DNA of 38,703 nt from Bacteroidota bacterium (GTDB taxonomy: Bacteria > Bacteroidota > Bacteroidia > UBA7662), in the NCBI GenBank assembly GCA_016868875.1, contig VGFN01000003.1, forward strand, positions 1 to 38,703. The letters are read 5' to 3'. Shown here piece after piece: positions 1 to 38,703 of the stretch. The translations under genes and the position numbers were made by a program. The notes beneath the pieces were generated by a model. That model saw only the letters and a program-made list of their open reading frames with translations. It did not search any database and was not told the DNA's origin. How positions within the stretch are numbered: the stretch's first letter is position 1; each line of letters begins with the position of its first letter.

Positions 1-120
1 CTGCCCGCCTTTGAGGGATTTCTTGACTACGGCGATGAAGGCTTCCACACTTTGGGCTACATCGACTCTTTCGACTCCGGTTTCGTCTGCAATCTGGCGG
101 ATCAAATCAGCTTTGGTCAT
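1..120 (-). CDS. HU/IHF-family DNA-binding protein, N-terminal part (continues beyond the left window edge)
   Basis: Reverse-complement translation from ATG at 120: MTKADLIRQIADETGVERVDVAQSVEAFIAVVKKSLKGGQ, which matches the HU N-terminal helix pattern. No stop before the edge. Confidence 0.85.
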   Translation of the reverse strand, partial: MTKADLIRQIADETGVERVDVAQSVEAFIAVVKKSLKGGQ

Positions 121-246
121 GATTTAGGTTTTAAAGGTTTGAAAAGTATAAAAAAATTAGATTGATAAGAAAAATCAGTAAAGGTATTTGGGTGAAATAA
201 GCGTTATTTTGGTTGGAAATAGGCCTTCTTTTTCTTAAAAGGAGGG

Positions 247-254
247 CAAATATA
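247..254 (-). promoter_or_regulatory. Candidate Bacteroidota -7 element (TATATTTG) for the HU-like gene
   Basis: Minus strand reads TTGGTTAAACCTCAAGGATGTGTCTTATATTTG. It matches TAnnTTTG with an upstream TTG about 22 nt away. Motif match only. Confidence 0.35.
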
Positions 255-311
255 AGACACATCCTTGAGGTTTAACCAATCCTTTGGGAACGGAACCAAA
301 ATTATTTTACA

Positions 312-1394
312 TTGCTAAAGAATTACAAACCGTTGTGGATTAGGCGTTTGATGAAGTGGTATGATGCCGATAAGCGGGTAATGCCATGGAGGGGGAGCAG
401 GGACCCGTATGTGATTTGGCTCTCCGAGGTGCTTTTGCAACAGACCAGGGTGGAGCAAGGAACCCCTTATTTTCTACGCTTTTTGAAGGCATACCCCACC
501 GTGGATGCCCTGGCAAGTGCGCCCTTGGACGATGTTCTTCGGTTATGGCAAGGATTGGGTTACTACCGAAGGGCGCATTTGATGCATCAAACCGCCATAA
601 TCATCACTCAAATCGGTCAATGGCCTCAAGATGTTGAGGCGCTGAGGCGTTTACCTGGAATTGGGGTGTATACGTCGGCGGCTATTGCCTCCATTGCTTT
701 TGAACGACCTGTACCGGTCATTGATGGCAATGTCATCCGGGTTTTGTCCAGGGCCTTTGGGGCCACTGTTCCCTACGATCGTCCGGAAGGCATGCGGTGG
801 ATACAGGATGCAGCAACCCATTTGCTCTCATCAAGCAGACCCGGGGATTATAACCAAGCCATGATGGACATGGGAGCCGTTTTGTGCAAGCCCAAAAATC
901 CCCTATGCAATGCCTGTTTTTGGTCAGATCGTTGCATCGCCAAGTTGGAAGGTCGTATCGCGGATTTGCCAGCCAAATCGCGACGAACGATGATTGTCAA
1001 AGAGAACCTGCATTATTTCGTAATCCTGTGCAAGGGCTATGTGGCACTGATCAAAAGGCCAGATGAGGGGATATGGGCAGGACTGTATGAGTTTTACAGG
1101 GTGGAGGGTTTGCAGAAGAAGCCGCCGCTGGACCACAATCTGTTTTCAACGGGCCAGACCGTCCAAGTTATCAAGCATCCCTTATCGCATCGGGCGCTGA
1201 CCATCCATTTGGCGGTAACCTTATCCCAAGAACGACCGGAGATACCCCATGCTGTATGGGTCAAGTTGGATCAGCTGCATGAATTTCCCATGCCCAGGCC
1301 TTTGGAATTGTATGCCCGGGAGTTAACTTTGGAATATGGGAGGACTCAACAAAGCCATGCTCATCGGAAACCTCGGCAAGGACCCCGAAGTTAA
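312..1394 (+). CDS. mutY: A/G-specific adenine glycosylase
   Basis: SEVLLQQTRVEQG, LPGIGVYTSAAIASIAF, VIDGNVIRVLSRAF and the Fe-S cluster motif C-x6-C-x2-C-x5-C (CKPKNPLCNACFWSDRC). Start is TTG at 312; ATG at 351 is an alternative. Confidence 0.93.
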   Translation: MLKNYKPLWIRRLMKWYDADKRVMPWRGSRDPYVIWLSEVLLQQTRVEQGTPYFLRFLKAYPTVDALASAPLDDVLRLWQGLGYYRRAHLMHQTAIIITQIGQWPQDVEALRRLPGIGVYTSAAIASIAFERPVPVIDGNVIRVLSRAFGATVPYDRPEGMRWIQDAATHLLSSSRPGDYNQAMMDMGAVLCKPKNPLCNACFWSDRCIAKLEGRIADLPAKSRRTMIVKENLHYFVILCKGYVALIKRPDEGIWAGLYEFYRVEGLQKKPPLDHNLFSTGQTVQVIKHPLSHRALTIHLAVTLSQERPEIPHAVWVKLDQLHEFPMPRPLELYARELTLEYGRTQQSHAHRKPRQGPRS

Positions 1395-1734
1395 AGTTTT
1401 GGATAACGGCGCCAAAATTGCCACCTTTCCTTTAGCCACATCAGAAACATACAAGGATAGAGAAGGCAATAAACAAACCCGGACCGAATGGCACAATATT
1501 GTTTTGTGGCGTGGTTTGGCGGATGTCGCGGAACTTTATTGCCGCAAGGGGGGGCAGGTCTACATCGAAGGGAGGCTGTCGACCCGTAAATGGGACGATA
1601 AGGATGGGCACACCCGGTACACAACGGAAATCATCGGCGATCAAATGGTGCTCTTGTCCAGGGCGGATGTTCAGGGTTCCGCCACAGGCTCTTCAGCCCC
1701 TCCGTCTGAGCCTTCGTCGGATCTCCCTTATTGA
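1336..1734 (+). CDS. ssb: Single-stranded DNA-binding protein
   Basis: MGGLNKAMLIGNLGKDPEVK...TEWHNIVLW...GGQVYIEGRLSTRKWDDKDG, a typical SSB OB-fold, ending SSDLPY. Overlaps the mutY 3' end out of frame. Confidence 0.93.
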   Translation: MGGLNKAMLIGNLGKDPEVKVLDNGAKIATFPLATSETYKDREGNKQTRTEWHNIVLWRGLADVAELYCRKGGQVYIEGRLSTRKWDDKDGHTRYTTEIIGDQMVLLSRADVQGSATGSSAPPSEPSSDLPY

Positions 1735-1774
1735 ACCCCAGCTTCGCTCTAGGATATAGACGACCCCACAACCT

Positions 1775-3097
1775 ATGGATGACCCCCCGGAAGAACTTTT
1801 TTTGGCTGTTGATTTGGGCCTAGGCACCTGGCCCCTGCTCATTATTTTTTTTGTATTATGCTCAGCGATATTTTCCGCCAGTGAAACAGCATATTTTTCT
1901 TTGAGCCGATTGAATTTGGATCAATTAAGAAATTCCGGATTGCCTTCTGATCGCAGGGTCTTGCGCCATCTTTCCAATCCTAAGCGTCTATTGGCGAATT
2001 TGCTTATTGGAAATAATGTAGTGAATCTAACCATCATTCTTTTGTTCTATTATTTGTTATTTAAGGTGTTGACTTTTCCGGGGATGCCTTGGTTGCCGGC
2101 CTTGCTTCAAACCTTCGGAGTTACCGCAATCATTGTTTTTGCAGGAGAGGTCTTGCCCAAGGTTTACGCGTACCGAAACCCCATGGGTGTTGCCCGATGG
2201 TTCAGTTGGCCCTTGCAAGTTTCAGAGTTTCTCTTCAAACCGGTCATTTGGCTGTTGATGCAAAGTTCAGGCTTCATGGATCGTTGGATGGTATCCAAAC
2301 ATGTGCAAGTCTCCAAGGACGAAATTAATCAGGCCATTGACTTGACTTTTGGGGCGGAGAGCAATCGTGGCGGATCTGAGAAGGACCTGCTCAAAGGTAT
2401 TGTTAAATTTGGAGAACTCGAAGTCAGGCAAATCATGGTCCCACGCCAGGATATTCAAGCAATTGATTACCAGGCGACATTGGAGGAGATTCTACCTCAA
2501 TTACGCGACTGGGGGTATTCCCGAGTTCCTGTTTACCGCGAGAGCTTGGATCAAGTAGTGGGTATCTTGTACCTCAAGGATTTGTTTTCCAGGCTCAATC
2601 AGAATAAGAGTTTTCGATGGCAGGAATTGTTGCGTAAACCATATGTCGTCCCCGACACCAAACACCTTGATGAGCTTTTTACAGAATTCAAAGCCAGAAG
2701 AATGCATATGGCCTTGGCGATTGATGAATACGGAGGTGTTTCGGGATTGGTGACTTTGGAAGATACTTTGGAACAAATCATCGGTGAAATTCAGGATGAA
2801 TTCGATACGGATGAACAACGGCTGTGTCGGCGCCTGGATCGAGATTCCTATTGGGTTGCCGGTAAAATGCTCTTGCAGGATTTGTCCAGAGAAACAGGGT
2901 GGGATTTTTCGCCGTTTCAGCCTAGCTTGGAGGGAGTGGAGACTTTAGCGGGCTTGGTCCTGGAATTGGAGGGGAGAATTCCTCTGCAAGGGGAGGTCTT
3001 TCATCATCACGGTTTTGAATTCAAAGTCATTCAAGCGGATCATCGCAGGATCATGGCCATGCACCTGACGTATCAAGTGCCCTCCAAAACGGCATAA
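1775..3097 (+). CDS. gldE: Gliding motility-associated protein GldE (CNNM/DUF21 transmembrane + CBS pair + CorC/HlyC domain)
   Basis: DUF21-like N-terminus (FSASETAYFSLSRLNLDQLR), CBS region (IMVPRQDIQAIDY...GYSRVPVYRESLDQVVGILYLKDL) and CorC_HlyC-like tail. Followed directly by gldD. Confidence 0.85.
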   Translation: MDDPPEELFLAVDLGLGTWPLLIIFFVLCSAIFSASETAYFSLSRLNLDQLRNSGLPSDRRVLRHLSNPKRLLANLLIGNNVVNLTIILLFYYLLFKVLTFPGMPWLPALLQTFGVTAIIVFAGEVLPKVYAYRNPMGVARWFSWPLQVSEFLFKPVIWLLMQSSGFMDRWMVSKHVQVSKDEINQAIDLTFGAESNRGGSEKDLLKGIVKFGELEVRQIMVPRQDIQAIDYQATLEEILPQLRDWGYSRVPVYRESLDQVVGILYLKDLFSRLNQNKSFRWQELLRKPYVVPDTKHLDELFTEFKARRMHMALAIDEYGGVSGLVTLEDTLEQIIGEIQDEFDTDEQRLCRRLDRDSYWVAGKMLLQDLSRETGWDFSPFQPSLEGVETLAGLVLELEGRIPLQGEVFHHHGFEFKVIQADHRRIMAMHLTYQVPSKTA

Positions 3098-3789
3098 TGA
3101 GGCAAGTACTTTCTCAATTTCTTCGAGTTAAGGCCAAGCGTGTAAGCGTTATAACAGCCATGTTATTGATGGTAGGAGGATATCATTTTTTCGTCTCTTG
3201 TCAATCCGACGACCCTGTGGCCAGGCCCTATGCCTATGCTCGCGCGATACTCCCGGCAGTTCAGCCGGCTCAATATCGGGGGAATTGCCTTCCGGTGACT
3301 TTTGATTACAATGCTGCAGCCAAACCTGTCTGCGTGAATCCATCAGAACTCCCTCATAACTCGTCGAAGTCTTCACTCAATGATCCTCAATGGCTGAATT
3401 TGTCCTATCCCGCATTGGGAGCTCAATGGCACCTATCCTATCATCCCATCGCGGGTGTTCGCTACCAGGACAGGCGTCAGGTTGAACGGAGGGACGCTTT
3501 GGCGGTGTTGATGGCTGAAACCCAGCGTATGACCTTTAAGCATACCCTTAAGGCAACAGCGATTGAAGAGGAAATTATCAGTTACCCGGAACACAAAGTT
3601 TATGGAACCTTGTACGTAGTTGGCGGCGATGCTGCAAGCCAAACCCAATTTTATGTGACGGATAGTGTTAAGCATTATTTACGGGGTTCACTCTATTTTG
3701 AAGTAAGTCCCAACAGCGATTCCTTGCAGCCTTACAGCGCCTATCTGCTAAAGGATATGCGGCGAATTTTGGCGACATTGCGCTGGTAA
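3097..3789 (+). CDS. gldD: Gliding motility lipoprotein GldD
   Basis: N-terminal hydrophobic segment ending in a lipobox-like FVSC followed by QSDDPVARPYAYARAILP. Start overlaps the gldE stop (TAATG). Confidence 0.8.
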   Translation: MRQVLSQFLRVKAKRVSVITAMLLMVGGYHFFVSCQSDDPVARPYAYARAILPAVQPAQYRGNCLPVTFDYNAAAKPVCVNPSELPHNSSKSSLNDPQWLNLSYPALGAQWHLSYHPIAGVRYQDRRQVERRDALAVLMAETQRMTFKHTLKATAIEEEIISYPEHKVYGTLYVVGGDAASQTQFYVTDSVKHYLRGSLYFEVSPNSDSLQPYSAYLLKDMRRILATLRW

Positions 3790-3823
3790 GGTATGGGGAC
3801 TTGAGTGTCAATTCAATTGACGT

Positions 3824-5929
3824 ATGCCAGAACATCCTTTGTTTTATGATTTAGCCTACCTAAAAGGGATTGGCCCGCAACGCGCTGCTTGGCTCGAATC
3901 GGAACTGAGATTGAAGACTTACTATGACTTGTTAACCTATTTCCCATACCGTTACCTCGACAGATCTGAGGTTCATTCCTTGGGGACACTGGTCGAAGGT
4001 CCCGCATTTGTGCAAACCCGAGGCAAAATTCTACGGATCGAAAGGGTAGGGGTAGGCAAAGCAACTCGTTTGGTGGCGACTCTTGCCGATGGCCAACATT
4101 TCTTGGAGTTGATTTGGTTTCAATCGGTTCAGTGGGCGGAATCCAGCATACGCCAAGGGGAAGAGTACCTTGTGTTTGGAAAAGTGAGCCAATACAAGGG
4201 GCAGGCTCAAATGGCGCATCCTGAGTTGACCTTATGGGACGAGTGGAGCAAGAAATCAGGACCGCCCCTCAGCCCTATGTATTCCTTGACCGATAAATTA
4301 AGGCAACGAAATTTGAACAACCGTTGGTGGATGGGTGTCGTCCGTCAAGCCCTCGATCAAGTTTCGGGTAATGTTTCTGAAATTTTGCCGGCCTATGTCG
4401 TGGATGCAGAGTCCTTGATGAACCGCTGGGAGGCCATGGAGCAGGCTCATTTCCCGGATGATCCTGCGCAATTGGCCAAGGCCCTCCACCGCTTCAAATT
4501 CGAAGAATTGTTCTTTTTGCAATTCGGGGTATTGCGACTCAAAAACAACCGAAAATTCCAAAATCCTGGACCCGTTTTTGAAAAGGTGGGGGATATGTTC
4601 CTGCGGTTTTTTCATGAACGTTTACCTTTTGAACTTACCGATGCCCAGAAACGTGTGATCAAAGAAATTCGTGCAGATCTTGGAACAGGTAGGCAAATGA
4701 ATCGTTTGCTGCAGGGTGATGTGGGCAGTGGCAAGACCATGGTGGCGTTGATGAGCATGTTGTTGGCTGCAGATAACAGGTATCAAGCTTGTCTGATGGC
4801 TCCTACGGAGTTACTCTCAAGGCAACATTACGATACCATCCAAGCCATGTTGGGTGATTTGCCGATTCGTTGTGGGTTGCTTACTGGTCAGGTCAAGGGC
4901 AAGGCCCGGAAGGAACTGTTACAAGAATTGTTCGATGGAAGTCTTCATCTTTTGGTAGGGACGCACGCTTTGATACAGGAGCATGTGCATTTCGCCAAAC
5001 TGGGCTTGGCCGTTATCGATGAACAGCATCGTTTTGGGGTGGAGCAACGGGCCAAACTATGGGCCAAGGCCGGTCTTGCCCCCCATATTTTGGTGATGAC
5101 AGCTACACCCATCCCCCGAACCTTGGCGATGACACGGTACGGAGATTTGGAGGTTTCCATCATGAATCAATTGCCTGCTGGTCGTAAGCCGGTACAGACT
5201 TTGGTGACCGCAGAGTCCAAACGACTCAAGATGTTTCGTTTCTTGGAACAACAAATGCAAGCCGGGCGCCAGGTTTATGTGGTCTATCCGGCCATCAAAG
5301 AAACCGAGCAAGCGGAGCTTAAATTTTTGTACGACGGGTACGAGGCCATGCTACGCGCATTTCCCCCTCCACGTTTTCATTTGGCGGTGGTGCATGGGCA
5401 AATGAAATCCGCGGATCGAGATATAGAAATGCAGCGCTTTGTGAAAGGTGTCGCCAATTTATTGGTGGCTACTACCGTTATTGAGGTTGGAGTCAACGTT
5501 CCTAACGCTTCCGTGATGGTGATTGAAAATGCCGAGAGGTTTGGTTTAGCCCAGTTGCATCAATTGCGTGGTCGGGTGGGCCGCGGTTCGGAGCAGTCGT
5601 ATTGCATCCTCATGCACAGGGATAAACCTTCGGAGGAAGCCATTCTGCGTTTGCAGGCTTTGGCATCGACCAACGATGGCTTCGAAATTGCCGAAATGGA
5701 CTTAAAAATGCGTGGTCCTGGGGACTTGGCGGGTACTCAACAAAGTGGCAGTATGGAACTCAAATTTTCGGATTTGGTGGAAGATAGCCACTTGATGTAC
5801 AAAGCGAGGGTGCATGCCGAACGGATTTTGGCGGCTGATCCACATGGTACGGGTGAGCTAAGCGGTAAATTGGTTAGTGCTTACGCCAGGTTTTATGGTC
5901 AAGGCAAAAATTGGAGTAAAATATCGTAA
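3824..5929 (+). CDS. recG: ATP-dependent DNA helicase RecG
   Basis: LLQGDVGSGKTMVALM, VIDEQHRFGVEQRAKL, MTATPIPRTLAMTRYGDL, QLRGRVGRGSEQSYCIL and the N-terminal wedge domain. Confidence 0.96.
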   Translation: MPEHPLFYDLAYLKGIGPQRAAWLESELRLKTYYDLLTYFPYRYLDRSEVHSLGTLVEGPAFVQTRGKILRIERVGVGKATRLVATLADGQHFLELIWFQSVQWAESSIRQGEEYLVFGKVSQYKGQAQMAHPELTLWDEWSKKSGPPLSPMYSLTDKLRQRNLNNRWWMGVVRQALDQVSGNVSEILPAYVVDAESLMNRWEAMEQAHFPDDPAQLAKALHRFKFEELFFLQFGVLRLKNNRKFQNPGPVFEKVGDMFLRFFHERLPFELTDAQKRVIKEIRADLGTGRQMNRLLQGDVGSGKTMVALMSMLLAADNRYQACLMAPTELLSRQHYDTIQAMLGDLPIRCGLLTGQVKGKARKELLQELFDGSLHLLVGTHALIQEHVHFAKLGLAVIDEQHRFGVEQRAKLWAKAGLAPHILVMTATPIPRTLAMTRYGDLEVSIMNQLPAGRKPVQTLVTAESKRLKMFRFLEQQMQAGRQVYVVYPAIKETEQAELKFLYDGYEAMLRAFPPPRFHLAVVHGQMKSADRDIEMQRFVKGVANLLVATTVIEVGVNVPNASVMVIENAERFGLAQLHQLRGRVGRGSEQSYCILMHRDKPSEEAILRLQALASTNDGFEIAEMDLKMRGPGDLAGTQQSGSMELKFSDLVEDSHLMYKARVHAERILAADPHGTGELSGKLVSAYARFYGQGKNWSKIS

Positions 5930-5964
5930 AGGTTGGTCCCAACGGGATGCCCCCTTTGACCATG

Positions 5965-6126
5965 CTACCTCAAAAAGGCCCGGTAAATCAAGACCAAAAG
6001 ACCGGCAGCAAACATCAAAATGCTGATTCGATTGATCCCGTGCATCATTCTCAAGTTGAAATTCCGGGTTTGGTGAGCCCCTTTGGGTTTAAAGACTTCT
6101 ACAAAATAGTTTAAGAATTTACGCAT
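5965..6126 (-). CDS. Small (53 aa) single-pass membrane protein, DUF6728-like
   Basis: Manual translation of minus strand 6126->5965: MRKFLNYFVEVFKPKGAHQTRNFNLRMMHGINRISILMFAAGLLVLIYRAFLR*. One C-terminal TM segment; resembles small Bacteroidota proteins with a NLRxMHGINxISIxMF core. Below the ORF-track length cutoff. Confidence 0.7.
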   Translation of the reverse strand: MRKFLNYFVEVFKPKGAHQTRNFNLRMMHGINRISILMFAAGLLVLIYRAFLR

Positions 6127-6218
6127 GGTTTGCTGGATTTAATAGAAACACCTACTAATAACCATTTGGTGCGCGAAAGGTTCTTGGGTGGCTTGATTAG
6201 CATGCTGTACGAATTCTC

Positions 6219-7481
6219 TTAACGAATGCCAAGCATTCGGCCACTGTCAAGTCGAAGCAATATGGCAATCATTGCCGTAAAGGACCACAGGGAGGATCCA
6301 CCGTAGCTGATCATGGGTAAGGGAATTCCAATGACGGGCAACAGCCCCAGGGTCATTCCAATATTAATCGTGACGTGAATGAAAATGATGCAACCTACAC
6401 TGTACCCAAATACTCGACCAAAGGTTCCGGGTTGCCTTTCTGCAATCATAAAAATCCTGTACAATAGGAAACCGAAGAGGGAAAGCAGCAACATCGATCC
6501 CCAAAAGCCGTATTCTTCTGCGATGGTACAAAATATAAAATCGGTGCTTTGCTCGGGCACAAAATCAAATTTGGTTTGGGTTCCTTGCAGAAATCCTTTC
6601 CCCCAAAATCCGCCGGAACCAATTGCAATGAGGGATTGGTGCACGTTGTAGCCCGCACCTCGCAGATCATCGACCTTGCCCAACAAAACCAATATGCGTT
6701 GCTTCTGATGCGCAAGTAGAATGTTGTCAAAGGCATACCCGACTCCCGAAACCAAGACCATGGCGGGGATGGTCAATTTGAGGCCGTTGAAGAAGGCCTT
6801 ACGGCTATCTGCGGCCAATACCACATATAAAATCAACACCACCGGAATCGCAACCCACATAGTGTTCAAGCCTAGCCACAAAGTGAGAACGGATAAAAGG
6901 GCGATGGCCAATCCGTAAATCAAATAATTGACAGACAAACCTTCTCGATAATAGACCAGCACAAAGGAGGCATAGACCAAGGCGCTCCCGGTGTCCTTCT
7001 GCAAGAGCAACAGGGCGACTGGGATCAAAAGCCATAAACCGGCCATGATTTGTGAACCAAAATGATCCATGCGAATAGGCCGGTTGGCAAAAAAATAAGC
7101 CACCATCATGGCGGTACTAAGTTTCATGAATTCTGCGGGTTGTAATCGGAACGAACCCAGTTCAAACCAAGCGCGCGCTCCATTTACCTCTCGCCCTAGG
7201 AAAGCCACCGCCAATCCCATGGCCATGCTTATCAAATAAACCAAAGGCCCGCTTTGGTGGTATATGCGGGGATGTATCGACAAGAGCACCATCATAATCA
7301 GCCATGAGCTCACGATCCAGACCATTTGCTTTCCGTAATTTTGTTGGATATCCCAAAGATTCTGATGCTGGGGATTGTACACCGCTGCATATATGGCAAT
7401 CCATCCGATCAAGGTTAGCCCAACATAGGTCCACAACAAAGGTTTGTCAATGAACTGAAAAACGTTTTTCTGCTCCCTCAT
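6219..7481 (-). CDS. rodA: Rod shape-determining protein RodA (SEDS family)
   Basis: Multi-TM SEDS protein with FVPEQSTDFIFCTIAEEYGFWG, GIPLPMISYGGSS and LQPAEFMKLS motifs. Overlaps the mrdA stop by 4 bp. Confidence 0.95.
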   Translation of the reverse strand: MREQKNVFQFIDKPLLWTYVGLTLIGWIAIYAAVYNPQHQNLWDIQQNYGKQMVWIVSSWLIMMVLLSIHPRIYHQSGPLVYLISMAMGLAVAFLGREVNGARAWFELGSFRLQPAEFMKLSTAMMVAYFFANRPIRMDHFGSQIMAGLWLLIPVALLLLQKDTGSALVYASFVLVYYREGLSVNYLIYGLAIALLSVLTLWLGLNTMWVAIPVVLILYVVLAADSRKAFFNGLKLTIPAMVLVSGVGYAFDNILLAHQKQRILVLLGKVDDLRGAGYNVHQSLIAIGSGGFWGKGFLQGTQTKFDFVPEQSTDFIFCTIAEEYGFWGSMLLLSLFGFLLYRIFMIAERQPGTFGRVFGYSVGCIIFIHVTINIGMTLGLLPVIGIPLPMISYGGSSLWSFTAMIAILLRLDSGRMLGIR

Positions 7482-9358
7482 CCGGTAATTTTTTTGGGAA
7501 CGGGTAAACTGTCTATGCCCTGTGGCAAGATGCGTGCCTTCAGGATTCTTTCTTCGAGGTCTGGTCGCCTTGTACCTCCCAGCAAATACTTCTCAATCAT
7601 TAGACTAGCTACTGGCGCTGCCCATACGCCGCCAAACCCTGCATTTTCAATTAAAACGGCAATTGCTATCCGAGGATTTTTTCGGGGGGCAAAGCACACA
7701 AAGACGGCGTGATCTTTGCCGTGGGGATTTTGAGCAGTACCCGTCTTACCGCAAATGAGTATGCTATCAATTTTTCCATAGGTTGTCGCTGTACCTCGGT
7801 CTACAACTTTTTGCATAGCATCTTGCACAACCAAAAAGTTCTTTGGCTTAATTGGAATATGAAGCTGTTCTCTGTACTTCATTTTCTTTTGTCCAGTGAT
7901 ACCGATGCTACGTACTAGATGGGGGCGGTGGTAATCTCCTTTATTTGCGAAAATTGCCATGGTATGCGCCATTTGCAAGGGTGTCATCCCAAATTCACCT
8001 TGTCCAATTGCAAGTGAAATAATCGAAGATGATTTCCACCGGTTTTGTCCAAATATTTTATCATAGTATTCTGGTGATGGTAAAATGCCATTCCTTTCGT
8101 TTGGTAAATCAACTTCACACTTACGTCCTACGTTGAATTTCTTCATGTAGTCGTACCATACTTTGTATCCTTCTTTGGGCTTGAGGCCACGGTTTTGATC
8201 CACCATGGTTTTGAACACATAACAATAGTAAGGGTTGCATGATTGCTGAATGGACTCCTCAAGATTTAGTGCCCCGTGGGTGTGCGTGCATTTTACCGTA
8301 TGGTTACCGATAGAATATCCCCCACCGCATGGGAATCTGCTTTCAGGCCGAATTAGTCCAAGTTCTTGCCCTATTAAGGCTTGAAGTGATTTAACAATGG
8401 AGCCAGGAGGATACATGGCTTGAAGTGGGCGATTGAATAAAGGTTTTAAGGGGCTTTTAGCTAGAGATCTGTAGTTTTTGCTTCTCACATTACCAACCAT
8501 TAAATTTGGATCGTAACCAGGCGCTGATACCATTGCAAGAATTTCGCCAGTAGATGGCTCAATGGCGACCACGGAACCGAGCTTATTGGCCATAAGGTTT
8601 TCAGCATAGACTTGAAGCTCAATGTCAAGTCCTAAGTGTAAATCTTCACCGGGAATTGGGAGAGAGTCAAAGCCCCCTTCTTTGTAGGGTCCAACTTCAC
8701 GATTATGTACATCTACATAACGGTATTGAACTCCTTTTTTTCCTTTTAAATAATTTTCGTAGGTTTTTTCGAGCCCGCTTATGCCAATATAATCCCCTGA
8801 TTGGTATTCTCCATTGGATTTGGCAATTAATTCAGGCGAGACTTCCCCAACATATCCAAGTAAATGGGCTGCATTTGGATATAAATAGGTCCTAACGGTA
8901 CGGGTTTCTGCATAGATGCCACTAAAATCATGAAGTCTCTCTTGCACATTGACAAAGTCCTCAAGCCTGATTTGAGCATGGAGTAGGCTAGGTTTGAATT
9001 TTGAATAAGTAGCCGCTTTGAGGAGCCTACCTTTGAGTTCTTTCGGGGAAATTCGAATTAAATTGGCCAGTTCAGTAGTGTCAAGGGGTTTTGGCAGTTC
9101 ATTTGGAACAACCATTAAGTCATAAATAGGCCTGTTTACTACAATTTTCCGGCCTTTTCTATCAAATATTATTCCCCTTGGAGGGTAGGAATTTACTCTT
9201 CGTACAGCATTTTGTTGGGCCAACTCACTGTATTCTTCATTGATAACTTGCACATTGAACAGCCTTACTAAAAAAAAAGAAAAGACAATTAGCACCACAC
9301 TTAGAATCAGCAAATGCCGAATTTCTTTGCTTGATTTTGAATCATTTAAATTGGGCAT
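7478..9358 (-). CDS. mrdA: Penicillin-binding protein 2 (peptidoglycan D,D-transpeptidase)
   Basis: PPRGIIFDRKGRKIVVNRP, transpeptidase motifs (YPPGSIVK SxxK region; SCN; KTGTAQNPHGKDHAVFVCFAP). Confidence 0.95.
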   Translation of the reverse strand: MPNLNDSKSSKEIRHLLILSVVLIVFSFFLVRLFNVQVINEEYSELAQQNAVRRVNSYPPRGIIFDRKGRKIVVNRPIYDLMVVPNELPKPLDTTELANLIRISPKELKGRLLKAATYSKFKPSLLHAQIRLEDFVNVQERLHDFSGIYAETRTVRTYLYPNAAHLLGYVGEVSPELIAKSNGEYQSGDYIGISGLEKTYENYLKGKKGVQYRYVDVHNREVGPYKEGGFDSLPIPGEDLHLGLDIELQVYAENLMANKLGSVVAIEPSTGEILAMVSAPGYDPNLMVGNVRSKNYRSLAKSPLKPLFNRPLQAMYPPGSIVKSLQALIGQELGLIRPESRFPCGGGYSIGNHTVKCTHTHGALNLEESIQQSCNPYYCYVFKTMVDQNRGLKPKEGYKVWYDYMKKFNVGRKCEVDLPNERNGILPSPEYYDKIFGQNRWKSSSIISLAIGQGEFGMTPLQMAHTMAIFANKGDYHRPHLVRSIGITGQKKMKYREQLHIPIKPKNFLVVQDAMQKVVDRGTATTYGKIDSILICGKTGTAQNPHGKDHAVFVCFAPRKNPRIAIAVLIENAGFGGVWAAPVASLMIEKYLLGGTRRPDLEERILKARILPQGIDSLPVPKKITG

Positions 9359-9406
9359 GTGTTGGCGGAAACTTATTAATTACCGTGTAATTAAAATAAA
9401 ATTCGT

Positions 9407-9934
9407 TTAGATTTTGTTTTTTGAGAACCTGGATGGGCTCATGCTTCGGGTCCATTGAATAAGGGACCATAAGATCCCCATCACCAATACTGTATTTACG
9501 CTTCCTTTTATCAGTGAAATTCCCAGGGAATTCCATCTTAGTGCCTCAAGTGAATAGGCCAAGGTTTGATGCATAAGCAGTAAAGTGCCGGCATAACTAA
9601 TTAGGGACCTAAATTCTAATTCTCTTAAATCAGGATCAGGAGTTTCTTGTAAGGTTACGGGTGAAACCGTGTACCGTATCCAAAAATTTTTAAAGTAAAT
9701 GGTCCATACCGAAGCCATGGCGTGAATTGCTCCGCTTTGAACAGAGCTATCAACCCACCAACCGATTCCAAATCCCAACAACATTAATATTGATCTATTC
9801 CATGTTGCGGGTAGCCATATAAGGGTTATAACATAAACCATCGGGTTGAAAAGGCCTAACCAATGAATGCGATTAAAAAGGCTACCTTGCAAAATAACCA
9901 AAATTATAAGAAGAAGCCAAGGGCGTTGATTCAT
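9407..9934 (-). CDS. mreD: Rod shape-determining protein MreD
   Basis: Hydrophobic protein MNQRPWLLLIILVILQGSLFNRIHWLGLFNPMVYVITLIW..., lying between mreC and mrdA. The ORF-track start at 9997 would overlap mreC; ATG at 9934 is preferred. Confidence 0.8.
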   Translation of the reverse strand: MNQRPWLLLIILVILQGSLFNRIHWLGLFNPMVYVITLIWLPATWNRSILMLLGFGIGWWVDSSVQSGAIHAMASVWTIYFKNFWIRYTVSPVTLQETPDPDLRELEFRSLISYAGTLLLMHQTLAYSLEALRWNSLGISLIKGSVNTVLVMGILWSLIQWTRSMSPSRFSKNKI

Positions 9935-9950
9935 GTTATATTCTTGGTTT

Positions 9951-10832
9951 CTAATTGGTATTGGGGAGTATTTCTTCGCGCTCGCTTTGCAATGCAATTC
10001 TTATCACTTGCACGTGATCCAGACGCTTGTAATCCGCCGTCAAAAAGACCCGAATTTTGTAGGTGACTGCACCTGGATTAATTTCAATACGATCAATTCT
10101 CCCCAAGCGTAGCCCAGGAGGATAGACAGAGGAATAGGAACTACTTACTAAGGTATCGCCGATTTTAATGGGTATATGAATTGGGAAGTCAATGAGTTCA
10201 GCATACCGGGTTGACTTACCATCCCATGCTAATATTCCAACGGTTTGTGATTTGGGGTGTAAGGCACTAATTCGAATTTTGGTATTAATGAGTGGAACAA
10301 CTCTTGCAAAATGTTTTGAAACCGCTTGGACCTGCCCTATAATTTTGTCTTCTTGTATGACGGCCATTCTTGGTTGTATTCCATTCAAAGATCCCCTGTC
10401 AAGAAGCATGAAATTGTTTTGGCCTGCTTCACCACAAAAAATCACCCTTGCTGGGCTAATAAAATCTATTTTTACACTAGTGTTTGGCCATGGATTGACG
10501 GAAGAACCTTGGCCCAAAGCGGCTCTGCTATTTTTTGAATGCGCTGAGTCGGTGTGAGTAAAACTATTTAAGCGGAGGGAATCGCCACCTAATTGCCTTT
10601 TTAATAGAGCAATTTCGTTGTTTAGTCTTTGGTTTTCTTCATCCAAGCCCATAAACCGGGTGAGTTTTTTTATTTTCTTTTGGTAATGCCCGGCTGTTTC
10701 AATTTGGAGCTGAGTAAATCTACTGTTATGGTATTCGACATTGGACAGGGTAATCCAGGCTCCTAAAGATTCAAGGAGAATGAGTAACCCAAGAAATCTG
10801 TATTTGAACAGCCAAATTGCCAGTCCACCCAT
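9951..10832 (-). CDS. mreC: Rod shape-determining protein MreC
   Basis: N-terminal TM, coiled coil (ENQRLNNEIALLKRQL), then ...RVIFCGEAGQNNFMLLDRGSLNGIQPRMAVIQEDKIIGQVQAVSKHFARVVPLINTKIRISA, MreC-like. Adjacent to mreB. Confidence 0.92.
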   Translation of the reverse strand: MGGLAIWLFKYRFLGLLILLESLGAWITLSNVEYHNSRFTQLQIETAGHYQKKIKKLTRFMGLDEENQRLNNEIALLKRQLGGDSLRLNSFTHTDSAHSKNSRAALGQGSSVNPWPNTSVKIDFISPARVIFCGEAGQNNFMLLDRGSLNGIQPRMAVIQEDKIIGQVQAVSKHFARVVPLINTKIRISALHPKSQTVGILAWDGKSTRYAELIDFPIHIPIKIGDTLVSSSYSSVYPPGLRLGRIDRIEINPGAVTYKIRVFLTADYKRLDHVQVIRIALQSEREEILPNTN

Positions 10833-10839
10833 TTTTATG

Positions 10840-11862
10840 TCAGGTCATCAGGAATTGGAAACGATGGATATTCTTGAGGGAAATTCCAGTACCCCGAACG
10901 ACGGCACGCAGGGGATCCTCAGCGACAATAACTTTTAGTTTGGTTTTGGCACTAATTCTTTTGTCCAACCCACGAATCAAGGCCCCACCTCCTGTGAGGT
11001 AAATCCCGGTCTCATGGATATCGGATGCAAGTTCAGGTGGAGTGATTTCCAATGCTTTGAGGATAGCGCCTTCCACTTTGGAAATGGACTTATCCAGTGC
11101 AGTCGCGATTTCGGAATAGGTCAAGGTGATTTCCCGTGGAATACCGGTCATCAAATCTCGTCCACTCACGGGCATGGGGGGTGGTGGATCTTCCAAGGTG
11201 GTTAAGGCCGAACCAATATTGATTTTGATTAATTCCGCGGTTCGCTCACCAACCAACATGTTGTGTTGACGACGGACATACTCCAGGACGTCGGCGGTGA
11301 ATTGGTCACCTGCAACACGAATGGATTCATCGCAAACGATTCCTGCCAAGGCAATCACGGCAATCTCCGAGGTACCGCCACCGATATCGATGATCATGTT
11401 CCCTTTGGGTTCTTCAACATCAATGCCGATACCAATCGCGGCCGCCATAGGCTCATGAATGAGGTAAACTTCTTTGGCGCCGGCATGCTCAGCGGAATCC
11501 CGCACCGCGCGCTTTTCGACTTCCGTGATGCCAGAGGGAATGCACACAACCATGCGCAATGAGGGGGCAAAGAATCTCTTGGTAGGATTGATCATGGCAA
11601 TCATCCCTCGAATCATATGTTCAGCGGCATGAAAGTCAGCTATGACTCCGTCTCTAAGGGGACGAATGGTCTTGATGTTCTCGTGGGTTTTGCCATGCAT
11701 CTGCTGGGCCTTCTTACCGATTGCAATGACTTTGCCGGTATTTCGATCCATGGCAACGATGGACGGTTCATCCACAACGATGGTGTCCCGATGGATAATC
11801 AGGGTATTGGCGGTGCCAAGGTCAATGGCAATTTCTTGGGTAAATAAATCAAAGAGTCCCAT
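10840..11862 (-). CDS. mreB: Rod shape-determining protein MreB (actin-like)
   Basis: MGLFDLFTQEIAIDLGTANTLIIHRDTIVVDEPSIVA..., MIIDIGGGTSEIAVIALAGIV, LTGGGALIRGLDKRIS. Confidence 0.97.
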   Translation of the reverse strand: MGLFDLFTQEIAIDLGTANTLIIHRDTIVVDEPSIVAMDRNTGKVIAIGKKAQQMHGKTHENIKTIRPLRDGVIADFHAAEHMIRGMIAMINPTKRFFAPSLRMVVCIPSGITEVEKRAVRDSAEHAGAKEVYLIHEPMAAAIGIGIDVEEPKGNMIIDIGGGTSEIAVIALAGIVCDESIRVAGDQFTADVLEYVRRQHNMLVGERTAELIKINIGSALTTLEDPPPPMPVSGRDLMTGIPREITLTYSEIATALDKSISKVEGAILKALEITPPELASDIHETGIYLTGGGALIRGLDKRISAKTKLKVIVAEDPLRAVVRGTGISLKNIHRFQFLMT

Positions 11863-11997
11863 GCAAGTCTATAGGTGAACGTTAAAAGAATAAGAAAGCG
11901 AAACTAAAGGTAAAAGCGCGATTAAAGATTTTTTTTGAAAAATGGCAAGCTAGGGGGGCCTTCTTAGGGCAGAGGAGACCAAACTCACTTGAGCGGA

Positions 11998-13518
11998 CTA
12001 ATGCTTGAAATGTCTAACCCCTGTCATGACCATGCACATGTCGTTTCGATCGCAGAAATCGATGCTGTCCTGATCCTTAACAGAGCCTCCAGGTTGGATG
12101 ACGGCACGGATACCCTCTTGCCAGGCCACTTCGACGCTGTCCGCAAAGGGAAAGAAGGCGTCGCTGGCCATAATGGCCCCTTGGACATCGAAGTCAAAGG
12201 TTCTGGCCTTGTGAGCGGCCTGCCTCATAGCGTCAATTCTGGAAGTTTGGCCTGTTCCGGACCCAATGAGTTGACGATTCTTGACCAGCACGATGGCATT
12301 GCTACGGGTATGCTTCACCACCTTGACCGCAAATTCCATATCGGCTTTTTCGGCTGCGTTGGGTTGTTTGGCGGTGACGACTTTGAATTGATCCGAGGAT
12401 TCGGTGGAACGGTCCGGGCTCTGAACCAGGTATCCGCCAAGGGCCGACCGAACCTGCACGGAAGAAGGAATGGGCTTTATTTGTTGCAAGAGTATGCGGT
12501 TCTTTTTGCGAGTCAGTAAATCGATGGCTTCGGTACTGAAGGAGGGAGCGATGAGTACTTCGTAAAATATTCCGTCGATTTCTTTGGCACAATCAAGGTC
12601 AAGAGGCCTGTTAGCAGCCAAGATGCCCCCAAAGGCTGAAACGGGATCCCCCGCGAGGGCGTCTTTCCAAGCCTCCAGCATGGTATCACGGCTTGCAAGC
12701 CCGCAGGCGTTGTTGTGTTTCACGATGACCAAGGTGGGCTCCTCAAATTCAGCCAAGAGGGATAAGGCGGAATCCACATCAAGTAAATTGTTGTAGCTCA
12801 GGGCTTTGCCAGAAAGCACCTTAAAGCAATCGTGCAATGGCCCATAGAAATTCCCTTGCTGATGGGGGTTCTCTCCGTAGCGAAGTCCATGGCCTTGATC
12901 CGATGCGATGCGCAGGCTCGTTGTATCGGTTTGGGGTTTCAGGTACTCATAAATCAGGGTATCGTACCGGGAAGTCATCGCAAAAGCTTCTGCAGCGTAT
13001 CGAAGACGGTCTTCAGGATTGGTTCCACCGGCAAGGATTTGTTGCCTCAGACGATCGTATTGATTGGATGAGGAGAGGACCGTGCATTGCTGATGGTTTT
13101 TGGCGGCGGCTCGTAAAAGGCTGACTCCGCCGATATCAATTTTCTCGATGAGTTCTTGATGGGTACCGCCGGCGCGCAATGTATCCTCAAAGGGGTACAG
13201 ATCCACAATGACCAGGTCTATTGGGGGAATCTCATAGCCGGCCAGCTCGTTAAGGTCCTCAATTTGATGATTTCGATGCAAAATCCCCCCAAAAATCTTG
13301 GGATGAAGGGTTTTGACACGGCCTCCCAGGATTGAGGGATAACCGGTCAGGTCTTCCACCTTACGGGGCTGACAACCAAGATTTTGAAGAAAGTCCCAGG
13401 TGCCCCCGGTGGACCAGATTTCTACCCCGGATTCAAAGAGGGTTTTGGCCAAGGGCTCGAGACCCTCTTTGGAATATACAGAAACTAAAGCTGTGCGGAC
13501 CGGACTTAGATCGGACAT
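11998..13518 (-). CDS. purH: Bifunctional AICAR transformylase / IMP cyclohydrolase
   Basis: VSVYSKEGLEPLAKTLFESGVEIWSTGGTW, ILGGRVKTLHPKIFGGILHR, RYGENPHQQGNFYG, KHNNACGLA, AIMASDAFFPFADSVE. Confidence 0.96.
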   Translation of the reverse strand: MSDLSPVRTALVSVYSKEGLEPLAKTLFESGVEIWSTGGTWDFLQNLGCQPRKVEDLTGYPSILGGRVKTLHPKIFGGILHRNHQIEDLNELAGYEIPPIDLVIVDLYPFEDTLRAGGTHQELIEKIDIGGVSLLRAAAKNHQQCTVLSSSNQYDRLRQQILAGGTNPEDRLRYAAEAFAMTSRYDTLIYEYLKPQTDTTSLRIASDQGHGLRYGENPHQQGNFYGPLHDCFKVLSGKALSYNNLLDVDSALSLLAEFEEPTLVIVKHNNACGLASRDTMLEAWKDALAGDPVSAFGGILAANRPLDLDCAKEIDGIFYEVLIAPSFSTEAIDLLTRKKNRILLQQIKPIPSSVQVRSALGGYLVQSPDRSTESSDQFKVVTAKQPNAAEKADMEFAVKVVKHTRSNAIVLVKNRQLIGSGTGQTSRIDAMRQAAHKARTFDFDVQGAIMASDAFFPFADSVEVAWQEGIRAVIQPGGSVKDQDSIDFCDRNDMCMVMTGVRHFKH

Positions 13519-13680
13519 GGGCGAATTTCAAAAAAAACGATGGATTGGTACGAACCTGGTCGGCTCCGAAGAGCTTCGAGATTCGAGGTATGGAGCATGT
13601 TCAAAACTAAAATTCAGCCCCCTTGTTCACCAAGGTCGAACCACTCAAATTATGAACAATCCTGTCAACGCTAGGGGGGA

Positions 13681-13708
13681 TTGACTTGGTCAAATTTGAC
13701 CCCGTCAA
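13681..13708. repeat. 28-bp near-perfect palindrome upstream of purH (possible operator or hairpin)
   Basis: TTGACTTGGTCAAATTTGACCCCGTCAA: central 14 bp GGTCAAATTTGACC is a perfect palindrome, flanked by TTGAC/GTCAA arms. Only the 2-nt interruptions (TT/CC) do not pair. Confidence 0.75.
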
Positions 13709-13720
13709 CCATCGACAAAC

Positions 13721-15559
13721 TTAGCGACCGGCGTTGTGGAGATTACGGTCAATAAAGGCAGTTAATTCTGCACCTTGGAGCATACCCTGAGAGAGCAAGG
13801 CCAGATCGATGAGTTGTTGACCTAGGGCCTGTCTTGGCTCTGTTTCTTGGGTTTCTACCAACTTCTGCACCAGGGGATGCGATGTGTTGACCACCATATC
13901 AATGGTTTCCTTCATAGGTCCCCCGAAGAAAGGAGAACCTCCGCCCGTAGCAGCCATCTCGTTCATTCGACGCATGAACTCGGAACGGGTGAGGGTGATC
14001 GGTGGATCATCGGCGGACATGGCCTCCGCCTTGACTTTGAATTCCTCTTTGGCCTTGACCCATTCACTTACCCATTCTACCGCAAGTTTTTCCTGTTCTT
14101 CGTTAAGCAAGGAAGTCTTGGACTCCCCTTTGTCCACCAATTTGTCCAAGGTATCGGAATCAATTCGCTTGAAGGTGGTTTTGTCAAGCTTGCTTTCCAA
14201 AGCCCCAATGAAATGAGCGTCTATAACACTGCCCATTTGGAGAACGGTCAAGCCACGCTTGCGGGCTCCTTCAATCAAATGATGCTGAGCACTGGCTTGA
14301 TTGGTGTACAAGACCACCAATTGCCCGTCTTTGTTGCGATGATTCGCTTCCAAAAGGGCTGCGGTATCCTCCCATGTACTAAGCTTCTGATCGGCATCTT
14401 TGTACAAACAAAACCCCTTGGCACGGTCATAGAATTTCTCGTCCGAAATCATCCCGTACTTCACAAAGAGTTCAAGTTGATCCCATTTTTCCCTGAAAGA
14501 ATCCTCTTGGTTTTTGGCGATATCCGCTAATTTATCCGCTACTTTTTTGGAGATGTGTGCGTTGATTTTCTTGACGTTGGAATCCGTTTGAAGAAAAGAT
14601 CTGGAAACATTGAGCGGTATATCCGGGGAGTCAATGACCCCATGAAGCAGACGTAAATAATCCGGGACCACTTCTTCGACGGAATCGGTGATAAACACCT
14701 GACGGCTAAAGAGTTGTATTTTATTTTTGGCCGGTTCAAAATCCGCTTTCAATTTGGGGAAGTACAGAATTCCTGTCAAATTGAAGGGATAATCCACATT
14801 CAGATGAATCCAAAACAATGGCTTTTCGGCCATGGGGTACAAATCGTTGTAGAAATTCTGGTAATCTTCATCCTGGAGATCGGCCGGCTTGCGGGTCCAA
14901 AGAGGGCTGGTCGCGTTGATATGCTCCTCCCCGAACATCACTTTGACAGGCAAGAATTTCCCGTATTTACGCAGTATTTCTTTGAGCCTCCATTCATCCA
15001 GATATTCCGAGGCATCTTCTGCAACATGGAGCACGATATCGGTACCTCGTTCGCTTCGCTCCCCAAGGCCAATTTCGTATTCGGTGGAACCATCGCAGGA
15101 CCAGCGAGCAGAATTGGAACCCTGTTGGTAACTCAAGGTGTGGATGTCAACCCTGTCGGCCACCATAAACGCGGAATAAAATCCTAATCCAAAGGCGCCG
15201 ATAATTTGGTTGAGGTCGGACTTGTCTTTGTATTTTTCGATAAACTCGGTGGCTCCCGAAAATGCAACCTGGGTGATGTATTTCTCAATCTCTTCTTCCG
15301 ACAGGCCCAAGCCGTTATCGGAGATGGTGATGGTTTTGGCTTCCTTGTCCAAACGCACCTGGACTTGCATTTCTCCAATTTCGCCTTGGACTTCTCCCAT
15401 GGCGGCTAGGGCAGCAAGCTTCTGGCAGGCATCAACCCCGTTACTGACTAATTCTCTCAAGAAAATTTCTTGATTGGAATACAGCGATTTTTTGATTAGG
15501 GGAAAAATGTTCTCGGTGTTGACCGATATATTTCCTTTTTTGGTGGAGGTTTGGGTCAT
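13721..15559 (-). CDS. htpG: Molecular chaperone HtpG (Hsp90)
   Basis: LYSNQEIFLRELVSNGVDACQKL, ISDNGLGLSEEEIEKY, IGAFGLGFYSAFMVADRV, GVIDSPDIPLNVSRSFLQ. Confidence 0.96.
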   Translation of the reverse strand: MTQTSTKKGNISVNTENIFPLIKKSLYSNQEIFLRELVSNGVDACQKLAALAAMGEVQGEIGEMQVQVRLDKEAKTITISDNGLGLSEEEIEKYITQVAFSGATEFIEKYKDKSDLNQIIGAFGLGFYSAFMVADRVDIHTLSYQQGSNSARWSCDGSTEYEIGLGERSERGTDIVLHVAEDASEYLDEWRLKEILRKYGKFLPVKVMFGEEHINATSPLWTRKPADLQDEDYQNFYNDLYPMAEKPLFWIHLNVDYPFNLTGILYFPKLKADFEPAKNKIQLFSRQVFITDSVEEVVPDYLRLLHGVIDSPDIPLNVSRSFLQTDSNVKKINAHISKKVADKLADIAKNQEDSFREKWDQLELFVKYGMISDEKFYDRAKGFCLYKDADQKLSTWEDTAALLEANHRNKDGQLVVLYTNQASAQHHLIEGARKRGLTVLQMGSVIDAHFIGALESKLDKTTFKRIDSDTLDKLVDKGESKTSLLNEEQEKLAVEWVSEWVKAKEEFKVKAEAMSADDPPITLTRSEFMRRMNEMAATGGGSPFFGGPMKETIDMVVNTSHPLVQKLVETQETEPRQALGQQLIDLALLSQGMLQGAELTAFIDRNLHNAGR

Positions 15560-15686
15560 GGGTTAAGATTTTGTCCAAAGGCATTCAAACCTTGTGCCAA
15601 AGCAGTGGGGAGACCTAAAGGTGTCAATTTGTCCGATTCTTGGCAGTTTTTGGTGTTTTGAGAAGAATTGTTCGCAGTTTTGTGTC

Positions 15687-16901
15687 ATGGAAGATGTATT
15701 CATATTGGACGCCCTACGGACTCCCATAGGGAAATACGCCGGGGCATTGTCCGGCTTAAGGCCCGATGACATGGCCGCTCATTTGGTAAGATGCATGATG
15801 GAGCGCCATCCCGAAGTGGATTCGCAACATTTGGAAGAACTCGTTCTCGGAGCCGCCAACCAGGCAGGTGAGGATAATCGCAACGTGGCGCGAATGAGTG
15901 CTCTGTTGGCCGGTTTGCCGACCTCTGTGGCCGGTGTGACGGTCAACCGATTGTGCGCCAGCGGTCTGCAAGCCATTATGGATGCAAGCAGAGCATTGGC
16001 CATGGGGCATGGCGATTTTTATTTGGCAGGAGGGGTGGAAAGCATGAGCCGTGCCCCTTGGGTTATGGCCAAGTCGGAACAGCCCTTTGGACGGCAACCG
16101 GAGATCCACGACACCACGCTGGGATGGAGGTTCACCAATCCGCGTTGGGAGGGGCTGCATCACCCCTACAGCATGGGTGAAACGGCCGAAAATGTGGCAG
16201 AGAAGTACCAAATTTGCCGCGTGGATCAGGATGACTTTGCTCAATCATCGCAGGAGAAGTATGCAGCGGCTCAAGCGGTCGGCGCTTTTGACCGCGAGCG
16301 AATACCGACCCCAATCCAAGACGCCAAGGGCCAAACCCAGTGGGTAGCCCAAGACGAGCATCCTCGTTTGGGGGACAGGGCCAAACTTAGCCTATTGAAA
16401 CCGGTGTTCAGGGAGGGAGGAACGGTGACCGCCGGTAACTCTTCCGGGATTAACGATGGTGCGGCCTTGTTGCTGTTGGCAAGCGCATCGGCTGTCAAGC
16501 GTCATCAACTTGAACCCATTGGCCGTGTGGTCTCCATGGCGGTGGCAGGAGTTGACCCGGCGTTTATGGGCATAGGTCCGGTACCGGCAGTCCGCAAAGC
16601 CTTGAACCGAGCAGGCCTCCAAGCCAAAGACCTGGGCCTGATTGAATTGAACGAGGCCTTTGCATCGCAGGCCTTGGCCTGTCAACGTGAATTGGATTTG
16701 CCCCTGGAGGATATCAATGTTCACGGCGGAGCCATTGCCCTGGGTCATCCCTTGGGGTGCTCAGGGGCACGAATCACCACAACCCTGTTGCATGCCCTGC
16801 ACCGATACCCCGGCAAAAAAGCCTACGGCCTGGCCACCATGTGCGTTGGGGTGGGTCAGGGGGCGGCTCTGGTGGTGGAAGCCCTAAGAAGGTCTTCATG
16901 A
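15687..16901 (+). CDS. Acetyl-CoA acyltransferase / thiolase (3-oxoadipyl-CoA thiolase-like)
   Basis: [19 protein letters not shown] (active Cys), [25 protein letters not shown] (PcaF/PaaJ-like), [42 protein letters not shown]-track start at 15594 extends past the likely ATG at 15687. Confidence 0.92.
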
Positions 16902-16920
16902 TGGCGATCGAAAGCAGGTC

Positions 16921-17697
16921 ATGAACCGTTATTTCATTCAATTGGCGTATGACGGTACGGCCTATCATGGTTGGCAAAGACAACCCAATGCCGTAACGGT
17001 TCAGGAGCTTATCGAAAATGCCTTAACTCAATATACAGGAAAACCCGTTTGGCTTACCGGTCAGGGCCGCACCGATACGGGGGTTCATGCATCGGAGTTT
17101 TTTGCGCATTGGGATTCAGAGGAAGATCTTCATACGTTGTTACGGGGCCCGGTGGAGGATGGGATTAGGGTTCTTAACCGGATGTTGCCCAACGATTTGG
17201 TGATACAGCGGGTCTTTCAAGTCCCTGAAACCGCCCATGCCCGCTTTTCAGCCTTGTTCAGAACCTATCATTACCGCGTTCATTGGGCCAAGGATCCGTT
17301 CCGAGCGCGTTATTCCTGGCAAATCCCAGCCTGCCCTGATTGGGATTCGGTCCTTAAGGCCGCTGCACTGCTGCCGGGCAACCGTGATTACGGCTGTTTC
17401 GCCAGAGCCGGTGGTGGGCAACAAAACGACATGTGCAACCTAACCCATGCGCAATGGAAATTGAATGCAGATCAATCCGCTGTTTTTGAAATCCGAGCCA
17501 ACCGCTTTCTGCGCAACATGGTCCGCGCGATTGTGGGCACGTTGATGGAAGTTGGACGAGGTTATCGATCCCATGATCAAATCAACGACCTTTTGAAGGA
17601 AGGAACCCGATCGGATGCCGGCACTTCGGCTCCTGCCCACGGGCTTTGTTTGGTGCATGTGGAGTATCCGGATGGTATCATTCAACCAAAACCATGA
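16921..17697 (+). CDS. truA: tRNA pseudouridine(38-40) synthase TruA
   Basis: YDGTAYHGWQRQPNAVTVQELIENAL, GRTDTGVHA, FLRNMVRAIVGTLMEVGRG. Confidence 0.95.
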   Translation: MNRYFIQLAYDGTAYHGWQRQPNAVTVQELIENALTQYTGKPVWLTGQGRTDTGVHASEFFAHWDSEEDLHTLLRGPVEDGIRVLNRMLPNDLVIQRVFQVPETAHARFSALFRTYHYRVHWAKDPFRARYSWQIPACPDWDSVLKAAALLPGNRDYGCFARAGGGQQNDMCNLTHAQWKLNADQSAVFEIRANRFLRNMVRAIVGTLMEVGRGYRSHDQINDLLKEGTRSDAGTSAPAHGLCLVHVEYPDGIIQPKP

Positions 17698-19481
17698 AGG
17701 CAGCCACCGAGGAATACCAGGCGCCTGGAGCTGGTACCGTACAGGCCTTGAAGCGCTTGTTCGGGGAAATGAAACCGTACAGCTTCTTGTTGACCGGAAC
17801 CCTGCTCTTGGCCATCGTTCTTGCAGGGACAGCTCCGCTAAGACCATGGTTGATTCAACAAGCGGTGGACGGACCCATGACGCAGAAGGATTTGGTCAGC
17901 TTGGCCCAATACGGTTGGGTTATTTTGGCCTTGTTGCTTGGGGAATCCGGTCTAAGGTATCTCTTTGGTTTGTGGAGTGTGCAATTGGGACAGTCTGTGG
18001 TCAAAGATTTGCGACGCAAGCTTTATACGCATTTAACACGGTATCGCCCAAGTTTTTATGAATCCAGATCGGTAGGCGCCTTGGGAAGCAGGGTGATTAA
18101 CGATTTGGAGGCCATCGCAGAATTGTTTGCCCAAGGTTTCTTGACCATGGCGGGAGATGTTTTGCAGTTAATCGTGATTTTATCGGTGATGCTTTATACC
18201 GATTGGCGACTCACCTTGGTCAGTTTGATGGTTATGCCTCTGTTGTTATGGGTAACCTGGTGGTTCAAAGAAAAAGTTCACGGTTCATTCACCGAAGTTC
18301 GATCTCGAACCTCTTCGTTGAATTCCTTCCTCCAAGAACGCCTTAGCAATTTGCAACTCATTCCCCTGTTTCATCGCGAAGAGGAGGAGAACCGGGCCTT
18401 CCAAAAAGAAAACCAAGGTTTGGCCGAAGCGCATCTGAACGGGGTTTGGTATTATTCGGTGTATTTTCCAGTGGTCGAAGTTCTTACGGCCTTGGCCATG
18501 GGATTGATGGTTTGGTACGGAGCCGTGAGGGTGCAGGACGGGGCCTTGTCCACAGGGGTCTTGGTGGCCTTTCTGGTTTATATCAACCAGTTGTTCAGGC
18601 CATTGAGGTTGTTAGCGGACAAATTCAATTCCCTGCAGATGGGCATTATCGCATCTTCAAGGGTTTTTCAGTTGATTGATTTGAAAGCTTGGCCTGCGGA
18701 AACCAATGCAGCAGCGGATCAACCCATACAGGGCATCGATATACAAATTCAGAACTTAAATTTTGGATACCAAAAGGATGTCCGGGTCCTCCACGATATT
18801 CAATTGCATATGAAGCCCGGAGAAGTTTGGGCTGTGGTGGGGAGCAGTGGAAGTGGCAAATCGACCTTGGCCCAAATGCTGGTCAGATTTTATGAACCCG
18901 ATTCAGGGTGGATTCTCTTGGACGGTTTGCCTCACACGGAATTAACCTTGAGGCAACTGCGAAGGCGCATTATTTACGTTCCCCAAGAAGTCATTTTCTT
19001 CAGCGGGACCGTTTTGGATAACATTATTCTTCATGATTCCGGCATCACCATGGAATTGGTGGAGCTAAGGGTCAAGGAATTCAATCTTCTTGATTTTGTG
19101 GAGTCCTTGCCGCAGGGTTTGTTGACCCCGGTGGGGGAAAAGGGAGCTGGGCTATCCGCCGGTCAAAAGCAATTGGTGGCCCTGATTCGTGCTTTGGTAA
19201 GGCAGCCGGACCTCCTTATCCTGGACGAAGCCACCGCATCGGTGGACTCGGCCACGGAGGCCCAGGTCCAAAGGGGTATCGAGGCCTTTGTTCAAGGCCG
19301 TAATGCCTTGCTTATCGCCCATCGAATGTCCACTTTGCGGTTTGCCCACCGGATTTTGGTGATGAAGGATGGCCGTATCGTCGAAGAAGGAACCCATGCC
19401 GAACTATTGGCCCTGAATGGGCACTTTTCTAAACTGAGCCAAGGTCAACATTTGGGCGATTGGCTTGTTACTTCGCAGTAA
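17694..19481 (+). CDS. ABC transporter, fused permease and ATP-binding protein (MsbA-like exporter)
   Basis: N-terminal TM domain; Walker A GSSGSGKSTLAQ, signature GAGLSAGQKQL, Walker B LLILDEATASVD, AHRMSTLRF. ATG at 17694 overlaps the truA stop (ATGA). Confidence 0.93.
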   Translation: MKAATEEYQAPGAGTVQALKRLFGEMKPYSFLLTGTLLLAIVLAGTAPLRPWLIQQAVDGPMTQKDLVSLAQYGWVILALLLGESGLRYLFGLWSVQLGQSVVKDLRRKLYTHLTRYRPSFYESRSVGALGSRVINDLEAIAELFAQGFLTMAGDVLQLIVILSVMLYTDWRLTLVSLMVMPLLLWVTWWFKEKVHGSFTEVRSRTSSLNSFLQERLSNLQLIPLFHREEEENRAFQKENQGLAEAHLNGVWYYSVYFPVVEVLTALAMGLMVWYGAVRVQDGALSTGVLVAFLVYINQLFRPLRLLADKFNSLQMGIIASSRVFQLIDLKAWPAETNAAADQPIQGIDIQIQNLNFGYQKDVRVLHDIQLHMKPGEVWAVVGSSGSGKSTLAQMLVRFYEPDSGWILLDGLPHTELTLRQLRRRIIYVPQEVIFFSGTVLDNIILHDSGITMELVELRVKEFNLLDFVESLPQGLLTPVGEKGAGLSAGQKQLVALIRALVRQPDLLILDEATASVDSATEAQVQRGIEAFVQGRNALLIAHRMSTLRFAHRILVMKDGRIVEEGTHAELLALNGHFSKLSQGQHLGDWLVTSQ

Positions 19482-19502
19482 CCAATCAATCCACCTATTC
19501 CC

Positions 19503-21602
19503 ATGAAGCCTAACCTATTTCTTTCCCCTATGATTTCTTTTTTTCGAACTGCTTTGCTTCAAATGACCACCATCCTCGGTTTGATGGCCTTGGTTGGGTT
19601 ACCTCTGTCGGCCGTGGCAACCACCAACGGGCATGGGGAAACACGCTCCTTGGTTGAGGTGGAGGGCCATTCCAATTGCGCCACCCTCAAGGGAGCGAGG
19701 GCTGGCATCGAAATGCGAAACCGAATGAGCCTCTCCGCATCGGCAATGAACCGGGGCGGGGATACCTACGATATCCATCATTACCATTTCAACTTAGCCT
19801 TGACCAATACCTCCACCGCGATTGCAGGGGATGTGATGTTTCGTTCGACCGTGACCTCACCGGTCATGGACACCTTTTGGTTTGAACTGAGGAGTTTCAT
19901 GAACATTGATTCGGTGCAAATTAACGGAACCCGTTACCTGCCCTCTGCTCTTTCCAGGTTGAATGACGTGGTCCGTGTTCCTTTGCTCAGCAATTTGGAT
20001 GCGGGAATGCAGGTGACCTGCCGAGTCTTCTACCAAGGGACCCCGCCGAGCGGTGGCTTCTTCAGCGGGGTAAGCTCTGCGGCTTCACCAACCTGGGGGG
20101 TCAATGTGACTTGGACTCTTTCGGAGCCTTTCTCAGCCCCGGATTGGTTTCCCTGCAAACAGGATCTTTGGGACAAGATTGACTCGGTTTTCTTTGACGG
20201 TACCAGCGTTGCGCCTAACAAAGTGGCCTCAACGGGTTTGCTTATCGGGGTCGATACGCTGACCAACAACAGGCGCAAATACAAATGGAGAAGCCGTATT
20301 CCAATGGCTTTCTATTTGATGGCCTTTTCGGTAACCGATTATACCGAGCATCTGAGTTGGGCACACCCCACCGCCCTGGCCAATGATTCGGTGCTGATTC
20401 AACATTGGATTTACAATGCCAACAATTCATCAGGGACTTCCTGCCTCAATTTTAACCGAACTGCATTGAACAGTACCGGGGCGATGATCGAGAATTTTTC
20501 GGACCTCTTTGTCCTGTACCCCTTTCATACCGAAAAATACGGTCACATGATGGCTCCCTTAGGGGGTGGGATGGAGCATCAAACCATGAGCACTATGGGG
20601 AGCTTCGGGATGGATTTGATCGCCCATGAATTGGCGCATCAGTGGTTTGGGGATATGGTAACCTGCGCGACTTGGAGCGATATTTGGTTGAACGAGGGTT
20701 GGGCTTCGTATGGTGAATACCTTCACCGCCAATATGTTGTTTCCCAAACATCGGCCAGCGATTGGATGAACAGCACCCACAGCTCGGCTCGTTCATCCAC
20801 CACAGGCTCGGTCTATGTCCCGGCATCGGGGTTGACGAACGTGAACAGGATTTTTTCATCCTCCTTAACCTACAAGAAAGGGGCTGCGGTCCTGCACATG
20901 CTTCGCAACGAAATCGGGGACGATTCCTTGTTCTTCCCGGCCGTTAGAGAATATCTTCAAGCCAAAAGGCATTCCGTGGCCACCACGGATGAATTCCGTC
21001 AGATCATGGAACAAAGGACTTCGGTCCCACTTCAGAACTTTTTCCAAGACTGGGTTTACGGCGAGGGGCATCCTACGTACAATATTCAATGGAATTGGCG
21101 TGATTCGGTGTTATGGCTCCAAATGCGCCAGACCGTGACCGCTCCTGTAGCGACCCCGGTTTTTCGTAACAAATTGCCGTTGGGGCTTATCACTTCCGGC
21201 CCTGGCCAAGCCCCATCGCTCATCCAGGTGGAACCAGCCCTGGGCCTGCAGCGCATTCGCATTCCTCGACAGGTGGCCAACGTTACCCTGGATCCTTCGA
21301 ATGCTATACTTAAAGGAACCGCTTCTTCCATTTCCAGGCTAGCTACTCTGGGGGTGGGCTTGGAGGAGCTTAATGTCATGAATTTCAATCCTTACCCCAA
21401 TCCTGTTCAGGGTATCTTGCAGGTGGATTTAAATTCCGCTGCGGAATTGCTCCTAACCGATTTAAGCGGTAGGCAAATGAACGTCTATCATGGGCATGAA
21501 GGCAAGAACCAACTCGATCTTAATCTCCCATCGGGTACCTATTTCCTGCAAGCCCTTTTTCCTGCAGGTTTAAGGGTTAGCCGTAGGATCGTCATTCCCT
21601 AA
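19503..21602 (+). CDS. Secreted M1-family aminopeptidase with C-terminal T9SS type A sorting domain
   Basis: HELAHQWFGDMVTCATWSDIWLNEGWASYGE (HExxH-x18-E), GGGMEHQTMS (GAMEN-like), hydrophobic N-terminus and C-terminal FNPYPNPVQGILQVDLNS...DLSGRQM...LDLNLPSGTYFLQALFPAGLRVSRRIVIP. Confidence 0.92.
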   Translation: MKPNLFLSPMISFFRTALLQMTTILGLMALVGLPLSAVATTNGHGETRSLVEVEGHSNCATLKGARAGIEMRNRMSLSASAMNRGGDTYDIHHYHFNLALTNTSTAIAGDVMFRSTVTSPVMDTFWFELRSFMNIDSVQINGTRYLPSALSRLNDVVRVPLLSNLDAGMQVTCRVFYQGTPPSGGFFSGVSSAASPTWGVNVTWTLSEPFSAPDWFPCKQDLWDKIDSVFFDGTSVAPNKVASTGLLIGVDTLTNNRRKYKWRSRIPMAFYLMAFSVTDYTEHLSWAHPTALANDSVLIQHWIYNANNSSGTSCLNFNRTALNSTGAMIENFSDLFVLYPFHTEKYGHMMAPLGGGMEHQTMSTMGSFGMDLIAHELAHQWFGDMVTCATWSDIWLNEGWASYGEYLHRQYVVSQTSASDWMNSTHSSARSSTTGSVYVPASGLTNVNRIFSSSLTYKKGAAVLHMLRNEIGDDSLFFPAVREYLQAKRHSVATTDEFRQIMEQRTSVPLQNFFQDWVYGEGHPTYNIQWNWRDSVLWLQMRQTVTAPVATPVFRNKLPLGLITSGPGQAPSLIQVEPALGLQRIRIPRQVANVTLDPSNAILKGTASSISRLATLGVGLEELNVMNFNPYPNPVQGILQVDLNSAAELLLTDLSGRQMNVYHGHEGKNQLDLNLPSGTYFLQALFPAGLRVSRRIVIP

Positions 21603-21638
21603 ACGACGCCAGGAGAGACCAGATCGGAAAAGGTAAGC

Positions 21639-22616
21639 TCAGGGTTTGCCCTTGGAATCTTTGCTTTGCTTGGAATCCAAGGCCTTTTTGGAATCCTTGT
21701 CTTTGCGTCCGAAGACGGATACCTGCACATACCTCCCCGGATTTTGCCTCAAGTCGGTGAGCAAGAGGTTGAGGGACTGGGTGCTTTGCTGCAAGTTGTA
21801 ATACAAAGAACTATCTTTCATTAACTTACCCAAGGTGCCTTGATCGCTTTGGATTCGTTCCATGAGCTGCTTTGTGGAAGACAAGGCCAACTCTGCCTGG
21901 TTTACCGTTTGTTTGAGTTGCAAATGGGTCAACGAATCGGAGAAGGACTTGAAGTTTTGGATGGAGGCTTTGAGAAGGGGTTGATCTTGGCGCAGATCTT
22001 CGGAAAGACGTGAAAGCTCGCTGAGGGTTTTTTGAATGGGGGCACGGCTATCTCGAATGAGTTCGTTCAGGTTGCTGCTTCCCTCGTCCAACTGGGCAAG
22101 GCTATGTCGAATTTTGGCTTCCTCCACGGCTTCCAAAATGCGGTTGAGGTTGTTTAGGCTGATTTCGACTTTGTCTTTGAGCGGAGTCAGGTCCCCCACC
22201 AAATTTTCAATAAGGCTGGGAGCGATCTCGGCAGGAAGCGTATCCCGATGCCGGTAAGTGCGATCAGCATCCAGACCTATTTCGATTTGCAAAGCTTTGG
22301 TATCAAAGAGGTCGGTGCTGACCAGTCTCAGCCTAGTGCCTAGAGGAAGGCTAACTCGCTTGGAAACCTCCACAGTCACCAAGACAGCGTTCCGTTCGGG
22401 CAGAAGTTCAACCTCAGTTACCGTACCCGTCTTGATGCCTTTGTACAAAACGGGGGCTGCGGCCTTGAGCCCCTTTACATCATCCAATAATGAATAATAG
22501 GTGTTACGGCCCGTGAATATATCGTCGCCTTTCAGGAAATTAATCCCAATAAACAACAGCGTCAGGGCCATTGTAGCAAAAAGTCCGATCCAAATTTCCT
22601 TGGGTATCTTGTGCAT
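21639..22616 (-). CDS. MlaD/MCE-domain protein (phospholipid/ABC transport substrate-binding-like)
   Basis: Single N-terminal TM (IWIGLFATMALTLLFIGINFLKG) then MCE-like YSLLDDVKGLKAAAPVLYKGIKTGTVTEVELLPERNAVLVTVEV. Predicted helical C-terminus. Confidence 0.85.
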   Translation of the reverse strand: MHKIPKEIWIGLFATMALTLLFIGINFLKGDDIFTGRNTYYSLLDDVKGLKAAAPVLYKGIKTGTVTEVELLPERNAVLVTVEVSKRVSLPLGTRLRLVSTDLFDTKALQIEIGLDADRTYRHRDTLPAEIAPSLIENLVGDLTPLKDKVEISLNNLNRILEAVEEAKIRHSLAQLDEGSSNLNELIRDSRAPIQKTLSELSRLSEDLRQDQPLLKASIQNFKSFSDSLTHLQLKQTVNQAELALSSTKQLMERIQSDQGTLGKLMKDSSLYYNLQQSTQSLNLLLTDLRQNPGRYVQVSVFGRKDKDSKKALDSKQSKDSKGKP

Positions 22617-22645
22617 AGGTTGGTTTTAGGGGGAGATTTCCTCGG

Positions 22646-23464
22646 TCAAGGATTGTTCTGATGGTGGTATAGCTCAATGGCTTCAGCGATCGACAGCGAA
22701 AGTTTGTTTTGGCCTTGTTCAGAACGCATGAATTGCTCTTCCTCGTCATGCGTGAGAAATCCCGTTTCGACAAGGACGGCGGGCATGGTGGTCCGGTAGA
22801 GCACCAGGAAACCAGCTTGTTTAACCCCCCGGCTATGGCGGCCGGTATGGTGCACGAATTTTCGTTCAATGAGTCGGGCCAATTCCAGGCTTTGTGTTCG
22901 GTAGGCGCTTTGGAACAATTCAAAAATAATGTGGGCCGTTGGGTCGTTGGGATTGAAACCGTCGTATTGCTCCAGGTAATTGCTTTCCATCAGGACCGTT
23001 GAATTTTCTCTTTTGGCGACGTTCAAGTTGGCCCCTGTGACATGCAAACCTTGGGTGAAGGTTTCCGTCCCGTGGGCTTTGGCTCCGCCGCTGTTGCAAT
23101 GGATGGAGACAAAGAGGTCGGCATTTAGACGATTGGCTATGCCAGCTCTCTCGTGGAGTTCGATGAATTTGTCCTCGTTGCGGGTCAGATGGACCTGCAG
23201 TCCAGGGATTCGTTTCCGCAGCTGATCGGCCACTTTTCGCGTTATTTCCAAGGTGACGACCTTTTCGAGGGAGCCTCTGCCTTTGCAACCGCTGTCATGA
23301 CCCCCGTGTCCTGCATCCAGAACGATTCGATGCAGCGTGTAGGCCTTGACTCCTAAGTTGGGGCAAGCAAGGCTCCAAAAGAGGCTAACCAAAGCGATTC
23401 CCCGGAACCATGAGGTCCAAAGCGACCGTTGAAGTAGTTTTGGGGTTCGATGAAGGTAAGGCAT
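22646..23464 (-). CDS. N-acetylmuramoyl-L-alanine amidase (Amidase_3)
   Basis: IVLDAGHGGHDSGCKGRGSLEKVVTLEITRKVADQL, VSIHCNSG, AVLVETGFLTHDEEEQFM. Confidence 0.93.
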   Translation of the reverse strand: MPYLHRTPKLLQRSLWTSWFRGIALVSLFWSLACPNLGVKAYTLHRIVLDAGHGGHDSGCKGRGSLEKVVTLEITRKVADQLRKRIPGLQVHLTRNEDKFIELHERAGIANRLNADLFVSIHCNSGGAKAHGTETFTQGLHVTGANLNVAKRENSTVLMESNYLEQYDGFNPNDPTAHIIFELFQSAYRTQSLELARLIERKFVHHTGRHSRGVKQAGFLVLYRTTMPAVLVETGFLTHDEEEQFMRSEQGQNKLSLSIAEAIELYHHQNNP

Positions 23465-23506
23465 TCGGTATTGGCAAATTTGCTTAGCAAATCTAGGGAA
23501 TCAGGC

Positions 23507-26080
23507 ATGCTTCACAACCAGCATCTGGGGCAATGTTCCCCTTCATTTCAGCGGTTGGGCCTCTGCTTGGCCTTGGCCATCGCGCCTGTGTTTAGTATTT
23601 ACGCTCAAGATACCTCGGCATCAAAGGATAGCCTTAGGGTCAAATCCAAGGATGAGCCCGAACAAACCGTGGATTACGAGGCAGCAGATTCCATCTTGGT
23701 GGATTTCAGTTCCAACCAAGCCCAGCTGATGGGGAAGGTCAAAATCCGTTTTGGAAGCATGGAATTGCAAAGCGGCAGGGCCTTTCAGAATTGGCGAAGC
23801 AGGTCCCTGAAGGCTTTGCCAATTGCGGATAGTTTGGGGCGTATGGCCGATACCCCTCGCTTTGTGGACGGTACACAGAGCTTTGTGGCGGACTCGATGG
23901 AATACGATTTGGTGGCAGGACGAGGCAAGATCACCGAATTGGTGACCCGTGAAGGAGAGGCCTTCGTGATTGGTCGCAAAGTCCAAAGGGTTTCCGAGGG
24001 AGATATGTATGTTCGTAACACCTTGTTTACAACCTGCTCCGATACTCGTCATCCTCATTTTCACCTCCAACTGGGTAAGGCAAAGCTCATCCCGGACAAG
24101 CGGATTATTGCCGGTCCGTCAAGGTTGGTAGCCTTGGATATTCCTTTGCCTATCGGCCTACCATTCGCGGTAATTCCCCTGATGCGCGGTCAGAAAGCAG
24201 GCATTTTGTTTCCGGAGTACGGGAACTCACCGCAGTTTGGTTTTTTCTTGCGTAACGGGGGGTATTATTGGCCGATTAGCCCGACCATGGACCTTAGCCT
24301 ACGCGGCGATGTTTATGCCTACGGTGGGTGGAGGCTGAACCCTACTTTGGGCTACAACCAAAGATACCGTTCATCCGGTCGCCTGAACATCAACTGGAGC
24401 AACCTCCAATCAGGGGATCCCGAGGCCAAGGATTTCAGTCGCCAACGAGACTTTATGGTTTTCTGGCAGCATAATCAAGATGCCCGGGCTCATCCGTACC
24501 GAAGATTTTCAGCCTCCGTGCAAGCAGGAACCAGTAATTTTCTAAGGAACAACACGCCCTCCACCACGGACTTTCTGAATAATCAATTAAATTCATCCGT
24601 TTCGTACAGCCGTTCCTTTCCCGGTAAACCGATTCAGTTAAACCTGGCGGCCAGGCATTCCCAAAACACCCAAACCAGACGCCTGCAAGTCAATTTCCCT
24701 GAAGGCAACTTGAACATCGCCAGGGTTCAACCTTTCCGAAAACGCTCCGCTATAGGGGCTGAGAAATGGTATGAGAAAATCGGTTTCACGTACCAGTCCA
24801 ATTTGCGGTCTTCCTTGAATATTGCGGATACGCTCTTCAGACCATCAAATGCAATTCAGAATTTGGATGCTGGTTTGCAACATAATTTACCGTTTTCGAC
24901 CTCATCCTTTCGCTTAGGGAATTTTGTACAAATCACCCCAAGTTTTGCCTACCAAGAACGTTGGACCAACCGCCGTTCGGTATTGACTTACGATACCGCG
25001 TTGGGTAAGGCCGTAGCAGATACCGAGCGTGGTTTTTTTCGTAACTACGATTATCAATTCAGCATGCTGATGAATACCCGTTTGTTTGGTTTAGTTCAAT
25101 TCGCCAAAGGGCCAATCGCAGCTATTCGGCATGTGATTAACCCTCAGATTTCTTTGGGTTGGCGGCCTGATTTTGGGGCTGCTCGCTTTGGGTTTTACAA
25201 AACCGTGCAGGTGGATCGACAGGGCAATACCCGTATTTACAGCCCCTACGCAGGCTTCGGTTACGGGGTCGCTGGCGCTGGTGGTTCCGCCTCCCTTAAT
25301 TGGAGCATTGATAACAACTTGGAATTCAAAACCAGAACCCAAGGCGACAGCGGGGAAGTCCTGCAACGTCGTAAACTCTTCGATTCCTTTCGTTTCGGTG
25401 GCACCTACAATTTCAATGCCGATTCCTTGAAAATGTCTTCCATACAATGGGGTGGGAGAACCCAGTTTGGTGACCGTTTTAGTTTGCTCTTCTCTGGTGT
25501 TTGGGATGTTTACCAAAGGGGAGAGGACCGACGCTTAATTAACCGTTGGTTAGCGTCCGAACAATGGTGGAAACCCGTGGCCCTTTCCCAGGCCAACTTT
25601 ACGGTGAGCGGTGGATTTGGGGGGGCTGCCACCGAAAGCGCTACGTCCAATCGTATGGGAATGCCGCCACTCTTATGGGACCGCGGAGATTCGTCGATAT
25701 GGGACGATATTCAGCGTTATGGATACCGCATGTTCATCGATTGGAATGTCCCGTATCGATTTAATTTTAATTACAACCTAACCTACCAGGCTCTCAACCC
25801 CAAAGATCAACAATGGGTACAGTCATTGACCTTCAACGGCGATCTTTCTTTGACCCGTTTATGGAAAATCGCTTTTAATTCAGGCTTGGATTTGGTTTCC
25901 CTGAAGCTTACCCCAACGGTGATCAATCTGTACCGGGATTTGCATTGTTGGGAAATGAGCCTGAATCTGGTGCCCTTTGGGACGTACAAATCCTACACCT
26001 TTACCATTAATGCCAAAGGTCAAATGCTCCAGGATCTGCGGCTGATTAGGCGGCGGAACTGGTTTGATTTGCAGCGTTAG
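23507..26080 (+). CDS. lptD: LptD-like LPS-assembly outer-membrane protein
   Basis: Signal-peptide-like N-terminus ending FSIYAQ, OstA-like DYEAADSILVDFSSNQAQLMGKVKIRFGSMELQ, MYVRNTLFTTCSDTRHPHFHL, long beta-rich C-terminal region. ATG at 23507 preferred over 23450. Confidence 0.85.
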   Translation: MLHNQHLGQCSPSFQRLGLCLALAIAPVFSIYAQDTSASKDSLRVKSKDEPEQTVDYEAADSILVDFSSNQAQLMGKVKIRFGSMELQSGRAFQNWRSRSLKALPIADSLGRMADTPRFVDGTQSFVADSMEYDLVAGRGKITELVTREGEAFVIGRKVQRVSEGDMYVRNTLFTTCSDTRHPHFHLQLGKAKLIPDKRIIAGPSRLVALDIPLPIGLPFAVIPLMRGQKAGILFPEYGNSPQFGFFLRNGGYYWPISPTMDLSLRGDVYAYGGWRLNPTLGYNQRYRSSGRLNINWSNLQSGDPEAKDFSRQRDFMVFWQHNQDARAHPYRRFSASVQAGTSNFLRNNTPSTTDFLNNQLNSSVSYSRSFPGKPIQLNLAARHSQNTQTRRLQVNFPEGNLNIARVQPFRKRSAIGAEKWYEKIGFTYQSNLRSSLNIADTLFRPSNAIQNLDAGLQHNLPFSTSSFRLGNFVQITPSFAYQERWTNRRSVLTYDTALGKAVADTERGFFRNYDYQFSMLMNTRLFGLVQFAKGPIAAIRHVINPQISLGWRPDFGAARFGFYKTVQVDRQGNTRIYSPYAGFGYGVAGAGGSASLNWSIDNNLEFKTRTQGDSGEVLQRRKLFDSFRFGGTYNFNADSLKMSSIQWGGRTQFGDRFSLLFSGVWDVYQRGEDRRLINRWLASEQWWKPVALSQANFTVSGGFGGAATESATSNRMGMPPLLWDRGDSSIWDDIQRYGYRMFIDWNVPYRFNFNYNLTYQALNPKDQQWVQSLTFNGDLSLTRLWKIAFNSGLDLVSLKLTPTVINLYRDLHCWEMSLNLVPFGTYKSYTFTINAKGQMLQDLRLIRRRNWFDLQR

Positions 26081-27255
26081 GCTGCCTCTTGGCGTCTTTG
26101 CCGTTGCTCCGCAAGCAACAAAGCATATTCTCTGGATAATTCTCCTGCGGCTGATGAGTTTTCCCTGGCCCTGCGAAGCAAATAAGGTAAAACCTTGTCC
26201 ACGGGTCCGTAGGGCAAGTATTTGGCTACCCTGTACCCTGCATCGGCCAATTCTGCTGACAGGGAATCGCTCATCCCCAATAGCTGGGCAAACAAGATTC
26301 GATCACTGATTTTGGCCAAACTGAATCGTTCCATTAATACGGTTGCCCAAACACAAGTTGAACGGTTGTGCGTCCCTAAGCACAAGAACGCATTGGGGTG
26401 TTGCAACAATATTTCAATCGCTCGATGCGTGTCGCGGTCAGTAGCCTCTTTGTCGGGTTGAATGGGGTCTAGGTATCCCAACAGGCCGGCTCTTTTCCTT
26501 TCCTTTTCCATATAAGCGCCCCGAACGACCTTGAAGCCTGGGACATAGCCTTCTTCTTGAGCATGCTTCAAACATTGATCCAAATATTCCAAACGATCAT
26601 GGCGGTACATCTGCAAGGTTTGAATCACAATGGCCTTGGAGCGATTGAATTCTACCGTGGCCTCCATGGCGATTTGGTCAATAGGGTCTTGAAGCCAACT
26701 TTCTTCGGCATCAATCATGATGGGGCATTGCAAATCGGATGCCCTTCGTAGCAGATTCATGACCCTACCCTTGCCACGATGGAAGGCTTCAATTTGTTTT
26801 GGGTCGAATAAAGCGTTTTTCGCAGAGGCTTCCAAGAGGTCGGAATGGACGAGGCCGGTGACCTTGAAAACAAAGAGAGGAGTTTCGGGATGATTCGCCG
26901 TAAAGGTTAAGGCATCCTGCAGTTCAACCAAGGTCTCGTCCATCAATTCTTCGCTGTTCAATCCTTCCACCGAATAATCCAGGATGCTTCCAACCCCTGA
27001 TCGTTGCAGTTCTGCAATTTTGGGCAAGGATTTCTGAAGGGACTCGCCCCCACAAAACTCTTGGAAAACGGTTGCGCGAATAATTCCCCGAACAGGTAGG
27101 CGAAATTTCAAGGCCCATTCCGCCAAGAACCCCAGCATTTGGACCATTTTGGCCTGGTTCATGATACCGAAGAGCCACAGTTTCCGTCGCAAGGTCTGCG
27201 GAGTCAGTTTTCGATAGGCGGGGGAGCGGTCAGGTGGTTGATTGGCGATTGGCAC
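26077..27255 (-). CDS. Proline dehydrogenase family protein
   Basis: MIDAEESWLQDPID, GYVPGFKVVRGAYMEKERKRA, FLCLGTHNRSTC, FAQLLGMSDSLS, YRVAKYLPYGPVDKVLPYLLRRARENSS: PRODH barrel motifs. Confidence 0.94.
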   Translation of the reverse strand: MPIANQPPDRSPAYRKLTPQTLRRKLWLFGIMNQAKMVQMLGFLAEWALKFRLPVRGIIRATVFQEFCGGESLQKSLPKIAELQRSGVGSILDYSVEGLNSEELMDETLVELQDALTFTANHPETPLFVFKVTGLVHSDLLEASAKNALFDPKQIEAFHRGKGRVMNLLRRASDLQCPIMIDAEESWLQDPIDQIAMEATVEFNRSKAIVIQTLQMYRHDRLEYLDQCLKHAQEEGYVPGFKVVRGAYMEKERKRAGLLGYLDPIQPDKEATDRDTHRAIEILLQHPNAFLCLGTHNRSTCVWATVLMERFSLAKISDRILFAQLLGMSDSLSAELADAGYRVAKYLPYGPVDKVLPYLLRRARENSSAAGELSREYALLLAEQRQRRQEAA

Positions 27256-27315
27256 AGCCCAAAAATAGCCATACGCAACCTTTGGCAGTCTCGGTTGTTT
27301 CTTTGCTAAAGAATC

Positions 27316-28464
27316 ATGGCCAACCTTAGTCCCGTAATGCTATCAATGGAACCGGAGACCTCCAAGCTGGGTATTCTGCGTAAATCGGTGCAGTTAGCCA
27401 ACGGTGCCTCCAGGCCCTTCCTTATTGCCGGACCTTGCTCTGCCGAAACACCGGCCCAATTGGAATTAACCCTCAACGGTTTGTTGCCCCTTGCGCCTGA
27501 TCTCATTCGGGCAGGGATATGGAAACCACGCACCAGACCCAATCGTTTTGAAGGCGTTGGTGAGGAAGGTTTGAAATGGGTGCGAGAGATGACCCTCGAA
27601 AGAAATTTGCGCTTGGCTGTGGAAGTTGCCCAGCCGCCTCAGGCGGAGGCCGCTTTGAAATTCGGGGTGGATGTCGTTTGGATCGGCGCCAGGACTACGG
27701 TGAATCCTTTCTTGGTGGATGAGCTTGGCAAAGTATTGGCCGGTTCTCCGTTACCGGTGATGGTTAAAAATCCGATTAACCCTGACTTGGAACTGTGGTT
27801 GGGAGCGGTGGAACGCCTGGAGGCTTTGGGACTTCGCGAGTTGGCCTTGGTGCACCGTGGGTTCTCTCCTTTTGAACGCAGTCCATACCGCAACATGCCC
27901 CAATGGGAGATCCCCATCGAATTGCGGCGGCGCAGACCGGACCTGCCCATGTATTGCGATCCCAGCCACATTACTGGGGATGCTAGGCTGGTTCCGGAGT
28001 TTGCGCAAATCGCTTTGGATTTGTGTTATGACGGCTGGATGCTGGAGGTGCATCATGATCCATCCCGCGCATGGTCGGATCCGAATCAACAACTCACCCC
28101 CGACCAATTGGCGGTGACCTTGAACGGTTTGAAACTGCGCAAAACGGATTTTCAAGATCTTTCTAACCTCGAAGACTTGATGCAATTAAGGCGGGAAGTG
28201 GATCAATTGGATCATGACCTGTTGACTTTGCTTAGTCAAAGGTTACAGCTCAGTCATCGCCTTGGTGAAATCAAGAAAGAATTTGATCTGCCGATTCTTC
28301 AGCCTCGTCGTTGGGAGCAAATATTGAATACCCGTACATCAGCCGGTCAGGCGATGGGTTTGGATGCTTCATTTCTTATCAAATGGTTGCAAATCATGCA
28401 TCAGGAGAGTATACGTCGCCAATTGGAGGTGTACCGCCCCGATTCTGTGCAAGCGCCGAAATAG
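27316..28464 (+). CDS. Bifunctional DAHP synthase / chorismate mutase (AroQ-type C-terminus)
   Basis: IAGPCSAETPAQ, RAGIWKPRTRPNRFEG, VHRGFSPFE, MYCDPSHITGDARLV plus C-terminal chorismate mutase helix LRREVDQLDHDLLTLLSQRLQLSHRLGEIKKE. Confidence 0.92.
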   Translation: MANLSPVMLSMEPETSKLGILRKSVQLANGASRPFLIAGPCSAETPAQLELTLNGLLPLAPDLIRAGIWKPRTRPNRFEGVGEEGLKWVREMTLERNLRLAVEVAQPPQAEAALKFGVDVVWIGARTTVNPFLVDELGKVLAGSPLPVMVKNPINPDLELWLGAVERLEALGLRELALVHRGFSPFERSPYRNMPQWEIPIELRRRRPDLPMYCDPSHITGDARLVPEFAQIALDLCYDGWMLEVHHDPSRAWSDPNQQLTPDQLAVTLNGLKLRKTDFQDLSNLEDLMQLRREVDQLDHDLLTLLSQRLQLSHRLGEIKKEFDLPILQPRRWEQILNTRTSAGQAMGLDASFLIKWLQIMHQESIRRQLEVYRPDSVQAPK

Positions 28465-29504
28465 CCTTGGCGCAGTGGATTGCGGACACCCGTCCATCCA
28501 CCTGCTTTTATTTGGCGGATTCCAATACTGAAGCGTTTGCCAGGTCTTTACTTGGTGTTATGCCAGGTCACCTTTGGGTGGTGAATGCAGGTGAAGAGGC
28601 CAAGTCATGGCATTCCTTGTCTTCCATCCTGGAATTTCTGCTGATGCACAAAGCTGATCAGCAATCCGTACTGGTGGTGGTGGGCGGGGGCGCTTTGAGT
28701 GATGTTGGGGGTCTGGCCGCGGCTCTCTTTAAAAGAGGAATTCGATGGGTCACCGTGCCCACGACCTTGTTGGCCATGGTGGATGCCTCATGGGGTGGGA
28801 AAACGGCCATCAATTTTGGAGGAGTCAAGAACAGTGTGGGGATTTACCATTGGCCATCCCATTGGATTTACGACCTCAAAATGCTGCAAACGTTGAATGA
28901 ACAACAACGATTTGATGGATGGGTGGAAATGTTCAAACATGCGATCATTGGAGATTTTTCCTTATTGGATGCAATCAAAGCCTATTGGGCGGAATACGAC
29001 GCAAGCGGCGCTGAGTCAACACGAACCTTGCCACTTCCTACCCAAGTACTTATCGAATCTGCATTGAGGGTCAAAATCCGTATCGTTCAGGAAGATCCCT
29101 TCGAGGGGGATATGCGTCGATTGCTTAATTATGGACATACCCTGGCCCATGCTTTGGAATCCTCATCAAACCTTTTCAGTCATGGGCAGGCCGTTTGGCT
29201 GGGCATGCTTTTTGAATTGCAATTAGCGGTTCAATGCGATTTGTTAGCAGAGAGTGAGGCGCGTATTATTTTCGAATTTCTGAGGCTGTTGACACCGTTC
29301 AGTGGATATACTAATGTAGGTCCCGCTAACATCCTTCCGGAATGGAACAGGCTATGGGGTTATTTGGAACAAGACAAAAAGGTTCGCTTTGGTCAAATAA
29401 CTTGGTCACTCCCTGTCAAGGTTGGCCAAGGCCAAGTCGGGGTTGAAATCAACACGCGGACTGTCAAAGAATTGTATGAAATTTGGTCATTGAATCCTTT
29501 TTAG
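28383..29504 (+). CDS. aroB: 3-dehydroquinate synthase
   Basis: VVVGGGALSDVGGLAAALFKRGIRWVTVPTTLLAMVDASWGGKTAINFGGVKNSVGIYHWP, RLLNYGHTLAHALE. Start uncertain: ATG 28383 overlaps the upstream gene; TTG 28467 would not. Confidence 0.93.
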   Translation: MVANHASGEYTSPIGGVPPRFCASAEIALAQWIADTRPSTCFYLADSNTEAFARSLLGVMPGHLWVVNAGEEAKSWHSLSSILEFLLMHKADQQSVLVVVGGGALSDVGGLAAALFKRGIRWVTVPTTLLAMVDASWGGKTAINFGGVKNSVGIYHWPSHWIYDLKMLQTLNEQQRFDGWVEMFKHAIIGDFSLLDAIKAYWAEYDASGAESTRTLPLPTQVLIESALRVKIRIVQEDPFEGDMRRLLNYGHTLAHALESSSNLFSHGQAVWLGMLFELQLAVQCDLLAESEARIIFEFLRLLTPFSGYTNVGPANILPEWNRLWGYLEQDKKVRFGQITWSLPVKVGQGQVGVEINTRTVKELYEIWSLNPF

Positions 29505-29533
29505 AATAATTTTTCTTTATTATAGCCTTTCCG

Positions 29534-31033
29534 TTGGTCTCTCCAAATTCATTGCATCGTCCAAGCGAATTAGTCTTTCATGGTAGTCCATCCCGGCTAC
29601 CCTCGGCGGTCTCGTTGAATCTACCGCCTTCCAAAAGTCAGCTTATTCGGAGAATTTTCATAGGCGCCGTTCAAGGCTTGGACTGTCCGATCCTTGAATG
29701 GGATTCCACTTGGCCTCAGGATGTTATGGATGCTTGGTCTTTGGTTCAGTGCGCCTTATCCCGTCGCCAACAAGGTCATCACCAATCTGTTGACCATTTG
29801 TGGGAAGCTGGAGAGGCAGGGGCGGTGATGCGTTTTGGACTTGCCTTTTTGGTAGCACAAGGCTGTGGGGGAATCCTCCGAGGTAACGGTAGGGCGCATG
29901 AACGGCCTATAGGAGACTTGGTTAATGCCCTGATTCTATGCGGAGCCAATATTGAATACCTGGGTGAAAAGGGTTACCCTCCCTTGAAGATTCATCCTTC
30001 ATCCTTGAGGCGAAGAGATTTGTTCATGGAAGCAAGTACGAGTTCACAATACATCTCGGCCATGGCGATGGTTGCGCCGCTCCTGCGTCCATTTGATGTG
30101 CTGCAAGAAAATGCGCCTTGGGAGATTGCATGGTCACCACGATTCGTTGCATCGAGACCTTATTTGGCTTTGACCATCCAAGAAATGTCAAGCTTTGGAT
30201 ATTCCTTTGACTATTCAGAACATTCCCTTCGTTATATCCCTGCTGTGACGGTTCAGGAATCGCATCCTGGCGACGGGGCATTGGGACAAGATCCAAAGCC
30301 GGTCGAAGGCGATTGGAGTGCGGCTTCTTTTTGGATTTGGCGGCATGCCGTGATTCCTCTTTGTCAGCGATTGGAACTTAAAATTTTGACAAGCGGAAGC
30401 CATCAAGCAGATTCCGTAATCTTGGATTTGTTGAGTAGGCTTGCTCCTCATGTGTCTGCGGTCTTCAACCAGGAATCTTGCACGTGGACCTTCGATTCTT
30501 TGGGCAGCAGTGCGATGTCTACCAATAATTCAGAGGAACGGCCTCCTGATCAAGGACAAATAGTGGTGAATTGTGATCAAGGCTTTTGGCACATTAAAGC
30601 CACGGATTTCCCGGATATGGTGCCAGCTTTGGTCATGTGGGCGATTTTGTCCGGCAATGCGTTGGAAATTGTCGGCATTGGGCAACTCCGCTACAAAGAA
30701 AGTAATCGAATACAGGCCTTGATGGTCAATTTGGAGCTATTGGGAGTACCCTATGAAAAGCACCGACCGGATGGCTTGCTAATCCGCCCCCTTGCTTCGT
30801 GGGCTGTGTATTCCCGTCGTTTTGTTGTGACCACTTTATTGAAGGGCCATACGGTTGCTCCTTGTCCTTTGCTTCGGTGTTTTGGGGATCATCGGTTGGC
30901 GATGGCATTGAGCATGTTAGCATTGCCGGATTTGCCTATATTCTTGGATGAACCCCATACGGTAGGCAAGTCCTATCCCGAGTTTTGGGAGGACTGGGCC
31001 AAATTTGGATATGCCCTGAAAGCCTTAAATTAG
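29534..31033 (+). CDS. aroA: 3-phosphoshikimate 1-carboxyvinyltransferase (EPSP synthase), divergent
   Basis: LPPSKSQLIRR, GEAGAVMRF, RPIGDLVNALILCGANIEYLGEKGYPPLKI, KESNRIQALMVNLELLG, FGDHRLAMALSML, TVGKSYPEFWEDW. TTG start; neighbours are aroB and aroC. Confidence 0.88.
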   Translation: MVSPNSLHRPSELVFHGSPSRLPSAVSLNLPPSKSQLIRRIFIGAVQGLDCPILEWDSTWPQDVMDAWSLVQCALSRRQQGHHQSVDHLWEAGEAGAVMRFGLAFLVAQGCGGILRGNGRAHERPIGDLVNALILCGANIEYLGEKGYPPLKIHPSSLRRRDLFMEASTSSQYISAMAMVAPLLRPFDVLQENAPWEIAWSPRFVASRPYLALTIQEMSSFGYSFDYSEHSLRYIPAVTVQESHPGDGALGQDPKPVEGDWSAASFWIWRHAVIPLCQRLELKILTSGSHQADSVILDLLSRLAPHVSAVFNQESCTWTFDSLGSSAMSTNNSEERPPDQGQIVVNCDQGFWHIKATDFPDMVPALVMWAILSGNALEIVGIGQLRYKESNRIQALMVNLELLGVPYEKHRPDGLLIRPLASWAVYSRRFVVTTLLKGHTVAPCPLLRCFGDHRLAMALSMLALPDLPIFLDEPHTVGKSYPEFWEDWAKFGYALKALN

Positions 31034-31036
31034 CGC

Positions 31037-32212
31037 ATGCCTGGAAACAGTTTTGGAAGAAATTTTAAGATAACCTCTTTTGGAGAATCGCATGGCCCGG
31101 TGATCGGTGTGGTGGTGGACGGTATCCCTGCAGGTTTAGCCCTTGATTTGAACAAGATTCAAGCCCAGCTTGATCGACGTCGCCCCGGCCAAAGCCGAAT
31201 GACCACTGCGCGTAACGAAGAGGACCGGGTGCAATGTCTTTCTGGTTTGTTCGAAGGACGTTGCACGGGCGCCCCCCTCACCTTGGTCATCCCGAACCGG
31301 GATGCCAAACCCAAAGATTATGAGCATCTTCGGGATCAAATCAGGCCATCGCATGCGGATTTCACCGTGATGGCAAGGTATGGTTTTCGGGATCATCGGG
31401 GCGGGGGACGGAGCAGCGCAAGGGAAACCGCTGCCCGTGTTATGGCAGGGGTAGTTGCAGCAAGTCTGCTGGAGTGCATTGGTGTTCATTGTTATGCTTG
31501 GGTTCATTCCGTGGGGCCTCATGCTTTAACCGTTCCTTTGCACTCAGGCCTTGCCTCCAGGGGCACGACTTCGGGTTATGAACATCATCGCCATTGCCCC
31601 TTCACCTTGGAGCAGATTGAGGCATCCCCTCTTCGCTGTCCTGATTCCTATGCGTCTTCCTTGATGGAGGCCTATATCGATGAGGTTCGCTCAGCGGGAG
31701 ACAGTACCGGGGGTACGGTGGTGGGTTGGTGTCAGGGATTACCCCCTGGATTGGGAGATCCTGTTTACGACCGCTTGGAAGCTGATTTGGCCAAAGCGAT
31801 TTTATCCATCAATGCGGTCAAAGCCTTTGAATTGGGGAGCGGATTTGCGATGAGCGCGGGAAGGGCTTCGGACTTCAACGACGCCATACTCGCGGCGGAT
31901 ACCAAGGAATGGTCTTCCGTGGAAACCTTGACCAATCATTCGGGGGGAATTCAAGGGGGAATCAGCAACGGGCAGCCTTTGTGGTTTAAGGCGGGTTTCA
32001 AGGCCACAGCCACGGTAGCCATTCCTCAGCAATCAGTTGATTTTCAAGGTAATGCAGTAAAATTGCAGGCTTATGGTCGCCATGACCCCTGTGTTGTACC
32101 GCGCGCTGTACCCGTTGTGGAGGCGATGATGGCGTTGGTGATTGTGGATCATGTGCTCGGTTGGCCCGCGGCTCAACTTTCTGTGCTTCTAAAATCCATT
32201 GCACGACCTTGA
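31037..32212 (+). CDS. aroC: Chorismate synthase
   Basis: MPGNSFGRNFKITSFGESHGPVIGVVVDGIPAG, RRRPGQSRMTTARNEEDRVQCLSGLFEGRCTGAPL, YGFRDHRGGGRSSARETAARV, GIQGGISNGQPL. Confidence 0.96.
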   Translation: MPGNSFGRNFKITSFGESHGPVIGVVVDGIPAGLALDLNKIQAQLDRRRPGQSRMTTARNEEDRVQCLSGLFEGRCTGAPLTLVIPNRDAKPKDYEHLRDQIRPSHADFTVMARYGFRDHRGGGRSSARETAARVMAGVVAASLLECIGVHCYAWVHSVGPHALTVPLHSGLASRGTTSGYEHHRHCPFTLEQIEASPLRCPDSYASSLMEAYIDEVRSAGDSTGGTVVGWCQGLPPGLGDPVYDRLEADLAKAILSINAVKAFELGSGFAMSAGRASDFNDAILAADTKEWSSVETLTNHSGGIQGGISNGQPLWFKAGFKATATVAIPQQSVDFQGNAVKLQAYGRHDPCVVPRAVPVVEAMMALVIVDHVLGWPAAQLSVLLKSIARP

Positions 32213-32256
32213 AATTAGTTTTTCTGCCTTTATCTCCCCTGTAACAAATTCCAATA

Positions 32257-33672
32257 ATGACGAAAGACTCTGTGAATCAATACCCTGCTCAGGGTGGAGT
32301 TGGTCCATCGCGATCGGAACAAACCCAACCCATGGCCAAACGTTGGCCTATGCACCTTCGCATCTTGATCGGCATAGGGTTGGGATTGGCCTTTGGTCTC
32401 AGTGCTTCGGCAGGAGGATGGTCATCATGGGTCTTGGATTGGGTGAAGCCTGTGGGAACCGTCTTCGTGAATCTTTTGAAATTAGTCGCTATTCCTTTGG
32501 TTTTGGTTTCCTTGGTGGATGGTGTTACAGGCCTCAAGGACCTTCGAAAGCTATCAAGCATGGGAGGACGAACTTTGTTGATTTTTTTGATGACCACCGT
32601 CTGCGCAGTGAGCATAGGGCTCGTCACCGTGAACCTGCTACAGCCTGGGGATTATTTATCCGAAACCAAAAGAGATGAATTGCGGGCACGTTTCGCATCC
32701 GCTAGTTCTAGAGGATTGGACAAAGCTGAAGCCTTCAAGGAAGAAGGTCCTTTGGCAGCGGTTATCAATATGGTGCCCGAGAATATCTTCCATGCGCTGT
32801 CTCATAACGGCTCCATGTTGCAGGTGGTATTCTTTGCCTTGTTTATGGGGATTGCGATCATGGCCCTGCCTGCCTCCCAGACCAACTTGGTTCGGGATTT
32901 GTTTGGACAACTTAATCGTATCATCCTGCTGATGGTGGATATGATCATGGTGATTGCCCCTGCAGGAGTATTTGCCTTGATTTCTTCGTTGATCGCAGAT
33001 TTTGCCGGTGACAAGCCTGGCGAAGCGGTGGAATTGTTGGGCGCCTTATCGGTTTATGCTTTGGCGGTGGTTGTAGGTTTGATTGCGATGATGGTGATGG
33101 TTTATGCAACCTTTTTAAGACTTTTCGGGAATTACAATCCCCTTAAATTTTTTGGCATAATGAGCCCTGCACAGCTGCTTGCATTTTCAACCTCATCCTC
33201 CAATGCAACGCTGCCGGTTAATTTGGAATGTGCCGAAAAGTTGGGTGTTCGAGAAGAAGTGAGGACCTTCGTTTTGCCTTTAGGAGCCACTGTCAATATG
33301 GATGGAACCAGTTTGTACCAAGCCGTTGCGACGGTTTTTATTGCCCAGGCTTTTGGTCAACATTTAGGGTGGGCTGATCAATTAACCATTGTTTTAACAG
33401 CAACCCTTGCGTCCATTGGTTCTGCTGGTGTGCCAGGTGCGGGAATGGTGATGTTGGTCATTGTCCTTCAATCGGTGGGCTTGGAAACGGCGGGGATCGC
33501 CTTGATTGTGGCCGTGGACCGAATCTTGGACATGATGCGAACCGTCGTCAATGTGACGGGTGATACCATGACGGCCGTATTGGTCGATCGATGGATGGGA
33601 GCAAAGCCCATGGACAAGATATCTGATGTTCAATCAAGTTCTTGGAATCAATCTCGTTCTGACCAACCCTGA
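32257..33672 (+). CDS. Dicarboxylate/amino acid:cation symporter (DAACS family)
   Basis: FSTSSSNATLPVNLECAEKLGV, PLGATVNMDGTSLYQAVATVFIAQAFG, ASIGSAGVPGAGMVML, DRILDMMRTVVNVTGD. Confidence 0.93.
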   Translation: MTKDSVNQYPAQGGVGPSRSEQTQPMAKRWPMHLRILIGIGLGLAFGLSASAGGWSSWVLDWVKPVGTVFVNLLKLVAIPLVLVSLVDGVTGLKDLRKLSSMGGRTLLIFLMTTVCAVSIGLVTVNLLQPGDYLSETKRDELRARFASASSRGLDKAEAFKEEGPLAAVINMVPENIFHALSHNGSMLQVVFFALFMGIAIMALPASQTNLVRDLFGQLNRIILLMVDMIMVIAPAGVFALISSLIADFAGDKPGEAVELLGALSVYALAVVVGLIAMMVMVYATFLRLFGNYNPLKFFGIMSPAQLLAFSTSSSNATLPVNLECAEKLGVREEVRTFVLPLGATVNMDGTSLYQAVATVFIAQAFGQHLGWADQLTIVLTATLASIGSAGVPGAGMVMLVIVLQSVGLETAGIALIVAVDRILDMMRTVVNVTGDTMTAVLVDRWMGAKPMDKISDVQSSSWNQSRSDQP

Positions 33673-33680
33673 GGCCCCTC

Positions 33681-33713
33681 AAAAAAAATACCCCCCGGGA
33701 ATCGGAGGGTATT
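33681..33713 (-). terminator. Intrinsic terminator for the minus-strand HNH/AP2 gene
   Basis: Minus strand reads AATACCCTCC-GATTCCC-GGGGGGTATT followed by a T-run. The 10-bp stem has one U-G wobble and ends in a U tract. Confidence 0.75.
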
Positions 33714-33751
33714 GTTTACACTGAAGGCATAAAACCTTCAAAAGCTTAAAA

Positions 33752-34270
33752 TTATTTTTTGCCTTTGCCAAATAATTCGGCTGTCTTCTTTTTGTAAGCT
33801 GCAGAGGCTTCTGCAGCGGTATTGAAGGAACCTAAATCAAGGCGGACACGATTATTGAAGAGAACGGCTTTGAATTTGTTGCCGCTTTTGATCACGCCTT
33901 TGTAGCCGAATTTATTTTCGGTTTTGTTCACATTGCGAACGACCACGGAACGCGTGGCAAATTCCAAATTCTCTAAACGGCAATCCAACGGGTTGTTGTT
34001 GATAACATTCACGAATAAACGCTCTTTGGTAGCCTTTTTCTTGCAGAAAATTTCGGCAACAAGCTTGTGCAGGTAAATGGTTTCGTTTTTGTAGGTTCCA
34101 TCCCCCAAAGGCCAATTCTTCTGAAAGAAGGCATACCCTCTGGAATGGCGGCGTAGGTTGGCTAAAAAGCCAACTTTGACCAAATACGGGTTTTGGTTAA
34201 GAAACTTGGCGACTTTATCGTCTACTTGGGCAGTTTCTTTGGAGTTTTTGAGCTTGAGTTTAACAGACAT
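33752..34270 (-). CDS. HNH-endonuclease-like protein with C-terminal AP2 DNA-binding domain; HNH catalytic core apparently degenerate
   Basis: VDD...GYAFFQKN...IYLHKLVAEIF...RLFVNVINNNPLDCRLENLEFATRSVVVRN (HNH_3-like, His replaced) then GYKGVIKSGNKFKAVLFNNRVRLDLGSFNTAAEASAAYKKKTAELFG (AP2-like). Confidence 0.82.
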   Translation of the reverse strand: MSVKLKLKNSKETAQVDDKVAKFLNQNPYLVKVGFLANLRRHSRGYAFFQKNWPLGDGTYKNETIYLHKLVAEIFCKKKATKERLFVNVINNNPLDCRLENLEFATRSVVVRNVNKTENKFGYKGVIKSGNKFKAVLFNNRVRLDLGSFNTAAEASAAYKKKTAELFGKGKK

Positions 34271-34344
34271 CGTGTTATGGTTTAATTAAACAGATATTTA
34301 AGGATGCCAAAGGTAATATAAATTTTGTACTAAATTATCACTTT

Positions 34345-36291
34345 TTAGTTTAAAAACAATTTTAACCTCGTACTCAAATCCTTAAAGTCCTCATTTTCAG
34401 CATTTAAACGATTGAATCTTTCGGGTTCAGTGAGGAATTTTTCTCTTTGAGTATTGTTTTCTTGCTGTTGAATGGCCCATTGCGGACGTGTTCCGAAGCC
34501 CCCAAATTCCACCAAAAAGTCCAAAATACCCTGCTTTTCGCCATCAAACAATGATTTCTCAGTATCGGAATACAATATTACAGAAAGGAATAGAGGCTCA
34601 TTGGAGGCCTTAGAATTGGACTCGGATGGGCGATCCCGATTCTCTTCAAGGGGCATATTTCTGCTCAAAATGCCCTCCAAACCGCCCAGGTTGTGGTCTC
34701 TGCATTCTTGGACCAGGTGTTGCCATAGCTTTTGCAGATTTTGACAGGACGTCGTGGGTGGGGGGGACCACTGGTGACTGCTTTCTTTTGGGATTGTCTT
34801 GATATTTCCCTGGGTTTTACCCAAATGTCCCCGCAATGTTTTAAGGAAATCTACCGTGGTGGCCGTACCGGTATTTTGGGCGTTCGAAGAAATCGGCTTA
34901 GGAGAATGCTCTTTTTGATGGCTGCCACCGCCTTGGGTTTCAGGGATTGATTTTTGGTCAGAGAAGTCCTTTAATGCTCGTTCGCTTGATTCTTGTACCC
35001 TTAATTCTTGTACCCTTAATTCTTGAAAGTTGTTAGGGTTCGACTCAGACGGTACTTTGGCTTGAATTTTGACTTGAGCGGGTGTTCTAAAGTCGGCAAC
35101 CGGTAATCGGGTTGTGATGCCTTGCAGGGGATGGGTCTCGGATTCAGCGGGAGGTTTTGGCGCTTGAATCGGTTCAAGATTTATATTCTTTTGCCCTCTT
35201 TGGGCTAAATAACAAATTTTCATCACAGCGGTTTCTACGAGCAGCCGTGGCTGCCTGGATTGTCGGTATTGCAGTTCGACCTGATTGAGAAGGTGCAATC
35301 CCGCCAGGAGCATATCGGTGCTCGTTTCTTGAGATTGAATGATAAGCTGTTGCCTGTATTCCTGGCCGGAATCGATGAGTTCAGTAGTTCCTGGTGTCTT
35401 GGCCATCAATATGTTACGAAAATGGGAGGCCATACCAATCACCCAAAGAATGGAATCGTAACCACGAGCAACCATGCTATCCAGCGCTTGCAGGGTATGC
35501 GTCGGATCGCCAGCAAACATTGTTTTGGTGCATTCCACAAAAAGGGCTTTATCGAGTACACCCAATTGATCGCAAACGAGGCTGTTGGTGAGGTTCCCTC
35601 CACTGAATCCGGCCAATTGATCCAGCATGGTTAAAGCATCCCGCAAGGCCCCGTCTGAACGTGATGCAATGGTCAAAAGGGCATCGTTCTCATAGACAAT
35701 CTCTTCGGATCGGCAAACCAAGGCCAAACGTTCGGCGATATCCTGAAGCCGTATTCTTTTAAAATCAAAAACCTGACAACGGGACAAAATGGTGGGAAGG
35801 ATCTTGTGTTTTTCCGTGGTTGCCAAAATAAACTTAGCGTAGGTAGGGGGTTCTTCGAGGGTCTTGAGCAAGGCATTGAATGCCGCGGTGCTGAGCATGT
35901 GGACCTCATCGATGATATAGACTTTGTAGTCGCTACCCTGGGGTGGATAACGGACTTGCTCAACGAGGGAGCGAATATCGTCCACCGAATTGTTGGAGGC
36001 GGCATCCAATTCATGGATGGCAAGGGACCTGCCTTGGTCAAAGGACTGGCATGATGGGCATTCTCCGCAGGCCTCTTGATGGCTATCCCTGAAGGAGCAA
36101 TTGATGGTTTTGGCCAAAATGCGAGCACAGGATGTCTTGCCGACACCTCGGGGCCCGCAAAACAGGTAGGCCTGGGCCAATTGGCCCTTGGCAATGGCGT
36201 TACGCAGGGTGGTGGTGATATGGTCCTGACCGACCAGCTCCTCAAAGCGTGGGGGGCGGTATTTGCGGGCGGAGACCTGGTAATCTTGCAT
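34345..36291 (-). CDS. dnaX: DNA polymerase III subunit gamma/tau
   Basis: YRPPRFEELVGQDHITTTLRNAI, LFCGPRGVGKTSCARILAKTINC, Zn-binding CxxC, IIDEVHMLSTAAFNALLKTLEEPP, SRSDGALRDALTMLDQL. Confidence 0.96.
   Translation of the reverse strand: MQDYQVSARKYRPPRFEELVGQDHITTTLRNAIAKGQLAQAYLFCGPRGVGKTSCARILAKTINCSFRDSHQEACGECPSCQSFDQGRSLAIHELDAASNNSVDDIRSLVEQVRYPPQGSDYKVYIIDEVHMLSTAAFNALLKTLEEPPTYAKFILATTEKHKILPTILSRCQVFDFKRIRLQDIAERLALVCRSEEIVYENDALLTIASRSDGALRDALTMLDQLAGFSGGNLTNSLVCDQLGVLDKALFVECTKTMFAGDPTHTLQALDSMVARGYDSILWVIGMASHFRNILMAKTPGTTELIDSGQEYRQQLIIQSQETSTDMLLAGLHLLNQVELQYRQSRQPRLLVETAVMKICYLAQRGQKNINLEPIQAPKPPAESETHPLQGITTRLPVADFRTPAQVKIQAKVPSESNPNNFQELRVQELRVQESSERALKDFSDQKSIPETQGGGSHQKEHSPKPISSNAQNTGTATTVDFLKTLRGHLGKTQGNIKTIPKESSHQWSPPPTTSCQNLQKLWQHLVQECRDHNLGGLEGILSRNMPLEENRDRPSESNSKASNEPLFLSVILYSDTEKSLFDGEKQGILDFLVEFGGFGTRPQWAIQQQENNTQREKFLTEPERFNRLNAENEDFKDLSTRLKLFLN
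34989..35025. repeat. 15-bp in-frame tandem repeat (about 2.5 copies) within dnaX
   Basis: ATTCTTGTACCCTTA x2 followed by ATTCTTG; on the minus strand it encodes ELRVQ-ELRVQ in the linker region. Confidence 0.9.
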
Positions 36292-36336
36292 TTGCTCAAA
36301 GTTAAGCGGGGTGGGCGATTTCGGGAATATTCTCCC

Positions 36337-36344
36337 TATATTTG
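36337..36344 (+). promoter_or_regulatory. Candidate -7 promoter element for the rpsF operon (TATATTTG)
   Basis: Perfect TAnnTTTG match 40 bp upstream of the rpsF ATG in the dnaX/rpsF divergent gap. No clear TTG at the ideal -33 distance. Confidence 0.45.
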
Positions 36345-36345
36345 C

Positions 36346-36367
36346 GACCCCGAAGAAAACTTCGGTC
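36346..36367 (+). promoter_or_regulatory. Candidate S6:S18-binding leader hairpin of rpsF
   Basis: GA-[CC]-CCGAAG-AAAA-CTTCGG-TC: 6-bp perfect stem with AAAA loop, 2-nt CC bulge and closing GA/TC pairs, 16 nt before the rpsF start. Confidence 0.5.
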
Positions 36368-36383
36368 TTAACCCCGTTGATCT

Positions 36384-36746
36384 ATGAATCAATATGAAAC
36401 CGTACTCATCCTGAACCCGGTGCTTACCGAGGAGATGGTCCGCGAGGCGGTCATGAAGTTCGAAAAGGTGCTGAACGAAAACGGCGCCGAGCTGGTGCAT
36501 CAGGCCCATTGGGGCCTACGCAAGCTAGCTTATCCCATCCACAAAAAGGCCACAGGCTTTTACCACCTCTACGAGTTCAAGGCCAATGGCCTAGCCGTAG
36601 ATAAGTTGGAGCTTGAACTGCGCCGTGACGAAAGGATTTTACGATTCCTGACGGTATCTCTCGACAAATACGCCGTGGCTTACAACGAGTCTCGTCGCAA
36701 ACCCAGAGCCCCCAAGGCTGCTGCAACAGAGGAGGTTAACTCATGA
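36384..36746 (+). CDS. rpsF: 30S ribosomal protein S6
   Basis: [26 protein letters not shown]...[24 protein letters not shown]...ERILRFLTV. Confidence 0.95.
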
Positions 36747-37000
36747 TTACCAACAGCTTCGCGACCGTCCCCGTGAAAGAGGAGACCCGCAAAAAGTACT
36801 GTCGTTTCCGGAAAAATGGCATCCATTATATTGATTACAAGGATCCGGATTTTTTACTCAAATTGGTCAACGAGCAGGGTAAACTACTGCCACGTCGTCT
36901 AACGGGGACTTCGCTCAAATTTCAGCGTAAAGTAGCCCAAGCCGTTAAAAGAGCAAGGCACTTGGCCTTGCTGCCTTATGTGGCAGATGGTTTGCGTTGA
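36743..37000 (+). CDS. rpsR: 30S ribosomal protein S18
   Basis: [64 protein letters not shown]. Overlaps the rpsF stop (ATGA). Confidence 0.95.
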
Positions 37001-37061
37001 TTTTTTGACCTAATTTGCTCTTAAACCATCTATTCTTTTTAACTCCCTGAGCCTAAAAGCC

Positions 37062-37508
37062 ATGAATATCATCCTCAAACAAGACGTCAAAGGGCTGGGT
37101 TTCAAACACGACCTGGTCAAAGTCCGTAACGGGTACGGCTTGAATTACCTTATCCCTCAGGGCCTTGCGGTTGTAGCCGGTCGCGCAGCCCTCAACGACC
37201 GCGCTGAAGCGGTCCGTCAAGCGGAATTTAGGCAAGAGGGCCTACGCAGTGCAGCCACAGATTTAGCCGCCAAATTGGCCGAACTTACATTATCACTGCA
37301 GGTGCGCACGGGTGAGAATAACCGCATTTTCGGCACCATTACCACCTTAATGATCGCCGAGGCGCTTCAGGCCAAAGGATATGAAATTGATCGCCGCAAA
37401 ATGGCGGTGCGTGGTGAAATTCGTGAATTAGGCACTTTTCAGGTAGAAGTCGAGCTTTACAGAGATATCAAAGCAGTCTTCAACTTGGAAGTTACCCCAG
37501 AGGCCTAA
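37062..37508 (+). CDS. rplI: 50S ribosomal protein L9
   Basis: MNIILKQDVKGLGFKHDLVKVRNGYGLNYLIPQGLAVVA...TGENNRIFGTITTLMIAEALQAKGYEIDRRKM. Confidence 0.95.
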   Translation: MNIILKQDVKGLGFKHDLVKVRNGYGLNYLIPQGLAVVAGRAALNDRAEAVRQAEFRQEGLRSAATDLAAKLAELTLSLQVRTGENNRIFGTITTLMIAEALQAKGYEIDRRKMAVRGEIRELGTFQVEVELYRDIKAVFNLEVTPEA

Positions 37509-37540
37509 GTCTCTCGTTGTTTTTAATCTTCAAGGCCTCC

Positions 37541-37558
37541 CCGGATTGTTCAATCCGG
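37541..37558. repeat. Hairpin CCGGATTG-TT-CAATCCGG between rplI and pabB
   Basis: 8-bp complementary arms around TT (or a 7-bp stem with GTTC loop). Overlaps the pabB stop; no clear U tract on either strand. Confidence 0.6.
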
Positions 37559-38703
37559 TATCTCGGTTTGCAAAATAGCTTTGGCCTTGCTTTGGCATTC
37601 TTCCCATTCTGAAATGGGTTCAGAATCCCAGGTAATTGCTCCACCAGTTGATAGGGATAGTTCGTGATTTAGGTCATCGTAAAGGAGTGTTCGGATAATG
37701 ACATTTAAATCCAAATTACCCTCTTGGTCAACATACCCTAAACTGCCCGAATAAACCCCTCTTTTTTTCTTTTCAAGAAGGTCAATCCATTGGCAAACCA
37801 TGCTTTTGGGTGCTCCGGTCATGGAACCCATAGGGAAACATGCCCTTAGAATGGAGGCTAGGGATTGTTCGTTACTTTTTTGAGCGCTGATCGTGCTGAT
37901 CAGTTGGTGAACCGTTTGGAAGGAATAAGCGTGGCATAACTCAGTGACCTTTACCGACAAAGGTTCAGCGCATTGGGTCAAGTCGTTTCGCACCAAATCC
38001 ACAATCATGATATGCTCCGCCTGGTCCTTGGGGTTGTTCTTCAAAGCATTCAGATTTTGTTGGTCAAGCAGTGTATCCGAGGATCGTGGGGCGGTTCCTT
38101 TGATGGGTTGACTAAGCATTTGGTTGCCACTGATTCTGAGGAATCGTTCAGGGCTATTGCACAGGGTATAAAATTCTTTGTTTTTGATCAATGCTGAAAA
38201 TGGCGCCCCTGATCTTTCAGCCATGGCTTGCCATAAAGCCATAGGTCTGTTTATCTTATGTTTTCCGCTCCATTCAATGCAGTAGTTTAACTCATAAAAA
38301 TTGCCTTGCTTGATTTGGTGCCGAATTTCTTGGATTTGATGACTGTATTCTTCAAACGCTGTAGTGCAATGCATAATGTCCCCTAGTGTTACAGTGATTT
38401 GATCTAGAGGGCGGTTATTTGAGCGAATTGGATTTTCTTGGTCTCTCTTCTCTATTAATGTCTTAAGAAGAATTTCTTCTACTCTGTACCTTTGATGATG
38501 ACCATCGATTTTTATGATAATTTTATTTTCTTTAAAAATTAACAGCAAGGATGGTCTAAACCAAAAAGCATAATTCGGATCTCCTGTTGCAGGTGGGAGT
38601 TCAGAAGCTTGGCCCATGGTTTGGGCTTTCATGTCGTAGGCAAAGTAGCCCATGCGGAAGGCAGGCCTAGCTTTGTGCATTTGTTCAAAGGCTTCGAAGT
38701 TAA
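37550..38703 (-). CDS. pabB: Aminodeoxychorismate synthase component I-like (chorismate-binding) protein; 5' end beyond the window
   Basis: QPIKGTAPRSSD, IVDLVRNDLTQCAEPLSV, FPMGSMTGAPKSM, GVYSGSLGYV, STGGAITWDSEP. The frame stays open upstream of the ORF-track ATG at 38680 (..NFEAFEQ-MHKA) to the window edge. Confidence 0.85.
   Translation of the reverse strand, partial: NFEAFEQMHKARPAFRMGYFAYDMKAQTMGQASELPPATGDPNYAFWFRPSLLLIFKENKIIIKIDGHHQRYRVEEILLKTLIEKRDQENPIRSNNRPLDQITVTLGDIMHCTTAFEEYSHQIQEIRHQIKQGNFYELNYCIEWSGKHKINRPMALWQAMAERSGAPFSALIKNKEFYTLCNSPERFLRISGNQMLSQPIKGTAPRSSDTLLDQQNLNALKNNPKDQAEHIMIVDLVRNDLTQCAEPLSVKVTELCHAYSFQTVHQLISTISAQKSNEQSLASILRACFPMGSMTGAPKSMVCQWIDLLEKKKRGVYSGSLGYVDQEGNLDLNVIIRTLLYDDLNHELSLSTGGAITWDSEPISEWEECQSKAKAILQTEIPD

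Follow-up and report, generated by a model that had tools for sequence, protein, structure and literature searches.

A probably domesticated, nuclease-dead HNH-AP2 protein in the chromosomes of Bacteroidota

The window analysed here, a stretch of 38,703 nucleotides from a Bacteroidota bacterium (contig VGFN01000003.1), carries among housekeeping genes a short gene whose product is built like the mobile HNH-AP2 homing endonucleases. What is such a gene doing there, and is its product still a nuclease? A preliminary description, made from the DNA letters, proposed a domesticated protein with a dead nuclease core. The comparisons reported below support this proposal: the catalytic residues are gone throughout the family, and the gene is under strong purifying selection and vertically inherited. 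We consider it likely that the protein, descended from an endonuclease, now binds chromosomal DNA as a regulator or a nucleoid protein.

The gene, its neighbours and its product

The open reading frame lies where the preliminary description placed it, on the minus strand, and encodes the 172 residues announced. It is a real gene: 71 genome contigs carry relatives that are full length and collinear with it. Its neighbours, described beforehand as dctA-like and dnaX, are supported by Pfam as an SDF dicarboxylate symporter and a clamp-loader subunit; beyond dnaX lie the ribosomal S6-S18-L9 genes. The features of the locus are as follows.

32257–33672, convergent with the HNH-AP2 gene: SDF dicarboxylate symporter gene (Pfam)
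33687–33713, minus strand: strong intrinsic terminator, downstream of the HNH-AP2 gene
33752–34270, minus strand: nuclease-dead HNH-AP2 gene (ATG start, stop included; 172 residues)
34308–34315, minus strand: TACCTTTG, putative promoter element that matches the Bacteroidota -7 consensus TAnnTTTG
34345–36291, same strand as the HNH-AP2 gene and upstream of it after a 74-base gap: dnaX, clamp-loader subunit (Pfam)

The element TACCTTTG sits in the gap between dnaX and the HNH-AP2 gene, and the six closest relatives retain it. TAnnTTTG is the known Bacteroidota -7 element, and we read TACCTTTG as part of the putative promoter of the HNH-AP2 gene. Since this element lies in the gap and a strong terminator follows the gene (the "own terminator" predicted earlier), the gene is probably transcribed on its own, read-through from dnaX being possible. 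No sigma-70-type promoter was found at the gene, as expected for Bacteroidota, and no Rfam element near it; upstream alignments across host families, inspected by eye, displayed no obvious common site. As previously noted, neither a mobile element nor an intron is seen beside the gene. High expression was considered as well: the codon bias of the gene ranks at the 98th percentile when taken raw, but the signal shrinks when amino-acid content is controlled (z = 2.1, 88th percentile) and is not decisive.

The motifs first listed by eye (VDD, IYLHKLVAEIF, FVNVINNN and YKGV...LGSFNTAAEASAAYKKKTAELFG) are all present in the product, which comprises three regions.

34073–34270, minus strand: N-terminal region, residues 1–66, with the VDD segment and the family-specific, nearly invariant LRxHSxGxAxFQKxW segment (conservation in 125 sequences)
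33932–34072, minus strand: HNH-derived region, residues 67–113, catalytically degenerate (profile and alignment)
33767–33907, minus strand: AP2 domain, residues 122–168, three strands and a helix (family profile, AlphaFold2 model and fold match)

Homology to phage HNH endonucleases and HNH-AP2 proteins is clear: PHROG 99 aligns to residues 40–169 (E 8.4e-20) and matches all 16 diverse family members tested, and phage HNH endonucleases align at about 30–35% identity. Single-domain models say less, HNH_3 scoring 20.3 bits, under the Pfam cut-off of 24.8, AP2 not being called by Pfam and NCBIfam offering no meaningful family; the defence library yields a single match, to a model of a homing endonuclease. 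When the family profile was compared with the PDB, it retrieved plant AP2/ERF structures (E 1.8e-6 to 9e-4) and, weakly and through the HNH part, the homing endonuclease I-HmuI (1u3e, E 0.2). An AlphaFold2 model built from 36 sequences (mean pLDDT 84.5, pTM 0.61) is confident for each half and has a low-confidence linker (residues 108–117); the relative placing of the halves is unreliable. This model superimposes on the GCC-box AP2 domain 1gcc at 0.9 Å over 50 columns; its other AP2 fold matches include TEM1 and WRI1, I-HmuI is also among the fold matches (E 0.03), and 97 viral HNH models match the family fold at E ≤ 0.001. Thus, the protein contains both an HNH-type sequence and fold (PHROG 99, sub-threshold HNH_3, I-HmuI) and, by profile and fold match, an AP2 fold, that is a three-stranded sheet packed on a helix. 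The predicted order, HNH followed by a C-terminal AP2, is therefore correct, and the structural comparison proposed with it agrees on both domains.

The family is basic, with a median net charge of +13. Most of the Arg and Trp positions taken to contact bases in plant ERFs differ in the profile alignment with the family. The bacterial AP2 domains may read other sites than plant ERFs, and, because those contacts are mostly not kept, the binding site of the family is not predictable from them.

Loss of the active site and purifying selection

The preliminary description had noticed a Val at the catalytic His position. To place this residue, the family was aligned with seven relatives, five from phages and two chromosomal ones of mobile type, and the active-site columns were counted in 125 distinct full-length members from several Bacteroidota families. 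Two sites stand out in the gene.

34004–34009, minus strand: codons of Asn88-Val89, which stand where active HNH enzymes have Asp-His; among 125 members, none carries Asp at position 88 or His at position 89
33941–33943, minus strand: codon of Val110, which replaces the conserved Asn of a metal-ligand column; this residue is A, I, V, S or M in 125 of 125 members and Asn in phage HNH-AP2 proteins

The seven relatives read [V/I]-D-H ... N-L ... x-N-x-x-N, and the family V-x-[A/F/L/V/T/I/C] ... L-D-C-R ... N-L ... x-[A/I/V/S/M]-x-R, so that Val89 faces the His of "VDH" in the phage proteins. The Val seen beforehand is residue 89, the catalytic His being replaced by A, F, L, V, T, I or C in all 125 members, and the Asn of column 110 is likewise found in none. 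An intact His/Asn/His triad did not turn up elsewhere in the protein; rather, the adjacent Asp and the metal-column Asn have gone too. Following I-HmuI, we take these columns, which are aligned and not proven, to be the metal ligands and general base. With such an active site, cleavage is presumably lost in practice. Two residues of the ancestral region persist: His68 (in the IYLHK motif) and Asn101 are nearly invariant in the family, and Asn101 is also invariant in the aligned phage and mobile-type relatives. Separately, one genome (G534) has two mobile-type HNH-AP2 genes, both of which keep the DH motif.

Other positions are invariant in this family specifically. R40, H42, S43, G45, Q50, T64 and Y66 are conserved at about 100% in the 125 sequences, C97 and R112 are invariant too, and the segment that includes residues 40–50 (LRxHSxGxAxFQKxW) is not common to the aligned phage relatives. 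Among these residues, R40, H42, S43, G45, Q50, C97 and R112 point to a constrained function of the family's own.

The gene is under strongly purifying selection, which answers the dN/dS question raised at the outset: the ratio is 0.006–0.021 against four species of the same genus, and its median is 0.031 in Pontibacter. Compared with a sister species (G412), the HNH-AP2 protein is 92.3% identical, versus 58% for dnaX, and ranks eighth in conservation among 127 comparable proteins (from about 419 kb versus 505 kb), with RpoB seventh and RpoC tenth. Its conservation is thus at the level of ribosomal and RNA-polymerase proteins.

Distribution and inheritance

One scan of a species-level genome collection yielded 71 relatives, nearly all full length and 49–99% identical, in Pontibacter, Adhaeribacter, Cesiribacter, Nafulsella, Salinivirgaceae and other Bacteroidota. 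In the taxonomic family of the window, 15 of 17 genomes have the gene, in one copy each, and the two that lack it are drafts (420 contigs; 77% complete). It is absent from four of four genomes of other families in the same order, present in 80 of 150 genomes of another Bacteroidota family (f6), and found in about 1% of an even sample of the phylum. The gene is therefore core in particular families and absent from most others; the preliminary description, which took it for a core-genome gene, was right for those families and not for Bacteroidota as a whole. Close relatives were found neither in viral contigs nor on plasmids, plasmids and phages having only distant mobile-type HNH proteins, and the genome of the window has a single match to the family.

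Some copies depart from this picture. The copy of one own-family draft genome, G402, consists of two frame-broken pieces (L096/L097), which may reflect either a misassembly or a true pseudogene. Genome G538 has two tandem dead-family copies (L156:5416-6788), one of them strongly diverged, and several f6 genomes have two copies. One member (L069:6001-6705) carries a long Lys/Ala/Val-rich, histone H1-like C-terminal tail.

Within host families, the gene is inherited vertically and keeps its place. In the tree, the own-family, f6, Pontibacter, Cesiribacter and Salinivirgaceae-type members form one clade each, and all dead members group together, with low support at that root (0.58). dnaX adjoins the gene in 13 of 13 own-family loci read (L002-L014); in f6 the gene is divergent from a gene that is ribD by sequence (cluster 13) in 17 of 20 loci, and in Pontibacter from an oxidoreductase gene and a peptidase gene. 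Synteny with dnaX, which the preliminary description suggested surveying, thus holds at every locus read in the own family and not in other families. These neighbours are housekeeping genes, conserved within host families and different between them, and the context therefore names no function. Sporadic distribution, insertion as or within an intron or intein or as a free-standing element, and changing places, all features of mobile genes, are not seen; nor are sporadic, intact orthologues, the orthologues being collinear, vertically inherited and stably placed. Taken together, the dN/dS values, the 92.3% identity and the vertical clades are unlike those of a decaying endonuclease.

A further chromosomal HNH-derived family, of about 187 residues, occurs in another Bacteroidota family, f3 (L076:1303-1860, L077, L078, L079, L082). 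It keeps the HNH His, has Ile for the adjacent Asp and Met for the metal-column Asn, and ends in a helix-turn-helix-like part. It is present in 42 of 100 f3 genomes and, in a more diverged form, in 38 of 150 f6 genomes, and is possibly a parallel domestication. Mutual exclusion of the two families was considered and is not seen, several f6 genomes having both.

Probable function and known systems

An endonuclease that is still, or was recently, active with an unusual active site would account for the clear descent from HNH-AP2 endonucleases and for the near-invariance of His68 and Asn101. However, not one of the 125 members retains the general-base His, the Asp beside it or the Asn of the metal column, and His68 is no replacement for the lost His, since active relatives have it too; moreover, the distribution is vertical and mostly single-copy, neighbours are stable, and no intron or mobile element is seen beside the gene. 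We regard this explanation as very unlikely. Hardly more probable is a defence against mobile elements, in which an immobile dead copy would occupy homing sites or control related active endonucleases. It would fit the genome in which the dead form coexists with two intact HNH-AP2 genes (G534; L130, L169, L170) and the homing endonuclease model as only defence-library match, but a conservation of 92–99% is unlike that of an arms-race gene, and small genomes in which no intact relative turned up, such as that of the window, retain the gene.

A new role other than DNA binding, for example in RNA or ribosome binding or as a protein–protein scaffold reusing the old fold, deserves more weight, while remaining unlikely in our view. 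The most conserved segment, LRxHSxGxAxFQKxW, is family-specific and lies outside known HNH or AP2 DNA contacts, the conservation is that of ribosomal proteins, and the AP2 domain has mostly not retained the base contacts of plant factors. Against this, the two domains that the protein inherited serve as DNA-binding folds in its relatives, and its composition is basic. These two points, with the H1-like tail of one member, are the reasons for which we favour binding to chromosomal DNA as the most likely activity.

A domesticated, nuclease-dead HNH-AP2 protein that descends from an endonuclease and binds chromosomal DNA is thus the probable explanation. A mobile HNH-AP2 homing endonuclease would have been captured in a Bacteroidota chromosome, lost cleavage and been kept for its DNA-binding parts. 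The AP2 sheet would read the major groove; beside it, the DNA would be held by the emptied HNH fold together with the basic N-terminal region, with a grip like that of a homing endonuclease on its target, without cutting. The protein may act as a regulator or as a nucleoid-architectural protein, roles that we do not rank and for which the positive charge and the H1-like tail are suggestive only. The data suggest that the enzyme of a parasite was converted, in several lineages of Bacteroidota, into a DNA-binding protein of the chromosome. A bolder reading, which we see as evenly balanced, is that of a hitherto undescribed chromosomal family, the counterpart in bacteria of the proposed origin of plant AP2 factors: a mobile HNH-AP2 endonuclease would have given rise to a DNA-binding protein, essential or nearly so, with a new functional surface, LRxHSxGxAxFQKxW. 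In the literature searched, largely open-access papers, no description turned up of an HNH-AP2 gene that is nuclease-dead and fixed in the chromosomes of bacteria, nor anything on AP2 or NUMOD4 proteins in Bacteroidetes.

Among known proteins, I-HmuI, an HNH_3 homing endonuclease, resembles the family in its HNH part, by the weak profile match and the fold match given above; it is an active intron-encoded nicking enzyme, and its C-terminal DNA-binding part differs from the family's AP2. The HNH-AP2 endonucleases of protists, cyanobacteria and phages ("IPA-HNH" genes; PHROG 99; PMC10448857) share with the family the fold and the order VDD segment, YLH motif, HNH core and C-terminal AP2, whereas the family lacks the catalytic residues, has a fixed LRxHSxGxAxFQKxW segment, is immobile and is vertically inherited. 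CapR of the phage satellite PLE, as cited in PMC10448857, is likewise a domesticated homing endonuclease, a DNA-binding repressor that arose from a T5orf172 enzyme; it belongs to another nuclease family and resides on a mobile satellite, unlike this chromosomal gene under long-term purifying selection. If the second HNH-derived family is a parallel case, such domestication would be a repeated route. Finally, plant AP2/ERF factors, whose descent from HNH-AP2 endonucleases was proposed by Magnani et al. 2004 (as cited in PMC10448857), share the AP2 fold and the proposed path from endonuclease to non-cutting DNA-binding protein; the bacterial family differs in keeping the HNH as a dead fold and in not conserving most plant base contacts. 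Intermediates between HNH-AP2 endonucleases and plant AP2 factors are not at hand. The family looks like one that survives in present-day bacteria: its nuclease is emptied, its AP2 is kept, and its gene is fixed in the chromosome, with a conservation close to that of RNA polymerase. Cultivable hosts exist, Pontibacter among them, so that the passage from a selfish nuclease to a DNA-binding protein of the cell is open to experiment.
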